Origin: Alistipes sp.
GTDB lineage: Bacteria > Bacteroidota > Bacteroidia > Bacteroidales > Rikenellaceae
DNA length: 47,059 bases
Assembly (NCBI GenBank): GCA_017938765.1
Contig: JAGBAX010000010.1
Coordinates: 1 to 47,059 of the forward strand
Direction of reading: 5' to 3'
Below the pieces are notes generated by a model that worked only from the letters and a program-made list of their open reading frames with translations, searched no databases and was not told where the DNA came from. This document shows, one piece after another, positions 1 to 47,059 of the stretch (position 1 is its first letter; the number at the start of each line of letters is the position of its first letter). A program made the position numbers and the translations under genes.

Positions 1-34
1 AAACTATTTAATAGTCGGGGAGATAGGGGCAAAA

Positions 35-82
35 TAGTGACCTACTAACTGCCTGGACGATTTTCTAACTAATAGGTCACTA
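35..82. repeat. 10-bp perfect inverted repeat
   Basis: The arms at 35-44 (tagtgaccta) and 73-82 (taggtcacta) are exact reverse complements separated by 28 bases. The spacer also carries two copies of ctaact. No gene is visible in 1-244. The repeat could be the end of an upstream terminator, a recombinase site or part of a mobile-element remnant next to tRNA-Arg. Its role is unknown. Confidence 0.55.
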
Positions 83-213
83 AACTATGTCTTTCTGGGG
101 TGACATTTTGCTTGTCAAAGGCGACAGAAGCACGACAAAAGAGCGACAAATTAAATCGCGCTGTTTCAGCGAGTTATGCGCGTTGTGCTTGTAACTTATT
201 GATATAAAACAAA

Positions 214-241
214 AAAGGGAAAACCTTTCGATTTTCCCTTT
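214..241 (-). terminator. Intrinsic terminator of tRNA-Arg
   Basis: A perfect 10-bp stem (aaagggaaaa at 214-223 with ttttcccttt at 232-241) has an 8-base loop. Read on the minus strand it lies directly after the tRNA 3' end and runs into a T-rich stretch, as expected for Rho-independent termination. Confidence 0.8.
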
Positions 242-244
242 CAG

Positions 245-318
245 TGATCCCGGCGGGATTCGAACCCACGACCCACAGCTTAGAAGGCTGTTGCTCTATC
301 CAACTGAGCTACGGAACC
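245..318 (-). tRNA. tRNA-Arg (anticodon TCT)
   Basis: The minus strand folds into a standard 74-nt cloverleaf. The acceptor stem GGTTCCG pairs with CGGGATC using G-T wobbles, the T-loop reads TTCGAAT, and the anticodon loop around CTTCTAA gives TCT, which reads AGA. No CCA is encoded. A -7 element (TACTTTTG on the minus strand, 357-364) lies about 40 bases upstream and a terminator follows at 214-241, so this looks like a single-gene unit. Confidence 0.95.
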
Positions 319-383
319 ATCGTCCTGAGTATTAGTGAAATGCCTCAACGGATGCGCAAAAGTAATATATTTTTTTCAATTTC

Positions 384-1547
384 CTAAATCTTATCAACTA
401 TTTTTCTCATAAAGTCGAATATTCGGCGGCTTGGGCGGTGCTCGCTCTTCCAGATGCGGGCGCGTTGCATCTGTTCAGGGTAGAGGCGGTCCAGAAGCTG
501 GATGGTGTAGTATATGCCCCAGTCCAGAAGCAGTGCGCAGCCGATAACCACGTAGAGTTGTACATCCGCACTTGCGCCCTTTTGCGCCGAAAGGTACCAT
601 GCACCCACGACCATAAGGTTAAGCAGCGATATAAGCACGGCCGTACCGATATGTGAGATTCCAAGTCCGATAAATGTGTGGTGCAGGTGTGTCTTATCGC
701 CAATGAGCGGAGATATTCCGCGAGCGATACGTGCTGTCATAACGCGCAGAGTGTCAAAGACCGGCATAGAGAGCGTAGAGAGCACAAACGGCACAAGGGC
801 AATATTACTCTTGTGGGCAACAGCTCCATAGCTCGGATTGCAGATAACCTCCATAACAAATACCGACAGCACAACGCCCATCTGCAGTGAGCCGCCATCG
901 CCAACGAACATCTTAGATTCTATACCAAAAGCGTTATGGAGCAAGAATGGTATCAGAGAGCCTACACAAGCCACAGCAAGGGCAAAAAGGGAATAGTCCT
1001 CTGCTACAAAAAATATCATTCCAAAGATTGCGCACACGCTGATGCAGAAGATTGAAAAGAGGCCATCTGCGCCATCTATAAGGTTCAGCGCATTGATTAT
1101 TCCAACTACAGAGACAATGGTGAGCGGTACATAAACATACTCTGGCATCTCACCCACGCCCCACAATCCATGTAGATTATTGAGTGACAAATCTCCGATG
1201 TATATCAGGATGAGCACTGTTATAATCTGCATAATGAGGCGAATAATTGGAGAAATATCCAGCACATCATCCAGCGCGCCAATATAGGTCATAATCATCA
1301 TTGCTGAGACGATGACAAATAGCTCCGACGAGTCTATCACCGCGTGGGCAGCAAGCAGACCCGCCACTATGCCGAAAAATATGGCCAAACCACCCAGCAC
1401 AGGCACAGGTCTGAGCTGCAACTTGCGCGTGTTGGGGTTGTCAACGATATTTTTAATCTTCGCAAACCGTACCAAATATGGATGCACAATAGCTGCACCG
1501 ATAAAAGATGTTGCGAAAGTAATGATTATAAGTAGTGTTGTCGCCAT
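384..1547 (-). CDS. WecA/TagO/MraY-type undecaprenyl-phosphate glycosyl-1-phosphate transferase
   Basis: This integral membrane enzyme would transfer a sugar-1-phosphate (probably GlcNAc-1-P) from a UDP-sugar to undecaprenyl phosphate, starting a surface polysaccharide. Family motifs are clear: a GALDDVLD aspartate pair, NALNLIDGADGL, FVGDGGS, and a late DKTHLHH histidine motif. About ten hydrophobic segments are present. The reading frame extends upstream to 1583, but a consensus promoter (TTTG at 1581-1584 and TACCTTTG at 1554-1561, minus strand) places transcription start at about 1548. ATG at 1547 (387 aa, beginning MATTLLI) is therefore chosen. The gene stands alone, so its polysaccharide product cannot be named. 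Confidence 0.88.
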   Translation of the reverse strand: MATTLLIIITFATSFIGAAIVHPYLVRFAKIKNIVDNPNTRKLQLRPVPVLGGLAIFFGIVAGLLAAHAVIDSSELFVIVSAMMIMTYIGALDDVLDISPIIRLIMQIITVLILIYIGDLSLNNLHGLWGVGEMPEYVYVPLTIVSVVGIINALNLIDGADGLFSIFCISVCAIFGMIFFVAEDYSLFALAVACVGSLIPFLLHNAFGIESKMFVGDGGSLQMGVVLSVFVMEVICNPSYGAVAHKSNIALVPFVLSTLSMPVFDTLRVMTARIARGISPLIGDKTHLHHTFIGLGISHIGTAVLISLLNLMVVGAWYLSAQKGASADVQLYVVIGCALLLDWGIYYTIQLLDRLYPEQMQRARIWKSEHRPSRRIFDFMRKIVDKI

Positions 1548-1553
1548 AATAGA

Positions 1554-1584
1554 CAAAGGTAGCAAAAGCAATTCAAACTTCAAA
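1554..1584 (-). promoter_or_regulatory. Bacteroidetes-type promoter of the WecA-like gene
   Basis: On the minus strand TTTG (1581-1584) is followed after 19 bases by TACCTTTG (1554-1561). Both boxes match the consensus exactly. The expected start site is within a base or two of the ATG at 1547, so the mRNA would be leaderless. Confidence 0.75.
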
Positions 1585-1651
1585 ATTTGTGGGTATAAAT
1601 GTAAACAAAGTGAGTCTTAGTGCTGTTTTGGCTCTTTTTTTTTTGCTAATT

Positions 1652-1683
1652 TTTGATATATTTTTCTCTTTTGGCTATCTTTG
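1652..1683 (+). promoter_or_regulatory. Promoter of the LRR lipoprotein gene
   Basis: TTTG (1652-1655), a 20-base spacer and TATCTTTG (1676-1683) match the Bacteroidetes consensus. The start codon is about 25 bases beyond the expected transcription start. Confidence 0.75.
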
Positions 1684-1714
1684 TAAGTAGATTATTTCTT
1701 GAATAGCGTAAACC

Positions 1715-4249
1715 ATGAAGAAGTTTTTACTGTTGATGATTGTATCGCTCTGTGCGGTTTCATGTGATTTTATCAACTCGGTTTTGGATGATATAAAGGG
1801 TAGTGAGGCTGAGGATACTCAGAGTGTGATATACCTCTCCTTTGAGTATAACAATGATGCCGAGCCGTTGACTTGGCAGCAGGATGATAGGGTCTCTGTG
1901 TTCAATGGAAGCAATGGAAACTCCTGCTGGGAGTATGATAGCCACACTGATGAGGGTGTAGCGACTTTTGTTGAGCAGAGGGTTGTTGATGGGCTTGATG
2001 GACTGGATTGCACTGTTGTTGCCTATCCATATAGCGAGCAGTACTCTGTTGTAGCGGCTGAGCAGAACATCAATGCGACAATCCCAGCACTTCAGAGCCA
2101 TACTGAGCCTACCAGAGTAATGGTTGCCTCTGGCACAAGCGATGAGTTTGCGCTTAGGAGTGTGTGTGGAGTGGTTAAGCTACAGCTTACTGGAGATAAG
2201 AAGATTCAGAAGATACTTTTCAAGGGCAATAACGAAGAGATTATCGCTGGCCGTATGGCTGTGAACTACCTTGACTATACAGCAGCAGCCTTAGCTGAGG
2301 GTGCAGTTCGCGAGATTACCCTTGACCTTGGCAGTGGCGTGGTGCTTAGCGATGAGCCGGCGCTCTTTACTATTACTATTGTGCCTCAGAGCTTTGAGAA
2401 TGGCTTTACTGTAACGGCTATCTATGACGACCATACATCTGAGGAGCAGAGTGTGACCGAAAAGATAGATATTCAGGTCGGCCTTATCCGCCCCGTAGCT
2501 TTTGATTTGGGTAATGGAAGTGGTAGTGGCGGAAATGACGATAGCGGCTCTGGCGACGACAACAATAGCGGTACATTTACATTTGACATTGCGGATATAC
2601 CAGTAACCCAGATTTGGTACAAATCGACAGATGGGCAGATTGTTGAGCCTTATGCAGACGTCTTTGACGAGAAGATAGTATCTAATGTCTATGAGAATGG
2701 CAAGGGTGTTATCACCTTTGAGGATTTTCTGGACTCTATAGGCCAGCGAGCATTTTTCGGTTGTGACCGCCTTATGGCTGTTGGTATTCCCAAAACTGTA
2801 ACGAGCATCGGCTCTTTTGCCTTTGACGGTACGAAGATTACAGATATTGTTATCCCTTATGGCGTTACAGCTATTGCGGAGGGGGCGTTCAATTGCTGCG
2901 AGTATCTACACAGTATAAAACTGCCCGACTCTGTAACAAGCATTGGCCGCGTTGCGTTTAATGGTTGCTCAAGACTTGTGAATATTAACTTGCCTCCGCA
3001 TTTGGAGCAGATTGATAATCAAGCCTTCTATGGTTGCGCATTTACAGCCATAACACTGCCTTATGGCATTACTAAAATCACTCCGCAGACCTTTAGTTTT
3101 TGTTCGCACCTGAAGAGTATAGAATTTAGGGGCAATGTTGAGAGCATAGGCTATAAAGCCTTTGACGGTTGCACATCTTTAGAGAGTATAACTATCCCGC
3201 ATACCGTAACGACGATTGGTAACGATGCCTTTATGAACTGCTATGCTCTACGCTCTATAGAACTGCCATATGGCGTGACGGTTATTGACGAGAATACTTT
3301 TTATGGTTGCCGTAGCCTGCAGAGCGTTACTCTGGGCGACAATGTTACCACTATCAAGGATGACGCCTTTAATGGATGTACAAGCCTACAGAGGATAAAC
3401 ATCCCATACGGTGTGACAACTATCGGCTATCAGGCTCTCTATGGCTGTAGCTCTCTTGCTACGATTAATTTGCCTAATAGCATCACAAAGATTGACACCA
3501 GTGCCTTCAGCGGTTGCTCGGCACTTAATGGCGTAGAGATTCCAACATCTATTACGACCCTTAGTAACAATCTGTTTAGGGATTGTACGAGTCTGACGGC
3601 TATAAAGATACCATACACTGTAACCAAGATTGAGGGTGGCGTCTTTCAGGGCTGTAGCGCGCTTGCTCAGGTAGAGCTGTCTGACAATATAACATCTATC
3701 GGCAATGCGGCATTCTATGGATGTACGTCGCTTACAAGAGTGGTTCTTCCACGCGATATTTCGGAGGTAGCTCAATCAACATTCTACGGCTGTACAAAGC
3801 TGGAGTATGTAGAACTCCCATTTGGACTCAAGAGTATCGGTAAGAGTGCCTTTAGAGGCTGTACAGCGCTCTCTACGCTCAAGTATGAGGATAATATTGA
3901 TACAATCTCTGACTCGGCATTCTATGACTGTAATTCACTCAAGCAGATTGTTCTACCAGAGAAGCTAACCACCCTTGGAGTCAATGCCTTCTTCCAGTGT
4001 AAAGGCCTTGAGATGGTTACCCTGCAGTATAACGTTACTACTATCGGCAAGAGTGCCTTTGCGGGCTGCCAGAGCCTTACAGAGGTATATTGCAAGCCAA
4101 AGACTCCGCCAACACTCGGCACTAACGCCTTCTCAAGAAACGCCGACGGCCGCAAAATATATATCCACTCTGGCCTTATTGACACCTATAAGCAGGCAGC
4201 TGTCTGGAGCGACTATGCAGATAGCTTTGCCCCAGCAGATTTCTACTAA
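1715..4249 (+). CDS. BspA-like leucine-rich-repeat surface lipoprotein
   Basis: An 844-aa exported lipoprotein. The signal peptide ends in lipobox AVSC, with Cys17 as the lipidation site. Residues about 35-265 resemble fimbrillin/Mfa-type beta domains. A Gly/Ser/Asp/Asn linker follows (about 266-288), then about 20 tandem LRR_5 (BspA/TpLRR) repeats of 23 residues, recognisable from SIGxxAFxGCxSL and IPYGVTTI motifs. The short C-terminal end after the last repeat has no sorting domain. BspA-family proteins bind host proteins or other cells; the ligand here is unknown. It has its own promoter at 1652-1683 and is followed 12 bases later by a DUF2806 gene that is probably co-transcribed. Confidence 0.9.
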   Translation: MKKFLLLMIVSLCAVSCDFINSVLDDIKGSEAEDTQSVIYLSFEYNNDAEPLTWQQDDRVSVFNGSNGNSCWEYDSHTDEGVATFVEQRVVDGLDGLDCTVVAYPYSEQYSVVAAEQNINATIPALQSHTEPTRVMVASGTSDEFALRSVCGVVKLQLTGDKKIQKILFKGNNEEIIAGRMAVNYLDYTAAALAEGAVREITLDLGSGVVLSDEPALFTITIVPQSFENGFTVTAIYDDHTSEEQSVTEKIDIQVGLIRPVAFDLGNGSGSGGNDDSGSGDDNNSGTFTFDIADIPVTQIWYKSTDGQIVEPYADVFDEKIVSNVYENGKGVITFEDFLDSIGQRAFFGCDRLMAVGIPKTVTSIGSFAFDGTKITDIVIPYGVTAIAEGAFNCCEYLHSIKLPDSVTSIGRVAFNGCSRLVNINLPPHLEQIDNQAFYGCAFTAITLPYGITKITPQTFSFCSHLKSIEFRGNVESIGYKAFDGCTSLESITIPHTVTTIGNDAFMNCYALRSIELPYGVTVIDENTFYGCRSLQSVTLGDNVTTIKDDAFNGCTSLQRINIPYGVTTIGYQALYGCSSLATINLPNSITKIDTSAFSGCSALNGVEIPTSITTLSNNLFRDCTSLTAIKIPYTVTKIEGGVFQGCSALAQVELSDNITSIGNAAFYGCTSLTRVVLPRDISEVAQSTFYGCTKLEYVELPFGLKSIGKSAFRGCTALSTLKYEDNIDTISDSAFYDCNSLKQIVLPEKLTTLGVNAFFQCKGLEMVTLQYNVTTIGKSAFAGCQSLTEVYCKPKTPPTLGTNAFSRNADGRKIYIHSGLIDTYKQAAVWSDYADSFAPADFY

Positions 4250-4261
4250 AAAACAAGGGAT

Positions 4262-5170
4262 ATGGGAGCATTAGTAGAGGTAAATACAGACGGATTGGCT
4301 AAATTAGCGGATACTGTTGGCGGTTGGCTTGGGTTAAACGCACGAGCCATAGAACTCAATGCAGAGGCTGAAGCCTTTGCCGTAGTGCGCAGAGTAGATG
4401 CAGAGAATGCTGCAACTTTGGCGCGATTAGAGGGCGAAGAGCAGGTTGCTAATTATATCCTTGCCCGTGAAAAGCGGAAGATGGAGAATGCAAAAAGCGT
4501 TGCCCAGTTAGCGCAGTCACAAATGGTAGAGGGCGAGGCGGTTTCAAGCGAGCCAGTAAATCCCGACTGGCTAAATCGTTTCTTCTCTATTGTTGAGGAG
4601 GTCTCTGATGCTCAGATGCAGAGATTGTGGGCGCAGATATTGGCTGGAGAGGTCAAGCAGCCTAAATCATACTCTTTGAGGACACTGGAGACTCTTCGTA
4701 ATATGACAAAAGAGGAGGCAGATACATTTGTCAAGGCGACGACATATATACTGGATGGGGATTCTATTATTACAGAGCCAGGGTTTTCATTGTCTGTAGA
4801 GGAGCAGTTGCTGCTATCAGATATTGGTCTGGTAAATAATGAAGTTTTAACTGTTACATACACTATGCAGGCACAGGAGGAGCCATCTTTTATAGCGGTA
4901 GATAGACATTTCGGCGTAGGAATATATAATCCAGATATACCCGTTATAAGACTTGAGTTTAGCGTTAAGTCCTTAACCAAGGCTGGCAAAGAGTTGGTAA
5001 AATTGATAGACTATACGGCATCGGATGTCGTATATAACTGCGTTGTTGCAAAGAGTAAACAACAGAGGTGCAAGGCCGTTATTAAGAGCCCAATAGTCGA
5101 ACATCTGCCATCGGGGCACTGCACATATTCAAAAAAAGGCGTAATTTTGTACAAACAAGATGAGAAATAG
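4262..5170 (+). CDS. DUF2806 domain-containing protein
   Basis: A 302-aa protein with no signal peptide or membrane segment, so probably cytoplasmic. The N-terminal third is Ala/Glu-rich and likely helical (NAEAEAFAVVRRVDAENAA). Residues about 95-160 carry the most recognisable DUF2806 stretch, including NPDWLNRFF, VSDAQMQRLWAQILAGEV and SYSLRTLETL. The family has no established function. The start follows the LRR lipoprotein by 12 bases and a purine-rich aaggga sits just upstream, suggesting co-expression. That pairing is odd because one product is exported and the other is not. A strong hairpin at 5171-5206 ends the unit. Confidence 0.8.
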   Translation: MGALVEVNTDGLAKLADTVGGWLGLNARAIELNAEAEAFAVVRRVDAENAATLARLEGEEQVANYILAREKRKMENAKSVAQLAQSQMVEGEAVSSEPVNPDWLNRFFSIVEEVSDAQMQRLWAQILAGEVKQPKSYSLRTLETLRNMTKEEADTFVKATTYILDGDSIITEPGFSLSVEEQLLLSDIGLVNNEVLTVTYTMQAQEEPSFIAVDRHFGVGIYNPDIPVIRLEFSVKSLTKAGKELVKLIDYTASDVVYNCVVAKSKQQRCKAVIKSPIVEHLPSGHCTYSKKGVILYKQDEK

Positions 5171-5206
5171 ACAACAAAGGCTGACCGTGCGGTCAGCCTT
5201 TGTTGT
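5171..5206. terminator. Bidirectional hairpin between convergent genes
   Basis: A perfect 16-bp stem with a 4-base loop (gtgc, 5187-5190) starts right after the DUF2806 stop codon and lies just beyond the end of the minus-strand surface operon. The stem itself contributes a T-rich end on either strand. It most likely terminates both transcripts. Confidence 0.85.
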
Positions 5207-5219
5207 GTTGAGTTGCGGT

Positions 5220-6683
5220 TTAGAAGCGGTATACAGATATCTCTTTGCCGAGGCGAAGAGGTGTTTGTGTCGTTTGTAGGCCGCGTTTGCTGAAGGTTGC
5301 CATGCTTGTTGAAGCTGCGGCTGGAGCGAGCTCTGCAATGCCGTTGAAGGTCGGGATGTTCTCACCCAAGGTGTAGTATTTGCCACCAACATAAGCCACA
5401 AGCATCATAGCCACAAACTTTGGATATTCGGACTCTCTGAGGCCATAGCGCACAATGGCGCGCTTGCCATTCTCAAGAACGCCAGCAATGGCAATACCGT
5501 AGTTGCCATTATCAAGTCCGTAGTACTTACCATTGCTGTCCAGTCCGATAAGGTGGATATCTCCTGTGTCGCCATCGCTAAACTGGTAGTTTTGATATGC
5601 TACTTGCGCCGCAAAGATAATATCGTTGCGCTCTGTAGAGTACTCTCCAACAACAGAGAAAGGCAGACCCATAAGTCCCATCAGATTTACAGACCTATTT
5701 GCCACATTGCGACCTATAACAACCTCATTAGAGATGTTATTGTCGCCCATGAAAACCCAGTCGCCGAGCCATGAAGAGTAGAGCGTTGTCGGCTGCTGCT
5801 CCTCAATGTGGAAGGTCTCAGATACGGCATAGAGTCCACTCACCTCGCCCTTTGAGGTAATACCCATAGCCACTGCAATGTAGTAGCCCGGATAGAGGTT
5901 GTCAAACGCATCAATGCCATTGCCTCTGAAAAGCATATCATTGAGCACAAACGATGTTCCATATGCGGCGTTGTATGCCTCAAGATACTCCAACATACTC
6001 TCAACCAAACTCTGTCCCAAGTCGCGCAACTTTGACGGGTCATACTCGCTTGCATAGACTATGGCAATGGTATAAGGGTTGTTGTCGGTGCTGTTTACCG
6101 TTACGGTATGCTGACACTCCGTCTCGTTTACTACCCCCGCGCCAGTGTAGGCAATACTCCACGCCGGATTTGGAAGCATAGTGTCGTAAACCTCATCCTC
6201 CTTGTCGGTGTTGTCCTCGCCATTGTTGTCGTCATTACCACTCTGGGCTGTTGTAAACTCAATAGTGGCGTACTGACCATAGACAACCCCCTCCTCTGTA
6301 AGACCAAAGGCGATATACTTGTAATCGGTGTTTGGCGTAAGCGGAGAGAAGATTTTTGTGTAGTTCTTGCTGAAAATAAGCTGCTGACCAATATCGCCCG
6401 CTGAAAGCTCCTCTACGGTCTTATCAATCAGCTCATCCTCACGAGTAGTAGTGTCTGTTGTAAGCACTCCATACCAACTGTCAGCCACCTTGCCGTTGTG
6501 GACAACCTTGATTTTAGCCGAAGTGGCTGTGATATTATCCACATCCACCTCAAGGGCAAAGTCGCTGTTGTTGTTCTGCTCGCCCTCATTCTCGCTCGGC
6601 TTCTCTACTGGCTCACAAGCCGATATGGCTACAGTGGCAAACGCCACCATAGCCAATCGGAAGATATTTTTAGTAAAGTTCAT
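5220..6683 (-). CDS. Hypothetical surface lipoprotein with FN3-like domains
   Basis: A 487-aa lipoprotein with signal peptide and lipobox ISAC (Cys23), followed by an acidic linker. Residues about 45-145 look like a fibronectin-III-type beta sandwich (TATSAKIKVVH, LTPNTDYKYIAFG). A second acidic linker (about 148-165) leads to another FN3-like stretch ending near 300. The C-terminal 180 residues form a separate domain beginning LYSSWLGDWVFMGDN that resembles a small beta barrel or lipocalin-like fold; this is inference. It is the last gene of the minus-strand surface operon, 6 bases after the 1383-aa protein. No enzymatic motif was seen. Confidence 0.75.
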   Translation of the reverse strand: MNFTKNIFRLAMVAFATVAISACEPVEKPSENEGEQNNNSDFALEVDVDNITATSAKIKVVHNGKVADSWYGVLTTDTTTREDELIDKTVEELSAGDIGQQLIFSKNYTKIFSPLTPNTDYKYIAFGLTEEGVVYGQYATIEFTTAQSGNDDNNGEDNTDKEDEVYDTMLPNPAWSIAYTGAGVVNETECQHTVTVNSTDNNPYTIAIVYASEYDPSKLRDLGQSLVESMLEYLEAYNAAYGTSFVLNDMLFRGNGIDAFDNLYPGYYIAVAMGITSKGEVSGLYAVSETFHIEEQQPTTLYSSWLGDWVFMGDNNISNEVVIGRNVANRSVNLMGLMGLPFSVVGEYSTERNDIIFAAQVAYQNYQFSDGDTGDIHLIGLDSNGKYYGLDNGNYGIAIAGVLENGKRAIVRYGLRESEYPKFVAMMLVAYVGGKYYTLGENIPTFNGIAELAPAAASTSMATFSKRGLQTTQTPLRLGKEISVYRF

Positions 6684-6689
6684 AGTTTA

Positions 6690-9600
6690 CTACTCGTATA
6701 GTTTATATAAACATACAGCACCAAGTGAACCATCGGTACAGCAGAATGCAGGAGCTGAAGTTGTCTTGTTGTTATACTGCATTTGGTTACGAGTGTTAGT
6801 GCCCTGTGCAATTACAGTTGCAGCACCATCACTGGCAATAGCAATAGTAAACTTACCATTATCATTAAGAGTTGAAGAAACCTTCATATAGCTATTGCTT
6901 GTAGAACTTGATGCGTAGATGTACTTGTTTGCGTCAGTGCCGAGTGTGCCCTTGAATGAGTAGAGATCATTTGCATCAACCTCAAGTGCATACTGCTGTA
7001 CAGAACTACTAACATTCTCAAGAGCGGCTCCCACTTTGGTAATAGTAGTAGATTTACGGCTGTTAGTGTATGTTGCTGTACTAATTGCATAATCCACTCC
7101 CGTAGCTGCGATGATTACCTTATCGCCAGCCTGAAGGTCGTTTACATCAGTAACAAGCCACCAACCCTTCTTCAGAGTTGGATTTACATCCTGCATAAGT
7201 GTAATTGTGGTATTAACCGTTAGTGGTGAGCCAGCTGAGAATGTCAATTCAGCCATGCGAGAGCTACTTGTAGTATTCTCACCAAAGCTAACAACAGCTG
7301 TTGCAGTGCCGTCACCATTGTCAGTAAATGTATAACCAGTGATTGGGTTGCCATCTGTTGCAACTTCAGCAGAGCTAATGGCTGTAGGTGCAGTGATGTA
7401 ACCACTCTTTACAACATTAACATTGACAGTTATATTGCCACCCAGATACTCTACAGAGTCACTTGCTGTTGCTGTAAGTCGGTAATAACCCTTGAGGATT
7501 GAAGGATATGAGCTATTACCGCCAGTTGCCGCACTAGTCACAACGGTAGTAACAGTAATAACATCGCCAAGTTGAATTTTAATATCGTTGTGTCCCCAGA
7601 TTGCATTACCAGCCTCATCTTTCAGGTAGTTAATTTTTGCAGTTTTGCCATTCTCATCTGACAAAACATAACCATTGGTTGAATAGTTTTCTGCCAATTT
7701 CGTAACAATACCTGTAAGTTTGTATGTAACATTTACATCAACAGGCTTATTAATAAACTCTGCAATAGAAATCTCCTGTGGTTTGCCCTTCTGAAGGATG
7801 TTGAACGACCAAGTGAGTGGCTCCTGACCATCCATAGTCGCGGTAATGGTTGCAGTAGTCTCGCGGACAACACCCTCATTTGCCTGAGCAGTGTAGGTAA
7901 GGCAGTTATTTGCCTTGTTAAACTCAAAGTTAATCCACTCTGCCTCTGAAGTTGCCTCAATATTCCACTCGCCAACATAGTTGAATACTACCTCGTCAAT
8001 AGGAGTTTCTACTGCTGTGCCCTCCTCTGGAACAACAACCTTATTTGTGCCTGTAGGAACAGTAATATCGGCAGGAACTACTGGAACAGTACCCTTAACG
8101 CCAACAAGACGATAGAGGCATACAGGTTGCTTTGTAGAAGTTCCGCTATAGAAGTAGTTTGAGCCCTCACGATAGTTTATCTTATTATCCTTGTAGTCGC
8201 CTGTCGTATTACCAATAGTAGCTACGCCATCTGCAATTGAGATTGCAAATGAGGTATTTTCATCAATATAGGCTTGATTCTTAAGATGATATGATGAAGT
8301 GCTGCTTGATACAAGGAAGCCCTCGTTGGTTGCATCGTAGAAGGAGAATGTGCCACCTACTGAGCCGTTAGCCAAAATAAGGGTCTGCGCTGTAGCAGCA
8401 GGGGTGAGGTAGTAGTTGCCAAGTTTAGTGATATCAACTGCACTACGACGGTCACTTGAAATAGTTGTACTCAGAGCTACATCGTAATCCTTTGCAGCAA
8501 TAATCACCTGATCGCCAACCTCAAGAGTAGAGGCATCAGTAACAAGCGCCCAAGTGTTGCCCTTTGTGGTATCAGCACTCTGCACAATAGCAACAGTGGC
8601 AGTTGCAATACCATCAGTAAAGGTTGCAATTACCTGACGAGGTGCGCCCTCATTAGCCGCCAGAGTAACGGTAGCCTCATCAGCATTGGTTGTATATTCA
8701 ACCTCTGCAAAGTCTTCGTTTACAGTGCAAGAAATATCTCCAGGATTCAAAGTACCCTTCTTGCTAAGGTTAAGTGTCACACTGCCACCAGTATAAGCAA
8801 CAAGGTCGCTCTCAGCAGTAGCAGAGATGTTGTAGTAACCCTTGCAAATAGCGTGTGCGCTGGTTGAACCACCAGTGGCCTCGTCTGATACAGCTGCCAC
8901 AATAGTAACGATATCGCCCTCTTTGATACTCTCGTTGTTACAGAAAGCATCGCCGTTTTCCATATCAATATACTTGAAGGTAGCCTCATTGCCCTCAATA
9001 TCAGCAATAGTGGTGCTACCTGATGCGCTTGTAGCCTTCTTTTTGAGAATACCTGTAACCTCGTACTCAACATTTGGATCAACTTCCTTCTCAATAAACT
9101 GAGCAACAGTAACCTTTACAGGAACACCCTTCTGAACAACATTGACTGTCCAGCTCTTTGCCTCCTCGCCCTCGTGAGTAGCGCTGATAGTAACAGTAGC
9201 ATAGCGCACAGCGCCATCATTTGCCTCTGCGCTGTAACGGAGAACGCCATCTGCATATTCAAGAGTAAGCCAGTCGGCGCTACTTGATACCGCAATATTC
9301 CAATCGCCTACATAAGTAAATTTAACATCCTCAAGAACAGTAGCCTCTGCAACACCCTCTACTGGAATTACAACCTTCTCATCCTCCTCTGGAACTGTAA
9401 CAACAGCACCTGCAACTGGTACTTCGCTTGTCTTGCCCTCCAATTTGTAGATGCAGACATCGTGGTACTCTTCTGCTGAAGCATCAGAAACAAAACCGAA
9501 ACGACGATACGATGTATAAGTGCCACCATTATATGAGCGATACTTCAAAGCTTTAGGGTCGTCGCTATCAGAAGCAACAACCGTAGCTACGCCACTCTCA

Positions 9601-10841
9601 CTATCAACAGTAATATAGAGGCGGGTATTGTCAGTAGGGTAATCTGACAGCTGGAGATAGTTGTTTGTCTTGGCGTTTGTAATGTATCCAGACTTTGCAT
9701 CGCCATCATAATCTACACCATTATAGAGGTCAAAAGCATTGCCCTGCTTGCTAAGGATAAGCGGCTGAATCATATACTGATACTTGCTCTTATCTGTAAT
9801 GATTGGGTGATAGAGATAGTCGCCAATCTTAACAACCTCGGTATATGATGCGTAAGGGAAGTTTGAAGAGAAGTAACAACCCAAAGCATAGTTAAGGTCG
9901 CTTGCTGCGATAGTTACGATATCGCCCGCGTTAAGGGTTGATGCATCACGAACAAGAGTCCACTTCTCGCTTGGAACTACACCTTCCATATTTACATTAA
10001 AGCGAGTAACCACACCTGCCTCAAAAGCGAGTGACTTCTCGGCTGGGATTGTACCACTCTTAACATAGAGGTGCTTGTTAGTGAGAATTACAACGCTATA
10101 GCTGTCGCCAGCCTCAAGGGTTGTTGGCAGAACGGTGAAGTATACCACATCAGCAGATGTTGTAACGCTAACGGTGCTAACGCCCTGATTAACAGTAAGC
10201 TGCTCTGGGTTTGTGAGGTCTGTAGTAACTCTACCCGCAAGAGTCTTGCCATCAGCAGTGAACTCTACCTTCTCAACGCTCTCGCCAGCGGCAAGATTAA
10301 GGTTCTTAATTGTCATCTTTGCAACGGCAGCCAAACGAGTAAACTGTACATACTGCGCCTCGGTAGGCTGAGCAGTAGTCTCAACTGGCTTTGAGACCAT
10401 AAGGTCTGCTGTTGGGTCATAAGACTCCTCTGCCATAGTCTGCTCTGCAGGCAGAGCAAGAACAGCAGAGCTGACATTCTCGGCCGATACAAAACCTGCC
10501 TCTGGGTAGACAACAACATACTGATAAGTAGCCTTGCCTGGGTTTGCAGCCAATTCAGCCTTGATGCTTGCCTTACCCTCAACATTCTCATAGATTACAT
10601 TTGTTGCCTCTGCAAGAGCATCTGTCTGCTCAAGAACGGCGAAAGTCTCGTTCTCGCTCCAGCTAAAGATTGGGGTCTCGCCAGAAGTATCTACAGAGGT
10701 ACGGGTAGACTCGGCAACAAAATTTACAACAACATTGCCCTTAACAACCTCATTTGTTACCTCCTCAAAATTGTTCTGGCATGATGTAAGAGCCACTGCA
10801 GCTACTGCAACAACTCTCAAAAGATTAATCATTCGTTTCAT
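6690..10841 (-). CDS. Giant modular fimbrillin-like lipoprotein with duplicated supermodules
   Basis: A 1383-aa lipoprotein (lipobox LTSC, Cys21). Residues about 30-287 are fimbrillin-like. After this a four-part unit repeats: A, a beta-rich domain starting with W-LV-DASTL-GD (about 293-467, 763-915, 1226-1383); B, a BACON/Ig-like domain (490-572, 940-1019); C, an OB-fold-like domain starting xVAQFI/ISIAEFI (577-675, 1024-1125); and D, an Ig-like domain ending in an Ile/Leu-rich strand (680-757, 1130-1218). The order is Fim-[ABCD]-[ABCD]-A with a period of about 465 residues. Module boundaries are by eye. No catalytic site is evident; an adhesive or glycan-binding role is likely but unproven. 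Confidence 0.82.
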   Translation of the reverse strand: MKRMINLLRVVAVAAVALTSCQNNFEEVTNEVVKGNVVVNFVAESTRTSVDTSGETPIFSWSENETFAVLEQTDALAEATNVIYENVEGKASIKAELAANPGKATYQYVVVYPEAGFVSAENVSSAVLALPAEQTMAEESYDPTADLMVSKPVETTAQPTEAQYVQFTRLAAVAKMTIKNLNLAAGESVEKVEFTADGKTLAGRVTTDLTNPEQLTVNQGVSTVSVTTSADVVYFTVLPTTLEAGDSYSVVILTNKHLYVKSGTIPAEKSLAFEAGVVTRFNVNMEGVVPSEKWTLVRDASTLNAGDIVTIAASDLNYALGCYFSSNFPYASYTEVVKIGDYLYHPIITDKSKYQYMIQPLILSKQGNAFDLYNGVDYDGDAKSGYITNAKTNNYLQLSDYPTDNTRLYITVDSESGVATVVASDSDDPKALKYRSYNGGTYTSYRRFGFVSDASAEEYHDVCIYKLEGKTSEVPVAGAVVTVPEEDEKVVIPVEGVAEATVLEDVKFTYVGDWNIAVSSSADWLTLEYADGVLRYSAEANDGAVRYATVTISATHEGEEAKSWTVNVVQKGVPVKVTVAQFIEKEVDPNVEYEVTGILKKKATSASGSTTIADIEGNEATFKYIDMENGDAFCNNESIKEGDIVTIVAAVSDEATGGSTSAHAICKGYYNISATAESDLVAYTGGSVTLNLSKKGTLNPGDISCTVNEDFAEVEYTTNADEATVTLAANEGAPRQVIATFTDGIATATVAIVQSADTTKGNTWALVTDASTLEVGDQVIIAAKDYDVALSTTISSDRRSAVDITKLGNYYLTPAATAQTLILANGSVGGTFSFYDATNEGFLVSSSTSSYHLKNQAYIDENTSFAISIADGVATIGNTTGDYKDNKINYREGSNYFYSGTSTKQPVCLYRLVGVKGTVPVVPADITVPTGTNKVVVPEEGTAVETPIDEVVFNYVGEWNIEATSEAEWINFEFNKANNCLTYTAQANEGVVRETTATITATMDGQEPLTWSFNILQKGKPQEISIAEFINKPVDVNVTYKLTGIVTKLAENYSTNGYVLSDENGKTAKINYLKDEAGNAIWGHNDIKIQLGDVITVTTVVTSAATGGNSSYPSILKGYYRLTATASDSVEYLGGNITVNVNVVKSGYITAPTAISSAEVATDGNPITGYTFTDNGDGTATAVVSFGENTTSSSRMAELTFSAGSPLTVNTTITLMQDVNPTLKKGWWLVTDVNDLQAGDKVIIAATGVDYAISTATYTNSRKSTTITKVGAALENVSSSVQQYALEVDANDLYSFKGTLGTDANKYIYASSSTSNSYMKVSSTLNDNGKFTIAIASDGAATVIAQGTNTRNQMQYNNKTTSAPAFCCTDGSLGAVCLYKLYE

Positions 10842-10856
10842 AGCCTAATCAATTTT

Positions 10857-11000
10857 TTAGAGATCAGTATCCAAGTCGTTATAGCTGGTAGTCTGTCCAG
10901 CATCGCCTGCATCGCCATAGCTTAGAGCAAATCCTCTCTCAACCTCAAGATCCTGTATCTCCAACACAGGAACTGAATACTTTTTAATTGTGTTCTTCAT
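10857..11000 (-). CDS. Small 47-aa protein between surface lipoproteins
   Basis: This short minus-strand frame begins MKNTIKKYSVPVLEIQDLEV and continues with a Gly/Ala/Asp-rich end containing ALSYGDAGDAG. It is 39 bases after the LRR lipoprotein and 15 bases before the 1383-aa lipoprotein, with no competing signal. Short proteins of the form MKK-x-Y-x-x-P-x-(I/V/L)-E with an acidic, Gly-rich tail recur beside fimbrillin and LRR genes in Bacteroidales as far as I recall, but I know of no assigned function. There is no signal peptide. It could be a co-translated regulator, a chaperone-like peptide or a modified peptide precursor. Confidence 0.75.
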   Translation of the reverse strand: MKNTIKKYSVPVLEIQDLEVERGFALSYGDAGDAGQTTSYNDLDTDL

Positions 11001-11039
11001 AATAAATGGAAATTAGTATGTGTTTTGATATGTTATCGC

Positions 11040-13796
11040 TTATTGAGCCTTCTGCTTCCACTCTGTAGGGATGTTGTCATAGTCTGACAGACCAGTACAG
11101 CCTATAAAGCAAGCCTCGTGGGCAGTTCTGTTGCTTGGTATACGAGGGAAGTCTGTGCCCTGCGTACGCTCGTAGAGGTGAATCTTCTGCTCGCCAATCA
11201 TTGTATATGGGCTCTCGCCAGTAAGCGCCGTACAGCCCTCAAAGCAATTATTGATAAAGCTGATGCGACGAACTGTATCAAATAGTCCCGCAGGCAAGCT
11301 CTTCAGTGACGAGCAGCCGTAGAAACATCTGGCAAAAGTTATACTTGTTGTTGTAGTGCCTATAGCCGCAAAGAGCTTCTCTGGGATACTCTCAAGTGAC
11401 TTACAGCCTGAGAAGGTCTCCTCAAAGGTGCTAATCTTAGGGTTGGCAGCAAAGAAGTTCTCCGGAATGCTCTTAAGAGCAGTACAGCCTAAGAACATCT
11501 TGTTTACATAAGTAAGATTTTTGCACGAAGCCAAAAGGTTCTCTGGCACTGACTCTAACGCGGTGCAGTCAATAAATGCACCAGCAAAGTGGGTAATGCC
11601 AGTGTTGGCAGCAAAGAGCTCCTCTGGAAGGGTTTTAAGAGATTTACAACCCTCAAAGGTCTGCGAGAACTTCAGCTTTGCAGTGCCAAAAGGCTTAAAG
11701 AGGTCGGCAGGAATGCTCTCCAACTTAGTGCAGTTGTAGAACAGGCCCTTCATAGAGGTTACCGAAGTGGTCTGAGGGAAGATGCTGCCCTCAATCTTTT
11801 TCAGCTCTGTACAGCCCATAAATGCTGTCTCAAACGCTGTGGCAGGCACCTTTGTGCAAGTCGCAAACAGACCTGCAGGGATAGTCTCAATTCCCGACTT
11901 GTAGAACAGACAGCTATAACCGTCTGATGAAACATCCGTAACGTGGTCAAAGAGCTTTGCAGGCACTGTTTTCAGATTTGGACACTCCGCAAAGATATAT
12001 GAATAGTTTGCCAAGTCGTAATCTCGTACATCGTCAAAAAGAGTCTCAGGAACAGATGTGATAGCCGTATTTGCAAACATAGACTCAAACTCGTACGCTG
12101 TAGACAGACCCCTTAGTAGACCTGCAGGGATTGTGCGCAGCTGTGTACAGTCAGCAAAGCAGTATGGGAACGATTTTACCGCTGTCAAACCGTCAAAAAC
12201 ACCCTCCTCTACATCAGTGAGCGAGCTACAACCCTGGAACACCGAGCCGATAGTCTTAACCTTTGTCAGACCCTTGAATGTATCCCTCTTTACGCTTCTG
12301 ATATTGGATGAAAGGTAGAACAGCGCCTCAAGGTTAGTCACTTCGCTACAGTTCTCAAACATTGCCACCGGAATCTCGGTAAGCGAGAGACAACCTGCAA
12401 ACATATACTTAATGTTGGTAGCAGATGTCGCCTTCTCCATCAGTTTTTGAGGGATACGCTCCAAGTTGGTACAAGCATAGCAAACACCCTCATAGTTAGT
12501 AGCAATACTATTAGCGGCAAAAATCCTCTCTGGAATAGATGTGATAGCGGTTGCTCCAAAGATATACTCAAAGCGGGTAATGTTCTGATTGTGAGCAAAC
12601 AGTCCCTCTGGAATAGAGCGAAGATTTCCCTCAGCAATAGGACCCTCAAGCGCGGCAGGGTAGCTTGAGAGATAGTTTCCTGCATTTATTACCAGCGCTG
12701 CGTCATCAACTACAAAGTTTGTACCTGCGCCATAGAATGTATAGTAAAACTCCTCTGCCAATGGAGAGTTTGCAAACAGATTTTCAGGAATCTGGCTTAG
12801 CGATGTGGTGTAGCGGAAGCAATTTGAGAACTTCTTTGCCTTAGCCGCGTACTGGAACAGCCCCTCAGGAATCTGTTTTAGACTCTCGCAACCTAAGAAT
12901 GCCGCCACAAACGAGCCTACATCACTAAATGAGCCTGCATAGTCCGCAGGTATAGACTCAAGATTGATACAGCCCTTGCACATATTTGCTGCATTCTTGT
13001 AGCCCATCTTTCCCCACGAGATGATGCGCTTCAACTCTGGGCAGACCTTGTCGTTATTGCTAAATTCAAGGTTGTGGATATCCTCGCCAGAGATGATAAT
13101 GGTGTATAGGCCTGGCTCTGCATAATCCTTATAAACTCGCTGCCCCTCATATGTGCCTGCCTGACTTCCGTCTCCAAAATCGGCAGTCATCTTACCTCCA
13201 TTTTGAAGAGTAAGCACTGGAGCAGCAATCACACGCTGGTTTGGCTCTGTGGTCTCAACCTCATAGATAAGCTCCTCTGTATCAGAGCCTACCTGCCATA
13301 CCACAATCGAGTCCTCGGCAATATTCTCGCCCTTACCAACCTTTACGGTAAGTGTTCCCTTGCGCTCTAACTTGTCAGCGCTCTGGCTGAATGTTATCAA
13401 CAGCTTGTTGTCGCTACGCTCGGCAGTAAACCATGTTTCGCCAGAGGTTGTAATCTCCCACTCCCAAGCAGGGTCAACATCCATAGAGATGCTCTCTACA
13501 CCTCCATCATAACTGGCAAAAGCATAGTTAGTGCCAAACTCAATATAAGCAGGCTCTGTCGGCTCAGTCGGACCATCAGGGCCATCTGGCTCATCTGGCT
13601 CTTTTGGGCCATCTGGATTGTCTGGATTGTCTGGATTGTCTGGATTGTCTGGGTCGTCAGGGTTGTCTGGATTAGATGGCTCTTCAGTACCGTTCCCCCC
13701 CCCATTTTGGTTTGGGTTGTCTATCTCACCTCCTGGTGTACACGATAGAGCCACTAACGCAAATAATAGTGCATACAATACGCTCTTGATTTTCAT
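11040..13796 (-). CDS. BspA-like LRR lipoprotein with BACON-like N-terminal domain
   Basis: A 918-aa lipoprotein with lipobox ALSC (Cys19). It has a Gly-rich spot (residues 32-34) encoded by nine consecutive G, then a low-complexity Asp/Asn/Pro spacer (about 40-82) encoded by 9-base tandem repeats. Residues about 85-170 resemble a BACON domain (FASYDGGVESISMDVDPAWE). After a PKD-like segment around 195-240, about 25 leucine-rich repeats of roughly 24 residues follow, with LxSIPExLFA and FxGCxxL motifs, ending near 880. It differs from the LRR protein at 1715 in repeat type and lacks a fimbrillin domain. It is the first gene of the surface operon. Confidence 0.9.
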   Translation of the reverse strand: MKIKSVLYALLFALVALSCTPGGEIDNPNQNGGGNGTEEPSNPDNPDDPDNPDNPDNPDNPDGPKEPDEPDGPDGPTEPTEPAYIEFGTNYAFASYDGGVESISMDVDPAWEWEITTSGETWFTAERSDNKLLITFSQSADKLERKGTLTVKVGKGENIAEDSIVVWQVGSDTEELIYEVETTEPNQRVIAAPVLTLQNGGKMTADFGDGSQAGTYEGQRVYKDYAEPGLYTIIISGEDIHNLEFSNNDKVCPELKRIISWGKMGYKNAANMCKGCINLESIPADYAGSFSDVGSFVAAFLGCESLKQIPEGLFQYAAKAKKFSNCFRYTTSLSQIPENLFANSPLAEEFYYTFYGAGTNFVVDDAALVINAGNYLSSYPAALEGPIAEGNLRSIPEGLFAHNQNITRFEYIFGATAITSIPERIFAANSIATNYEGVCYACTNLERIPQKLMEKATSATNIKYMFAGCLSLTEIPVAMFENCSEVTNLEALFYLSSNIRSVKRDTFKGLTKVKTIGSVFQGCSSLTDVEEGVFDGLTAVKSFPYCFADCTQLRTIPAGLLRGLSTAYEFESMFANTAITSVPETLFDDVRDYDLANYSYIFAECPNLKTVPAKLFDHVTDVSSDGYSCLFYKSGIETIPAGLFATCTKVPATAFETAFMGCTELKKIEGSIFPQTTSVTSMKGLFYNCTKLESIPADLFKPFGTAKLKFSQTFEGCKSLKTLPEELFAANTGITHFAGAFIDCTALESVPENLLASCKNLTYVNKMFLGCTALKSIPENFFAANPKISTFEETFSGCKSLESIPEKLFAAIGTTTTSITFARCFYGCSSLKSLPAGLFDTVRRISFINNCFEGCTALTGESPYTMIGEQKIHLYERTQGTDFPRIPSNRTAHEACFIGCTGLSDYDNIPTEWKQKAQ
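13612..13676 (-). repeat. 9-bp tandem repeats encoding an Asp-Asn-Pro spacer
   Basis: The plus strand shows repeated ggattgtct units, perfect in the centre and degenerate at the edges. They encode the DNP-type spacer between the membrane anchor and the BACON-like domain. Copy number could vary without changing the reading frame. Confidence 0.8.
13695..13703 (-). repeat. Homopolymer tract G9 in the LRR lipoprotein gene
   Basis: Nine consecutive C on the plus strand encode Gly32-Gly34 just downstream of the lipidated cysteine. A slip of one base would frameshift almost the entire protein, so this is a candidate contingency tract. Confidence 0.7.
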
Positions 13797-14191
13797 ATGT
13801 TTATCTCTTTTTTGAAACTTTCTACACTAACGCGACTAAAAAAAATACAAACGGGATGAATGCACAGCCAAGCCATATACATTCACCTATTTTCAAACAT
13901 ATTTTGGTTTAGGAGTCCCAACAAAACGCAGTGGGCTGTTCATTCAGTACACCAATTCTTACTCACCAACCTCACCAAATGCGGTTGCAAATATATAAAA
14001 ATTTTTTAATCACAAAAACTTTTACATCAACAATACTCGCTGAGAGCCAGACAACTAACACAAAAAAATGCGGTTGAGAATTTAGATTTTTAGCGCATAA
14101 CACTCTTTCTAACCCAATTTTTTTCGTATATGCTCTGCGTTTCCCACTTTTTTTACTACCTTTACTACAAAATTTAAACGACTTTTGAACA
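13797..14191. other. 395-bp divergent intergenic region
   Basis: It separates the minus-strand surface operon from nfo. On the minus strand TATATTTG (13988-13995) is a plausible -7 box, with a TTTG-like box about 17 bases upstream (14013-14016), which is short. This would give the LRR gene a leader of about 185 bases. For nfo, TACCTTTA (14157-14164) is a near-consensus -7 box. The long leader contains no open frame I would support and no clear hairpin. Confidence 0.5.
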
Positions 14192-15043
14192 ATGAAATAT
14201 TTTGGAGCGCACGTAAGTGCAGCGGGTGGTGTGGATGTTGCACCCCGCAATGCCAAGGCTATAGGCGCTACAGCCTTTGCACTCTTTACTAAAAATCAGC
14301 GCCAGTGGATAGCTCCGCCTCTTACCGTAGAGCAGTGCGAGAAGTTTAAGACAGCGTGTGCCGAGTGTGGATATGCTCCGCATCAGATTCTTCCGCACGA
14401 CAGCTATCTTATCAACCTCGGACATCCTGAGGCTGAGGGGCTTAACAAGTCGCGCGAGTCGTTTTTTGAGGAGATGGCGCGCTGTGAGGCTCTTGGTCTT
14501 GACCGCCTTAACTTCCACCCTGGTAGCCACTTGAATAAGATTACATCCACTCTCTCGCTTGATCGCATTGCCGAGAGTATCAATATGGCGCTTGACCGCA
14601 CACATGGCGTTACGGCAGTGATTGAGAATACGGCGGGTCAAGGCTCAAACCTCGGCTTTGCGTGGGAACACCTCGCCTATATCATTGAGCGTGTGGAGGA
14701 TAAGAGTCGCGTGGGCTACTGCATAGATACTTGCCATAGCTTTGCTGCGGGGTATGATTTGAGTACAACAGAGGCTTGCCAGAAGACCTTTGCCGAGCTT
14801 GATAGCATTGTAAGCCTCAAGTACCTGCGCGGAGTGCACCTTAACGATGCTCTCAAGCCTCGTGGTAGCCGCGTAGACCGCCACGCACCGCTGGGCGAGG
14901 GTACTATCGGTTGGGACTGCTTTAAGTTTATTGCAACAAGTCCTCTGTTTGATGATGTTCCGATAGTGCTTGAGACGCCTGACGAGAGTCGCTGGCCAGA
15001 GGAGATTGCAAAGTTGAAATCATTTAGTGAGGGTATATTATGA
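14192..15043 (+). CDS. nfo: Endonuclease IV (AP endonuclease)
   Basis: A 283-aa member of the TIM-barrel AP endonuclease family that nicks DNA 5' of abasic sites in base-excision repair. The Zn-binding and catalytic motifs are all visible in order: N-terminal [45 protein letters not shown]...[14 protein letters not shown] and VLETPDE. The length matches the family. The last 4 bases overlap the start of the next gene (ATGA), so translation is probably coupled, although the glycerophosphodiesterase has no obvious functional link. Confidence 0.97.
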
Positions 15044-15963
15044 AAAGGTCTTTAACTCTTCTTGTTTTTGCATTAGTAGCACTTACTGCAGCCGCACAGA
15101 GCCGTGCAGAGCGCATCTTAACGGAGATTCGCAATCCAAAGTCAAAGTATGTCGTCGTTATTGCCCACCGCAGTGACTGGCGACACTATCCAGAGAACTC
15201 ATTAGCCGCTATGGAGGGCGCAATAGCTATGGGTGTGGATATGGTGGAGATAGATGTTCAGCGAACTAAAGATGGAGTACTTGTCTGCTGTCACGACAAC
15301 TCTGTAGACCGCACAACAACGGGCAGGGGCAAGGTAAACGAGCTGACATCGGACTATATTGCAACGCTCAAGCTCAAGACCAAGCAGGGTGTAACGGAGT
15401 ATGGTATGCCGACCCTTGCTCAGGCGCTTGACCTCTGCCGAGGTAGGGTGCTGATAAATATTGACAAGGGCATGAACTACTACGACCAGATACAGGCGAT
15501 GCTTGCCGAGAGGGATATGGTGGAGCAGGTGGTTATCAAGAGTAGCAAAAAGCCTACGACTGTCGCTAAATATTTTGCAAAGCATAGCCAGAATATGCTC
15601 TATATGCCGATTATCAACTACCGCGCAAAGAATTGGGAGAAGCATGAGCCGCTCTTTGAGAGCTACCTCGCATCTGATGTTCCTACAATAGCCTACGAAA
15701 TCTGTTGGGATAGTAGCCTTAAGGGCGAGCGCAAAATCTTCAACCGTGTAGTTAAGAGTGGCGCAAAGCTCTGGGTGAATACCCTCTGGGACTCTATCTG
15801 TGGTGGTAAGGAGCATAGTTTTGCAGACAACAACGCCCTTAACGGCAACGAGCACAAAATCTACGGCACACTGCTCAAGTATGGCGTTACGATGATTCAA
15901 ACAGACCGTCCACAGCTACTTCTGGACTACCTTGAGAGCCAAGGACGACACACACTACCATAG
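15040..15963 (+). CDS. Secreted glycerophosphodiester phosphodiesterase
   Basis: A 307-aa GDPD-family enzyme, expected to hydrolyse glycerophosphodiesters to glycerol-3-phosphate and an alcohol. A cleavable signal peptide (ending near TAAAQS) places it in the periplasm. Active-site motifs are present: [25 protein letters not shown] and [11 protein letters not shown], corresponding to the conserved His, Glu/Asp metal ligands and second His. The next gene, one base downstream, is a GlpT-like carrier, so the pair likely scavenges phospholipid head groups: periplasmic hydrolysis, then uptake of the phosphorylated product. Confidence 0.92.
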
Positions 15964-15964
15964 T

Positions 15965-17350
15965 ATGGGACTGTTTTCTAAAATAGGCAACTTTTACGCT
16001 ATCAGCGCCCCAGCACCACTATCTGACGATGTTGGCACACCAAAGGGGGACAAGCGCTACCGCCGATTGGCCTTTGAGTCGTTTGTGGCAGCGACAGTTG
16101 GCTATAGCCTCTACTATGTCTGTCGCACGAGCCTCAATGTGATGAAAAAGCCGATTATTGACTCTGGCTTTTTAGATGCGGCGGAGCTTGGTGTTATCGG
16201 CTCGGCGCTGCTCTTTGCATACGCCATTGGTAAGGCTGTAAATGGCTTTGTGTGCGACTACTGCAACATCAAGCGATTTATGGCTACGGGACTTGCGGTG
16301 TCGCTTACAGTAAACCTCGCAATGGGTCTGCTGGGCTTTGTAGATAGCGCAGTGCCTACAGCGGTAATCTTCGGAATCTTCGTTGTTCTGTGGGCCATAA
16401 ATGGCTGGTCGCAGAGTATGGGCTCGCCGCCTGCTATTATATCGCTATCAAGATGGTTTCCACTCTCGCGCAGGGGAACATTCTACGGAATCTTCTCGGC
16501 AAGCCATAACTTGGGAGAGTTCTTCTCGTTCCTCTTTGTGGGTAATGTAGTCCTTGCAGCGGGTTGGCAGTGGGGCTTTGTAGGCTCGGCCGTTGCGGGT
16601 GCTTTGGGTGTTGTGCTGGTGCTATTTCTGCTTCATGACACCCCGCAGTCAAAGGGACTACCCGCTATAGAGACCATCGCCCATGAGAAGGCACAGAGTG
16701 ACTTGAGTACACGCGAAATACAGCGACAGGTGCTTCTGACACCTGCGGTGTGGGTGCTTGCGGGTGCAAGTGCATTTATGTATATCAGCCGCTATGCGAT
16801 AAATGGTTGGGGAGTGCTCTTCCTTGAGGAGGTCAAGGGCTTTGATAGCCAAACGGCAGTCTGGATTGTCTCTATAAATGCTCTATTAGGTATCTTTGGC
16901 ACAGTGCTGTCGGGTTGGTTCTCGGATAGCCTCTTTAAGGGCGATAGGCGAGTGCCAGCACTGATTTTTGGTGTTGTGAATACCGTTGCGCTACTGCTCT
17001 TTGTCTATGGAGGTAATGCTCTGTGGGTCAATGTGTTGGCAATGTCGCTCTTTGGCGTGGCTATGGGTGTGCTGATATGCTTCCTTGGCGGACTTATGGC
17101 TGTAGATATTGTTCCGCGCAGGGCTACGGGCGCGGCATTAGGCATTGTTGGCGTGGCGTCGTATATTGCGGCAGGACTGCAGGATGTTATTAGCGGATGG
17201 CTTATTGAGAGTAATACAACAATGCTCGCTGACGGTAGCCGAGAGTATGATTTTACACTGGCAACGATGTTCTGGATAGCAGCCTCTGTCGTTTCGTTCC
17301 TGCTACCACTATTAAATTGGAGATATGGCAAAAAAGATAGAGAAGACTAA
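15965..17350 (+). CDS. GlpT/UhpC-type organophosphate:phosphate antiporter (MFS)
   Basis: The reading frame extends 11 codons further upstream into the previous gene, but the ATG at 15965, one base after its stop, gives a 461-aa protein starting MGLFSKIGN that fits the family. It has about 12 membrane segments. Both substrate-binding arginines of the OPA family have counterparts: one in GYSLYYVCRTSLNVMKK and one in FMYISRYAINGW (compare GlpT Arg45 and Arg269). Glycerol-3-phosphate is the likely substrate, given the adjacent secreted GDPD, but hexose phosphates or a sensor role like UhpC cannot be excluded. It overlaps ybaK by 26 bases. Confidence 0.88.
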   Translation: MGLFSKIGNFYAISAPAPLSDDVGTPKGDKRYRRLAFESFVAATVGYSLYYVCRTSLNVMKKPIIDSGFLDAAELGVIGSALLFAYAIGKAVNGFVCDYCNIKRFMATGLAVSLTVNLAMGLLGFVDSAVPTAVIFGIFVVLWAINGWSQSMGSPPAIISLSRWFPLSRRGTFYGIFSASHNLGEFFSFLFVGNVVLAAGWQWGFVGSAVAGALGVVLVLFLLHDTPQSKGLPAIETIAHEKAQSDLSTREIQRQVLLTPAVWVLAGASAFMYISRYAINGWGVLFLEEVKGFDSQTAVWIVSINALLGIFGTVLSGWFSDSLFKGDRRVPALIFGVVNTVALLLFVYGGNALWVNVLAMSLFGVAMGVLICFLGGLMAVDIVPRRATGAALGIVGVASYIAAGLQDVISGWLIESNTTMLADGSREYDFTLATMFWIAASVVSFLLPLLNWRYGKKDRED

Positions 17351-17822
17351 CGCCGCACGACTGCTCGATAGGGCAAAGATTGCCTATGAGCTTGTGCCAT
17401 ACGAGGTTGACGAGAATAACCTTGCAGCGACGCATGTGGCAGAGCAACTGGGCGAGCCTATAGAGCGCGTCTATAAGACCCTTGTGCTTCGTGGCGACAG
17501 AACGGGACACTTTGTCTGCATCGTTCAGGGCGACAGAGAGGTTGACCTTAAGGCGGCGGCAAAAGTCTCTGGTAATAAGTCTGCTGAGATGATACCTATG
17601 AAAGAGTTGCTCCCCACTACGGGATATATTCGCGGAGGGTGTACAGCGATAGGTATGAAAAAGCGATTTCCAACATTTATTGATACAACTGCAACGGCCT
17701 TTGACTATATCTATGTCAGTGCGGGTGTTCGCGGTCTGCAACTCAAGCTTAACCCAACGGACCTTATCGCCTTTGTGGGTGCGCAAGTTGCCGATATAGA
17801 GAGTGTTGCAGAATTGGAGTAG
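17325..17822 (+). CDS. ybaK: Cys-tRNA(Pro)/Cys-tRNA(Cys) deacylase YbaK
   Basis: A 165-aa trans-editing enzyme of the YbaK/EbsC family that hydrolyses mischarged Cys-tRNA(Pro). Family features are the early Thr/Asn-Ala-Ala start, the conserved catalytic-site lysine in RVYKTLVLRG, GDREVDLKAAAK, and the C-terminal GGCTAIGMKKRFPTFID motif. Length is as usual. It overlaps the 3' end of the transporter gene by 26 bases, so it is likely expressed from the same transcript; a new promoter begins inside its 3' end. Confidence 0.95.
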   Translation: MAKKIEKTNAARLLDRAKIAYELVPYEVDENNLAATHVAEQLGEPIERVYKTLVLRGDRTGHFVCIVQGDREVDLKAAAKVSGNKSAEMIPMKELLPTTGYIRGGCTAIGMKKRFPTFIDTTATAFDYIYVSAGVRGLQLKLNPTDLIAFVGAQVADIESVAELE

Positions 17823-17836
17823 AATGACTATATTTG
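17806..17836 (+). promoter_or_regulatory. Promoter of the DUF1963 gene
   Basis: TTG (17806-17808), 20 bases, and TATATTTG (17829-17836) match the Bacteroidetes promoter pattern. The -33 box lies inside ybaK. The start codon at 17857 is about 14 bases from the expected transcription start. Confidence 0.65.
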
Positions 17837-17856
17837 CATAACAAAACAGTATAACT

Positions 17857-18477
17857 ATGGCTATTGGTTTACAATTTCAGAGAGTATCTGACCCCCTTGA
17901 GGGTCAGAGTAAGTGGTGGGGCACACCAGACCTGCCGTTAGATATGGACTACCCTTGCGCGTCAGATGGCGAGCCACTGCTCTTTGTCTGCCAAATCCGC
18001 CTTGAGGATATCGCGCAGTATGATACTGAGGGTCTGCTACCGCATACGGGTATGCTATACTTCTTTGCCGATATGGCGGAGTATGTAGCGCCACTTGAGG
18101 GCATCTCTGGCGAGGAGCACAACGGCCTTGGAGAGTGGAGCGAGGGTTGTTATAGAGTACTCTATAGCCCAACGTGTGACAATCTTGAGGCATTTGCCAT
18201 TGTAGACGATGATGACGAGCCAGCTTTTCTTGAGGCTGAGAGGATTGTTTTCAGCGAGGCGAGTCCGCATCACGACTCCTTTAAGCTGCTTGGTCGCCCA
18301 TACTATGAGGAGATTGCGGAGCAATATCCAGACGACATTTGCCTGCTGCAGATTGACGAGAGCGACGAGTGGGGTCTTCGCCTATACGACTGCGGTATGA
18401 TATGCTTCCTTATCTCAAAAGAGGCTCTTAAGGCTCAAAAATGGGATGAAACAAAGGTCTATTTCCACTCATTCTAA
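17857..18477 (+). CDS. DUF1963 (YwqG-like) protein
   Basis: A 206-aa cytoplasmic protein. The central motifs LLFVCQIRLEDI and GMLYFFADM, plus the C-terminal ICLLQIDESDEWGLRLYDCGMICFLI, are those of DUF1963/YwqG proteins, whose function is not known. Many acidic residues are present. It has its own promoter and is followed 11 bases later by a PP2C-like gene, forming a two-gene unit ended by the terminator at 19226-19258. Confidence 0.85.
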   Translation: MAIGLQFQRVSDPLEGQSKWWGTPDLPLDMDYPCASDGEPLLFVCQIRLEDIAQYDTEGLLPHTGMLYFFADMAEYVAPLEGISGEEHNGLGEWSEGCYRVLYSPTCDNLEAFAIVDDDDEPAFLEAERIVFSEASPHHDSFKLLGRPYYEEIAEQYPDDICLLQIDESDEWGLRLYDCGMICFLISKEALKAQKWDETKVYFHSF

Positions 18478-18488
18478 ATAGCACGACG

Positions 18489-19226
18489 ATGAAACTTACT
18501 ATACAAGCGGCTTGCGTAAATAATGCAACGCTAACAGTTGCAGGAAATGTGATTACCAATGGTAGTAAAGACTTTGTCTTTGACTTTGAGAAGGGCGAGC
18601 ACTTCTACTTTGCCGTAGGTAATGGAGATGGCGTGTTTAAGGGTCAGACAACCACAGAGGCTGCCCTTGAGCACCTGCGCGACAGCTTCACTTTTGGCGA
18701 TGTTACTGCCGAGGCGGAGGGTATGTACCAGCAGCTAAACTATCTGCACAAGGAGTTGAATGGCATCTATCCGCACCTTAAGGCTGATGAGCACTGCGGA
18801 ACAAGTCTTTGCGGAGCATATGGCGCAGATGATTGCTTGCTCTCTTTTAATGCTGGCAGTGGCGCAGTGTTCCTCTTCCGCGACTTTACCCTTATGCCTA
18901 TCTCTGACCCGACCTATCCTCTCGGATATAACGAGGCTGAGCCTGGTATGGATGTCTGGACAGTGGAGGATAAACTTAAAGATGGCGATGTTATCCTTAT
19001 CTGCTCCGAGGGTGTTATGGATATTCTTGATGAAGAGACCATTGAGGGTGTTATGAGCTATAGCAAGTATCCTGCAGCCCACCTTCTTGATGAGGCTACT
19101 GCCGACGGAGCTGAACTTCCTCTTGCCGTTGTAGCTGTCTTGGTTGGCACAGGCGACTTTATCCCCGAAATGATTGACGAGGAGGATTTGCCAGACGATA
19201 ATGGTGCATACGACGCTTGGTCATAA
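18489..19226 (+). CDS. PP2C-like protein lacking canonical metal ligands
   Basis: A 245-aa protein with the overall PP2C (PPM) layout: an early FAVGNGDGVFKG in the place of the ADGMGG motif, CGTSLCGAY at the GTT position, a glycine-rich FNAGSGAVFLFRD where GDSR is usual, and LKDGDVILICSEGVMD where SDG is usual. The final Asp-Asn metal motif is not visible. Because the Asp ligands are replaced by Asn/Gly and Glu, it may be a pseudophosphatase or an unusual divalent-metal variant. The C-terminus is acidic. It is paired with the DUF1963 gene 11 bases upstream. Confidence 0.7.
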   Translation: MKLTIQAACVNNATLTVAGNVITNGSKDFVFDFEKGEHFYFAVGNGDGVFKGQTTTEAALEHLRDSFTFGDVTAEAEGMYQQLNYLHKELNGIYPHLKADEHCGTSLCGAYGADDCLLSFNAGSGAVFLFRDFTLMPISDPTYPLGYNEAEPGMDVWTVEDKLKDGDVILICSEGVMDILDEETIEGVMSYSKYPAAHLLDEATADGAELPLAVVAVLVGTGDFIPEMIDEEDLPDDNGAYDAWS

Positions 19227-19258
19227 AAAAACTGCCGAAAAACCTTCGGCAGTTTTTT
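19226..19258. terminator. Bidirectional intrinsic terminator
   Basis: The stem aaaaaactgccgaa (19226-19239) pairs with ttcggcagtttttt (19245-19258) over 14 bp with a 5-base loop. It has A and T tracts on both sides, so it serves both the plus-strand PP2C-like gene and the minus-strand ALDH gene, whose stop codon lies within it. Confidence 0.9.
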
Positions 19259-20633
19259 ATAATATCTTCTTAACAAGCGAAAAGAGCTTGTAGGGCATAT
19301 AGCGGAACGGAAGGTCAAGCCATGTTGGGGTTGTCACTACGGCGCGTTGGTGTGAGAAGACATCAAAGGAGTTTTTGCCATGATAGCTACTCATGCCAGA
19401 GTTGCCGACACCGCCAAATGGCAGGTTCTCGTTTGCTATATGCATAATAGTGTCGTTGATACACGCGCCACCAGAGGAGGTGGTGCGGATAACCTGCTTG
19501 CCACTCTTTCCGAAGTAGTAGAGGGCTAACGGTTTTTCGCGCGAGGTGACAAAATTCACCGCCTCGGCAGTTGTCTGGAATGTGACAACAGGGAATATAG
19601 GGCCGAAAATCTCATCCTGCATCACTGCGCTCTCTGGATTTACATTATCCAAGATTGTCGGCGCGATAAATCGCTCACTACGCTCTGTCTGGCCACCGAC
19701 AACGATATCTCCATCCTTAAAGTAGCTTACAAGGCGGTCAAAGGCGCGCTCATTGACAATTCGCACAAAGTGCTTTGATTGCTGTGGCTCCTCGCCGAGC
19801 AGAGCCTTAAACTCCTTACCAAGAGCCGCTATGAGTCTATCCTTAACAGCGCTATGCACAAGCAGGTAGTCTGGCGCAATGCAGGTCTGACCCGCATTGA
19901 GGCACTTGCCCCACGCAATACGGCGCGCTGCAACCTCTATATCGGCATCGTAATCAACAATACAAGGGCTCTTGCCACCAAGCTCAAGCACTACGGGCGT
20001 AAGATTCTTTGCTGCAGCGGCCATAACCGTGCGACCAAGCGCAGGGCTACCAGTAAAAAATATCAGGTCATAGCGCTCAGCCAGTAGGGCAGTGTTCACA
20101 TCGCGGTTGCCCTGCACTGTTGCAACATACTCACTCTCAAAAGTGTCGGCAATAAGCTCTTCAAGCGCCCGCGCCACTGTTGGTACATATGGCGAAGGTT
20201 TTAGAATAGCCGTACAGCCCGCCGAAATAGCACCCACAAGGGGGTTGAGAAGCAGTTGCACGGGGTAGTTCCAAGGAGCAATGATAAGGGTAGAGCCCAG
20301 TGGCTCGCTCACGATTCGGCTACGCGAAGGGAACATCTTTAGTGGCGTTGGACGATGAACGGGCGAAGCCCAACTGCGCAGGTTGGATATGTGGTTGTCT
20401 ATCTCCCCCAAAACGATGCTAATCTCTGTAAGATATGCCTCCTCGTAGGATTTGTGAAGGTCTGCCCAGAGGGCATCTGTGAGCGCCTTCTCGTGTTTGA
20501 GTATCGCCGCCTTGAGGGCACGAAGGGCTGTAAGGCGGTAGGAGATATCAAGGGTCTGTCCGGTGCGGAAGTAGTGTTTCTGCGCAGCGGCGAACCACGT
20601 AATCTGCTCGGTAGGGGTGTTTGTGATAGCCAT
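19257..20633 (-). CDS. Class 3-like aldehyde dehydrogenase
   Basis: A 458-aa NAD(P)-dependent aldehyde dehydrogenase of the ALDH3/YwdH type. The catalytic Cys is in LNAGQTCIAPDYLL and the general-base Glu is in VVLELGGKSP. The N-proximal cofactor motif IIAPWNYPVQL is also present. The substrate range of this class covers medium- and long-chain or aromatic aldehydes, and the exact substrate here is unknown. The start codon overlaps the stop of the upstream SDR gene by one base (TAATG), implying translational coupling and a two-step alcohol to aldehyde to acid pathway. Confidence 0.93.
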   Translation of the reverse strand: MAITNTPTEQITWFAAAQKHYFRTGQTLDISYRLTALRALKAAILKHEKALTDALWADLHKSYEEAYLTEISIVLGEIDNHISNLRSWASPVHRPTPLKMFPSRSRIVSEPLGSTLIIAPWNYPVQLLLNPLVGAISAGCTAILKPSPYVPTVARALEELIADTFESEYVATVQGNRDVNTALLAERYDLIFFTGSPALGRTVMAAAAKNLTPVVLELGGKSPCIVDYDADIEVAARRIAWGKCLNAGQTCIAPDYLLVHSAVKDRLIAALGKEFKALLGEEPQQSKHFVRIVNERAFDRLVSYFKDGDIVVGGQTERSERFIAPTILDNVNPESAVMQDEIFGPIFPVVTFQTTAEAVNFVTSREKPLALYYFGKSGKQVIRTTSSGGACINDTIMHIANENLPFGGVGNSGMSSYHGKNSFDVFSHQRAVVTTPTWLDLPFRYMPYKLFSLVKKIL

Positions 20634-21454
20634 TATCGTCGTCCTGTAAAGTTATCCATTGTGTGGTAAATACCAAAAACCTGACCAAAGAGCCAGTCAA
20701 AAAATCTTGTCGGAAGTAGTCCCTGCATCAGTCGCACGAAGTGGTGCGGAACGGGTATCCAACGCATAAGCATCTTCATTCGTTTATCCCTCTCTATGGC
20801 GCGAATAATCTGACGTGCGGCATACTCTGGCTTTAGCAGTGGTAGCACTCGCGACTTAACACCGTCAAACATACCTGTTGTGATGTAGTAGGGGGCAATG
20901 GTCGTAATCTTCACTTTGCTCTTCATCTGCTCAAGCTCTATTCTTACAGAGTCCGACCAGCCGATAGCCGCCCACTTACTTGCCGCATAGATACTCATCT
21001 TGGGGTTTGAAATCATACCACCAGCCGAGGCTATGTTGCATATATGTCCACTATTGCGCGCCACCATATCTGGTAGTACTTGTAGTGCCACTACCATTGG
21101 CGCTACAGCGTTGATTGCCATTGTGCGATGAATCTCATCTGTCGTGCAGCGGTCAAAGGTCTTATTGCCCGTTATAATGCCCGCACAGTTTATAAGGATG
21201 TCTACATCGCCAACCTCGCTCTTTACTCTGCTGTAGGCCTCTGCCACAGCCTTATCATCAGACACATCTACACGATAACCAAAGACGTTGCCCTTTTGAG
21301 CATACTGAGCCACCGTGCTGTCAATATTTGCCTGATTGATATCCCAGATAATTAGTGCCGCAGCACCCTTCTCAAGTGCCATAGCACCCATTAGTCGGCC
21401 TATACCTGACGCTCCGCCAGTAATAAGCACTCTTTTGTCATTAAACTTTCCCAT
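20633..21454 (-). CDS. Short-chain dehydrogenase/reductase
   Basis: A classical SDR. The cofactor motif TGGASGIG is near the N-terminus, NCAG is the NNAG equivalent, and the catalytic Ser and YxxxK are present in SAGGMISNPKMSIYAASKW. Sequence character resembles SDR16C/RDH10/HSD17B11-type retinol or steroid dehydrogenases (family resemblance only). The frame starts at 21475, but the usual N-terminus begins at MGKFNDKRVLITGG, so ATG at 21454 (273 aa) is preferred. It is coupled by a 1-base overlap to the ALDH gene. Confidence 0.85.
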   Translation of the reverse strand: MGKFNDKRVLITGGASGIGRLMGAMALEKGAAALIIWDINQANIDSTVAQYAQKGNVFGYRVDVSDDKAVAEAYSRVKSEVGDVDILINCAGIITGNKTFDRCTTDEIHRTMAINAVAPMVVALQVLPDMVARNSGHICNIASAGGMISNPKMSIYAASKWAAIGWSDSVRIELEQMKSKVKITTIAPYYITTGMFDGVKSRVLPLLKPEYAARQIIRAIERDKRMKMLMRWIPVPHHFVRLMQGLLPTRFFDWLFGQVFGIYHTMDNFTGRR

Positions 21455-21502
21455 AACACACATTTTTACACTCACACAGTAGAATGCAAAGAGTTTTTTT
21501 AG

Positions 21503-21510
21503 TATTTTTG
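21503..21510 (+). promoter_or_regulatory. -7 element of the aminotransferase promoter
   Basis: TATTTTTG fits TAnnTTTG and lies 23 bases before the start codon at 21534. I could not find a good TTTG box at the expected distance, so confidence is moderate. Confidence 0.5.
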
Positions 21511-21533
21511 TAGTGCAAAATTAAAGTAAAAAA

Positions 21534-22742
21534 ATGAAAACTCAAAACAACATCCTTCGCCGACAGTTTCTAACTCACGTGGCGCAGACCTCTCCTGCAC
21601 CCCAACTTATAGAGGTTGCAAGGGCTGAGGGGGTCTACTTCTACACCCCAGAGGGTAAAGAGTATTTTGACCTTATCTCTGGCGTGTCGGTAAGCAATGT
21701 AGGCCACGCAAATAGTGCCGTTGTTGAGGCTGTATGCCGTCAGGCGCGCGACTATATGCACATTATGGTCTATGGCGAGATGGTCGAGCGCCCACAGGTG
21801 GAGTATGCGACTCTTATCGCCTCACTGCTGCCAGAGCCTCTTAATAGTGTCTACTTCCTCAACTCAGGCGCCGAGGCTGTTGAGGGTGCTCTGAAACTTG
21901 CCAAAAGGTATACCGCAAGAACGGAGATGATATCTATGCGCCGAGCATATCATGGCTCTACACATGGAGCGATGAGTATGATGGGATTTCCAGAGGGCGA
22001 GGAGTGGAAAAATGCCTTCCGACCTCTGCTTCCCGACTGCAAGGCTATTGAGTATAACAATTTTGACGATTTACAGCAGATTACCGAGCGCACAGCCTGC
22101 GTGTTGTGTGAGCCAGTGCAGGGCGAGGCGGGTGTTAGACTACCAAAAGATGGATACCTTGCCGCTCTGCGCCGTAGATGCACAGAGGTTGGCGCACTGC
22201 TGATTTTTGATGAGATACAGAGTGGTATGGGGCGTAGTGGAGAGATGTTTGCAATGACAAAGTATGGCGTGACGCCAGATATCGTCTGCCTTGCCAAGGC
22301 CTTTGGTGGCGGTATGCCTTTAGGTGCTTTTGTCAGCTCAAATGAGATTATGAACACCCTGCAATCTAACCCCGTACTGGGACATATAACAACTTTCGGA
22401 GGCCATCCAGTTTGTTGTGCAGCGGGTCTTGCGGCTACGCGGTATCTTATTGACAATAAGATTGTTGAGGATGTAGAGCGTAAGGGAGCACTCTTTGAGA
22501 GCCTGCTTTCGGGCCATCCAAATGTTGTGGAGATTCGCCGCAATGGATTGCTACTTGCCGTAGAGCTGGGTAGTAGCGAGCGACTATATAAGATTATGGA
22601 TATGTTTATTGAGCGCGGAATCCTTAGCGACTGGTTCTTATACTGCGATACGGCCTTTAGAATCTCCCCACCGCTTGTGATTACCGATGCTGAGATTTAC
22701 AAGTGCGTGGAAATTATTGTAAATTGCTTAAACGACTTGTAG
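21534..22742 (+). CDS. Class III pyridoxal-phosphate aminotransferase
   Basis: A 402-aa aspartate-aminotransferase-superfamily enzyme of the acetylornithine/4-aminobutyrate group. PLP lysine is in CLAKAFGGGMPLG; other motifs are NSGAEAVEGALKLAKRYT, DEIQSGMGRSGEMFA and TTFGGHPVCCAAG. The specific substrate cannot be set from sequence. A biosynthetic arginine gene cluster is absent here, so an argD assignment is not supported. The next gene begins one base after its stop, so it is probably part of an operon with a nitroreductase. Confidence 0.92.
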   Translation: MKTQNNILRRQFLTHVAQTSPAPQLIEVARAEGVYFYTPEGKEYFDLISGVSVSNVGHANSAVVEAVCRQARDYMHIMVYGEMVERPQVEYATLIASLLPEPLNSVYFLNSGAEAVEGALKLAKRYTARTEMISMRRAYHGSTHGAMSMMGFPEGEEWKNAFRPLLPDCKAIEYNNFDDLQQITERTACVLCEPVQGEAGVRLPKDGYLAALRRRCTEVGALLIFDEIQSGMGRSGEMFAMTKYGVTPDIVCLAKAFGGGMPLGAFVSSNEIMNTLQSNPVLGHITTFGGHPVCCAAGLAATRYLIDNKIVEDVERKGALFESLLSGHPNVVEIRRNGLLLAVELGSSERLYKIMDMFIERGILSDWFLYCDTAFRISPPLVITDAEIYKCVEIIVNCLNDL

Positions 22743-22743
22743 T

Positions 22744-23376
22744 ATGGCAGATAACTACTTGGGAAAGAAGATGGAGGACTTCCTTGCGGGGAAAAGTTCT
22801 GCTCCAAAGCGCACGATGAGTTTTGCAAAGCTCGTTGCTAAAAACCGCAGCTACCGAGGCTTTGACAACACTTTTACCGTCAGGGCTGACCAACTGCGCC
22901 GCATTATGGAGGTTGTGCCACTCTGCCCATCGGCACGCAATCAGCAGGTGCTGCGCCTGCGAGCCGTGCTTGCGGATGAGGCTGACAAGGTGCTGCCACA
23001 CATCCGCTTAGGTGGTGCGCTGAGGGAGCTGAAACTGCCACTGCAAGGCACCGAGCCTCGCGCATTTATCGTTATATGCTCAACGGTGGCGGAGGATAAG
23101 TATGTGAATATGGATATCGGCATTGTTGCCCAGACGATGCTTCTTCAGGCGGTAGAGATAGGTCTTAACGGCATCTGCATAGGTGCTTTTGATAAGCAGG
23201 CGGTCGCGAAGAGTCTTAACTTGCCACACGAGCCGATGCTAATTCTTGCCCTTGGTCGTGGAGCAGAGACTATCCGCACCGTAGAGATTTCTGAGTCCGA
23301 CAGCCACAACTACTACCGCAAAGATGGCATCCACTATGTCCCAAAACTGCCATTGGATAAACTTTTACTAAAATAA
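22744..23376 (+). CDS. Nitroreductase-family protein
   Basis: A 210-aa FMN-dependent nitroreductase-like protein. The NRSYRGFD motif near residue 35 and the CPSARNQQ segment are the FMN-contacting parts of the family, and LQAVEIGLNGICIGAF and LALGRG match the later conserved region. Substrate unknown; members reduce nitro compounds, quinones or flavins. It starts one base after the aminotransferase stop. The protein has a longer than usual N-terminal tail before the NRSYRGF motif. Confidence 0.88.
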   Translation: MADNYLGKKMEDFLAGKSSAPKRTMSFAKLVAKNRSYRGFDNTFTVRADQLRRIMEVVPLCPSARNQQVLRLRAVLADEADKVLPHIRLGGALRELKLPLQGTEPRAFIVICSTVAEDKYVNMDIGIVAQTMLLQAVEIGLNGICIGAFDKQAVAKSLNLPHEPMLILALGRGAETIRTVEISESDSHNYYRKDGIHYVPKLPLDKLLLK

Positions 23377-23383
23377 AATATAC

Positions 23384-23587
23384 ACATTGCACAGAGTGTT
23401 ATTCGCGCACCTCGGAGCAGAAGTGGGCAGATTTCTCTGCCCGCTATGACGACAAAGCCTCCCTTTTTCAAAGGGAGGTTTGGAGGGAATGTCACGCAGT
23501 GGCGTTCGCTACTGCGTGTCATCATCGACGAGGTAGCGCTGTCAAGCATTTAAATGCTTGGTGCGCGAATAACCGAGGAGGTAATGT
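23384..23587. repeat. Multi-hairpin palindromic element
   Basis: An outer perfect 13-bp inverted repeat (23399-23411 with 23560-23572) encloses at least four internal hairpins: 23425-23442 (7 bp), 23458-23478 (9 bp), 23494-23517 (about 11 bp with one wobble) and the exact 18-base palindrome 23543-23560. Short flanks ACATT/AATGT at 23384-23388 and 23583-23587 extend the symmetry. It fills most of the gap between convergent genes. It could be a MITE-like insertion or a structured intergenic repeat. Confidence 0.75.
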
Positions 23588-23600
23588 CAATATTTTTATA

Positions 23601-24197
23601 TTATAATCGTAGCAAATCCACCGCATATGGTCCCTCGCTCATCAGCAGGTCCAGTATAGATAGATTTTCGGCAAAAGGTATGCGGTCAGAAAAGAGCTGG
23701 AAGTAGTTGGGCGTGGTGAATGTCGTGGTGCGGTGCTTGGGGCGCAGGTCCGTATCATCCGCTGTCGCCTGAATATACTCCGTTGTGGTCTTTAGCGGAG
23801 CGGTATAACCCATAAAATCAAGCAGAACTCTAAGCAGGGCGAGGTTAAACTGAACAAGGTTGTCGTGGTGAGCAGTGTAGAACGGCTCAAGTTGCTCGGC
23901 AAGCTCATCAAAGTATGGCGAGGAGCGGTATGCAGAGATAATAGCCACCCAGTGTTGATGCTGCCACTGCTTTGAGTAGTCAATCCTTACTGTGTGCATA
24001 GGGGTGCGTGGGCGGTTGGCATTCACGACGGGAACGGTCAAATCAAGCGTTCCATTGGCTGTCATAATCTTGGCACGGTTGCGCGCCGAGCGCTTTATGT
24101 AGTGCTCGCCACAGTCAATAATGTAGTTGTCGCCAGCGGTAATAAGCCGCGCAACATACTCTATATTAGGAAGATATTCAGCTGATAGGATTAACAT
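23601..24197 (-). CDS. WbqC-like family protein
   Basis: A WbqC-like protein, a family linked to O-antigen or sugar biosynthesis with no firmly established reaction. Family features are the N-terminal LSAEYLPNIEYVARL and later SYFDELAEQLEPFY-like helical stretch. The frame extends to 24206, but ATG at 24197 (198 aa) overlaps the ispG stop codon by 7 bases, a typical coupled start, and gives the expected N-terminus. It is the second gene of the ispG unit on the minus strand. Confidence 0.82.
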   Translation of the reverse strand: MLILSAEYLPNIEYVARLITAGDNYIIDCGEHYIKRSARNRAKIMTANGTLDLTVPVVNANRPRTPMHTVRIDYSKQWQHQHWVAIISAYRSSPYFDELAEQLEPFYTAHHDNLVQFNLALLRVLLDFMGYTAPLKTTTEYIQATADDTDLRPKHRTTTFTTPNYFQLFSDRIPFAENLSILDLLMSEGPYAVDLLRL

Positions 24198-25675
24198 TCT
24201 GCCCAATCTCCGTTCTCTTTAATAATCTCAATAAGGCGATCTAAAGCCTGCTCCTGCGGGATGTTGCGCGCGATAACCTCGCGACCCTTATATAGGGTAA
24301 TCTTGCCCGCTGCAGCACCCACATATCCATAGTCGGCATCTGCCATCTCGCCTGGGCCATTGACAATACACCCCATAACACCAATCTTAAGCCCCTTTAG
24401 GTGCGATGTGCGAGCCTTTATCTTAGCCAAAGTACCCTCAATATCGTAGAGCGTACGGCCACAACTTGGGCAGGCGATATACTCTGTATGAGATATTCTC
24501 ACGCGTGAAGCCTGCAGTATGTTGAGCTCTATCTGCTCCAGTTCGCTATCGCTAAACTGAGGCGCTACAATCCACACGCCATCTGCAAGTCCATCAAGCA
24601 GCAGCTGACCCATATCAGCAGCAGCCTTGATGGCAAGGGTTGTAATGTCGCTATCACTATACTCGCGGCGGATAACTACTGGCTGTGTAGCACTCTGTAG
24701 GCTCAAAATTGCTGCTCGCCACTCCGCTGTAGGGTTTTCTGAAACGGCATCAAGGACCAAAAAGTCATCTGTAACCTCGCTATGAACTATCGGGGTCTGA
24801 ATATTTGAGCGACGAGAGAAAAGTGTTGGGCTGTATCGCTCTGGATGCTTAACCGTAAACTCGCCAGTGCGAGAAGCAAAGTGCTCAACAAGTAGTTGCG
24901 CCACCGGCACTTCATTCTCTGGAGCCTCGGTAAGAGATACGCGGATAGTATCGCCAATGCCGTCAGCAAGCAGTGCGCCAATGCCCACAGCGCTCTTTAT
25001 ACGACCCTCAATGCCATTTCCCGCCTCAGTGACACCAAGATGTACGGGATAGTGCATATCCTCACTATCCATAGCCTCTACAAGCAGACGGTAGGCGTGG
25101 ACCATCACGCGAGTATTTGAGCTCTTCATGCTCACTACCACCTGATCAAAGTCGGCAGCACGACAGCGACGTAAAAACTCCATTGCTGAGGCAACCATGC
25201 CCTGCGGTGTATCTCCGTAGCTATCAACAATATGGCGAGCCAATGAGCCGTGATTAACACCTATTCGCAGAGCCACGCCACGCTCTTTGCACTGCTCAAT
25301 CAGTGCCTCCAGCTCGCCACCGTCGGTGCGGTAGTTGCCAGGGTTAATTCTCACCTTATCAACATACTGGGCCGCTATTGCCGCAATTTGCGGAACAAAG
25401 TGTATGTCGGCAACAATGGCGGTATTGTATCCATCGGCGCGCAGAGCTGGCATAATCTGAGCAAAAGCCTCTCCTTCGGCCTTACCTTGAGCTGTAAGTC
25501 GCACAATCGGCGCGCCAGCGTCGGCAATACGCTCTATCTGCGCCACTGAGGCAGCAATATCTGCCGTAGCGGTATTGGTCATAGACTGCACTGCAATAGG
25601 GTTGCAGCCACCTATCTTTGTTGTGCCGACAGTAACCTCAATGCTCTGTCTGCGTGAAAATTTGGTCAAGTTCAT
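24191..25675 (-). CDS. ispG: 4-hydroxy-3-methylbut-2-enyl diphosphate synthase
   Basis: This enzyme converts MEcPP to HMBPP in the MEP isoprenoid pathway using a 4Fe-4S cluster. N-terminal GGCNPIAVQSMTNT and cluster cysteines in CPSCGRT and MGCIVNGPGE are clear. The frame extends 63 codons upstream but ATG at 25675 (MNLTKFSRR) fits the family. The product is 494 aa; by recollection, Bacteroidetes forms with a complete middle A* domain are nearer 600 aa, so the middle domain appears shortened to about 125 residues. It has a promoter at 25718-25725 and shares a transcript with the WbqC gene. Confidence 0.93.
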   Translation of the reverse strand: MNLTKFSRRQSIEVTVGTTKIGGCNPIAVQSMTNTATADIAASVAQIERIADAGAPIVRLTAQGKAEGEAFAQIMPALRADGYNTAIVADIHFVPQIAAIAAQYVDKVRINPGNYRTDGGELEALIEQCKERGVALRIGVNHGSLARHIVDSYGDTPQGMVASAMEFLRRCRAADFDQVVVSMKSSNTRVMVHAYRLLVEAMDSEDMHYPVHLGVTEAGNGIEGRIKSAVGIGALLADGIGDTIRVSLTEAPENEVPVAQLLVEHFASRTGEFTVKHPERYSPTLFSRRSNIQTPIVHSEVTDDFLVLDAVSENPTAEWRAAILSLQSATQPVVIRREYSDSDITTLAIKAAADMGQLLLDGLADGVWIVAPQFSDSELEQIELNILQASRVRISHTEYIACPSCGRTLYDIEGTLAKIKARTSHLKGLKIGVMGCIVNGPGEMADADYGYVGAAAGKITLYKGREVIARNIPQEQALDRLIEIIKENGDWAEC

Positions 25676-25717
25676 AGTCAAAGTGTTGTTCTGACAACAA
25701 AAATAGGTAATTTTTCT

Positions 25718-25725
25718 CAAATATA
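25718..25725 (-). promoter_or_regulatory. -7 element of the ispG promoter
   Basis: TATATTTG on the minus strand, with a possible TTTG at 25748-25751, 22 bases upstream, inside the neighbouring terminator stem. The start codon at 25675 lies about 37 bases downstream of the expected transcription start. Confidence 0.55.
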
Positions 25726-25740
25726 ACCACAAAAAAAAGA

Positions 25741-25767
25741 GTGTGTCCAAAAAATTGTTGGACACAC
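25741..25767 (-). terminator. Intrinsic terminator of the FucO-like gene
   Basis: gtgtgtccaa (25741-25750) pairs exactly with ttggacacac (25758-25767). Read on the minus strand it is followed by a run of eight T. It lies just past the stop codon at 25788. Confidence 0.9.
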
Positions 25768-25787
25768 CCCTTTTATCTTCACTTTTT

Positions 25788-26945
25788 CTACTGATAAGCA
25801 ATCTCGTACAACTTAGCAATATCCTCAACAGATGTTGGGCGAGGGTTGCCGCCAGTACATACATCGTTATATGCCGCTACGGCAAGAGCAGGGATATCCT
25901 CCCTCTTTACGCCAATTTCGCACAGGTGCTGTGGAATGCCTATGCTCAGCGACAGCGCGCGAACAGCGTCAATAGCAGCTCTTACGCCCTCATCAACACT
26001 CATACCCTCGGTATTTACGCCCATAGCCTTTGCAATATCCAGATACTTTGCGCGCGACGGAGAGTCGGCATTGTACTCCATAACATAAGGCAGCAGCAGA
26101 GCATTTGCCACGCCATGTGGGGTATCATAGAATGCGCCGAGAGGGTGAGCCATAGAGTGGACAATACCCAGACCGACATTTGAAAAGCCCATACCTGCGA
26201 TATACTGCGCCTCGGCCATACCAGAGCGAGCAACCTCGTCGTTGCCATTCTCAACAGCATTCTTAAGGTGCTTTGCAATAAGCTCAATAGACCTATACTC
26301 AAACATATCGCTCATAGTCCACGCGCCAGGGGTGATGAAGCTCTCAATGGCGTGTGTAAGAGCATCCATACCCGTTGCAGCAGTAAGACCCTTTGGCATA
26401 GAGTACATCAGCTCGCAGTCAATAATTGAGCACATAGGGATGTCGTTAGGGTCTACACATACCATCTTCTTCTTTGCCTGCTCGTCGGTAATCACATAGT
26501 TGATAGTAACCTCGGCGGCAGTACCTGCGGTTGTCGGAATAGCAAATGTAGGCACTGCGCGATGCTTTGTAGGTGCTACGCCCTCAAGCGAGCGAACATC
26601 GTAAAACTCAGGGTTGTTCACGATAATACCCACAGCCTTAGCAGTATCAATAGACGAGCCACCACCCAGAGCGATGATAAAATCAGCACCAGAGTTCTTA
26701 TAGGCATCAACACCGCGCTGAACATTGCCAATTGTAGGGTTGGCCTTTACATCACTATAAATCTCATATGGAATACCTGCGCCATTAAGCACAGCCTCAA
26801 TCTTCTCGGCAACGCCAAATTTGATAAGGTCTTTGTCAGTTACGAAAAAGGCCTTTTTGAAGCCTCTCTTTGCCACCTCCTCGGCAATCACAGAGCGACA
26901 TCCTGCACCGAAGTAAGAGGTCTCGTTAAGTACAATACGATACAT
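25788..26945 (-). CDS. fucO: Iron-containing alcohol dehydrogenase, FucO-like lactaldehyde reductase
   Basis: A 385-aa group III (Fe) alcohol dehydrogenase. It aligns by eye along its whole length with E. coli FucO, sharing NNPEFYDVRSLEG, AIPTTAGTAAEVTINYVITD, GMGFSNVGLG and DVCTGGNPR. Fe ligands are in ATGMDALTHAIE, SMAHPLGAFYDTPHG. It likely interconverts lactaldehyde and 1,2-propanediol during fucose or rhamnose use, though no fucose genes are nearby. It has its own promoter and terminator. Confidence 0.9.
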   Translation of the reverse strand: MYRIVLNETSYFGAGCRSVIAEEVAKRGFKKAFFVTDKDLIKFGVAEKIEAVLNGAGIPYEIYSDVKANPTIGNVQRGVDAYKNSGADFIIALGGGSSIDTAKAVGIIVNNPEFYDVRSLEGVAPTKHRAVPTFAIPTTAGTAAEVTINYVITDEQAKKKMVCVDPNDIPMCSIIDCELMYSMPKGLTAATGMDALTHAIESFITPGAWTMSDMFEYRSIELIAKHLKNAVENGNDEVARSGMAEAQYIAGMGFSNVGLGIVHSMAHPLGAFYDTPHGVANALLLPYVMEYNADSPSRAKYLDIAKAMGVNTEGMSVDEGVRAAIDAVRALSLSIGIPQHLCEIGVKREDIPALAVAAYNDVCTGGNPRPTSVEDIAKLYEIAYQ

Positions 26946-27008
26946 AGTTTTAGGTTTTAAGGTTGTTTGGTTAATTTGTTATGTGTCAGATAGTTCTGTT
27001 TCTGAATA

Positions 27009-27040
27009 CAAATGTAAAAATTTTTGTTGAATTAACAAAA
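27009..27040 (-). promoter_or_regulatory. Promoter of the FucO-like gene
   Basis: On the minus strand TTTG (27036-27039, within a T-rich box) is followed after about 19 bases by TACATTTG (27009-27016), a near-perfect consensus. The leader to the ATG at 26945 is about 55 bases. Confidence 0.75.
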
Positions 27041-27075
27041 CTGGCATTAACTATGATATTAAGATAAAATTTTAT

Positions 27076-27083
27076 TAAATTTG
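27076..27083 (+). promoter_or_regulatory. -7 element of the recG promoter
   Basis: TAAATTTG is a consensus -7 box whose last base is only 4 bases before the GTG start of recG. Transcription would begin at or near the start codon. Confidence 0.6.
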
Positions 27084-27087
27084 TAGT

Positions 27088-29199
27088 GTGAATCCGTTAG
27101 ATAATGACATAAAGTTCATCTCTGGTGTGGGGGAGGTGCGCGCAAAGCTACTTGCAAAGGAGATTGGTGTGCGCACAGTGGGCGATATGCTCTACCACTT
27201 CCCGTTTCGCTATGTTGACCGCACGAAGATTTACAATATTGGCGAGCTGAACGAGGCTAATACCTCTGGTGGCTATATTCAGATTCGTGGTCGCGTGACG
27301 GGCAAGAACTACTTTGGCGAGGGGAGAAATCAGCGTTTTGTAATCTACATTGCAGACCAGACAGGCAAGGCTGAGCTTATCTGGTTTCGTGGCATAAAGT
27401 GGATAGAGAATAAGTTTGAGCTGGGTCGCGAGTATCTTGTCTTTGGCCGCCCATCCTTCTACCGCAGTGAGTTGAGTTTTGTTCATCCAGAGGTTGAGCC
27501 TATAGAGGCGGCTCTGTCGCGCAAGGAGAACTGCGGTCTGCAGGGCATATACTCTACCACAGAGAGACTCTCTACAGCACTTGGTACAAAGGGTATGTAC
27601 AACATTATCGGCAAGATTTTGGATAACTATGCCGATAGAATTACTGACTATATGCCCCAGTATATGCGTCAGCGGTATGGACTTGTGACTCTCCGAGAGG
27701 CCCTTGAGACTATCCACCGCCCGACAAACCCTATGGCGCTTAAGCAGGCGCAGTTTAGGCTCAAGTTTGACGAGCTTTTTGGCCTTCAGCTCAATATTCA
27801 GGCTCGCCGTGCTGCCCGCACAACGGCTCACGCAGGCTTTCACTTTGGTCGTGTAGGTAAGTTTTTTAACGACTTCTATAGCAGACTACCTTTCCCGCTT
27901 ACGGGGGCGCAGAAGCAGGCTATAAAGGATATCCGCGCCGATACTGTCTCAGGCTGTCAGATGAATCGACTACTGCAGGGCGATGTGGGTAGCGGAAAGA
28001 CCGTTGTCGCGCTCATATCTATGATTCTTGCCGTAGACAATGGCTTTCAGGCCTGTATGATGGCGCCAACGGAGATTTTGGCGCGTCAGCACTATGCAAC
28101 AATAGTAAAGATGGTGGATGGCATAGGTCTGCGCGTTGCTGTACTAACGGGTACGACAAAGACCAAGGAGCGACGAGAGACTCTCGCAGCTCTTGCGGCA
28201 GGCGAGATAGATATCCTTATCGGCACACACGCTCTGATAGAGGATAGGGTGCAGTTTGCCTCGCTCGGCTTTGTGGTAATTGACGAGCAACACCGCTTTG
28301 GCGTGGAGCAGAGGGCCAAGCTCTGGACAAAAAACGACAACCCTCCGCACATCCTTGTGATGACCGCAACGCCTATTCCGCGAACACTCGCTATGACACT
28401 CTATGGCGACCTTGATGTCTCAACCATAAACGAACTTCCGCCAGGCCGTAAGCCGATAAAGACGGTGCACTACTACGAGTCGGCACGTCTGCGATTGTTT
28501 GGTTTTATGCGTGAGCAGATTGCCCAAGGCCGTCAGATATACATTGTCTATCCGCTCATTAAGGAGTCCGAGAAGGCAGATTATGCAAACCTTGAGCAGG
28601 GCTTTGAGACCATTGTGCGCGACTTTCCACTGCCACAGTACCGCGTAACGGCGTGTCATGGCAAGATGAAGCCAGAGGATAAAGAGGAGTCTATGCGTCA
28701 GTTTAAGAGCGGCGAGGCGGATATCCTTGTGGCTACATCCGTAATTGAGGTGGGTGTAGATATTCCGAATGCTACGGTTATGGTTATAGAGTCTGCCGAG
28801 CGCTTTGGCCTTGCGCAGCTGCACCAGCTTCGTGGTCGCGTGGGTCGTGGTAGTAGCCAGTCTTACTGCGTGCTTATCTCGGACGAGAAGCTCTCTAAAG
28901 AGTCCCGTGCGCGCCTTGAGGCTATGTGTCAGACAAACAATGGTTTTCAACTTGCCGAGCTGGACCTTCAACTGCGTGGTGCGGGAGATGTTAATGGCAC
29001 ACAGCAGAGTGGCGAGATTATTGACCTCAAGATTGCAAACCTTGCCGAGGATAACCAGATTGTACAACTTGCACAGCAGGCGGCTGTTGCGCTGCTTACT
29101 GCCGACCCGACTCTTTCCGAGCCACAGCACCAGCCGCTCCGACAATTAAAGGCGCGGTATGCAAAGCAGGAGGAGGTAGATTTTTCGGTCGTATTATAA
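27088..29199 (+). CDS. recG: ATP-dependent DNA helicase RecG
   Basis: A 703-aa helicase that remodels stalled forks and Holliday junctions. The wedge OB domain spans about residues 60-155; the helicase core has Walker A GDVGSGKTVVA, DEQH box VIDEQHRFG, TATPIPRT, and motifs SVIEVGVDIPNATVM and QLRGRVGRG. The start is GTG at 27088, which gives the family N-terminus (DNDIKFISGVGEVRAKLL); no ATG fits. The -7 promoter box ends 4 bases upstream, so the mRNA seems leaderless. A DUF3108 gene follows 30 bases later. Confidence 0.96.
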   Translation: MNPLDNDIKFISGVGEVRAKLLAKEIGVRTVGDMLYHFPFRYVDRTKIYNIGELNEANTSGGYIQIRGRVTGKNYFGEGRNQRFVIYIADQTGKAELIWFRGIKWIENKFELGREYLVFGRPSFYRSELSFVHPEVEPIEAALSRKENCGLQGIYSTTERLSTALGTKGMYNIIGKILDNYADRITDYMPQYMRQRYGLVTLREALETIHRPTNPMALKQAQFRLKFDELFGLQLNIQARRAARTTAHAGFHFGRVGKFFNDFYSRLPFPLTGAQKQAIKDIRADTVSGCQMNRLLQGDVGSGKTVVALISMILAVDNGFQACMMAPTEILARQHYATIVKMVDGIGLRVAVLTGTTKTKERRETLAALAAGEIDILIGTHALIEDRVQFASLGFVVIDEQHRFGVEQRAKLWTKNDNPPHILVMTATPIPRTLAMTLYGDLDVSTINELPPGRKPIKTVHYYESARLRLFGFMREQIAQGRQIYIVYPLIKESEKADYANLEQGFETIVRDFPLPQYRVTACHGKMKPEDKEESMRQFKSGEADILVATSVIEVGVDIPNATVMVIESAERFGLAQLHQLRGRVGRGSSQSYCVLISDEKLSKESRARLEAMCQTNNGFQLAELDLQLRGAGDVNGTQQSGEIIDLKIANLAEDNQIVQLAQQAAVALLTADPTLSEPQHQPLRQLKARYAKQEEVDFSVVL

Positions 29200-29229
29200 T
29201 AAGGTGCCATTAGCTCTCGTTATAAAGGT

Positions 29230-30027
29230 ATGAAGCGATTTTTAGTTATACTTGTTGCACTACTCTCGGTTTTGCCACTCTCGGCACAGCTCTACAATGC
29301 TGGCGAGAGGCTTGACTATCGCGTGGCATATAAGGCCAAGTTGGTGCCAAATACCGAGATGGCAACAGTGACAGTCCAGACCACTCTTGATACGCTCAAG
29401 GGTCAGCCAGTCTACCGCGTTATGGGACTTGGTAAGATTATGCCTGAGTTTCGCTGGTTCTTCTACCTTGAGGATAGATACGACATCTTTGTGGACACCC
29501 TCTCGTTGAAAACTGTGCGCTTTGAGAGCGACATTAAGGAGGGCGACTACACCTTCCGTAGCTACTACGACTACGACTGGGATAATATGAAGGTGCATAC
29601 ATGGGCGCAGAGCCGACAGAGAACGCCAAAAAGCAAAACAATGAAGCTCACACGGCAGAGTATGGACCCTGTTTCGCTATACTTCAACCTCCGCTCAATA
29701 GATGCCACAACGCTCTCTGTGGGTCAGACTAATAACCTTGAGATGGTGCTTGAGGATACAGTCAAGGTACTCAAATATAGGCTTATAGGCCGAGAGGTAT
29801 GTCGTGTGCCACAGCAGGGTAAGTTTCGCACCATAAAGCTCGCCTGCACACTGGGCACAAGCGAGGGATTTTCGTTTACCGACGGCTCGGAATTTTTTAT
29901 TTGGATTACGGACGATAAGAATAAGTTCCCTGTAATGCTTGAGTCGCCAATCAGAATTGGCAGCATTCGTGCATATATCTCTGACTTTAAGGGTTTAAAA
30001 TACCCATTAACGAGTAAAATAAGATAA
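29230..30027 (+). CDS. DUF3108 periplasmic protein
   Basis: A 265-aa exported protein: signal peptide ending near LPLSAQ, then a beta-rich body with GERLDYRVAYKAKLVPNTEM and GKFRTIKLAC, typical of DUF3108. Members are conserved in Bacteroidetes, with no known activity; the fold is likely a closed beta structure. It follows recG by 30 bases with no visible promoter, so it is likely in the same transcript. Confidence 0.85.
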   Translation: MKRFLVILVALLSVLPLSAQLYNAGERLDYRVAYKAKLVPNTEMATVTVQTTLDTLKGQPVYRVMGLGKIMPEFRWFFYLEDRYDIFVDTLSLKTVRFESDIKEGDYTFRSYYDYDWDNMKVHTWAQSRQRTPKSKTMKLTRQSMDPVSLYFNLRSIDATTLSVGQTNNLEMVLEDTVKVLKYRLIGREVCRVPQQGKFRTIKLACTLGTSEGFSFTDGSEFFIWITDDKNKFPVMLESPIRIGSIRAYISDFKGLKYPLTSKIR

Positions 30028-30033
30028 ATTTAT

Positions 30034-30041
30034 TACCTTTG
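30034..30041 (+). promoter_or_regulatory. -7 element upstream of the coiled-coil gene
   Basis: TACCTTTG matches the consensus and is 19 bases before the ATG at 30061. No good -33 box was found at the expected distance. Confidence 0.55.
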
Positions 30042-30060
30042 CGGTGTAAAAAAGAAAATT

Positions 30061-30987
30061 ATGGCAGATACTAAGTACGACTACGACGATAATCGTTACG
30101 ACGATTACGATACTGAGACCGACGATGCGGCGGTGAAAAAATCAATTCGCGGCTATCGCGTTGTAATTATCCTGCTGGCTGTAATCCTTGCAGGTATCTC
30201 AGCCCTCTACTTCAACCTTAACCGTCAGCAACAGCGTGACTATGAGCTGCTTAAGGTAGACCGCGACTCTATCCAGAGTAACTTGGCAGGCCTTATCACA
30301 GAGTACGATAGTCTGAAGTTTACAAACGACACTATCGCCGCAAAGCTCGTTGAGGCAAATGAGATGATGGAGCAACTCAAGCGCGAGCGCCGTTGGAACT
30401 ACGCTAAGATTAAGGAGTACGAGAAGGAGGTGGGAACACTGCGTAGTGTTATGCGCAACTACCTCAAGCAGATTGACTCGCTCAATAGCCTCAATAAGAA
30501 GCTTGTTGCCGAGAATGTATCCTATCGCAAGGAGATTTCTACAGCCAACCTGCGCGCCGATGTTGCGGAGGAGAAGGCTTCAGAGCTTGAGAATAAAGTT
30601 CGTCAGGGAGCGGTCCTGCGTGCTCGCGACATAGGTATGGTGGCACTTAATGAGAAGGATAATGAGGTTACTCGCGTCAAGAGAGCCGTTACCCTGCGCG
30701 TAGACTTTGCAATATCGTCTAACGAGCTTGCTAACCCAGGCAACCGCAAGGTCTACCTGTGCATCAAGTCGCCAGATGGATATCTGCTCACATCTGAGAG
30801 TATGCCGACATTTGACTATCAGGGCATGGCTACGGGCTACTCGGCAATGCGTGAGGTAGACTACCAGAATGAGGATGTTGATGTAAGTATCTACTATCGC
30901 GGCAGTGGCTTTACCGAGGGTCAGTATAGTATTGAAATCTATACCGACGACAACCTTATCGGCTCTGGCTCGGTGTCAATGCGCTAA
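30061..30987 (+). CDS. Single-pass coiled-coil membrane protein
   Basis: A 308-aa protein of unknown function. It has an acidic Tyr/Asp-rich cytoplasmic head (residues 1-30), one membrane helix (about 33-50, VVIILLAVILAGISALYF), a long predicted coiled coil (about 55-190, with YDSLKFTNDTIAAKL and KQIDSLNSLNKKLV repeats) and a C-terminal beta domain (about 205-308). Its layout is like proteins often seen in Bacteroidetes and sometimes misnamed SMC-like. A terminator at 31014-31041 ends the transcript. Confidence 0.75.
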   Translation: MADTKYDYDDNRYDDYDTETDDAAVKKSIRGYRVVIILLAVILAGISALYFNLNRQQQRDYELLKVDRDSIQSNLAGLITEYDSLKFTNDTIAAKLVEANEMMEQLKRERRWNYAKIKEYEKEVGTLRSVMRNYLKQIDSLNSLNKKLVAENVSYRKEISTANLRADVAEEKASELENKVRQGAVLRARDIGMVALNEKDNEVTRVKRAVTLRVDFAISSNELANPGNRKVYLCIKSPDGYLLTSESMPTFDYQGMATGYSAMREVDYQNEDVDVSIYYRGSGFTEGQYSIEIYTDDNLIGSGSVSMR

Positions 30988-31013
30988 AGAACTACACATC
31001 AACAACTACCAGT

Positions 31014-31042
31014 AAAAAATCTTGCACCCGCAAGATTTTTTT
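31014..31042 (+). terminator. Intrinsic terminator with overlapping promoter
   Basis: aaaaaatcttgc (31014-31025) pairs with gcaagatttttt (31030-31041) around an accc loop and ends in T. The TTG at 31022-31024 within the stem lies 21 bases before TATCTTTG (31046-31053), so the hairpin doubles as part of the next promoter. Confidence 0.8.
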
Positions 31043-31045
31043 TAT

Positions 31046-31053
31046 TATCTTTG
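31046..31053 (+). promoter_or_regulatory. -7 element of the TIR gene promoter
   Basis: TATCTTTG, consensus, with the -33-like TTG at 31022-31024. The expected transcription start is about 31060, which rules out upstream in-frame starts and supports ATG at 31073. Confidence 0.65.
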
Positions 31054-31072
31054 TGTACTATTCCCAGATGAT

Positions 31073-32002
31073 ATGAAATGTGATGTGTTTATAAGCTACT
31101 CGCGTAAAGATATTGTTCAGGCGGAGTCGTTGTGTAAGGCATTGACTGCTGCAGGTGTTGATTATTGGATAGACCGCAATATTCACGGCTCGGCAAATTT
31201 CTTGACAGAGATAACTCACTATATCAGTAGCTGTAAGGTTGTCCTATTCATTGCTTCTGCCAATTCTGCTGAGTCGGAGTGGACACAGAAGGAGGTTCTC
31301 TTTGCGCTCAAGCAACACAAGGAGATTCTTCCTTATCGCATCGGAAATTTCAGTTTTGAAAATAATCCAGAACTGGATTTTATCTTTACAAATATACAGT
31401 GGATTGAATCTGAGCGAGAGGTTGTTGCATCGCTTGCAAAATTGGGCTGTTGTGGAACAACTTTAATACAGGCCGAACCTGCTCCTAAACCAATACTAAC
31501 CAAGACCTACAAAGTGGGCGACTACTACAACGATGGCGTGCGCGAGGGCGTAGTCTTTGAGGTTAATGCTGACGGTCGTCACGGCAAGATTGTCAGTATG
31601 AGACAGTCTGGGAATTTGCAATGGTCATCAAATAGGGCAGAACAAAAACGCCTAATAGGTGCTGATAGCGAGACTGACGGTGCATATAATATGGTAAAAG
31701 TTGAGTCTATCATTGGTTGGCGAGATAAGTATCCCGCATTTAGGTGGTGCGCAGACCTTGGCGAGGGTTGGTATCTGCCAGCAAAGGACGAATTGTTTAC
31801 CATTTATAAACATAAAAGTAAACTTAATCCTATTTTGCTAGATAAGTTGAAACTTTGGTATTGGTCGTCTACAGAGCATCCCTCTGATAAATCTTTGGTG
31901 GGAATTTTTTGCGCATGGATGATCCGCATGAATGATGGTTTTACAACTGATGACATTAAGACCTTTGATACCATTGTCGTGCGTGCCGTCTCCGCTTTTT
32001 AA
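31073..32002 (+). CDS. TIR-domain protein with C-terminal Lcl/DUF1566-like domain
   Basis: A 309-aa protein. The ATG at 31073 is chosen because the promoter lies after the more upstream frame start. Residues 1-125 are a TIR domain: KCDVFISYSRKD, VDYWIDRNI, a CKVVLFIASANSAESEW segment and Glu74 in TQKEVLFAL as a candidate catalytic residue. After a short linker, residues about 145-309 resemble Lcl/DUF1566 domains (KVGDYYNDGVREGVVF, CADLGEGWYLPAKDEL, YWSSTE). Bacterial TIR domains can be NAD-consuming immune effectors; the Lcl-like half may sense a ligand. No partner gene for a defence system is seen nearby. Confidence 0.8.
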   Translation: MKCDVFISYSRKDIVQAESLCKALTAAGVDYWIDRNIHGSANFLTEITHYISSCKVVLFIASANSAESEWTQKEVLFALKQHKEILPYRIGNFSFENNPELDFIFTNIQWIESEREVVASLAKLGCCGTTLIQAEPAPKPILTKTYKVGDYYNDGVREGVVFEVNADGRHGKIVSMRQSGNLQWSSNRAEQKRLIGADSETDGAYNMVKVESIIGWRDKYPAFRWCADLGEGWYLPAKDELFTIYKHKSKLNPILLDKLKLWYWSSTEHPSDKSLVGIFCAWMIRMNDGFTTDDIKTFDTIVVRAVSAF

Positions 32003-32162
32003 TTAGCCGTTAGCCTTTTAGAGTACAGAGTACAGATAACAGAGTACAGATAACAGAGAGTCTAAATTCATTAAATTCCCTAACTTCATTAAGTTCCTTA
32101 AAATCTCTGTTTTGCGTTAGCAGGGTCTGGTTGCCGAAGGCAAGCCAATGGCTAATAGCTAA
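32003..32162. repeat. Repeat-rich intergenic stretch with inverted ends
   Basis: Ends 32003-32015 and 32150-32162 are inverted repeats (11 of 13 match, ttagcc type). Between them are two exact 14-base copies agagtacagataac (32027-32054) with a partial third, and two near-identical 13-base units ttcattaaattcc/ttcattaagttcc (32067-32079, 32085-32097). It contains no gene. It resembles a mosaic intergenic repeat and sits between TIR and rplY. Confidence 0.65.
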
Positions 32163-32178
32163 TAGCAAACAGCCAAAA

Positions 32179-32210
32179 TTTGGTAGTCTGAAAAATTTGT
32201 TCTACATTTG
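32179..32210 (+). promoter_or_regulatory. Promoter of the rplY-pth operon
   Basis: TTTG (32179-32182), 20 bases and TACATTTG (32203-32210) match the consensus exactly. Transcription from about 32217 gives a leader of about 80 bases. Confidence 0.8.
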
Positions 32211-32220
32211 CAGCCGAAAT

Positions 32221-32298
32221 CAGGCGGTTATGGGGGTTGCACTTCGGGTGCAGACTGAGTCCCGCCGTAGGTAATAACTTTATAAATTACATTTTACA
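32221..32298 (+). promoter_or_regulatory. Structured 5' leader of rplY
   Basis: Stem ggcgg (32223-32227) with ccgcc (32262-32266) encloses the hairpin tgcac (32238-32242)/gtgca (32248-32252) with loop ttcgg. An AT-rich single-stranded stretch then leads to the start codon. It may be a ribosomal-protein leader regulating L25; this is inference. Confidence 0.45.
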
Positions 32299-32868
32299 AT
32301 GAAAACTATTGCTATTAAAGCAGCGCTTCGTGCCGACTATGGTAAGAAGGCAACAAAGGCAGTTCGTCGCGAGGGCCTTATTCCTTGCGTAATTTATGGT
32401 GGTGGCGAGAATGTCGCTTTCGCTATTGACGAGAAGGCTGTAAAGCCACTCATCTACACTCCAAACTCTTATATCGTTGAGCTTGATATTGACGGTAAGA
32501 AGGAGCTCGCAGTACTTCGTGATGTTCAGTATCACCCAATCCGTGAGCAGATTCTTCACATTGACTTCTACCGTGTTCAGGAGGGTAAGCCAGTATCTAT
32601 CGCTGTTCCAGTACGCCTTACAGGTACTGCTGAGGGTGTTAAGATCGGTGGTAAGCTCGCTCTTTCTGCTCGTAAGCTCGTTGTTAAGGCTATGGTTGAG
32701 AACCTTCCAGATGAGCTGGTTGTAGATGTTACTCCACTCAAGGTTGGTCAGACAATCTTCGTTGGTGACCTTAAGTATGAGGGTCTTGAGTTCGTTTCTC
32801 CTGCAACTCAGGCAGTTTGTGCAGTTCGTGTAACTCGTGCTTCACGTGGTGCAGCTGCTCAGCAGTAG
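32299..32868 (+). CDS. rplY: 50S ribosomal protein L25/CTC form
   Basis: A 189-aa ribosomal protein that binds 5S rRNA. The N-terminal L25 domain (about 1-90) has LRADYGKKATKAVRREGLIPCVIYGG and ends with QYHPIREQILHIDFYRV; the C-terminal TL5/CTC domain follows (PVRLTGTAEGVKIGG...LPDELVVDVTPLKVGQTIFVGDL). Codons are strongly biased (GGT, GTT, AAG), as in highly expressed genes. It is preceded by a structured leader with a strong promoter. The peptidyl-tRNA hydrolase gene follows 15 bases later, the conserved rplY-pth order. Confidence 0.96.
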   Translation: MKTIAIKAALRADYGKKATKAVRREGLIPCVIYGGGENVAFAIDEKAVKPLIYTPNSYIVELDIDGKKELAVLRDVQYHPIREQILHIDFYRVQEGKPVSIAVPVRLTGTAEGVKIGGKLALSARKLVVKAMVENLPDELVVDVTPLKVGQTIFVGDLKYEGLEFVSPATQAVCAVRVTRASRGAAAQQ

Positions 32869-32883
32869 TAAAACCGACTGAAG

Positions 32884-33447
32884 ATGAAATATCTGGTTGT
32901 AGGTCTTGGAAATATTGGCGCCGAGTACGCAAATACAAGACACAACATCGGATTCAAAGTGTTGGATGCCCTTGCTGCGGCATCCGACACTTCTTTTATC
33001 TCGTCACGCTATGGCGATGTGGCAACTATTCGCCACCGAGGACATATCGTTACGCTGCTTAAGCCATCAACATATATGAACTTGTCGGGCAAGGCTGTAA
33101 GATACTGGCTTCAGGAGCTGAAGATAGATAAGCAGAATTTGCTTGTTGTCGTCGATGATATCGCCCTGCCATTTGGCGAGCTCAGAATGCGCACTAAGGG
33201 TAGCGATGGCGGACATAACGGCCTTAAGAATATCGCCGAGCTGCTTCAGACAACAGACTACGCTCGCCTGCGCTTCGGCATTGGTGGCGACTTTAGCCGA
33301 GGACATCAGGTAGACTATGTTCTTGGCGAGTGGACAGCTGAGGAAGCGGCAAATATGCCTCCGCGCCTCAAGGTCTTTGGCGATGCAATTCTCTCCTTTG
33401 TCGCTGTCGGACTTGAGCGTACGATGAATGCCTTTAATAAGAAATAA
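32884..33447 (+). CDS. pth: Peptidyl-tRNA hydrolase
   Basis: A 187-aa enzyme that frees tRNA from peptidyl-tRNA dropped during translation. Catalytic and binding residues are in VVGLGNIGAEYANTRHNIGF (Asn and catalytic His), VVDDIALPFGELRMR (Asp) and GSDGGHNGLKNI. Length is normal. It is co-transcribed with rplY, 15 bases upstream, and a terminator follows at once. Confidence 0.97.
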   Translation: MKYLVVGLGNIGAEYANTRHNIGFKVLDALAAASDTSFISSRYGDVATIRHRGHIVTLLKPSTYMNLSGKAVRYWLQELKIDKQNLLVVVDDIALPFGELRMRTKGSDGGHNGLKNIAELLQTTDYARLRFGIGGDFSRGHQVDYVLGEWTAEEAANMPPRLKVFGDAILSFVAVGLERTMNAFNKK

Positions 33448-33474
33448 AATACCGACCTGTTTGGTCGGTATTTT
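33446..33474. terminator. Bidirectional intrinsic terminator
   Basis: aaaataccgacc (33446-33457) pairs with ggtcggtatttt (33463-33474), 12 bp, loop 5 bases, with T on the plus side and A on the other. It separates pth from the convergent BlaR1-like gene. Confidence 0.9.
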
Positions 33475-33478
33475 TACT

Positions 33479-35065
33479 TTAACACTCCGCGATGTAGACT
33501 CTGGTAGGGATGGCGTTGTTAATCATCTGGCGGTAGTCGGGGTCAAGCTTGTCGTAGGACTTGCTGTAGACGCGACGAGAGAGCTCTTGACGAAGGTCAT
33601 TGTAGGCCTCGTTAATGGTCAAAAGAACGCTCTGCATTGCATCAAAGGTGGCGTTACTATCGCTTGTGACCGACACAATGCCATTGCTTACTGGGCAGCA
33701 GACCCTATCTCCATTGGGCATTGTAAGGGCGGTGGTAGAGAAGTCGGAGTACTCGCTATTCTTCAGATTGCCCACATGCAGGCGTCGGGTATTCATTGCG
33801 TAAACATGGTAGTTATGCACAAAGCGTTTTACCTCGCGCTTAAGTTCACTTTTGCTACACTTCTTGCCTCGTAGCAGGATAGCTCCGTCGGCAGTGACCG
33901 CTACGCGAAGCAGATTGCGCGCCTTGACGGTTTTGCTCTGTGGCTCTGGCTTGGTACTCTGCTTTGTAACCACTTCAACCTCTGGCTGTTTAACCTCTGG
34001 CTTGGCGTAGTTAATCTTCAGGTGTTCAATGCCTCGGAGCGACTCCTTGACATCTGTAACCTTGCCCATTGGCACATCCGCCTCGGCATCTATGGTTACA
34101 ACGCGGTCGTCGGTCTTCTCTATAAGCGCGGGTAGTTCATTGAGTGTTACAGGTTTGCTGTTGAGAAGAATCTGCTCGCCACCCTTGCGTATCTCAACAA
34201 CATTTTTTGGCTCTGGGACTTCCGCCTTTGCAGCCACTGCGCCAAAGGCGAGAACAATCACCACCACAACTGGAATTACTGCTGTCAGGCGCAACCATTG
34301 GTAGCGACCTGTCTTGATTTTTGTCATCATAAGAAATCGTTTTTTAGTTAAATTACTATTCAACCCGCAGGTAATATCCGGACTATACCCAAAGAGTTGG
34401 TGGAAAATGATTTTTCTGTAGTTGTTAATGTCAAAGCCTCGGCTAATAACATCTCTATCTGCCTGCCATTCACACACTTGCGCGGCACTCTTGGCTATAA
34501 GGTGCACAAAGGGATTAAACCACAAACAGCATCTTGTAGCCTCGTATATTAGTCGTTCAATGGTATGATAATGGCTGATGTGGCTCCGCTCGTGGACAAT
34601 AACTTCGGCAGCGACATCAGTTTTACCCAAAAATATGGTGCGACCAAAGCTAAATGGCTCACAAATCTCACTGCTTACGGCGATAGAGTAACCATTGTGA
34701 TGCGAAACAGAGCACCTACTTCGTAGGCGGAGAATGCCTACTATGCTACCCACAAACCTTGCAAAGAGAAGTAGTGCAACGACAATGTATATCCATAGCA
34801 GCAGTGCAGCCCAATCAAATGCTGGTGGCGCAACTTCTTGTGTGTCATAAGCTTCAACCTCTGTTACTGCGACATCTACAAACTCACTCTCCGTTACGGT
34901 CACTGCAGGAAGTATCGGCAACTCAAGCAGTGGCACGACTGTCGCCACGACAAGTGAGCCGAGGAGCATTGCCCGTGCCGCGCTGTGAGATATGCGCCCC
35001 TCAAGCAGTAGGCGATAGAGGGCATATAGCGCGCCACAGCAGATTATTGTCTCTAAAGGGTACAT
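33479..35065 (-). CDS. BlaR1/MecR1-type M56 membrane metallopeptidase
   Basis: A 528-aa membrane protein. The N-terminal segments are hydrophobic; the zinc motif HERSH (HExxH form, in VIVHERSHISHYHT) lies near residue 170 and the downstream CEWQADRDV supplies the third ligand region. A further membrane helix follows near residue 260 and the C-terminal half is probably extracytoplasmic, unlike the penicillin-binding domain of classical BlaR1. In the family, ligand sensing triggers cleavage of the BlaI repressor. No beta-lactamase is nearby. It starts one base after the BlaI-like gene. Confidence 0.88.
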   Translation of the reverse strand: MYPLETIICCGALYALYRLLLEGRISHSAARAMLLGSLVVATVVPLLELPILPAVTVTESEFVDVAVTEVEAYDTQEVAPPAFDWAALLLWIYIVVALLLFARFVGSIVGILRLRSRCSVSHHNGYSIAVSSEICEPFSFGRTIFLGKTDVAAEVIVHERSHISHYHTIERLIYEATRCCLWFNPFVHLIAKSAAQVCEWQADRDVISRGFDINNYRKIIFHQLFGYSPDITCGLNSNLTKKRFLMMTKIKTGRYQWLRLTAVIPVVVVIVLAFGAVAAKAEVPEPKNVVEIRKGGEQILLNSKPVTLNELPALIEKTDDRVVTIDAEADVPMGKVTDVKESLRGIEHLKINYAKPEVKQPEVEVVTKQSTKPEPQSKTVKARNLLRVAVTADGAILLRGKKCSKSELKREVKRFVHNYHVYAMNTRRLHVGNLKNSEYSDFSTTALTMPNGDRVCCPVSNGIVSVTSDSNATFDAMQSVLLTINEAYNDLRQELSRRVYSKSYDKLDPDYRQMINNAIPTRVYIAEC

Positions 35066-35066
35066 A

Positions 35067-35438
35067 CTACTGTTTGTTTTGTAACATCTTGATAATCTCG
35101 TCTGCCTCGCTTACTGTTATGCCCTTGTCGCGTGACAGAAAGCTGACCATATTGCCTACCGAGCCACCAAAGAAGCTATTTAGAACACCCGTCATAATGG
35201 TGCTTGTGTAGTTCTGGCGCGATATAAGAGGGTAGTACTCGTGGCTCTTACCATAGGCGCGATGCGCCACAAAACCCTTCTTCTCAAGTATGCGCACAAT
35301 GGTAGATACGGTATTATATGCCGGCTTCGGGGCAGGCATAGCCTCAAGAATGTCGTTTACAAACCCCTTCTCTTTTTGCCAAAGTATCTGCATAATCTCA
35401 AGCTCGGCTCGCGTTAGCTCTTGTGTTTTTGTATTCAT
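35067..35438 (-). CDS. BlaI/MecI-family transcriptional repressor
   Basis: A 123-aa winged-helix regulator of the BlaI/MecI/CopY group. The N-terminal DNA-binding half has LTRAELEIMQILWQKEKG and YNTVSTIVRILEKKGFVAH; the C-terminal helices would dimerise (SRDKGITVSEADEIIKML). It is the first gene of the pair with the M56 peptidase. Two 16-base near-palindromes with the same half-sites (AACTAAA-TTTAGTT type) lie just upstream, covering its promoter, which fits autorepression relieved by the peptidase. Confidence 0.9.
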   Translation of the reverse strand: MNTKTQELTRAELEIMQILWQKEKGFVNDILEAMPAPKPAYNTVSTIVRILEKKGFVAHRAYGKSHEYYPLISRQNYTSTIMTGVLNSFFGGSVGNMVSFLSRDKGITVSEADEIIKMLQNKQ

Positions 35439-35464
35439 AGTCGCATTAAATCATTTTCCAGTGA

Positions 35465-35509
35465 CAAAGGTATAACTAAATATTTAGTTTTCCAACTAAA
35501 ACCTTAGTT
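35465..35509 (-). promoter_or_regulatory. BlaI promoter with tandem operators
   Basis: The minus-strand -7 box TACCTTTG is at 35465-35472 and a TTG-type -33 box at about 35493-35495, 20 bases away. A perfect palindrome aactaaatatttagtt (35474-35489) fills the spacer and a degenerate copy aactaaaaccttagtt (35494-35509) covers the -33 region. Their centres are 20 bases apart, about two helical turns. Confidence 0.75.
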
Positions 35510-35554
35510 AATTTTGAGAAAATTTTGTTAGCATATATAAGTTTATATATGCTA

Positions 35555-36259
35555 CTAATTCAGCATAGCGACAAGTGCTGGCAGGAAGTCTGGGTAGGTG
35601 TTAAGGGTTTTCTCTGTGCGCAGGTAGAGCTCGCGGGCGAGGGCAGCGCGAGATGGGTGGTCAGAGTTTATGTCGCGCGAGTAGGCCTCGTCTGTCGGAT
35701 GGTCAGCGAGTTTAAGTTCGGCTGTAAACTCCTTATAGCGAGCAAGCCCAGCGACTGTTGCGCTCTCAATTTTGCCCGTTGTAACAAACTGCTTTAGTGC
35801 GCGGAGCAGTGGCGTAAGGGCTGTTTTATCGCCAAGGTCTGCCTCTATATCCTCAAGGCACTCCCACTCGCCAATCATCGCGTAGCAGAGTGCAAGGATA
35901 GGTGTGGCCTCCAGAGGGTCCTCATCGTCACAGTCAAGCAGAAGCTCAAGTTGCGCTGCGGCAACCTCTCCCTCGTCGGCAAGGTAACTATCTACGGCCG
36001 AGGCGAGGATAATCTCCATCGCCGCAAGGGTATTTGGATGTGTGCGGTCAAGAGTTACTGCCCCCTCCTCATCATCAGGAAGAGTCGCTAAAATATCCTC
36101 AAAGGCCTCATAGCGTATCATACAAGCCTCTGGATAGTCGTCGTTCTGCTCCGCCTTGTATGACTGCTCAAGGCGAGCATTAAGGTTTCCGCGAGCAGAG
36201 TTGCCGATAAGGCGGAAGGTCTGGTTTACTGTTGGCTGTAACTCTAAAAATGGTTTCAT
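35555..36259 (-). CDS. Hypothetical acidic helical protein
   Basis: A 234-aa protein I do not recognise. It has no signal peptide or membrane segment and is rich in Ala, Leu, Asp and Glu. The helical pattern (AAMEIILASAVDSYLADEGEVAAAQLELLL, LCYAMIGEWECLEDIEADL shortened forms) suggests TPR-like or other helical repeats. Its start overlaps the end of the sulfatase-fold gene by 4 bases (ATGA), so it is co-translated with it and may act on the same process. Confidence 0.6.
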   Translation of the reverse strand: MKPFLELQPTVNQTFRLIGNSARGNLNARLEQSYKAEQNDDYPEACMIRYEAFEDILATLPDDEEGAVTLDRTHPNTLAAMEIILASAVDSYLADEGEVAAAQLELLLDCDDEDPLEATPILALCYAMIGEWECLEDIEADLGDKTALTPLLRALKQFVTTGKIESATVAGLARYKEFTAELKLADHPTDEAYSRDINSDHPSRAALARELYLRTEKTLNTYPDFLPALVAMLN

Positions 36260-38079
36260 AACTGCTTGATAATGTTATATGTGCTCTGTAGCATTGTCTT
36301 GCCTATCTGCTCCTGCTCTGCACTCCCCTCCAAGATAACGCTCTCGGTGGTGCAGTCGTAAATTGTTGAGCCAGTGGTATCTACAACGCCAAAGCCATTG
36401 TTAAATGTGTAGTATCCAAATTTATGTGGGTTTGGGGCAAAGATGTCGCGGCTTAACAAAAAGTCGTTGTGAGCAATGCCCAACTGTGCAAGTAGTGTTG
36501 CGGCAAAATCGCTCTGCGAGCAGTAGCTATCTACTCTTTTCTGCCTCTTAAGTGCCCCGCCGAGCCAAAGCATAGGTATGCGGTGTCGCTCAACGGCGCT
36601 CGCGCTAATACCGTATGGGTAGGGGTAGGCGTGGTCGGCAACAATAATAATAAGGGTGTTGTCCCACTCCTCGCTCTGGCGCAGACTCTCCACAACACGA
36701 CCAATACAGCTGTCGGCAAAGTGCATTGAACTGAGCATCTTATCCTCAAAAACGGCTGTCGGTACATCAAAAGGCTCGTGGCTTGACAGGGTCTGCCATA
36801 CGGCAAAATATGGAGCAGACTGCTCGCTCTGTTCCTTAATATGCCCCGTAAAATAGTCCGCCAACACATCGTCAGCATAGCCCCACTTTGAGGTTGGAGC
36901 ATCAAAGTGTAAGTCTTTGTATGCCACCAACTTATCAAACCCCGTAGCGTAGAGATACGACGCCATATTTGTGAAGTTTAAGTCGCCACCGTGAATATAA
37001 CTTGTTCTGTAACCCTCACGGCGAAGGCTGCGGGCAATAGATGGCAGGTGTGATGCCCTCTGCGGCTCCTTCATAATTGACATTGTCGGCTGAGAGCAAA
37101 AGCCACTCAAGGTTGCCAGCACGCCCCTATCTGTGCGGAACGAGGAGGCTATCATATTCTCAAACCAGACTCCCTCGCCCTTTAGTCGCTGAAGGTTTGG
37201 AGCAACGACCTGCCCGCCGACAGTGCAGTCGGTAGTCGTGCGACCAAAACTCTCGGCAAGGATAAGCACTATATTCGGACGGCTCTGAGAAAGAAGGTTT
37301 TCAGTCGGCTCAGCATCGTTTTCCGCCATAATAGTTGCCATTTGCGCTGCGCACTGCTCAGTTGAGAAGTAGTTATAGCGGTCAAGATTTTCGCCATCAG
37401 AGATAGACGAAAGCAGTGAGAATGTGGGATTTACAGCGGCGTGGTTGAGTATTGTTTTATCGCTAAAGTAGGCCTTTGAGACATTCGCCACAGCCGTAGT
37501 TGTGCCACCACGAATAGCTAAAAAATCAACTCCCGCAATAAGCAGTAGCAGAAGAGTGTAGACCACTTTTCTGCCCCAACGACCCGCAACTTGAACCTTA
37601 AAAATCTTCAACACTGCGTTGTACATCACTATCAGCAGTGCACCATAGACCACTGCCACAAGGCTCTGGATGCAAAATTGGCCCACTGTAACGCTCGCCA
37701 TAGCCTCCTTGGGCGTTGCGAGGTATTGGAAAACAGAGCCGTCAAGTGGAAATCCCCAGAACTCATACAGCCCAAGGTTTACCGAGAAGGTTACGGCAAC
37801 AATAACTGCCGCCGTATAGCACCACACTCTCTGCAGTCTATGCCACCAAACACTTGGCAGCCAGAGGCATAGCAGAGTAAGAAGAATTGGTATTGCGCAA
37901 ATATACCCCGCCATAGTGGCATCAAGGCTCAATCCGTGACTAACCACACCCCACAGCTCCGCCACTTCAGCCTCGGAGGCGAGCTCTGCATACCAGAGCA
38001 GAAACAGAGGCTTCTGTAGTGTCAGCAGCACAAGAGTGCCGACAAAGAGCAGTAGTAGGTAGAGTATATTGCTTGTCAT
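36256..38079 (-). CDS. LTA-synthase/MdoB-like sulfatase-fold membrane protein
   Basis: A 607-aa protein with about five N-terminal membrane helices (residues 1-190) and a periplasmic alkaline-phosphatase-superfamily domain (about 270-600). The catalytic motifs of phosphoglycerol or phosphoethanolamine transferases are visible: NIVLILAESFGRTT (metal-binding Glu), the nucleophilic Thr in SSFRTDRG, SYIHGGDLNFTN and IIIVADHAYPYP. The family transfers phosphoglycerol or phosphoethanolamine to glycans or lipids; the acceptor here is unknown. It starts 3 bases after cstA ends and overlaps the next gene by 4 bases. Confidence 0.87.
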   Translation of the reverse strand: MTSNILYLLLLFVGTLVLLTLQKPLFLLWYAELASEAEVAELWGVVSHGLSLDATMAGYICAIPILLTLLCLWLPSVWWHRLQRVWCYTAAVIVAVTFSVNLGLYEFWGFPLDGSVFQYLATPKEAMASVTVGQFCIQSLVAVVYGALLIVMYNAVLKIFKVQVAGRWGRKVVYTLLLLLIAGVDFLAIRGGTTTAVANVSKAYFSDKTILNHAAVNPTFSLLSSISDGENLDRYNYFSTEQCAAQMATIMAENDAEPTENLLSQSRPNIVLILAESFGRTTTDCTVGGQVVAPNLQRLKGEGVWFENMIASSFRTDRGVLATLSGFCSQPTMSIMKEPQRASHLPSIARSLRREGYRTSYIHGGDLNFTNMASYLYATGFDKLVAYKDLHFDAPTSKWGYADDVLADYFTGHIKEQSEQSAPYFAVWQTLSSHEPFDVPTAVFEDKMLSSMHFADSCIGRVVESLRQSEEWDNTLIIIVADHAYPYPYGISASAVERHRIPMLWLGGALKRQKRVDSYCSQSDFAATLLAQLGIAHNDFLLSRDIFAPNPHKFGYYTFNNGFGVVDTTGSTIYDCTTESVILEGSAEQEQIGKTMLQSTYNIIKQL

Positions 38080-38082
38080 ATT

Positions 38083-39516
38083 TTACTGTTCAATTAGCCC
38101 CTTCTTTCTATCTGCATAGAGCTTATAGCACATCAGTGCAGTAAGGAGCAGAGTCACAACACCGCCCAAAGCGTATGCTATAGTTGTTGAGCCAAGACCA
38201 ACAAATTGGTTAGAGACAAAGACAAATGACGAGCAGATGTATGTCATAAATACTGCTGGCGGCAGAGCAACCCATATATTACGCTTGTGCAGGTTGAGAT
38301 ATACAACTATTGTCCACAGCACAACTGTTGCCAGAGCCTGATTTGTCCAAGAGAAGTAACGCCATACAATGTCAAAGTTTACGAATGTAATGGCAATACC
38401 AATAGCAAAGATTATTGCGCTGATAGATAGTCGTTTAACTATGCTCTTCTGGTCAATGTGGAAGATGTCGGCTATAATGAGTCGTGCAGAACGGAAGGCC
38501 GTATCGCCAGAGGTTATCGGTGCAGCAACAACACCAAGTATGGCAAGTATAGCACCAAACTTACCAAGTGTAGTCTGTGCAATGTGGTTTACTGCCCACG
38601 CGGCGTTGTTCCCGTGCTCTGCAAGAGCAGTTGTCAGTTCGCCTGCACCACCAAAGAATGCCATAGCTATAGCAGCCCAGATAAGGGCGATGATAGACTC
38701 TGAAATCATTGCTCCGTAGAACACCATACGGCATTCAGCTTCGTTATTCACGCAACGAGCCATCATCGGCGACTGTGTGGCGTGGAAGCCAGAGATAGCT
38801 CCACACGCGATAGTTATAAATAGTGTAGGCACAATTGGCATCGCCTCGGCATTTGCCTGAAAGTTCTTTAGCGTCATAGCAGGGATGGTGTAGTCGCCCA
38901 CAAAGAGAACTACACACAGCGCAATGGCCATAAATAGTAGCGCAAAGCCAAAGAGAGGGTATAGCTTGCCGATAATCTTGTCAATAGGCAGCAGCGTTGC
39001 AACAAAGTAGTAGACAATGATAATACCTATCCACACCCAGTATGAAATAGATGGCACCATTTCGCCCAATATGCTTGCAGGGCTTCGCAAGAAGACAACG
39101 CCCACAAGAATCAGTAGCACGATAGAGAATAGTCGCATAAACTGCCTCATCCCGCCACCTAAATATCTACCAACAATCTCTGGAATGCTCAATCCGTCAT
39201 TGCGAACAAGAATTACACCTGAGATAAAGTCGTGCATAGCACCCATAAGTATACCACCTGCCGTAATCCATATAAAGGCTACAGGGCCAAAGCAGGCACC
39301 CAGCACAGCACCAAAAATTGGGCCGATACCCGCAATGTTGAGCAGCTGAATCAGAAACACTCGCCAGCGAGGCATCGGCACATAGTCCACCCCGTCATAA
39401 AGGGTTGCGCTTGGCACAGCCGCCTTACTGTCAATTTTACATACACGCTCAAGGTAGCGACCATAGGTAAAATATGCCACTACGAGAAGTACTAAACAGA
39501 TAATAAAAGTAAGCAT
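38083..39516 (-). CDS. cstA: CstA-family carbon starvation/pyruvate transporter
   Basis: A 477-aa multi-pass membrane protein of the CstA/BtsT family, which imports pyruvate or peptides. Motifs are LNIAGIGPIFGAVLGACFGP, GGILMGAMHDFISG, ISGFHATQSPMMARC and LGVVAAPITSGDTAFRSARL. The frame extends upstream to 39576, but ATG at 39516 (MLTFIICLVLL) gives the normal N-terminus. It is shorter than E. coli CstA (about 700 aa), like other Bacteroidetes forms. It heads an operon with the sulfatase-fold gene, 3 bases away. Confidence 0.9.
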   Translation of the reverse strand: MLTFIICLVLLVVAYFTYGRYLERVCKIDSKAAVPSATLYDGVDYVPMPRWRVFLIQLLNIAGIGPIFGAVLGACFGPVAFIWITAGGILMGAMHDFISGVILVRNDGLSIPEIVGRYLGGGMRQFMRLFSIVLLILVGVVFLRSPASILGEMVPSISYWVWIGIIIVYYFVATLLPIDKIIGKLYPLFGFALLFMAIALCVVLFVGDYTIPAMTLKNFQANAEAMPIVPTLFITIACGAISGFHATQSPMMARCVNNEAECRMVFYGAMISESIIALIWAAIAMAFFGGAGELTTALAEHGNNAAWAVNHIAQTTLGKFGAILAILGVVAAPITSGDTAFRSARLIIADIFHIDQKSIVKRLSISAIIFAIGIAITFVNFDIVWRYFSWTNQALATVVLWTIVVYLNLHKRNIWVALPPAVFMTYICSSFVFVSNQFVGLGSTTIAYALGGVVTLLLTALMCYKLYADRKKGLIEQ

Positions 39517-39614
39517 ATGGTTAGGTTTTAAAAATTTTTCTACGCGAAGATACAAAAAAAGAATAGCAAAAAGCACAACAAGCCGAATTTTTTACGATAT
39601 TTGCCCCACGCAAT

Positions 39615-39686
39615 GCTGAATTAGCTCAGTGGTAGAGCACTTCACTCGTAATGAAGGGGTCCCGGGTTCAAGTCCCGGATTCAGCT
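39615..39686 (+). tRNA. tRNA-Thr (anticodon CGT)
   Basis: A 72-nt cloverleaf: acceptor GCTGAAT with ATTCAGC, anticodon stem CTTCA/TGAAG with loop CTCGTAA giving CGT (reads ACG), T-arm CCGGG-TTCAAGT-CCCGG, discriminator T, no encoded CCA. A near-consensus -7 box (GATATTTG, 39596-39603) is close upstream. Its last 26 bases recur downstream. Confidence 0.95.
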
Positions 39687-39687
39687 C
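39661..39687 (+). repeat. 27-bp direct repeat copy 1 (tRNA-Thr 3' end)
   Basis: This is the T-arm and 3' acceptor strand of tRNA-Thr plus one base. An identical 27-base copy occurs at 39821-39847 and a 19-base piece at 40020-40038. Repeated tRNA 3' ends are typical of integrase attachment sites. Confidence 0.85.
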
Positions 39688-39688
39688 G

Positions 39689-39790
39689 TGACTGTGGGCT
39701 CGGACTCTCCGTTGCCCATTTTTTGCACTCTGATAACACCCCGGGACCCCCAAAGTCCTCCTTAACAAAGGAGGATTTAGGAGGATTTTA
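39689..39790 (+). repeat. About 100-bp direct repeat, copy 1
   Basis: Nearly identical to 40039-40140 (differences at a few bases). It holds gggctcggactctccgttgc, a T run and the hairpin tcctcctt-aac-aaaggagga followed by tttaggagg. The same hairpin type appears in the element at 23458-23478. Confidence 0.8.
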
Positions 39791-39820
39791 AATATGGTCC
39801 CAACGGGATGCGGTAGCATC

Positions 39821-39847
39821 CCCGGGTTCAAGTCCCGGATTCAGCTC
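39821..39847 (+). repeat. 27-bp direct repeat copy 2 (tRNA-Thr 3' end)
   Basis: Exact copy of 39661-39687, 160 bases downstream, not followed or preceded by the rest of a tRNA. It would be an attachment-site duplicate left by an integration or a partial tRNA duplication. Confidence 0.85.
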
Positions 39848-39861
39848 AGAGGAACATCAAG

Positions 39862-39966
39862 CAAACAAGTTACCACCCAATAGGGTGGTTTTTATTTTAC
39901 CACATCGCTCAAGTTTGCTTGAAAGCGATGTGGAAAAATAAAAACGACACAGTCGTAACTTGTTTG
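39862..39966. repeat. 105-nt cloverleaf-like palindromic element
   Basis: Outer 11-bp stem caaacaagtta/taacttgtttg (39862-39872, 39956-39966). Inside are three arms: ccaccc/gggtgg (39873-39888), a long arm pairing 39889-39909 with 39924-39944 (20 of 21 bp) capped by caag/cttg, and cgac/gtcg (39945-39955). Nearly every base is paired. The first arm followed by five T could also terminate tRNA-Thr. Confidence 0.8.
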
Positions 39967-40019
39967 AGAAGATACTCCCTTAGCGCACGGGACTCGCGGA
40001 AGTTTTTGCGAAACTTTCG

Positions 40020-40038
40020 CAAGTCCCGGATTCAGCTC
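40020..40038 (+). repeat. 19-bp partial copy of the tRNA-Thr 3' end
   Basis: caagtcccggattcagctc repeats the last part of the 27-bp unit. It is preceded by aaactttcg, and aaactttcgcaagtccc recurs at 40142-40158, so the two borders share a further 17-base repeat. Confidence 0.75.
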
Positions 40039-40140
40039 TGACTGTGGGCGCGGACTCTCCGTTGCCCATTTTTTTGCACTTTGATAACACCCGGGACCCC
40101 CAAAGTCCTCCTTAACAAAGGAGGATTTAGGAGGTTTTGA
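40039..40140 (+). repeat. About 100-bp direct repeat, copy 2
   Basis: Second copy of the unit at 39689-39790, 350 bases downstream, again placed right after a tRNA-Thr 3' fragment. The repeated arrangement (fragment plus module) points to duplication or repeated insertion of one element. Confidence 0.8.
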
Positions 40141-40184
40141 AAAACTTTCGCAAGTCCCATTTCTCGCATTATCTCCGTGCTAAA

Positions 40185-40216
40185 TTTGTTTTTTCGGGAA
40201 ATTTTTATTACCTTTG
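40185..40216 (+). promoter_or_regulatory. Promoter of the esterase operon
   Basis: TTTG (40185-40188), exactly 20 bases, TACCTTTG (40209-40216): a perfect consensus. The expected leader is about 45 bases to the ATG at 40267. Confidence 0.85.
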
Positions 40217-40266
40217 TGTTCATTATATGTTTAACACACATAAACCTAATCAATAAATCTTTTATT

Positions 40267-43200
40267 ATGAGAAAATTAGCACTATTTCTAATTCTGATGT
40301 TGGGGTGCGGTTTCGTTGCTTGTGACAAACAGGGCGACGATCTTCTTGAGCCTGCATACCCATCTCCAGAGGCGGTTATCGTGGATGATGACGCGTGTGG
40401 AGGAAACACCATTACAATCTGTTTTGATGGCAGTGCTGCTGAGAAGGCTGGAGCAACAAAGTTTGTCTCTACCCTTACCCCAGAGGGTTCAGCAGAGCCT
40501 ATCACTATGACAAAGGATGCAGGTCCTTCTACAGCTTGCGTTCACACCCACAAGAATCTTCCTATGGGTGTCTACACAGCTTCTGTACACGCTATATATC
40601 CAGATGGCACAGCTACAGACCCTGTATATGTAACAGACTCAAAGGGTAATATTGTAAAGCTCAAGCTGGCAGGCTCTAACCTTGCTGTGAAGTTTGCTTA
40701 TGCAACATCTTCAACTCTTGCCTTCTCTTGGAGTGCAAGTGGATTTAAGGATGCGGCAAAGGACCTCAAGACAGCTTATAGCTTTGGTCTCTACCGTGAT
40801 GCACAGTGTACAGACCTTGTTGTCTCTTGGGCATCAAAGCCAAACGAGCCAATCTGGGAGGATTTGGCAGACGGTTATCCACAGTTTGAGTTCTCTGGTT
40901 TGGAGAAGAACACAAGCTACTGGTTTGTAGTTGAGGATACAACAAACAAGACTGTTGCTGACCCTATTGAGGGTAAGACCCTTGACTTTACCGTTGTTGA
41001 GCCAAGCGCTACATCAAAGGTTGAGGTTGGCGGCATTGCTCTGGCTGAGGACTTTAGCGAGCTTGTTTGGGGTGGTAACTACCTACGTGGCTCGGCTGCT
41101 TACTCTGCTGACGACCGTAACCTTGCAACAGCATTTGACAAGGCTGAGGGCGTAAACCCTGTTGGCGGTGGTCCTTGGAAGTGGTATCTTGTTGCGCCAG
41201 GCGTAGAGATTGGTCTGTTCACAACAATGAAGAACGCTATTGAGAACTCTCGCCTTGCTACTTGGGGCTGCTGTAATGAGGTCTCTGGCGACACTACTTC
41301 TCCACTCTGCGGCCGTATAGGTCATATTAAGTTGGGCGCAAGCAGCAAGACTGGACTTATGTGTACTCCAGAGCTTGTAAACCTTAAGTCTGTGGCTACT
41401 ATTGAGGTGCAGTTTGACCAGGCTCTCTACGATTCTGACCCTACAACTGCTGCTGTATATGTAATCAGCAACTCAGAGCACGCTGGTAAGAGTGGCGCAT
41501 CATCTGTAACCCCTGCAATGGAGAACCTTACCCCTGCGGCAGAGTTCAAGATTAAGGCAGGCCGTACATTTACAACCGAGAAGATTGTCCTTACAAACGT
41601 AGAGCCAGGTGCGCGTATCGGTATCGGCCCTATCCGCAAGGATGGCTCAACTCCAGGCTCTTCTCAGCACCGTATGTACCTTGATAACGTTATTATTAAG
41701 GTTGTTGCTTACGAGGTAACTAAGACTCCACTTGACAAGCCAGTTATCGCTTCTGCCGTATCTACAGCAGAGCAGATTATGGTTAAGTGGAACAAGGTTG
41801 AAAACGCTACAGGCTATGTTCTTGAGTATAAGGAGAGTGCAGCACAGAATTACACTGTTGTAGAGCTTGACAAGGTACTTGAGTACACAATCACTGGTCT
41901 TAAGAGCGCTACTGAGTATCAGATTCGCGTTAAGGCTGTTGAGCCTGCTTCACAGAGCGAGTCAGAGTACTCTGATGTCTATACAGTAAAGACCGTTGCT
42001 AAGGCTTCATTCCCAATGACAGCATCTAATGCAGATGAGTTTATCGCTATCCTTAACAATGCTGACGGATTGCGTTCTGCAAGTGCTACTGACGAGATTC
42101 AGATTCTTGCTAACCTTAACTTCGCTGGTAAGACCCTGCCTGCAGGCCCTGTATTCACAGGTACACTTGTAGGTAATGGCCACACTATTAGCGGCGTTAC
42201 CTCAGACCACGCACTCTTCGCTACAGTAGGTAATGTTTCTAACCTTACTATTGATGAGAGCTGTACATTTACCGCATCAAAGGCTGGTCTTCTTGCTGCT
42301 CTTGCACAGGAGGGTGTAGGTACATTTACAAATGTAGTAAACAAGGCTAATGTAACTCTGGCTATCGCTGGTGATGGTGATGCTACTGTTGCTGTTGCTG
42401 GTCTTGTAGCTTCTGGAGAGGTTGCAATGGAAAGCTGTAAGAACTATGGTAACATCACTTACACCGCTGCGGGTGCATCTTATGGTGCTCTTGTTGGTGG
42501 TCTTGCTGGTTACAACAACGGAGCAATGAACAAGTGCGAGAACAACGGTAAGGTAACAATGAATGTTCAGACCCTCTCTGCATTTGGTGTTATTAAGAGC
42601 ATTGACAACCTGCCAATCCACATCGGCGGTCTTGCAGCACAGCTCGGCACTTCTGCTCCTATTACTGAGTCTACTAACAATGGCGAGGTTGATTACGACA
42701 TTACAAATATTGAGAAGATTGCAGTATCTTGCGGAACTAACCGCCCTCGTATGGGAGGATTGGTTGGTCTTACACAGAGCTCAATCACAAAGAGTGTAAA
42801 CAACGGTAAGGTTGATGTTAATGTTGTTACATCAGACGGCTCTGTATTCTCTGGTAAGAACTATCCAGTAAATGTTGGTGGTATCTCTGGTGGTGCTCCT
42901 GCAGATGCTTCTGGTGCTACAGGTGCAGATATCGTAGAGTGCGTAAACAACGGTGCAATTAACTGCGTATCATACTGTAAGGGTACACGACCAACTTGCG
43001 GTGGTATTGTTGGTTATCCAGGTTTTGAGGACCCTTCACAGACTAACCAGATTACCCGTTGCGAGAATAAGGGCGAGATGAAGGTTGTCTCTCACGACCT
43101 TATGCGTGCTGGTGGTATCTCTGGTGGCTCATCTAACGTAACTTACTGTAAGAACACTGGTACAATCATCGGTGGAATCACTGTTGAGGATGGTAATATC

Positions 43201-43626
43201 GGTGGTATTATCGGTTGGTTGGATAAGGGCCATAAGTTTGAGTACAACGAGAGCTACTGTACACTGAGCAACGACAGAGGTGGTTCTGGCGGTACTTCAG
43301 AGATTGGTGGTCTTATCGGTCAGCACGGTAACTACGACAGCTGCCCAGGTGAGGGTCGCGGTTGTAAGGTTAAGTGTGATATTACTTACGACTATAGCAA
43401 TGAGAAGTGGTATGGTATGATTCTGGGTTACTACTGGTCAACATCTAACACTGTTGTTCTGGGTACTGAGGATGAGCCTATCATCGTTCTTGGTGGTAGT
43501 ATGACCTATGCAGGTGGTACAACTCAGGTTACTGCAGAGAACTATCAGGAGTATACAAACCACAGCTCTGCTGGTGGTAAGTCTGGTAGCAAGCCATTTA
43601 CTGTTCACGTAAAATTCGGAGAATAA
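40267..43626 (+). CDS. Large FN3/GLUG-like surface lipoprotein
   Basis: A 1119-aa lipoprotein. The promoter and signal peptide favour ATG at 40267 (lipobox FVAC, Cys19) over the longer frame. Residues about 30-260 look like FN3/Ig-type domains, about 270-510 a beta-rich domain with several Cys, about 515-605 a clear FN3 domain (VKWNKVENATGYVLEYK, YTITGLKSATEYQIRVKAV). From about 610 to 1060 GLUG-like beta-helix repeats follow (GTLVGNGHTISGV, VGGLAGYNNGAMNKCENNG, IGGLAAQ). Codons resemble those of rplY (GGT, GTT, AAG), suggesting high expression. First gene of a three-gene operon. Confidence 0.85.
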   Translation: MRKLALFLILMLGCGFVACDKQGDDLLEPAYPSPEAVIVDDDACGGNTITICFDGSAAEKAGATKFVSTLTPEGSAEPITMTKDAGPSTACVHTHKNLPMGVYTASVHAIYPDGTATDPVYVTDSKGNIVKLKLAGSNLAVKFAYATSSTLAFSWSASGFKDAAKDLKTAYSFGLYRDAQCTDLVVSWASKPNEPIWEDLADGYPQFEFSGLEKNTSYWFVVEDTTNKTVADPIEGKTLDFTVVEPSATSKVEVGGIALAEDFSELVWGGNYLRGSAAYSADDRNLATAFDKAEGVNPVGGGPWKWYLVAPGVEIGLFTTMKNAIENSRLATWGCCNEVSGDTTSPLCGRIGHIKLGASSKTGLMCTPELVNLKSVATIEVQFDQALYDSDPTTAAVYVISNSEHAGKSGASSVTPAMENLTPAAEFKIKAGRTFTTEKIVLTNVEPGARIGIGPIRKDGSTPGSSQHRMYLDNVIIKVVAYEVTKTPLDKPVIASAVSTAEQIMVKWNKVENATGYVLEYKESAAQNYTVVELDKVLEYTITGLKSATEYQIRVKAVEPASQSESEYSDVYTVKTVAKASFPMTASNADEFIAILNNADGLRSASATDEIQILANLNFAGKTLPAGPVFTGTLVGNGHTISGVTSDHALFATVGNVSNLTIDESCTFTASKAGLLAALAQEGVGTFTNVVNKANVTLAIAGDGDATVAVAGLVASGEVAMESCKNYGNITYTAAGASYGALVGGLAGYNNGAMNKCENNGKVTMNVQTLSAFGVIKSIDNLPIHIGGLAAQLGTSAPITESTNNGEVDYDITNIEKIAVSCGTNRPRMGGLVGLTQSSITKSVNNGKVDVNVVTSDGSVFSGKNYPVNVGGISGGAPADASGATGADIVECVNNGAINCVSYCKGTRPTCGGIVGYPGFEDPSQTNQITRCENKGEMKVVSHDLMRAGGISGGSSNVTYCKNTGTIIGGITVEDGNIGGIIGWLDKGHKFEYNESYCTLSNDRGGSGGTSEIGGLIGQHGNYDSCPGEGRGCKVKCDITYDYSNEKWYGMILGYYWSTSNTVVLGTEDEPIIVLGGSMTYAGGTTQVTAENYQEYTNHSSAGGKSGSKPFTVHVKFGE

Positions 43627-43630
43627 AACT

Positions 43631-44434
43631 ATGAAAAAGATATTTTATTTATTGAGTATGGTTATGTTGTTTGCTGTTGCCTGCGACAAGGATAACACAA
43701 ACAACGAGGAGCAAATCAAGGCTCCAACAGCGCTTGAGTATGCAAGCGTAACTATCGCTGACCACAACGCTATTGTTATTAAGCCAGAGGATATCGCTCC
43801 AAATGCACCAGTTGTAGTTGTTGCAACAAAAGACCTTGAGCTTAAGACTCGCGCTGCGGAGCAGCTTGATGTAAACTTTAAGGCTGCCGAGCACTGTCTT
43901 ATCGGAAACTATATCCTATGCATTGTAGAGGTTGGTAATGATGCCGATGCATCGTTCTTGGCAGAGGTAAAGAATTCATTCTCTTCTGCAACAAAGGCAT
44001 ACTTGCTCAGCTATCGCAATGAGTATGCATATACAGCAGCTATGCAGATTCCTGATACATTCAACGCCTATGGTTGCGTGTCAGCGACTATGAATGCTAC
44101 TACTTATGCTGCAAATAACTTCACAAAGCCAGTATCATTTGTTCATGTACACGCTACAGAGAACTCTCTGTATAAGTGGTACGGTGTTGAGCCAAACTAT
44201 GTTGCTGTGCCTTTGTGCGTAGGTGCTCTTGTTGCTATCAACGAGTGTACACACTACACTACTGGCGAGCTTCTTCCACGTGACGGTATGGGTCTTGTAT
44301 CCTATACTAAGTATCTTGGTGGTAAGGATGGTCACGAGGTTGTTCTCTACTCTGTAGATGGAGCAAACGAGGGCTGGTGCGATGCAGAATTTGAAGTTTA
44401 TAACCAAATCTGGAATTTCTTTAAAAATCATTAA
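43631..44434 (+). CDS. Pseudo-esterase lipoprotein, paralog of the next gene
   Basis: A 267-aa lipoprotein (lipobox AVAC, Cys18) whose body aligns with the esterase encoded next to it: PEDIAPNAPVVVVA with PTDLPADAPLVFIL, PVSFVHVHATEN with PVAFMEVHGTGD, VAVPLCVGALVAINEC with LAVPVAVGAVAAANKC. The catalytic positions are lost: GMSNG becomes SYRNE (Ser141 to Arg129), Asp192 becomes Asn178 and His265 becomes Glu247; the HGYGG oxyanion segment is missing. It is thus likely a non-catalytic binding or scaffolding protein. It starts 4 bases after the large lipoprotein gene. Confidence 0.85.
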   Translation: MKKIFYLLSMVMLFAVACDKDNTNNEEQIKAPTALEYASVTIADHNAIVIKPEDIAPNAPVVVVATKDLELKTRAAEQLDVNFKAAEHCLIGNYILCIVEVGNDADASFLAEVKNSFSSATKAYLLSYRNEYAYTAAMQIPDTFNAYGCVSATMNATTYAANNFTKPVSFVHVHATENSLYKWYGVEPNYVAVPLCVGALVAINECTHYTTGELLPRDGMGLVSYTKYLGGKDGHEVVLYSVDGANEGWCDAEFEVYNQIWNFFKNH

Positions 44435-44439
44435 TCAAT

Positions 44440-45303
44440 ATGAAGAAGTTTATATTCATACTGTCAGCACTCTTTGTATGCTATGCAGCTAGTGCTGGAT
44501 CGCTCAAAACAGAGACTATTGAGGATCAGGGTGTTACAAGATCATACTATGTTTACTTGCCAACAGACCTTCCAGCAGATGCACCGCTGGTGTTTATCCT
44601 TCACGGATATGGAGGTAGCGCAAATGCATATGTAAACAACTCATCACTTACCTTCAAGCAGCTTGCAGAGGAGTATAAGGTTGCTCTTTGCTACCCACAG
44701 GCAACTACCGACCCTCGTCCAAACACTGGTTGGAATGTATACTACCCTTGGCAGATTGACAAGATGAAGATTGATGATTGCGAGTTTATCTGCAACCTTG
44801 CAAAGCACCTTCACACAAAGTACAACCTTTCGGCAAAGAACACCTTCCTTACAGGTATGTCAAATGGTGGTGAGATGTGCTACCTGATGGCTTATCGTAA
44901 GGCAAGTGAGTTCGGTGCTATTGCATCAATGGCGGGCCTTACCCTTACAGAGATGGCAAAGCGTCACGACTATACTACCCCAGTAGCATTTATGGAGGTA
45001 CACGGTACTGGCGATATGACCTCTCGTTGGGAGGGCGACCCTACAAACCAGTATGGTTGGGGTGCTTACCTTGCAGTTCCTGTTGCAGTAGGAGCAGTTG
45101 CTGCAGCAAACAAGTGTATGTATCAGGAGACTACCGTGCTTCCAAAGATTAAGAATCAGGTTATCTTCCACCGCTACTATGGCTCGCCATATGGCAAGGA
45201 GGTACACTTCTACGAGGTTCGCAATGGTGGTCACAACTGGGCAACAGATTCATTTGACTCTTGCCGCGTAATTATGGAGTTCTTCAAGAGCAACATGAGA
45301 TAG
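44440..45303 (+). CDS. Secreted alpha/beta-hydrolase, LpqC/CE1-like esterase
   Basis: A 287-aa secreted esterase of the polyhydroxybutyrate-depolymerase/feruloyl-esterase (CE1, LpqC) type. A cleavable signal peptide ends near AASAG. Oxyanion motif HGYGG (55-59), nucleophile Ser141 in GMSNG, Asp192 in HGTGD and His265 in NGGHNW form a complete triad. Likely substrates are acetyl or feruloyl esters on plant polysaccharide, but the sequence does not tell. It lies 5 bases after the pseudo-esterase gene and is followed by a terminator. Confidence 0.9.
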   Translation: MKKFIFILSALFVCYAASAGSLKTETIEDQGVTRSYYVYLPTDLPADAPLVFILHGYGGSANAYVNNSSLTFKQLAEEYKVALCYPQATTDPRPNTGWNVYYPWQIDKMKIDDCEFICNLAKHLHTKYNLSAKNTFLTGMSNGGEMCYLMAYRKASEFGAIASMAGLTLTEMAKRHDYTTPVAFMEVHGTGDMTSRWEGDPTNQYGWGAYLAVPVAVGAVAAANKCMYQETTVLPKIKNQVIFHRYYGSPYGKEVHFYEVRNGGHNWATDSFDSCRVIMEFFKSNMR

Positions 45304-45324
45304 ACTACCCCCAGCAATATTTAG

Positions 45325-45351
45325 ATAGGAGAGCCGACAAAGCTCTCCTAT
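45325..45351 (+). terminator. Intrinsic terminator of the esterase operon
   Basis: ataggagagc (45325-45334) pairs with gctctcctat (45342-45351), 7-base loop, then a run of seven T. Confidence 0.9.
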
Positions 45352-45449
45352 TTTTTTGCGTATAGTCGTTTAGCCTGCAAAAAGAAGACTTTCATCCCCT
45401 TTTTATGCCGTTTCGCGGTGCTTTTTGGAGGTAAATTGCACATATTTAC

Positions 45450-45457
45450 TATCTTTG
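45450..45457 (+). promoter_or_regulatory. -7 element upstream of the Trp/Gly/His-rich lipoprotein
   Basis: TATCTTTG fits the consensus, with TTTG at 45424-45427, 22 bases upstream. The leader to the ATG at 45515 is about 50 bases. Confidence 0.65.
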
Positions 45458-45514
45458 TAAAAAATAAGGCACGATTTTTAGTTCCTTTTTCGTTTAACTA
45501 AAAAACAGATTGCT

Positions 45515-46621
45515 ATGAAAAGGTTAGTATTTATTATTATGGTGTCGGTAGTGTTAAGCGGTTGTGCCACTTTTCAAAGTGCATCTATCGGCGATGATTT
45601 ATATAGTTCGCACAATCGTGTGGAGATTGCTGCTCGTCAGAAGGCTGAGGCTGAGGCTGCTCGTGCCGAGGCAGAGGCAAGACAGGCGGCTTGGGAGGCT
45701 AAGCTTGCCGAGGCGCGTGCTGTAGCGGCGGAGAATGAGTTTAAGGGGCTGACAAGCGCAGCGCAGACCCCGTATGCTAATAACTCATACGACTCTGTGC
45801 TTGCAGATGACTATCAGAGTGCATACGCACGCCGTCTGTACGGCTTTAGCTCGCCTTCGTACAAGATGCCGTCAAGCTACTACACCTATCGTTATACCGA
45901 TGCTTACCAGTACGCATCGGCATACGACCCCGCTTTTTACAACATTATGGTCTCTGGAGATCAGGTGTGGGTAGAGCCTAAGTATATAACATCTATGTTT
46001 GGCACTTGGGGCGCAGCTGTTGCCGTGCCAACATATAGCTGGTACTACGGCTGGACAAGGCCAAGCTATATGTGGTGGTATGGCTACCCTCGCTACTCAT
46101 GGTACGACTGGGGTTGGGGCTGCGGATACGACCCATATTGGGGTTGGAGCTGGGGCTTTGGCTGGGGTGGATACCCATATCATCCAGGATTTATCCCTCC
46201 ACACCATCATCACCACTACTATCCACCTCACTATGACGGTGGACATGGACACCACAATGGGCCAAGCGTAGCTGTGCGTCCTAACTCATCCCGCCCAGGT
46301 GGTAGACCAGCCTATCTTGCAGGTGGTGGAGGCTCTCGCCCTTCATACGGAAGCAGTAGCAGCAGTGGCAGAACGCAGTATCGCAGCGGAACGGTTACTG
46401 GTAGCGGAAGCTATCGTGGTACGGCTAGCAGTCGTGGTAGCAGTAGCTCGCAGTATCGCGGAAATAGCAATAGCTCAACCCGCAACAGCAGCTCATTTAA
46501 CCAGCGCAACGAGAATAACTCCTTCCGTAGCTCATCAAGCTATGGCGGTAGCTCTGGAGGCTATAGTGGTGGCAGCCTCTCCTCTGGCGGTAGTCACGGT
46601 GGCGGCCAGGGTAGACGATAG
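45515..46621 (+). CDS. Low-complexity Trp/Tyr/Gly/His-rich lipoprotein
   Basis: A 368-aa lipoprotein (lipobox LSGC). A charged Ala/Glu/Arg coiled-coil-like segment (about 38-75) is followed by a Tyr-rich region, a Trp/Tyr/Gly block (about 170-222, WGWGCGYDPYWGWSWGFGWG-like), a run of five His with more nearby (about 230-248) and a Ser/Gly/Arg tail (270-368). I do not recognise a family with a known function. The His cluster could bind metal and the tail could be disordered. It is followed 46 bases later by an outer-membrane-protein gene, with no promoter visible, so they may be co-transcribed. Confidence 0.7.
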   Translation: MKRLVFIIMVSVVLSGCATFQSASIGDDLYSSHNRVEIAARQKAEAEAARAEAEARQAAWEAKLAEARAVAAENEFKGLTSAAQTPYANNSYDSVLADDYQSAYARRLYGFSSPSYKMPSSYYTYRYTDAYQYASAYDPAFYNIMVSGDQVWVEPKYITSMFGTWGAAVAVPTYSWYYGWTRPSYMWWYGYPRYSWYDWGWGCGYDPYWGWSWGFGWGGYPYHPGFIPPHHHHHYYPPHYDGGHGHHNGPSVAVRPNSSRPGGRPAYLAGGGGSRPSYGSSSSSGRTQYRSGTVTGSGSYRGTASSRGSSSSQYRGNSNSSTRNSSSFNQRNENNSFRSSSSYGGSSGGYSGGSLSSGGSHGGGQGRR

Positions 46622-46667
46622 TCTGGTACGAAAAGTGTATAACTTCAACTAAAAAGTGCAAACAGAT

Positions 46668-47059
46668 ATGAGAAAGATTATATCTCTACTTTGCTCACTA
46701 CTGCTCGTTTGTGGAGTGGCAAAGGCTCAATATGATTCGGGTGGACTTATTATCGACCCAAGTACAATTACGGCGTTTGATATGTTCAACAGCGCACATA
46801 CGCAGTTTAACACAATTACCGCTCGCTCGGCAGCTATGGCTGGTGCGATGACCTCACTGGGTGCAGATGCCTCATCGCTGAGCATCAACCCTGCGGGCGT
46901 AGGCATGTATCGCACAAACGAGCTGACCTTTACGCCGATGATGAGCTTCACCCGCGCAAAGAACAACGCACAGCCCTTTGAGGGCAATAGCAAGAATCGC
47001 TTTGCTGTTGGTAACTTCGGCGTTGTGGTAAAGCTAAGGGAGAGTTCTACAGGCGTTAC
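46668..47059 (+). CDS. OmpP1/FadL-family outer membrane protein (truncated by window end)
   Basis: Start ATG at 46668; 130 codons are visible and the frame is open at the window edge. The signal peptide ends near GVAKAQ. The conserved N-terminal stretch TARSAAMAGAMTSLGADASSLSINPAG is the Bacteroidetes OmpP1/FadL/PG33-type signature, with an Asn-Pro-Ala-Gly turn before the first strands (NELTFTPMMSF). Such beta-barrels transport hydrophobic molecules. It probably forms a unit with the lipoprotein upstream. Confidence 0.85.
   Translation, partial: MRKIISLLCSLLLVCGVAKAQYDSGGLIIDPSTITAFDMFNSAHTQFNTITARSAAMAGAMTSLGADASSLSINPAGVGMYRTNELTFTPMMSFTRAKNNAQPFEGNSKNRFAVGNFGVVVKLRESSTGV

Follow-up and report, generated by a model that had tools for sequence, protein, structure and literature searches.

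Organisation of the operon

The window (the whole 47,059-nucleotide stretch of an Alistipes sp. contig analysed here) holds on its + strand, between 40185 and 45353, a promoter, three genes and a terminator-like hairpin that together read as a single transcription unit (Table 1). The genes encode a very large mosaic lipoprotein (P0001), an esterase homologue that is itself a lipoprotein and lacks the catalytic residues (P0002, here called the twin) and a predicted exported esterase (P0003). Their coordinates confirm the spacing of 4 bases (P0001/P0002) and 5 bases (P0002/P0003) given in the initial annotation; across the 11 loci measured the first gap amounts to 4-6 bases and the second to 5-8 bases, and the P0002-P0003 gap reaches 20 bases in genome G066 and 29 bases in G045. 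The promoter had been described as perfect, which it is when judged against TTTG-N20-TACCTTTG, the form that we take to be the Bacteroidota-type consensus and to which it corresponds exactly. The same exact form was found at 5/14 trio loci, and a TAnnTTTG element lies within 150 bases at 12/14 (the exceptions being L008 and L015). Hairpins of the terminator-like type number 2 in the stretch, against 0.1 expected.

Table 1. Features of the three-gene operon (window coordinates)
Feature	Position	Strand	Remark
Promoter TTTG-N20-TACCTTTG, presumably Bacteroidota-type	40185-40216	+	exact match
P0001, mosaic lipoprotein, 1119 aa	40267-43626	+	
P0001 FN3 domain, residues ~488-578	41728-42000	+	
P0001 GLUG-like repeat region (short beta strands), residues ~610-1018	42094-43320	+	model secondary structure
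P0002, dead esterase homologue, lipoprotein, 267 aa	43631-44434	+	
Arg129, nucleophile position of P0002	44015-44017	+	Arg in 10/15, Cys in 5/15 orthologues
Asn178, Asp position of P0002	44162-44164	+	Asn in 15/15 orthologues
Glu247, His position of P0002	44369-44371	+	His in 0/15 orthologues
P0003, exported esterase (predicted), 287 aa	44440-45303	+	triad Ser141/Asp192/His265
Terminator-like hairpin, operon end	45323-45353	+	12 pairs

Just upstream of the operon (39615-40153 of the window) lies a tRNA-Thr gene. Its 27-base 3' end recurs after it (exact at 39821, 74% at 40012), and so does a 64-base repeat whose copies stand 350 bases apart. A tRNA-linked island was considered and dropped, as a tRNA gene occurs at only 3/13 of the other trio loci, its kind or place differing.

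The three genes had also been credited with strongly biased codons resembling those of ribosomal-protein genes, and on a sample this proved right. The codon adaptation index (CAI) of P0001, P0002 and P0003 was 0.746, 0.702 and 0.767, respectively, the reference being 25 genes (a cut rpoA included) from this genome's ribosomal-protein region, whose own leave-one-out values had a median of 0.722 and ranged from 0.521 to 0.847; rplY reached 0.820. Within a set of 71 ORFs taken partly from the window and partly from four further regions of its genome (picked mechanically, some of them probably being no genes) the trio ranked 6, 8 and 5 in codon bias.

The live esterase

P0003 passed the Pfam cut-off for Esterase_PHB (PF10503; 34.9 bits, cut-off 23), and its catalytic triad, the GxSxG nucleophile motif and the HGYGG oxyanion loop are kept in 14/14 aligned orthologues. 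It differs from the PHA depolymerases, remaining under the respective NCBIfam cut-offs (NF050058, 122.5 against 150; TIGR01840, 84.2 against 107.85). The best of its seven matches among solved sequences were feruloyl and acetylxylan esterases (PDB 8jh8, 8iy8 and 5x6s), which it resembles, as it does Esterase_PHB, in retaining triad and oxyanion loop; a PHB depolymerase-family esterase (8daj) also figures among these relatives, below the best ones. Another esterase paralogue of the window's genome is located directly 3' of a gene for an acetyl xylan esterase, AXE1 (L116:5234-7413), and this placement and the nearest solved enzymes suggest a link to plant cell-wall esters. The most likely substrate of P0003, as judged from its relatives, would be small ester groups of the plant cell wall (feruloyl or acetyl), an assignment made uncertain by the presence of 8daj.

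By reading of the sequence, the signal peptide of P0003 ends in ASA and is without a lipobox, and the protein is thus predicted to be exported and non-anchored; with such a plain signal peptide it may be periplasmic. Cys14, which lies inside the signal peptide (window 44479-44481), is invariant in 11/11 orthologues, with no lipobox around it.

The dead lipoprotein twin

At the positions of Ser141, Asp192 and His265 of P0003, the twin carries Arg129, Asn178 and Glu247, and the HGYGG loop is absent, in agreement with the losses that had been proposed for it. The catalytic triad is missing from 15/15 P0002 orthologues (14 taken from the alignment and one read separately), and the oxyanion loop from 14/14 aligned. 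The lipid anchor ascribed to P0002 is likewise in evidence (lipobox AVAC, with Cys18 invariant in 11/11 aligned), and both the lost triad and this anchor set the twin apart from Esterase_PHB-type enzymes. His172 and His174 are invariant among the 14 aligned twins, which moreover share invariant stretches specific to them, such as residues 82-92 and 248-265. In the 14 twins whose codons were read, residue 129 is encoded by CGY or TGY, and on a tree of 14 twins it has changed at least 5 times. Asn occupies the His position in 4/5 Cys-form twins, against 1/10 Arg-form twins, which looks like lasting co-variation within the former active site.

The statement that P0002 aligns with P0003 across the whole fold held well for the C-terminal half and weakly for the N-terminal one. 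BLASTP aligned residues 114-266 only (28%, E=1e-9), and a profile comparison spanned 1-266 (E=1.1e-21). Taken alone, residues 115-267 reached a profile score of 123.8 (controls at most 21.1), and residues 30-128 a score of 24.0 over 30 aligned columns (maximum of 20 column-shuffled controls 16.8). Homology to the esterase, as seen from these profiles, is very strong for the C-terminal half and is indicated on weak evidence for the N-terminal half; a Pfam scan of P0002 assigned no family. The AlphaFold2 prediction (from an 11-row family alignment) had a mean pLDDT of 46.8, too poor for superposition or patch mapping, and was used for strand order and the class of structure matches only. The visible part of this poor model looks like an alpha/beta hydrolase, so that P0002 did not turn out to lie outside this fold, though at such a pLDDT the test was a weak one.

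The giant lipoprotein

P0001, whose lipid residue is Cys19 (by reading), had been called repeat-rich. This stands at the protein level, where the region of short beta strands (as seen in the modelled secondary structure) that follows the FN3 domain probably forms a beta helix; we looked for a tandem DNA array in the gene and found none, and GLUG (PF07581), which fell on two stretches, remained below its Pfam cut-off (17.3 against 20.5). The Foldseek and VIA match lists consist mostly of matches to the FN3 domain and barely cover the repeat part. The protein is a mosaic: its residues 3-588 resemble lipoproteins of genomes G149 and G160, while G003 has a 791-aa lipoprotein whose tail is similar to residues 573-1118; in these three genomes, which carry P0001 modules, a full-length match to the twin profile is absent. 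At the same operon position, G070 (L117:6503-8824) encodes a short form of 773 aa, without about residues 135-486, and a similar short form is present in G169.

After the lipid cysteine, the residues of P0001 (CDKQGDD) and P0002 (CDKDN) are acidic, with no exact match to the Bacteroidota surface-lipoprotein export motifs S(D/E)3, K-(D/E)2 and QA(D/E)2 (PMC6222051).

Distribution and evolution

We searched 180 genomes of the genus, that of the window among them, with the twin profile, which matched 57, 15 of them over the full length (456-522 bits); the other matches were partial, mostly to the shared esterase half, and did not exceed 83 bits. The trio-type esterase was found in the same 15 genomes (565-648 bits, the next best anywhere being 306), and P0001 in these 15 as well as in G074, where the genome is 58% complete and the contig ends within the P0001 gene. 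The genome search suggested by the initial annotation thus recovered the trio together in 15/15 genomes having the twin, in a single gene order and with flanking genes that differ between genomes; the refuting case named there, genes that never occur together, did not arise. Outside the genus, no full-length twin was found in the samples of 393 order and 395 class genomes (which overlap, and both include the window's genome as their sole full-length match), other genomes giving partial matches of at most 72 bits. Within the sampled genomes, the trio seems to be strictly associated and confined to one genus. The named records in which relatives turned up are metagenome genomes of Rikenellaceae and Alistipes; cattle or goat hindgut figures in 5/10 titles.

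The twin is under purifying selection (dN/dS 0.09-0.27, 10 pairs), and its evolutionary rate is about twice that of the esterase. In a tree with other esterases (31 distinct ones, from which 7 rows were excluded, one fragment and six distant; L040, L078-L083) the twins form one clade (support 100/100, branch 2.21); this tree is unrooted and does not indicate the parent esterase of the twin.

Functional interpretation

Encoded together with a live esterase and a very large lipoprotein, the dead copy has apparently been retained for a non-catalytic job. We tentatively favour, as a possible account of the locus, an envelope esterase system that would be abundant. P0003 would be its working enzyme, soluble and most likely acting on feruloyl or acetyl esters of the plant cell wall. 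P0002, having lost catalysis and bearing a lipid anchor, would now be a non-catalytic partner that either pairs with soluble P0003 and so keeps it at the membrane, or presents the substrate to it; the large lipoprotein P0001 would contribute binding or adhesion. The pairing, the location and the substrate are inferred. In the genomes sampled, the soluble esterase is not found apart from its anchored dead homologue, which most simply indicates a partnership, and the account is supported by the co-inheritance in 15 genomes, the fixed gene order amid varying neighbours, the dN/dS values, the single twin clade, the codon bias, the nearest solved enzymes of P0003 and the paralogue next to AXE1. Several observations count against it: neither P0001 nor P0002 has an exact export-motif match, about residues 135-486 of P0001 are dispensable (as the two short forms testify), the tight coupling of genes 2 and 3 is not universal (given the wider gaps in G066 and G045), and the twin evolves faster than the esterase. 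A stricter form of this account, in which the two proteins make up an obligate esterase-pseudoesterase pair (the dead homologue acting as membrane anchor or allosteric subunit) within a lipid-tethered heterocomplex with P0001, appears doubtful to us.

The main rival would place the function of the twin in its old cleft, making it an independent ligand-binding lipoprotein (in the manner of a surface glycan-binding protein) that binds its ligand, whether phenolic or sugar ester, and passes it on with no contact with the esterase. We regard this as somewhat doubtful. It fits the odd conservation of the dead site, which is peculiar and not random (the Asp is replaced by Asn throughout, the Ser always by either Arg or Cys), as well as the twin-specific invariant stretches (e.g. 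residues 82-92), but the P0002 prediction is too poor to show the cleft that it invokes. That the twin has retained or gained other chemistry, for instance through a cysteine nucleophile, is improbable: a Cys at the nucleophile position in 5/15 twins and the two invariant histidines would speak for it, yet 10/15 have Arg at that position, the residue there has changed repeatedly on the twin tree, none has His at the triad position and the oxyanion loop is gone. It is also conceivable, albeit unlikely, that the three proteins are merely co-expressed in one response and each act alone, the twin being a lipoprotein of a general kind whose new role has nothing to do with the esterase. Simple co-regulation would equally lead us to expect the co-inheritance of the three genes, which counts against the favoured envelope system, and shared regulation alone could explain the strict linkage; P0001 modules, furthermore, are present elsewhere without the twin. 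Against independent action stand the relatedness by descent of twin and esterase and the finding that, in 180 genomes, neither the twin nor the trio-type esterase occurs without the other.

Relation to known systems

A dead homologue next to a live enzyme is a familiar theme, and animals possess dead proteins of the alpha/beta hydrolase fold (e.g. neuroligins) that keep an esterase fold without catalysis and serve in binding at the cell surface or membrane. A neuroligin (8g81) is among the structure matches listed for the P0002 model, and the likeness would lie in a non-catalytic esterase fold kept at the surface or membrane for binding; P0002, by contrast, is a bacterial protein with a lipid anchor, and its live homologue is encoded next to it. 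We do not claim a shared ancestry of the loss. Our literature search found no description of this lipid-anchored esterase version of the theme, as a pair or as a trio, and the initial annotation knew of none. Where a pseudo-enzyme and its live homologue are encoded side by side, one can ask directly why the dead enzyme is kept. The present case offers a small pair whose co-inheritance has no exception among the genomes seen, whose expression is apparently high and of which 15 natural variants are available. If the twin does anchor or tune the esterase, it would add a route of envelope-enzyme assembly in gut Bacteroidota that bypasses SusC/SusD.

With Sus-type lipoproteins P0001 has in common that it is large and beta-rich, and its N-terminal part resembles a lipoprotein encoded beside a TonB receptor and a SusD protein; the trio differs from Sus-type systems in having no SusC or SusD among its three genes and an esterase homologue as its middle member. 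The lipoprotein in question, which carries the P0001 N-terminal module, belongs to the window's own genome (L126:4196-15889), where a calcineurin-like phosphoesterase also lies beside it, and the four genes (lipoprotein, TonB receptor, SusD, phosphoesterase) occupy codon-bias ranks 1, 3, 4 and 7 of the 71 ORFs.
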